From an uncultured Mycoplasma sp. (lineage in GTDB: Bacteria > Bacillota_I > Bacilli_A > RF39 > UBA660), in NCBI GenBank assembly GCA_947388575.1, contig CANDSI010000072.1, positions 1-5,997 of the forward strand: DNA of 5,997 bases. The letters are read 5' to 3'. A program made the translations under genes and the position numbers. This document shows positions 1 to 5,997 of this stretch, piece by piece. Every line of letters begins with the position of its first letter. Position 1 is the stretch's first letter. A model generated the notes under the pieces. That model saw only the letters and a program-made list of their open reading frames with translations, was not told the DNA's origin and did no database searches.

Positions 1-2621
1 ATAGTAATACCTTATTTCTAATGGATAGTGTAAAAGGTATTATTTCGGTGCCTTCATTTAAGAAGTATTTTGAAAGAGAAAGTTATGGGAAATTGTCTAT
101 TACAACGGAGATTTTTCCTAAAGTAGATGGTAAAGTTGTTTCTTATCAAGATACTCATCCAATAGGATACTATTTAAAACAAAATGAACAAAATCCAATA
201 GGTTATAAAGATAAAAATGAAGGGGCTAGTAGAGAAAAAGAGTTAATTAATAATGCTGTTCGTTATATAAAAAATCAAGTGGTAGCATCTGGTATAACAG
301 CGAGTGATTTAGATGCCGATGGAGATAATAAAATAGATGCTATATCTTTTATTATTGAAGGGCAAAAAAAATTACCATCAAGTATAGCTTGGGGTGATAT
401 TCTATGGTCTCATGAATCTTCTAATACAGGTATAACTGAACAAATTTTAGGAAAAGATGTTAATGCTTACACATTACTACGCGCTGATGATTATACAGAA
501 GTTGCTAGTTTATTTTCTCTTAATCATGGTGGATATGGTACTATTATTCATGAATTTGGTCATGTTTTAGGTTTTAGAGATTTATATCGTTATGGTAATT
601 CTAATTCAAAACCAGTAGGCTTTTATGATATAATGGGAAATGCGATTGGTTCTAATCCTCAAAGTTTTTTAACTTACTTTACAAGTGAATTTAGTTCAGC
701 GATAAGATGGCATAATCCTATACCTGTTATAAATAAATCAACTGAAAATATAACTTTATTTAAACCAAACTTTATAGATGCGAATGAAAAACGAGCTATT
801 AAAATTCAAATACCTGGTATTACTAATGAATATTTTATTGTAGAATATCATGAAAAGTTAAATACTTATGACGATTATTCAGCGGATTCGAATGGAATTA
901 TAATTTATAGAGTTAATGAACAGAATAAATATAATGGTAATGGTGATGGAAGTAATAATGGGAAAAATGACCACATTTATGTTTTTAGACCTGGAGAAAC
1001 TGGCTTAGGTCAAGGATTAGGAAATCTATCTTCAGCAACACTTAATATGCAAAGAAAAACTTTTGGAAAAGATATAGATTTAAATAATTCAGCTTTTGAT
1101 AATCAAACAATCTTTTTTACGGATGGTACTAATTCGGGTATATCAATTAATGTTATAAGTGAAACCTCTAATAGTGTAACTTTCAATGTTAAATTTACTG
1201 AATTTGATGGAAATGGAACTAAAGAAAGTCCTTATTTGATAAAAGATTCTAATACTTTTTTATATTTAATGAGTATTGATACTGAAAATAAATATTATAA
1301 ATTAGCAACTGATATTGACTTTAATAATATATCAAATTATCCTAGTATTGATTTTAAAGGTAATTTAGATGGTAATAATAAAACTTTAGCTAATATTAGA
1401 AGTAATGGGACAGGAGTATTTAATAATATAGGAGCTTTTAATAGTCATACTAAAATTGAAAATTTATTTATTGAAAATATAATTGTAACTGGTAATAGAA
1501 AAGATTATCTAGGTGGTTTTGCTAATGTTGCTGAAAATATTACTTTAACTAATGTAAGACTTAAAAATGGAAGTGTAACTAATGAAGTAGAGGGACAATA
1601 TAGTTTAAGTTCTACAGGAGGTTTTATTGGTAACGTTAATGATACTACTATTATTGATAATTGTTCTACGGCATTAAATGTAAGTTCTACTAATAATGCG
1701 GGAGGATTTATTGGGATTAATCAAAATGCAACAATAAAGAATAGTTTTGCTAATGGAACTATAAAGGGACAAAAAAATGTTGGCGGTTTTATTGGCATCC
1801 AAGCGATAAATAGTACTTATAAAACACCTATAAATGTTTATTTTAATAATAATGATAATAATTTGCTAGGTGCTGGTGGTTATGTAGAAGGATTTCATGA
1901 TTTAAGTTTTCTGAATAATTCATCTTTATCAATGGGAATAATAAGTATAACTAATTCTAAAAATATAAATATGGATAATAATGCTAAGGTTAGACCTGAA
2001 ATATTTAGTAATCCAAATACTAATCTTAATTATCTTTTAGAAGCATCTAATTCTAATATCGCAATTTCTGATAATCAAATAGTTGGAGTTAAACCTGGCT
2101 CGTCAGTTGTTTATATCGATATTTTGATTGGAACTGGTAAAATGCGTTTGGAAGCTAATGTTACAATAAAAAATGTGGAAGTTGTAATTTCAGAAGATGA
2201 AGTATTAAAAAAGTTAGGCTTAAAAAAGAATAATGGTTATGTTACTGGTTTTAAACTCGGAACTAATGTTAAAACTATTAAATCTTTAATAGCTAATAAT
2301 AATATAGTTTTAAAAAGTTTTAAAAATTCTTCAAATATAGAAATCAATGATGGCTTAATTGCGACAGGAATGAAGTTTACATTATTTTTTAATAATACAG
2401 AATATAATTATACCGTTGTTATAAAAGGTGATGTTAATGGTGATGGAGAGATATATGCTACGGATTATGTTAAAGTAAAAAATCACATAATGGGTAAATC
2501 TAGTTTAGCGGGTGCTTATCTTTTGGCAGCTGATATAAATAATGATGGTAATATTTATGCTACCGATTATGTACAAATAAAAAATCATATAATGGGTAAG
2601 ACAACTATATCGCAAAAATAA
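1..2621 (+). CDS. Secreted M6-family zinc metalloprotease with GLUG repeats and C-terminal dockerin (5' partial)
   Basis: Predicted extracellular zinc endopeptidase. Residues are numbered from the ATG at 21. The zinc site is HEFGHVLGFRDLY at 177-189 (H177, E178, H181), followed by the Met-turn FYDIMG at 201-206. Both are typical of M6 (immune-inhibitor-A-like) peptidases, as is the DADGDNKIDAI acidic segment near 98-108. After the catalytic part, the segment from about 397 (GNGTKESPYLIKD) starts a beta-rich region with GGF(I/A) GLUG-like repeats. A weak Ig-like stretch follows near 660-718, then a pre-dockerin module (about 725-802) and a two-repeat type I dockerin (803-860). No LPXTG motif or terminal membrane anchor is present. 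The ATG at 21 is probably internal: the frame stays open to the window edge, no ribosome binding site precedes it, and no signal peptide is visible. The true start therefore lies outside the window. The family call is firm; the substrate is unknown. Confidence 0.93.
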   Translation, partial: SNTLFLMDSVKGIISVPSFKKYFERESYGKLSITTEIFPKVDGKVVSYQDTHPIGYYLKQNEQNPIGYKDKNEGASREKELINNAVRYIKNQVVASGITASDLDADGDNKIDAISFIIEGQKKLPSSIAWGDILWSHESSNTGITEQILGKDVNAYTLLRADDYTEVASLFSLNHGGYGTIIHEFGHVLGFRDLYRYGNSNSKPVGFYDIMGNAIGSNPQSFLTYFTSEFSSAIRWHNPIPVINKSTENITLFKPNFIDANEKRAIKIQIPGITNEYFIVEYHEKLNTYDDYSADSNGIIIYRVNEQNKYNGNGDGSNNGKNDHIYVFRPGETGLGQGLGNLSSATLNMQRKTFGKDIDLNNSAFDNQTIFFTDGTNSGISINVISETSNSVTFNVKFTEFDGNGTKESPYLIKDSNTFLYLMSIDTENKYYKLATDIDFNNISNYPSIDFKGNLDGNNKTLANIRSNGTGVFNNIGAFNSHTKIENLFIENIIVTGNRKDYLGGFANVAENITLTNVRLKNGSVTNEVEGQYSLSSTGGFIGNVNDTTIIDNCSTALNVSSTNNAGGFIGINQNATIKNSFANGTIKGQKNVGGFIGIQAINSTYKTPINVYFNNNDNNLLGAGGYVEGFHDLSFLNNSSLSMGIISITNSKNINMDNNAKVRPEIFSNPNTNLNYLLEASNSNIAISDNQIVGVKPGSSVVYIDILIGTGKMRLEANVTIKNVEVVISEDEVLKKLGLKKNNGYVTGFKLGTNVKTIKSLIANNNIVLKSFKNSSNIEINDGLIATGMKFTLFFNNTEYNYTVVIKGDVNGDGEIYATDYVKVKNHIMGKSSLAGAYLLAADINNDGNIYATDYVQIKNHIMGKTTISQK
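1512..1796 (+). repeat. GLUG-type protein repeats inside the metalloprotease
   Basis: Residues 498-592 (numbered from the ATG at 21) hold four units beginning GGFAN, GGFIG, GGFIG and GGFIG. Their first glycines are at 498, 533, 561 and 588, a spacing of 35, 28 and 27 residues. Each unit continues with an N/T/I-rich strand such as NATIKNSFANGTIKG. GLUG repeats are common in bacterial surface proteins and peptidases, where they are thought to form elongated beta structure. A spacer or adhesive role between catalytic domain and dockerin is inference. Confidence 0.7.
2427..2600 (+). repeat. Type I dockerin module: two calcium-binding repeats
   Basis: Residues 803-860 of the protease contain two F-hand loops. 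The first is DVNGDGEIYATD (D804, N806, D808, D815) and the second is DINNDGNIYATD (D838, N840, D842, D849). Each is followed by a helix ending in NHIMGK. At DNA level the 48-nt blocks 2451-2498 and 2553-2600 match at 41 of 48 positions. Dockerins bind calcium and attach enzymes to cohesin modules on scaffold or surface proteins. No cohesin is encoded in this window, so the partner is unknown. Confidence 0.88.
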
Positions 2622-2658
2622 TGTTATCAAATATAGGAGTTCTTAAAAATAGTTTTAG

Positions 2659-2682
2659 AAAGATAAATTAAAGTTTATCTTT
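2659..2682. other. AT-rich 9-bp inverted repeat between protease and Cdd1-like gene
   Basis: AAAGATAAA (2659-2667) and TTTATCTTT (2674-2682) are perfect reverse complements around the 6-nt loop TTAAAG. It sits 37 bases after the protease stop and 19 bases before the next start. It could be a weak bidirectional terminator or processing hairpin. However, each stem has only one G-C pair and no long T-run follows, so in this AT-rich DNA it may be chance. No convincing promoter for the next gene was seen in the 80-base spacer. Confidence 0.3.
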
Positions 2683-2701
2683 AAATATAAGTGAGGTTAA
2701 A

Positions 2702-2953
2702 ATGAAAACTGATTTGTTAACAATTCCTTATGTTGGTAAAAATACAAAGGAAGATTTGATTAATATAGGAATAACTTGTGTAGAAGATTTAGTTGGTAAA
2801 GATCCAGAAATATTATACATGGATGATTGTATATTTAAAAAATATCAAGAAGATAGATGCCAATTATATGTATTTAGAATGGCAGTTTATTATGCAGAAC
2901 ATGAATTTCCTGATGCTGAAAAATTAAAATGGTGGTATTGGAAAGACAAATAA
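2702..2953 (+). CDS. Cdd1-family helix-hairpin-helix protein
   Basis: This 83-residue protein resembles the Pfam 'pathogenicity locus' (Cdd1) family, named for a small gene at the Clostridioides difficile toxin locus. The N-terminal half has the helix-hairpin-helix pattern IPYVGKNTKEDLINIGI (8-24) followed by VEDLVGKDPEILY (27-39). The second half carries the family-like residues D42, C43, D51-R52-C53, the helix LYVFRMAVYYAE (55-66) and the tryptophan-rich end LKWWYWKDK (75-83). The start is supported by GTGAGG at 2691-2696, five bases before the ATG. Length is full for the family. Helix-hairpin-helix folds usually bind DNA non-specifically, but no cellular role is established to my knowledge. 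It lies 81 bases after the protease and 100 bases before the ABC-F gene; co-transcription with the latter is possible but not shown. Confidence 0.85.
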   Translation: MKTDLLTIPYVGKNTKEDLINIGITCVEDLVGKDPEILYMDDCIFKKYQEDRCQLYVFRMAVYYAEHEFPDAEKLKWWYWKDK

Positions 2954-2980
2954 TATTTTAATAAAAAGAAATTTTATATA

Positions 2981-2987
2981 AGAGGTG
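2981..2987 (+). promoter_or_regulatory. Strong ribosome binding site of the six-codon leader ORF
   Basis: AGAGGTG contains GAGGTG, a six-base match to the 16S rRNA anti-Shine-Dalgarno complement, ending five bases before the ATG at 2993. A site this strong in front of a six-codon frame is the main evidence that the short ORF is translated. Confidence 0.65.
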
Positions 2988-2992
2988 TAAAC

Positions 2993-3013
2993 ATGAGAAT
3001 GATAAAAGATTAA
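2993..3013 (+). CDS. Putative leader peptide MRMIKD upstream of the ABC-F gene
   Basis: ATG AGA ATG ATA AAA GAT TAA encodes MRMIKD. It has a well-placed strong ribosome binding site. Its stop codon ends four bases before the first arm of a pair of competing hairpins that reach the ABC-F Shine-Dalgarno. Short leader ORFs with such hairpins are established control elements for antibiotic-resistance genes (erm, cat, several ABC-F genes). The peptide has no alternating Arg/Lys (+X+) arrest motif and no IFVI-type motif, so any drug-dependent stall would have to be at the start codon or sequence-independent. Translation is inferred, not demonstrated. Confidence 0.6.
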   Translation: MRMIKD

Positions 3014-3017
3014 GTAT

Positions 3018-3053
3018 GGCATAAACTTTGATTATGCCGAAATGGAGGCATAA
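3018..3053 (+). promoter_or_regulatory. Putative translational attenuator: mutually exclusive hairpins masking the ABC-F ribosome binding site
   Basis: Arm 1 is GGCATAA at 3018-3024, arm 2 is TTATGCC at 3032-3038, and arm 3 is GGCATAA at 3047-3053. Arm 2 is a perfect 7-bp complement of both other arms, giving hairpin 1:2 (loop ACTTTGA) or hairpin 2:3 (loop GAAATGGA), never both. Arm 3 includes the last GG of the Shine-Dalgarno GGAGG (3044-3048) and runs up to the ATG at 3054. Hairpin 2:3 should therefore block ABC-F translation, and hairpin 1:2 should free it. A ribosome at the leader stop codon would cover arm 1. One held at the leader ATG would not. No T-run follows either hairpin, so control would be at translation rather than by termination. 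Confidence 0.6.
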
Positions 3054-4553
3054 ATGTTAGAAATAAAAAATTTAAGTATTAAGCTTAATGATAGATATTT
3101 AGTAGAAAATTTATCGTTGGTCTTAAATAAAAATGATAAATTAGCTATAATTGGTGAAGAAGGAAATGGAAAGTCTACTTTATTAAAAGCTATTTTGGGT
3201 ATAGCTAATTATGTAAATATTACTGGTACTAGTAATGTTCTTGGTAATAAAATAGGGTATTTAGCTCAAAATATAAACGAAGCTGATTTAGATAAAAGAG
3301 TGTTTGATTATTTGTTTTTAAATGATAATGATTATTATAATAAAGTTAATTCTTTTTATAAATATTTGGAAATAATTAATTTAGAAGATATTATATTAGA
3401 ACAATTAATTAAAACTTTATCGGGTGGAGAAAAAGTAAAAATTGGTATTTTAAAATTATTATTAGAGGAAAATGATATCTTATTTTTAGATGAGCCTACT
3501 AATGATTTAGATTTAGATACTTTATTTTGGTTAGAAAACTTTTTGGTAAATACTTCTAAACCAATTATGTATGTTTCACACGATGAGGTATTACTTTCTA
3601 AGACAGCGAATATTATTTTACATTTAGAACAAATAAATAATAAGACTAAAGCTAGACATACTTTAGTAAAAACTGATTATGATACTTATATTAGTGAAAG
3701 ATTAAAATGGTTAGACAAAGAAACACAACTTGCTAAATCACAAAAAAGAGAGTATCTAAAAAAAGAAGCTAAATTACAACAAGTAATGAATAAAGTTCAT
3801 TATGAACAAAATACTATTTCAAGAAGTGACCCTCATGGAGCTAAACTTTTAAAGAAAAAAATGCATTCCCTAAAGGCTCAAGAAAAAAAGCTTGATAATA
3901 TGGAGCTTACTGAAATACCTGATACAGAAGAGAGTATTAATTTCTTTTTTGAAGATGTTTTTATTCCTAGTACGAAGAAAATTATTAGTTTAAATATTCC
4001 AGAATTGAAATTTTCCAATAAAGTTTTAGCTAAAAATATTTTATTAGATGTAATTGGTAATACGCATTTATGTATTGTAGGTAATAATGGGGTTGGGAAG
4101 ACAACTTTAATGAAAATAATATATGAAGAGTTGAAAGTTAGAAAAGATATTAAACTTGGGTACATGCCCCAAAACTATGATGACATTTTAAATGATTATG
4201 AAAATGTAATAGATTTTTTAAATCTTAGTAGTAAAGATGATATTACTAAAGCTCGAATGTATTTGGGGAATATGAAGTTTACAAGAGAAGAAATGACGGG
4301 AAAAATAAAAAATTTAAGTAATGGAGCTAAAGCTAAATTATTTTTGCTTAAGTTAGTTCTTGATAGAAATGATGTTTTATTACTTGATGAACCTACTAGA
4401 AATGTTAGTCCTTTATCTAATCCTGTAATAAGACAGGTTTTAAATGATTTTAAAGGGACAATTATAAGTATTTCTCATGACCGAAAATATATAAGTGAAG
4501 TAGCTAATAAAGTTTATATTTTAACTAAAGATGGTTTAAAAGAAGTTAATTAA
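3054..4553 (+). CDS. ABC-F subfamily ATPase (possible antibiotic-resistance ribosome protection protein)
   Basis: A 499-residue soluble protein with two ABC domains and no membrane segments, the ABC-F plan. These proteins act on the ribosomal E site; one branch dislodges antibiotics, others serve translation. NBD1 has Walker A GEEGNGKST (34-42), signature LSGGE (122-126), Walker B ILFLDEP with D146/E147, and H176. A Lys/Glu-rich, coiled-coil-like linker spans about 205-295 and contains SRSDPHGAKLLKKKM (256-270). NBD2 has Walker A GNNGVGKTT (343-351), Q373, a degenerate signature LSNGA (421-425), Walker B VLLLDEP with D445/E446, and H475. The usual NHLD after Walker B is replaced by RNVSPLSNP. 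Length is close to Lsa/Msr-type resistance proteins. GGAGG at 3044-3048 fixes the start. The leader-and-hairpin region upstream favours an antibiotic-inducible role; specificity cannot be assigned. Confidence 0.9.
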   Translation: MLEIKNLSIKLNDRYLVENLSLVLNKNDKLAIIGEEGNGKSTLLKAILGIANYVNITGTSNVLGNKIGYLAQNINEADLDKRVFDYLFLNDNDYYNKVNSFYKYLEIINLEDIILEQLIKTLSGGEKVKIGILKLLLEENDILFLDEPTNDLDLDTLFWLENFLVNTSKPIMYVSHDEVLLSKTANIILHLEQINNKTKARHTLVKTDYDTYISERLKWLDKETQLAKSQKREYLKKEAKLQQVMNKVHYEQNTISRSDPHGAKLLKKKMHSLKAQEKKLDNMELTEIPDTEESINFFFEDVFIPSTKKIISLNIPELKFSNKVLAKNILLDVIGNTHLCIVGNNGVGKTTLMKIIYEELKVRKDIKLGYMPQNYDDILNDYENVIDFLNLSSKDDITKARMYLGNMKFTREEMTGKIKNLSNGAKAKLFLLKLVLDRNDVLLLDEPTRNVSPLSNPVIRQVLNDFKGTIISISHDRKYISEVANKVYILTKDGLKEVN

Positions 4554-4560
4554 CCATATT

Positions 4561-4590
4561 AAAAGTAAGAAGAAATTCTTGCTTTTTTGT
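4561..4590 (+). terminator. Intrinsic terminator after the ABC-F gene
   Basis: The stem AAAAGTAAGAA (4561-4571) pairs with TTCTTGCTTTT (4576-4586) through 11 pairs, one of them a G-U wobble. The loop is the GNRA tetraloop GAAA (4572-4575). A six-T tract at 4583-4588 closes it. It lies 7 bases after the ABC-F stop and separates that unit from the transporter operon. Confidence 0.9.
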
Positions 4591-4627
4591 TTATAACAAA
4601 AGTGTAATATTATTTATTATAGTATTT

Positions 4628-4636
4628 TGATATAAT
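4628..4636 (+). promoter_or_regulatory. Extended -10 promoter for the BceAB-type operon
   Basis: TGATATAAT is a perfect TATAAT (4631-4636) preceded by the TGn extension. No good TTGACA is seen about 17 bases upstream (4608-4613 reads TATTAT), which fits an extended -10 promoter or one aided by an activator. Transcription would begin near 4643, giving a leader of about 27 bases before the ATG at 4670. Confidence 0.65.
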
Positions 4637-4637
4637 T

Positions 4638-4653
4638 TTAGTGACCGATTGGT
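4638..4653. promoter_or_regulatory. Possible operator: partial palindrome ACCGATTGGT at the transcription start
   Basis: ACCGATTGGT (4644-4653) is symmetric in four of five base pairs, with the G/T pair at 4647/4650 breaking it. It lies just after the -10 box. The left flank TTAGTG plus this core resembles, from memory, half of TetR-type operators. The right flank does not continue the symmetry. It is G+C-richer than its surroundings, but the evidence is thin. Confidence 0.25.
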
Positions 4654-4655
4654 TT

Positions 4656-4663
4656 GGAAGGAG
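4656..4663 (+). promoter_or_regulatory. Ribosome binding site that sets the ATPase start at 4670
   Basis: GGAAGGAG ends six bases before the ATG at 4670. A longer reading from the TTG at 4649 would run through this site and add seven residues absent from relatives, so 4670 is preferred. Confidence 0.85.
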
Positions 4664-4669
4664 AAAAAT

Positions 4670-5437
4670 ATGAATGAAGTTTTAAAAATTAATAATGTTA
4701 AGAAATATTATGGAACAAATACAAATATAACGAAAGCGGTTGATGGTATTACTTTTTCTTTAAATGAAGGAGAATTTGTAGCTATTATGGGAGCTAGTGG
4801 TTCTGGTAAATCAACACTTTTAAATTGTATTTCGACTATTGATAATGTTACTAGTGGTAATATTTTTGTAGGTAATCAAGATATAACTACTATTAAAGAG
4901 GATGATTTAGCAGATTTTAGACGTAAAAATTTAGGTTTTATTTTTCAGGATTTTAATTTATTAGATACTTTAACTATTGAAGAAAATATAGCTTTATCTT
5001 TAATTATAAATGAAAGTGAATGGAAAAGTGTAGACGATAGAGTAAATAAAATGGCAACTAGTCTTGGAATAGATAATATTTTAAATAAATTTCCTTATGA
5101 AGTATCAGGAGGACAAAAACAAAGATGTGCTTGTGCAAGAGCCTTAATTAATAAGCCAAAATTAATTTTAGCTGATGAACCAACGGGTTCTTTGGATTCT
5201 AAATCTTCTAGAATGCTTTTAGAAACAATGGCGAATATGAATACAGATTTTAAGGCAACAATTTTAATGGTAACTCATGATTCATTTTCAGCTAGTTTTT
5301 GTAAAAGAGTTTTATTCTTAAAGGATGGTAAAATATTTAATGAAATAGTAAAGGGTGAGAAATCTAGAAAAGAGTTTTTTAATGAAATACTAGATATCTT
5401 AACTTTACTTGGAGGAGATGTTTCTAGTGTTAAGTAA
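4670..5437 (+). CDS. BceA-type ABC transporter ATP-binding protein
   Basis: ATPase subunit of an FtsX-type transporter, 255 residues from the ATG at 4670, the usual length for the BceA/YxdL/YtsC group. Walker A is GASGSGKST (41-49, K47), the Q-loop IFQDFNLLDTLTIEENIAL (91-109), signature VSGGQ (145-149), Walker B LILADEP with D169/E170, D-loop SLD (174-176) and H203. The C-terminal pattern ILMVTHDSFSASFCKRVLF (198-216) followed by KDGKIFNEIVKG is characteristic of BceA-like proteins rather than LolD/MacB. Relatives work with a BceB permease to sense and resist peptide antibiotics such as bacitracin or lantibiotics, usually with a two-component system; none is visible here. The permease gene follows with an 11-base overlap, implying translational coupling. 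The peptide substrate is unknown. Confidence 0.93.
   Translation: MNEVLKINNVKKYYGTNTNITKAVDGITFSLNEGEFVAIMGASGSGKSTLLNCISTIDNVTSGNIFVGNQDITTIKEDDLADFRRKNLGFIFQDFNLLDTLTIEENIALSLIINESEWKSVDDRVNKMATSLGIDNILNKFPYEVSGGQKQRCACARALINKPKLILADEPTGSLDSKSSRMLLETMANMNTDFKATILMVTHDSFSASFCKRVLFLKDGKIFNEIVKGEKSRKEFFNEILDILTLLGGDVSSVK
5411..5417 (+). promoter_or_regulatory. Ribosome binding site of the permease, within the ATPase gene
   Basis: GGAGGAG lies nine bases before the GTG at 5427. The in-frame ATG at 5418 touches this site and is too close to use it, which favours the GTG start. Confidence 0.7.
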
Positions 5438-5997
5438 GCTTGCTATTAGAAATGTAAAACGTAGTTTTAAAGATTATGCTATTTATTTGATTACGATAAC
5501 TTTGACTTTTGCTTTTATGTTTGCTTTTAATTTAATTACAACTTCAGAAGATGTATTAAATCTTAGTGAAGTTATGAGTAATTTTGAATTTGCTATGTAT
5601 TTTGTTAATGCTTTTGTCTTAGTAGCAGTTTGTTTTCTTATTAATTATACTACCAAGTTTATGTTTGAAAAGAGAAGTAGAGAATTTGGTACTTATATGA
5701 TACTAGGTATTAAAAAGAAGGAAATATCTAAAATATTTACTTTAGAAAATATTATTTTAGGTTTTTTATCACTTTTAATATCTATACCTATTGGTTATTT
5801 ATTTAGTTTGATTATGTCTTTTGTTATTATGAATATATTTGAATTACCTGAACTTGTTAAAATAAGTTTTAACTTAAAAGCAGTACTTTTACTATTTTTA
5901 TATTTTGGTATTATATATTTAATTGTCTTATTTTTATTAAGAAGAAGACTTAAAAAAATGAAAATAAATAATTTGATTCATTTGGAAAAACAAAATG
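5427..5997 (+). CDS. BceB-type FtsX-domain ABC permease (3' partial)
   Basis: The first 190 residues of a permease that continues past the right edge; BceB proteins are usually around 650 residues with ten membrane segments. From the GTG start the protein begins MLSKLAIRNVKRSFKDYAIY, the standard opening of BceB-like permeases. Four hydrophobic segments are visible near 18-38, 55-75, 107-133 and 150-171. Between the second and third lies the FtsX-like cytoplasmic motif KRSREFGTYMILGIKKKEI (82-100). The large extracellular domain that binds or senses the peptide would lie beyond the window. An alternative ATG at 5418 would add MFL but is poorly spaced from the ribosome binding site. The gene overlaps the ATPase by 11 bases, so the two are made together as one transporter in the cytoplasmic membrane. 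Confidence 0.9.
   Translation, partial: MLSKLAIRNVKRSFKDYAIYLITITLTFAFMFAFNLITTSEDVLNLSEVMSNFEFAMYFVNAFVLVAVCFLINYTTKFMFEKRSREFGTYMILGIKKKEISKIFTLENIILGFLSLLISIPIGYLFSLIMSFVIMNIFELPELVKISFNLKAVLLLFLYFGIIYLIVLFLLRRRLKKMKINNLIHLEKQN

What the first reader, a model, noticed from the sequence alone, without database searches (positions are those of the whole stretch)
2981..3056. Leader peptide plus three-arm RNA switch controlling an ABC-F gene
Seen: a strong ribosome binding site, the six-codon ORF MRMIKD, then GGCATAA (3018-3024), TTATGCC (3032-3038) and GGCATAA (3047-3053). The middle arm pairs perfectly with either outer arm. The third arm overlaps the ABC-F Shine-Dalgarno and abuts its ATG. 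Two exact 7-nt complements placed this way within 36 bases are unlikely by chance. Known: erm, cat and several ABC-F genes use leader-peptide attenuation. Inferred: finishing the leader places a ribosome over arm 1, lets 2:3 form and shuts off ABC-F. A block at or before the leader ATG, as by drugs that inhibit early elongation, lets 1:2 form and opens the gene. This three-arm logic is the reverse of ermC, where stalling on the leader itself displaces the first arm. I know of no description of this exact element.
Basis: partly seen in the sequence, partly recalled or inferred. Interest (0 to 1): 0.78.

Follow-up and report, generated by a model that had tools for sequence, protein, structure and literature searches.

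The report
Three-arm RNA switch before ABC-F gene
A short conserved RNA element in uncultured bacteria appears to keep a ribosome-protection-like gene off while ribosomes finish a six-codon leader, and to release it when ribosomes get stuck at the leader's start, the reverse of the textbook antibiotic-resistance switches.

Summary
It is a conserved element upstream of related ABC-F genes, hit in 56 of 385 genomes of one order (50 intact) and 5 of 395 of its class. In L092/L093 all three arms change together (GGCATAA/TTATGCC/GGCATAA to GGTATAA/TTATACC/GGTATAT), as alternative 1:2 and 2:3 pairings require. In 66 of 66 elements the leader start lies 17-30 nt before arm 1: a ribosome on the start codon leaves arm 1 free, a terminating one covers 4-7 of its 7 bases. 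Addition: AAGU before arm 1 and ACUU after it could form an H-type pseudoknot stabilising the ON state (54 of 66); without it nested folding predicts the window off. uORF attenuation of ABC-F genes is known, including an MR[I/M] leader for CplR; this reversed three-arm topology was not found in seven searches of an open-access library. Direction, drug signal and resistance function are untested inferences.

The parts
2981..2987 (+). Shine-Dalgarno of the leader ORF (AGAGGTG)
   Evidence: Sequence; GGAGGTG, AGAGGTG or GAGGTG in 60 of 66 elements
2993..3013 (+). Leader ORF MRMIKD with stop TAA
   Evidence: A leader ORF was assigned in 66 of 66 elements (some by reading), 3-9 codons, 42 with six; codon 2 is Arg in 50 of 66, by AGA (46), CGA (2) or CGC (2). 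Translation not measured.
3012..3015 (+). AAGU, proposed 5' strand of pseudoknot stem S1; overlaps the leader stop
   Evidence: 54 of 66 can form at least 4 bp with the loop, G-U allowed; in the 50 with exact AAGU and ACUU, AAGU is 2 nt from arm 1 in 47 and 1 nt in 3, and lies in leader frame 1 in 40, frame 0 in 7, frame 2 in 3
3018..3024 (+). Arm 1 GGCATAA
   Evidence: 1:2 pairing kept in 99.0% of cells of 58 selected rows, two pairs with changes on both sides
3025..3028 (+). ACUU in the loop of hairpin 1:2, proposed 3' strand of S1
   Evidence: AAGU and ACUU both present in 50, both absent in 12, one alone in 4 of 66
3032..3038 (+). Arm 2 TTATGCC, shared by the two alternative helices
3044..3048 (+). 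ABC-F Shine-Dalgarno GGAGG
   Evidence: Sequence; AAGGAGG or a variant of it ending in arm 3 in the types listed
3047..3053 (+). Arm 3 GGCATAA, overlaps the ABC-F SD and abuts its ATG
   Evidence: 2:3 pairing kept in 99.3% of cells of 58 selected rows; arm 3 is GGCATAA in 53 of 66; changes with arms 1 and 2 in L092/L093
3054..4553 (+). ABC-F protein, 499 aa, two ABC_tran domains
   Evidence: NF000355 ribo_prot_ABC_F E 6.9e-84 but 282.5 bits against a cut-off of 380; PF00005, two stretches

Best explanation
A translational attenuator that senses whether ribosomes finish a short leader. Ribosomes that reach the end of MRMIKD sit on AAGU and arm 1; arm 2 then pairs with arm 3, hiding the ABC-F SD: OFF. 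Ribosomes held at the start codon or first codons (as pleuromutilins, lincosamides and streptogramin A are expected to do) leave AAGU and arm 1 free; arm 1 takes arm 2, probably locked by AAGU with the loop ACUU as an H-type pseudoknot, and the SD is exposed: ON. Shown by comparison: a leader ORF, three arms, both pairings, conserved ribosome-scale spacing. Inferred: direction, pseudoknot, drug as the signal, resistance as the output.
For: A single copy in each of the 16 genomes that gave the loci, upstream of the ABC-F start. Triple concerted change in L092/L093; L080 compensates in 1:2, L015 in 2:3. Pair counts exceed shuffles for 1:2 with S1 (covariation score 0 of 500, pairs with two-sided change 2 of 500) and for the 2:3 covariation score (4 of 500). 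Start-to-arm-1 distance is 21-26 nt in 63 of 66, while the stop's first base ranges from 9 nt before arm 1 to 4 nt past its first base. Nearest-neighbour cost of opening arm 3's core: median 2.7 kcal/mol with a ribosome at the start, 7.9 at termination; harder at termination in 64 of 66. The +16 toeprint used as ruler is in PMC9226507 (passages). [quoted passage not shown]
Against: Arms are so conserved that covariation rests on few rows: for 2:3, one pair with two-sided change in two related rows, a count that 86 of 500 shuffles reach. The 58 rows counted were chosen as having the arms. L013 breaks 1:2. Without the pseudoknot, 1:2 is at least as stable as 2:3 in only 24 of 59 rows, and 2:3 is the minimum in the window. 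Rows with S1 and rows without it differ in that balance (Mann-Whitney p 3.5e-4, not corrected for kinship), but only 3 independent contrasts exist on well-supported branches, too few for significance. Repression needs the finishing ribosome's occupancy, or a kinetic trap, to last long enough; not testable here. No clear promoter in the window before the leader. No expression data.
Confidence: 0.6

Rival explanations
1. Same switch, different signal: it reads slow early elongation in general (for example scarce Arg-tRNA at the conserved second codon, or low initiation), not a drug.
For: Arg at codon 2 in 50 of 66 leaders; the geometry does not ask why the ribosome stops early.
Against: 16 of 66 lack Arg there (7 Lys, 4 Ile, 2 Ser, 2 Asn, 1 Tyr), and AGA/AAA second codons also favour initiation (recalled). 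The gene is an ABC-F, and the studied ABC-F genes with leaders that I read about are drug-inducible.
Confidence: 0.15
2. Classical erm/msrD-like direction: a drug stalls the ribosome late in the leader and this turns the gene on.
For: Known leaders work by the stalled ribosome covering an inhibitory segment (MsrDL) or rearranging the RNA to expose the SD (ermC).
Against: A terminating ribosome covers 4-7 bases of arm 1 in 66 of 66, which leaves 2:3, the SD-hiding helix, for arm 2. The last residue of the leader varies (13 kinds; Lys in 29 of 66).
Confidence: 0.08
3. Hairpin 1:2 is a fixed structure that brings the terminating leader ribosome close to the ABC-F start for re-initiation; arm 3 similarity is secondary.
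For: The leader stop starts within 9 nt of arm 1's first base, and folding 1:2 shortens the path to the ABC-F SD.
Against: Does not explain why arm 3 copies arm 1 and changes with it, nor leaders whose stop overlaps arm 1 (L074, L075, L090).
Confidence: 0.08
4. The hairpins only tune mRNA stability or basal translation; there is no regulated switch.
For: No expression data; some close relatives (L094, L109, L114, L123) live without it.
Against: Two mutually exclusive helices of nearly equal mean energy (-7.9 and -8.3 kcal/mol over 59 rows) plus a leader of near-fixed spacing are hard to explain for a constitutive hairpin.
Confidence: 0.09

Closest known systems
CplR leader, Clostridioides difficile (PMC10201436; section 20 and passages seen)
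   Same: ABC-F gene, short uORF beginning MR[I/M], SD sequestration, induction by retapamulin and lincomycin
   Different: Three-codon uORF in a 212-nt leader with an intrinsic terminator; by the authors' model the stalled ribosome disrupts the hairpin that holds the uORF. Here no terminator was found and the stalled ribosome acts by not reaching arm 1.
VmlR leader, Bacillus subtilis (PMC9226507; passages seen)
   Same: ABC-F, tiny uORF (MIN; variants include MRK), SD-hiding hairpin, drugs that stall initiating ribosomes
   Different: 219-nt leader with anti-antiterminator, pause sites and terminator; ON by a stalled ribosome preventing the base of SL-1
MsrD leader MsrDL (PMC10314930; passages seen)
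   Same: ABC-F with a six-codon leader peptide (MYLIFM)
   Different: Erythromycin blocks termination; the stalled ribosome covers half a terminator hairpin. Transcriptional.
ermC translational attenuator (PMC10219788, passages seen; arm scheme recalled)
   Same: Leader peptide, alternative helices, SD release
   Different: Stalling on the leader displaces the first arm to turn on; here masking the first arm turns off
trp-type attenuator (recalled)
   Same: Finishing the leader masks a segment so that the repressive helix forms downstream; arms 1-2-3 correspond to trp segments 2-3-4
   Different: No segment 1, an SD instead of a terminator, no repeated sensor codons
toiL uORF of topAI (PMC12121999; passages seen)
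   Same: uORF sensing several antibiotics, RBS occlusion
   Different: By the authors' model the stalled ribosome opens a hairpin that includes the uORF itself

Membership tests
uORF/leader-peptide attenuators of ABC-F genes | Short translated ORF upstream with its own SD | tested here: met
   66 of 66 have an ORF of 3-9 codons; SD of the GAGGTG class in 60 of 66. Translation itself not measured.
uORF/leader-peptide attenuators of ABC-F genes | Downstream gene is an antibiotic-resistance ABC-F | tested here: inconclusive
   ABC-F clear; NF000355 282.5 bits against cut-off 380; no resistance data
uORF/leader-peptide attenuators of ABC-F genes | Mutually exclusive RNA structures, one hiding SD or terminating | tested here: met
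   1:2 and 2:3 share arm 2; both kept in sequence; triple change L092/L093. Structures not probed.
uORF/leader-peptide attenuators of ABC-F genes | Drug-dependent ribosome stalling and induction | not testable with these tools
   needs experiment
erm-type attenuator | Stalled ribosome masks the first arm and thereby frees the SD | tested here: not met
   By sequence and energy only: masking arm 1 leaves arm 2 for arm 3 over the SD; opening cost rises in 64 of 66
CplR/VmlR/MsrD-type transcription attenuator | Intrinsic terminator between uORF and gene | tested here: not met
   0 terminator-like sites in window 2500-3600; no T run after arm 2 or arm 3 in the window
Described Rfam family | Match above gathering score | tested here: not met
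   0 matches; two matches far below gathering score

The most novel reading that the evidence does not exclude
A leader-completion switch: a trp-like three-arm attenuator without segment 1 that works on the SD, uses a pseudoknot over the leader stop codon as its ON lock, and reports start-codon arrest by the absence of a ribosome on arm 1. It would be a separate solution to drug sensing, opposite in polarity to erm, msrD, vmlR and cplR.
Probability: 0.45. Interest if true: 0.75.

Novelty: new variant of a known kind. Interest (0 to 1): 0.64.

Why it matters
Drugs that stop ribosomes right after initiation show little sequence preference, so a leader that measures whether ribosomes travel about 25 nt is a natural sensor for them and needs no special stalling peptide. 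If right, leaders with no conserved late residues can still be drug sensors, and similar completion switches may be overlooked by searches that look for stalling peptides and terminators. It is compact (about 75 nt) and testable with a reporter in a laboratory strain.

Tried and rejected
Chance: rejected by shuffles and conservation. Intrinsic terminator: none. Known Rfam family: none. Viral carriage: 0 matches of the core pattern in viral contigs. Loop ACUUUGA pairing with the linker, or with ABC-F codons 2-3 (seen in the fold of window 3024-3070): judged, by reading the sequences, not the general reason for loop conservation, because the linker varies and ACUU rather than UGA is kept. AAGU:ACUU as a nested hairpin helping the OFF state: less likely, because rows with S1 already favour 2:3 (median 1.1 kcal/mol) while rows without it favour 1:2 (median -2.5), so S1 balances the switch only if it helps 1:2. 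Phylogenetic test of that: too few independent events. Leader calls by script were wrong for L014, L019, L020, L058, L061 and were set by reading the sequence. The frame count of AAGU printed (23, 22, 9) was an artefact of its 5-bp option; one search gives the right one (40, 7, 3). Promoter in the window: not found; a perfect TATAAT 14-75 nt upstream of the leader start in 25 of 66 rows against 11.1 expected from shuffles.

Rows dropped before counts: one search counts 66 elements including the window; dropped were L001 (near copy of the window), L021-L036 and L038-L046 (25 relatives without the element, among them Clostridia with other MR-leaders), L094, L099, L102 (leader kept, arms lost), L109, L114, L123 (leader and arms lost), L097 (remnant), L100 and L101 (weak model hits at unrelated genes). 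Of L094, L099, L102, L109, L114, L123, one (L109) still has GCATAA before its ATG. A3 held 58 chosen rows; five weak hits of the first alignment of 63 (L094, L097, L099, L100, L101) were left out, which raises its pairing percentages. The eight elements added were not in A3. The tree used the 66 plus 15 chosen relatives without the element; five rows had under half of the columns filled, and 30 of 78 inner branches were weak.

Full report
What is there. The window holds a strong SD (2981-2987), a six-codon ORF MRMIKD (2993-3013), GGCATAA (3018-3024), TTATGCC (3032-3038) and GGCATAA (3047-3053), the last overlapping the GGAGG SD of a 499-aa ABC-F ORF that starts at 3054. Every coordinate in the finding is right. 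Two perfect 7-bp pairings sharing the middle arm occurred in 0 of 2000 dinucleotide shuffles. No Rfam family matches and no terminator-like site was found between leader and gene.

It is a conserved element. Of 46 ABC-F relatives found in genome contigs, 21 (L001-L020 and L037, 55-98% identical) carry the same arrangement upstream; none of the other 25 (23-52% identical) does, by reading. A covariance model from the window and 18 of them (alignment, model) found one copy in each of 16 genomes that had given the loci, so presence there is by construction and the point is the single copy. It hit 56 of 385 genomes of the order at E up to 0.01. Six of those 56 are not intact elements: L100 and L101 are chance hits at unrelated genes, L097 is a remnant, and L094, L099 and L102 keep a leader without the arms; that leaves 50. 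In the class it hit 5 of 395 genomes, four of which were already in the order draw. A second model hit 33 of 193 genomes of one family and 32 of 193 in a largely overlapping draw. A protein search of the same 385 order genomes gave 57 with the ABC-F at E up to 1e-60. On an ABC-F tree of 81 chosen rows, presence of the element needs at least 5 changes, as one origin and four losses would give.

Both pairings are kept. In 58 aligned rows chosen as having the arms, arm 1 with arm 2 forms standard pairs in 99.0% of cells, with changes on both sides in two pairs, and arm 2 with arm 3 in 99.3%. The clearest case is L092/L093: GGTATAA, TTATACC, GGTATAT, where all three arms have moved together, keeping seven pairs in 1:2 and six of seven in 2:3. 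L080 compensates in 1:2 (GACATAA/TTATGTC), L015 in 2:3 (ATATGCC/GGCATAT), and L143 changes arms 1 and 3 in parallel to GGCATAG. Against: these are few rows; the number of two-sided pairs in 2:3 (one) is reached by 86 of 500 shuffles, though its covariation score is reached by only 4 of 500; L013 has an uncompensated mismatch in 1:2.

The leader looks real and its spacing fits a ribosome ruler. In 66 distinct elements, the window included, the leader has 3-9 codons (42 have six) and Arg at codon 2 in 50, coded by AGA 46, CGA 2 and CGC 2 times. The distance from its start to arm 1 is 21-26 nt in 63 and 17-30 in all; the stop's first base lies from 9 nt before arm 1 to 4 nt past arm 1's first base, and the stop overlaps arm 1 in three rows. 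Using the +16 toeprint of an initiating 30S subunit (PMC9226507, passages), a ribosome on the start codon leaves arm 1 free in 66 of 66, and a terminating one covers 4-7 of its 7 bases in 66 of 66. In the window a ribosome with codon 3 in the P site reaches AAGU and with codon 5 reaches arm 1. Opening arm 3's core costs a median 2.7 kcal/mol with a ribosome on the start codon, 7.9 with one at termination and 3.8 on naked RNA; it is harder at termination in 64 of 66 (exceptions L013, L080).

AAGU sits just before arm 1 and ACUU directly after it; 54 of 66 rows can form at least 4 pairs there, G-U allowed. Exact AAGU and ACUU occur together in 50 rows: AAGU is 2 nt from arm 1 in 47 and 1 nt in 3. 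This is the layout of an H-type pseudoknot with a 1-2-nt first loop over the 7-bp helix. In 40 of the 50, AAGU overlaps the stop codon as UAAGU; in the other 10 the leader reads it in a different frame (7 and 3 rows) and AAGU still keeps its place next to arm 1, so it is not just stop-codon context. AAGU and ACUU are both present in 50, both absent in 12 and single in 4 rows. Varied forms that still pair: L088 AAAGU with GCUUU and L090 UAGU with GCUA. Rows without S1 tend to have longer 1:2 stems (8 or 9 bp in 8 of 12 against 2 of 54) and favour 1:2 over 2:3, while rows with it favour 2:3 before any pseudoknot bonus (median differences -2.5 and +1.1 kcal/mol, p 3.5e-4 uncorrected). Much of this is one old split in the tree; only 3 independent contrasts are on well-supported branches, too few for significance. 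With an assumed bonus of 2 kcal/mol for S1 the two-state estimate of P(2:3) with arm 1 free falls from 0.89 to 0.24 in the window. Without it the nested fold of the window is 2:3. So the ON state needs the pseudoknot, or kinetics, to work: this is the weakest step.

Mechanism. Finishing ribosomes mask AAGU and arm 1, leaving 2:3 to hide the SD. Ribosomes arrested at the first codons leave them free, and 1:2 with the pseudoknot exposes the SD. PLSA drugs are held likely to stall short ABCF uORFs after initiation with little sequence preference (PMC10201436), which suits leaders whose later codons vary. Drug response and resistance function were not tested; the ABC-F scores 282.5 against a cut-off of 380 for the ribosomal-protection model.

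Compared with what is known. uORF control of ABC-F genes is established or proposed for VmlR (MIN), CplR (MR[I/M]), LsaA (MAGN), VmlR2 (MK[L/Q]) and MsrD (MYLIFM) (passages and one section). In the three whose mechanism I saw (VmlR, CplR, MsrD), the stalled ribosome prevents an inhibitory structure, and a terminator is involved. Here covering arm 1 is what represses, as in the trp attenuator (recalled) with the SD in place of the terminator and no segment 1. The core sequence itself was not found in print, nor an ABCF pseudoknot switch; the other searches were made, all in an open-access library whose listings I saw, so absence elsewhere is not shown.

Noticed in passing
L022, L024, L025 (upstream of the ABC-F start): Clostridial relatives (48-49% identical) have MR-leaders (MRNRSN, MRSK, MRIIA) but different hairpins; L022 has AGTAACTAG/CTAGTTACT/AGTAACTAG and a possible second helix reaching the SD, closer to a four-arm erm layout (read).
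   Followed up: partly
L097:96-181 and downstream: A decaying copy of the element runs straight into the C-terminal part of an ABC-F gene: a remnant of a deleted gene.
   Followed up: partly
L062 (G214), L086/L130 (G280): ABC-F copies with one or two internal stop codons behind an element whose arms are kept.
   Followed up: no
G762: C71 and C91; G218: C66 and C3: G762 has two copies of the element on different contigs; G218 has a second ABC-F homologue.
   Followed up: no
window 4556-4590: An AT-rich inverted repeat followed by TTTTTT after the ABC-F gene looks like a terminator, though the scan lists none there; it asks for at least 3 G-C pairs.
   Followed up: no
window 4671-5996: ABC transporter ATPase (PF00005) followed by an FtsX-type permease (PF02687), a pair like those that handle peptide antibiotics (resemblance recalled).
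   Followed up: no
window 3-2621 and 2702-2953: Upstream genes: an M6-type metalloprotease with a C-terminal dockerin domain and a GLUG motif, and a Cdd1 (PF11731) protein ending 39 nt before the leader start.
   Followed up: no
L026 upstream region: TATTTAT/ATAAATA/TATTTAT around the SD gives a perfect AT-only triple without a convincing leader; probably chance.
   Followed up: no
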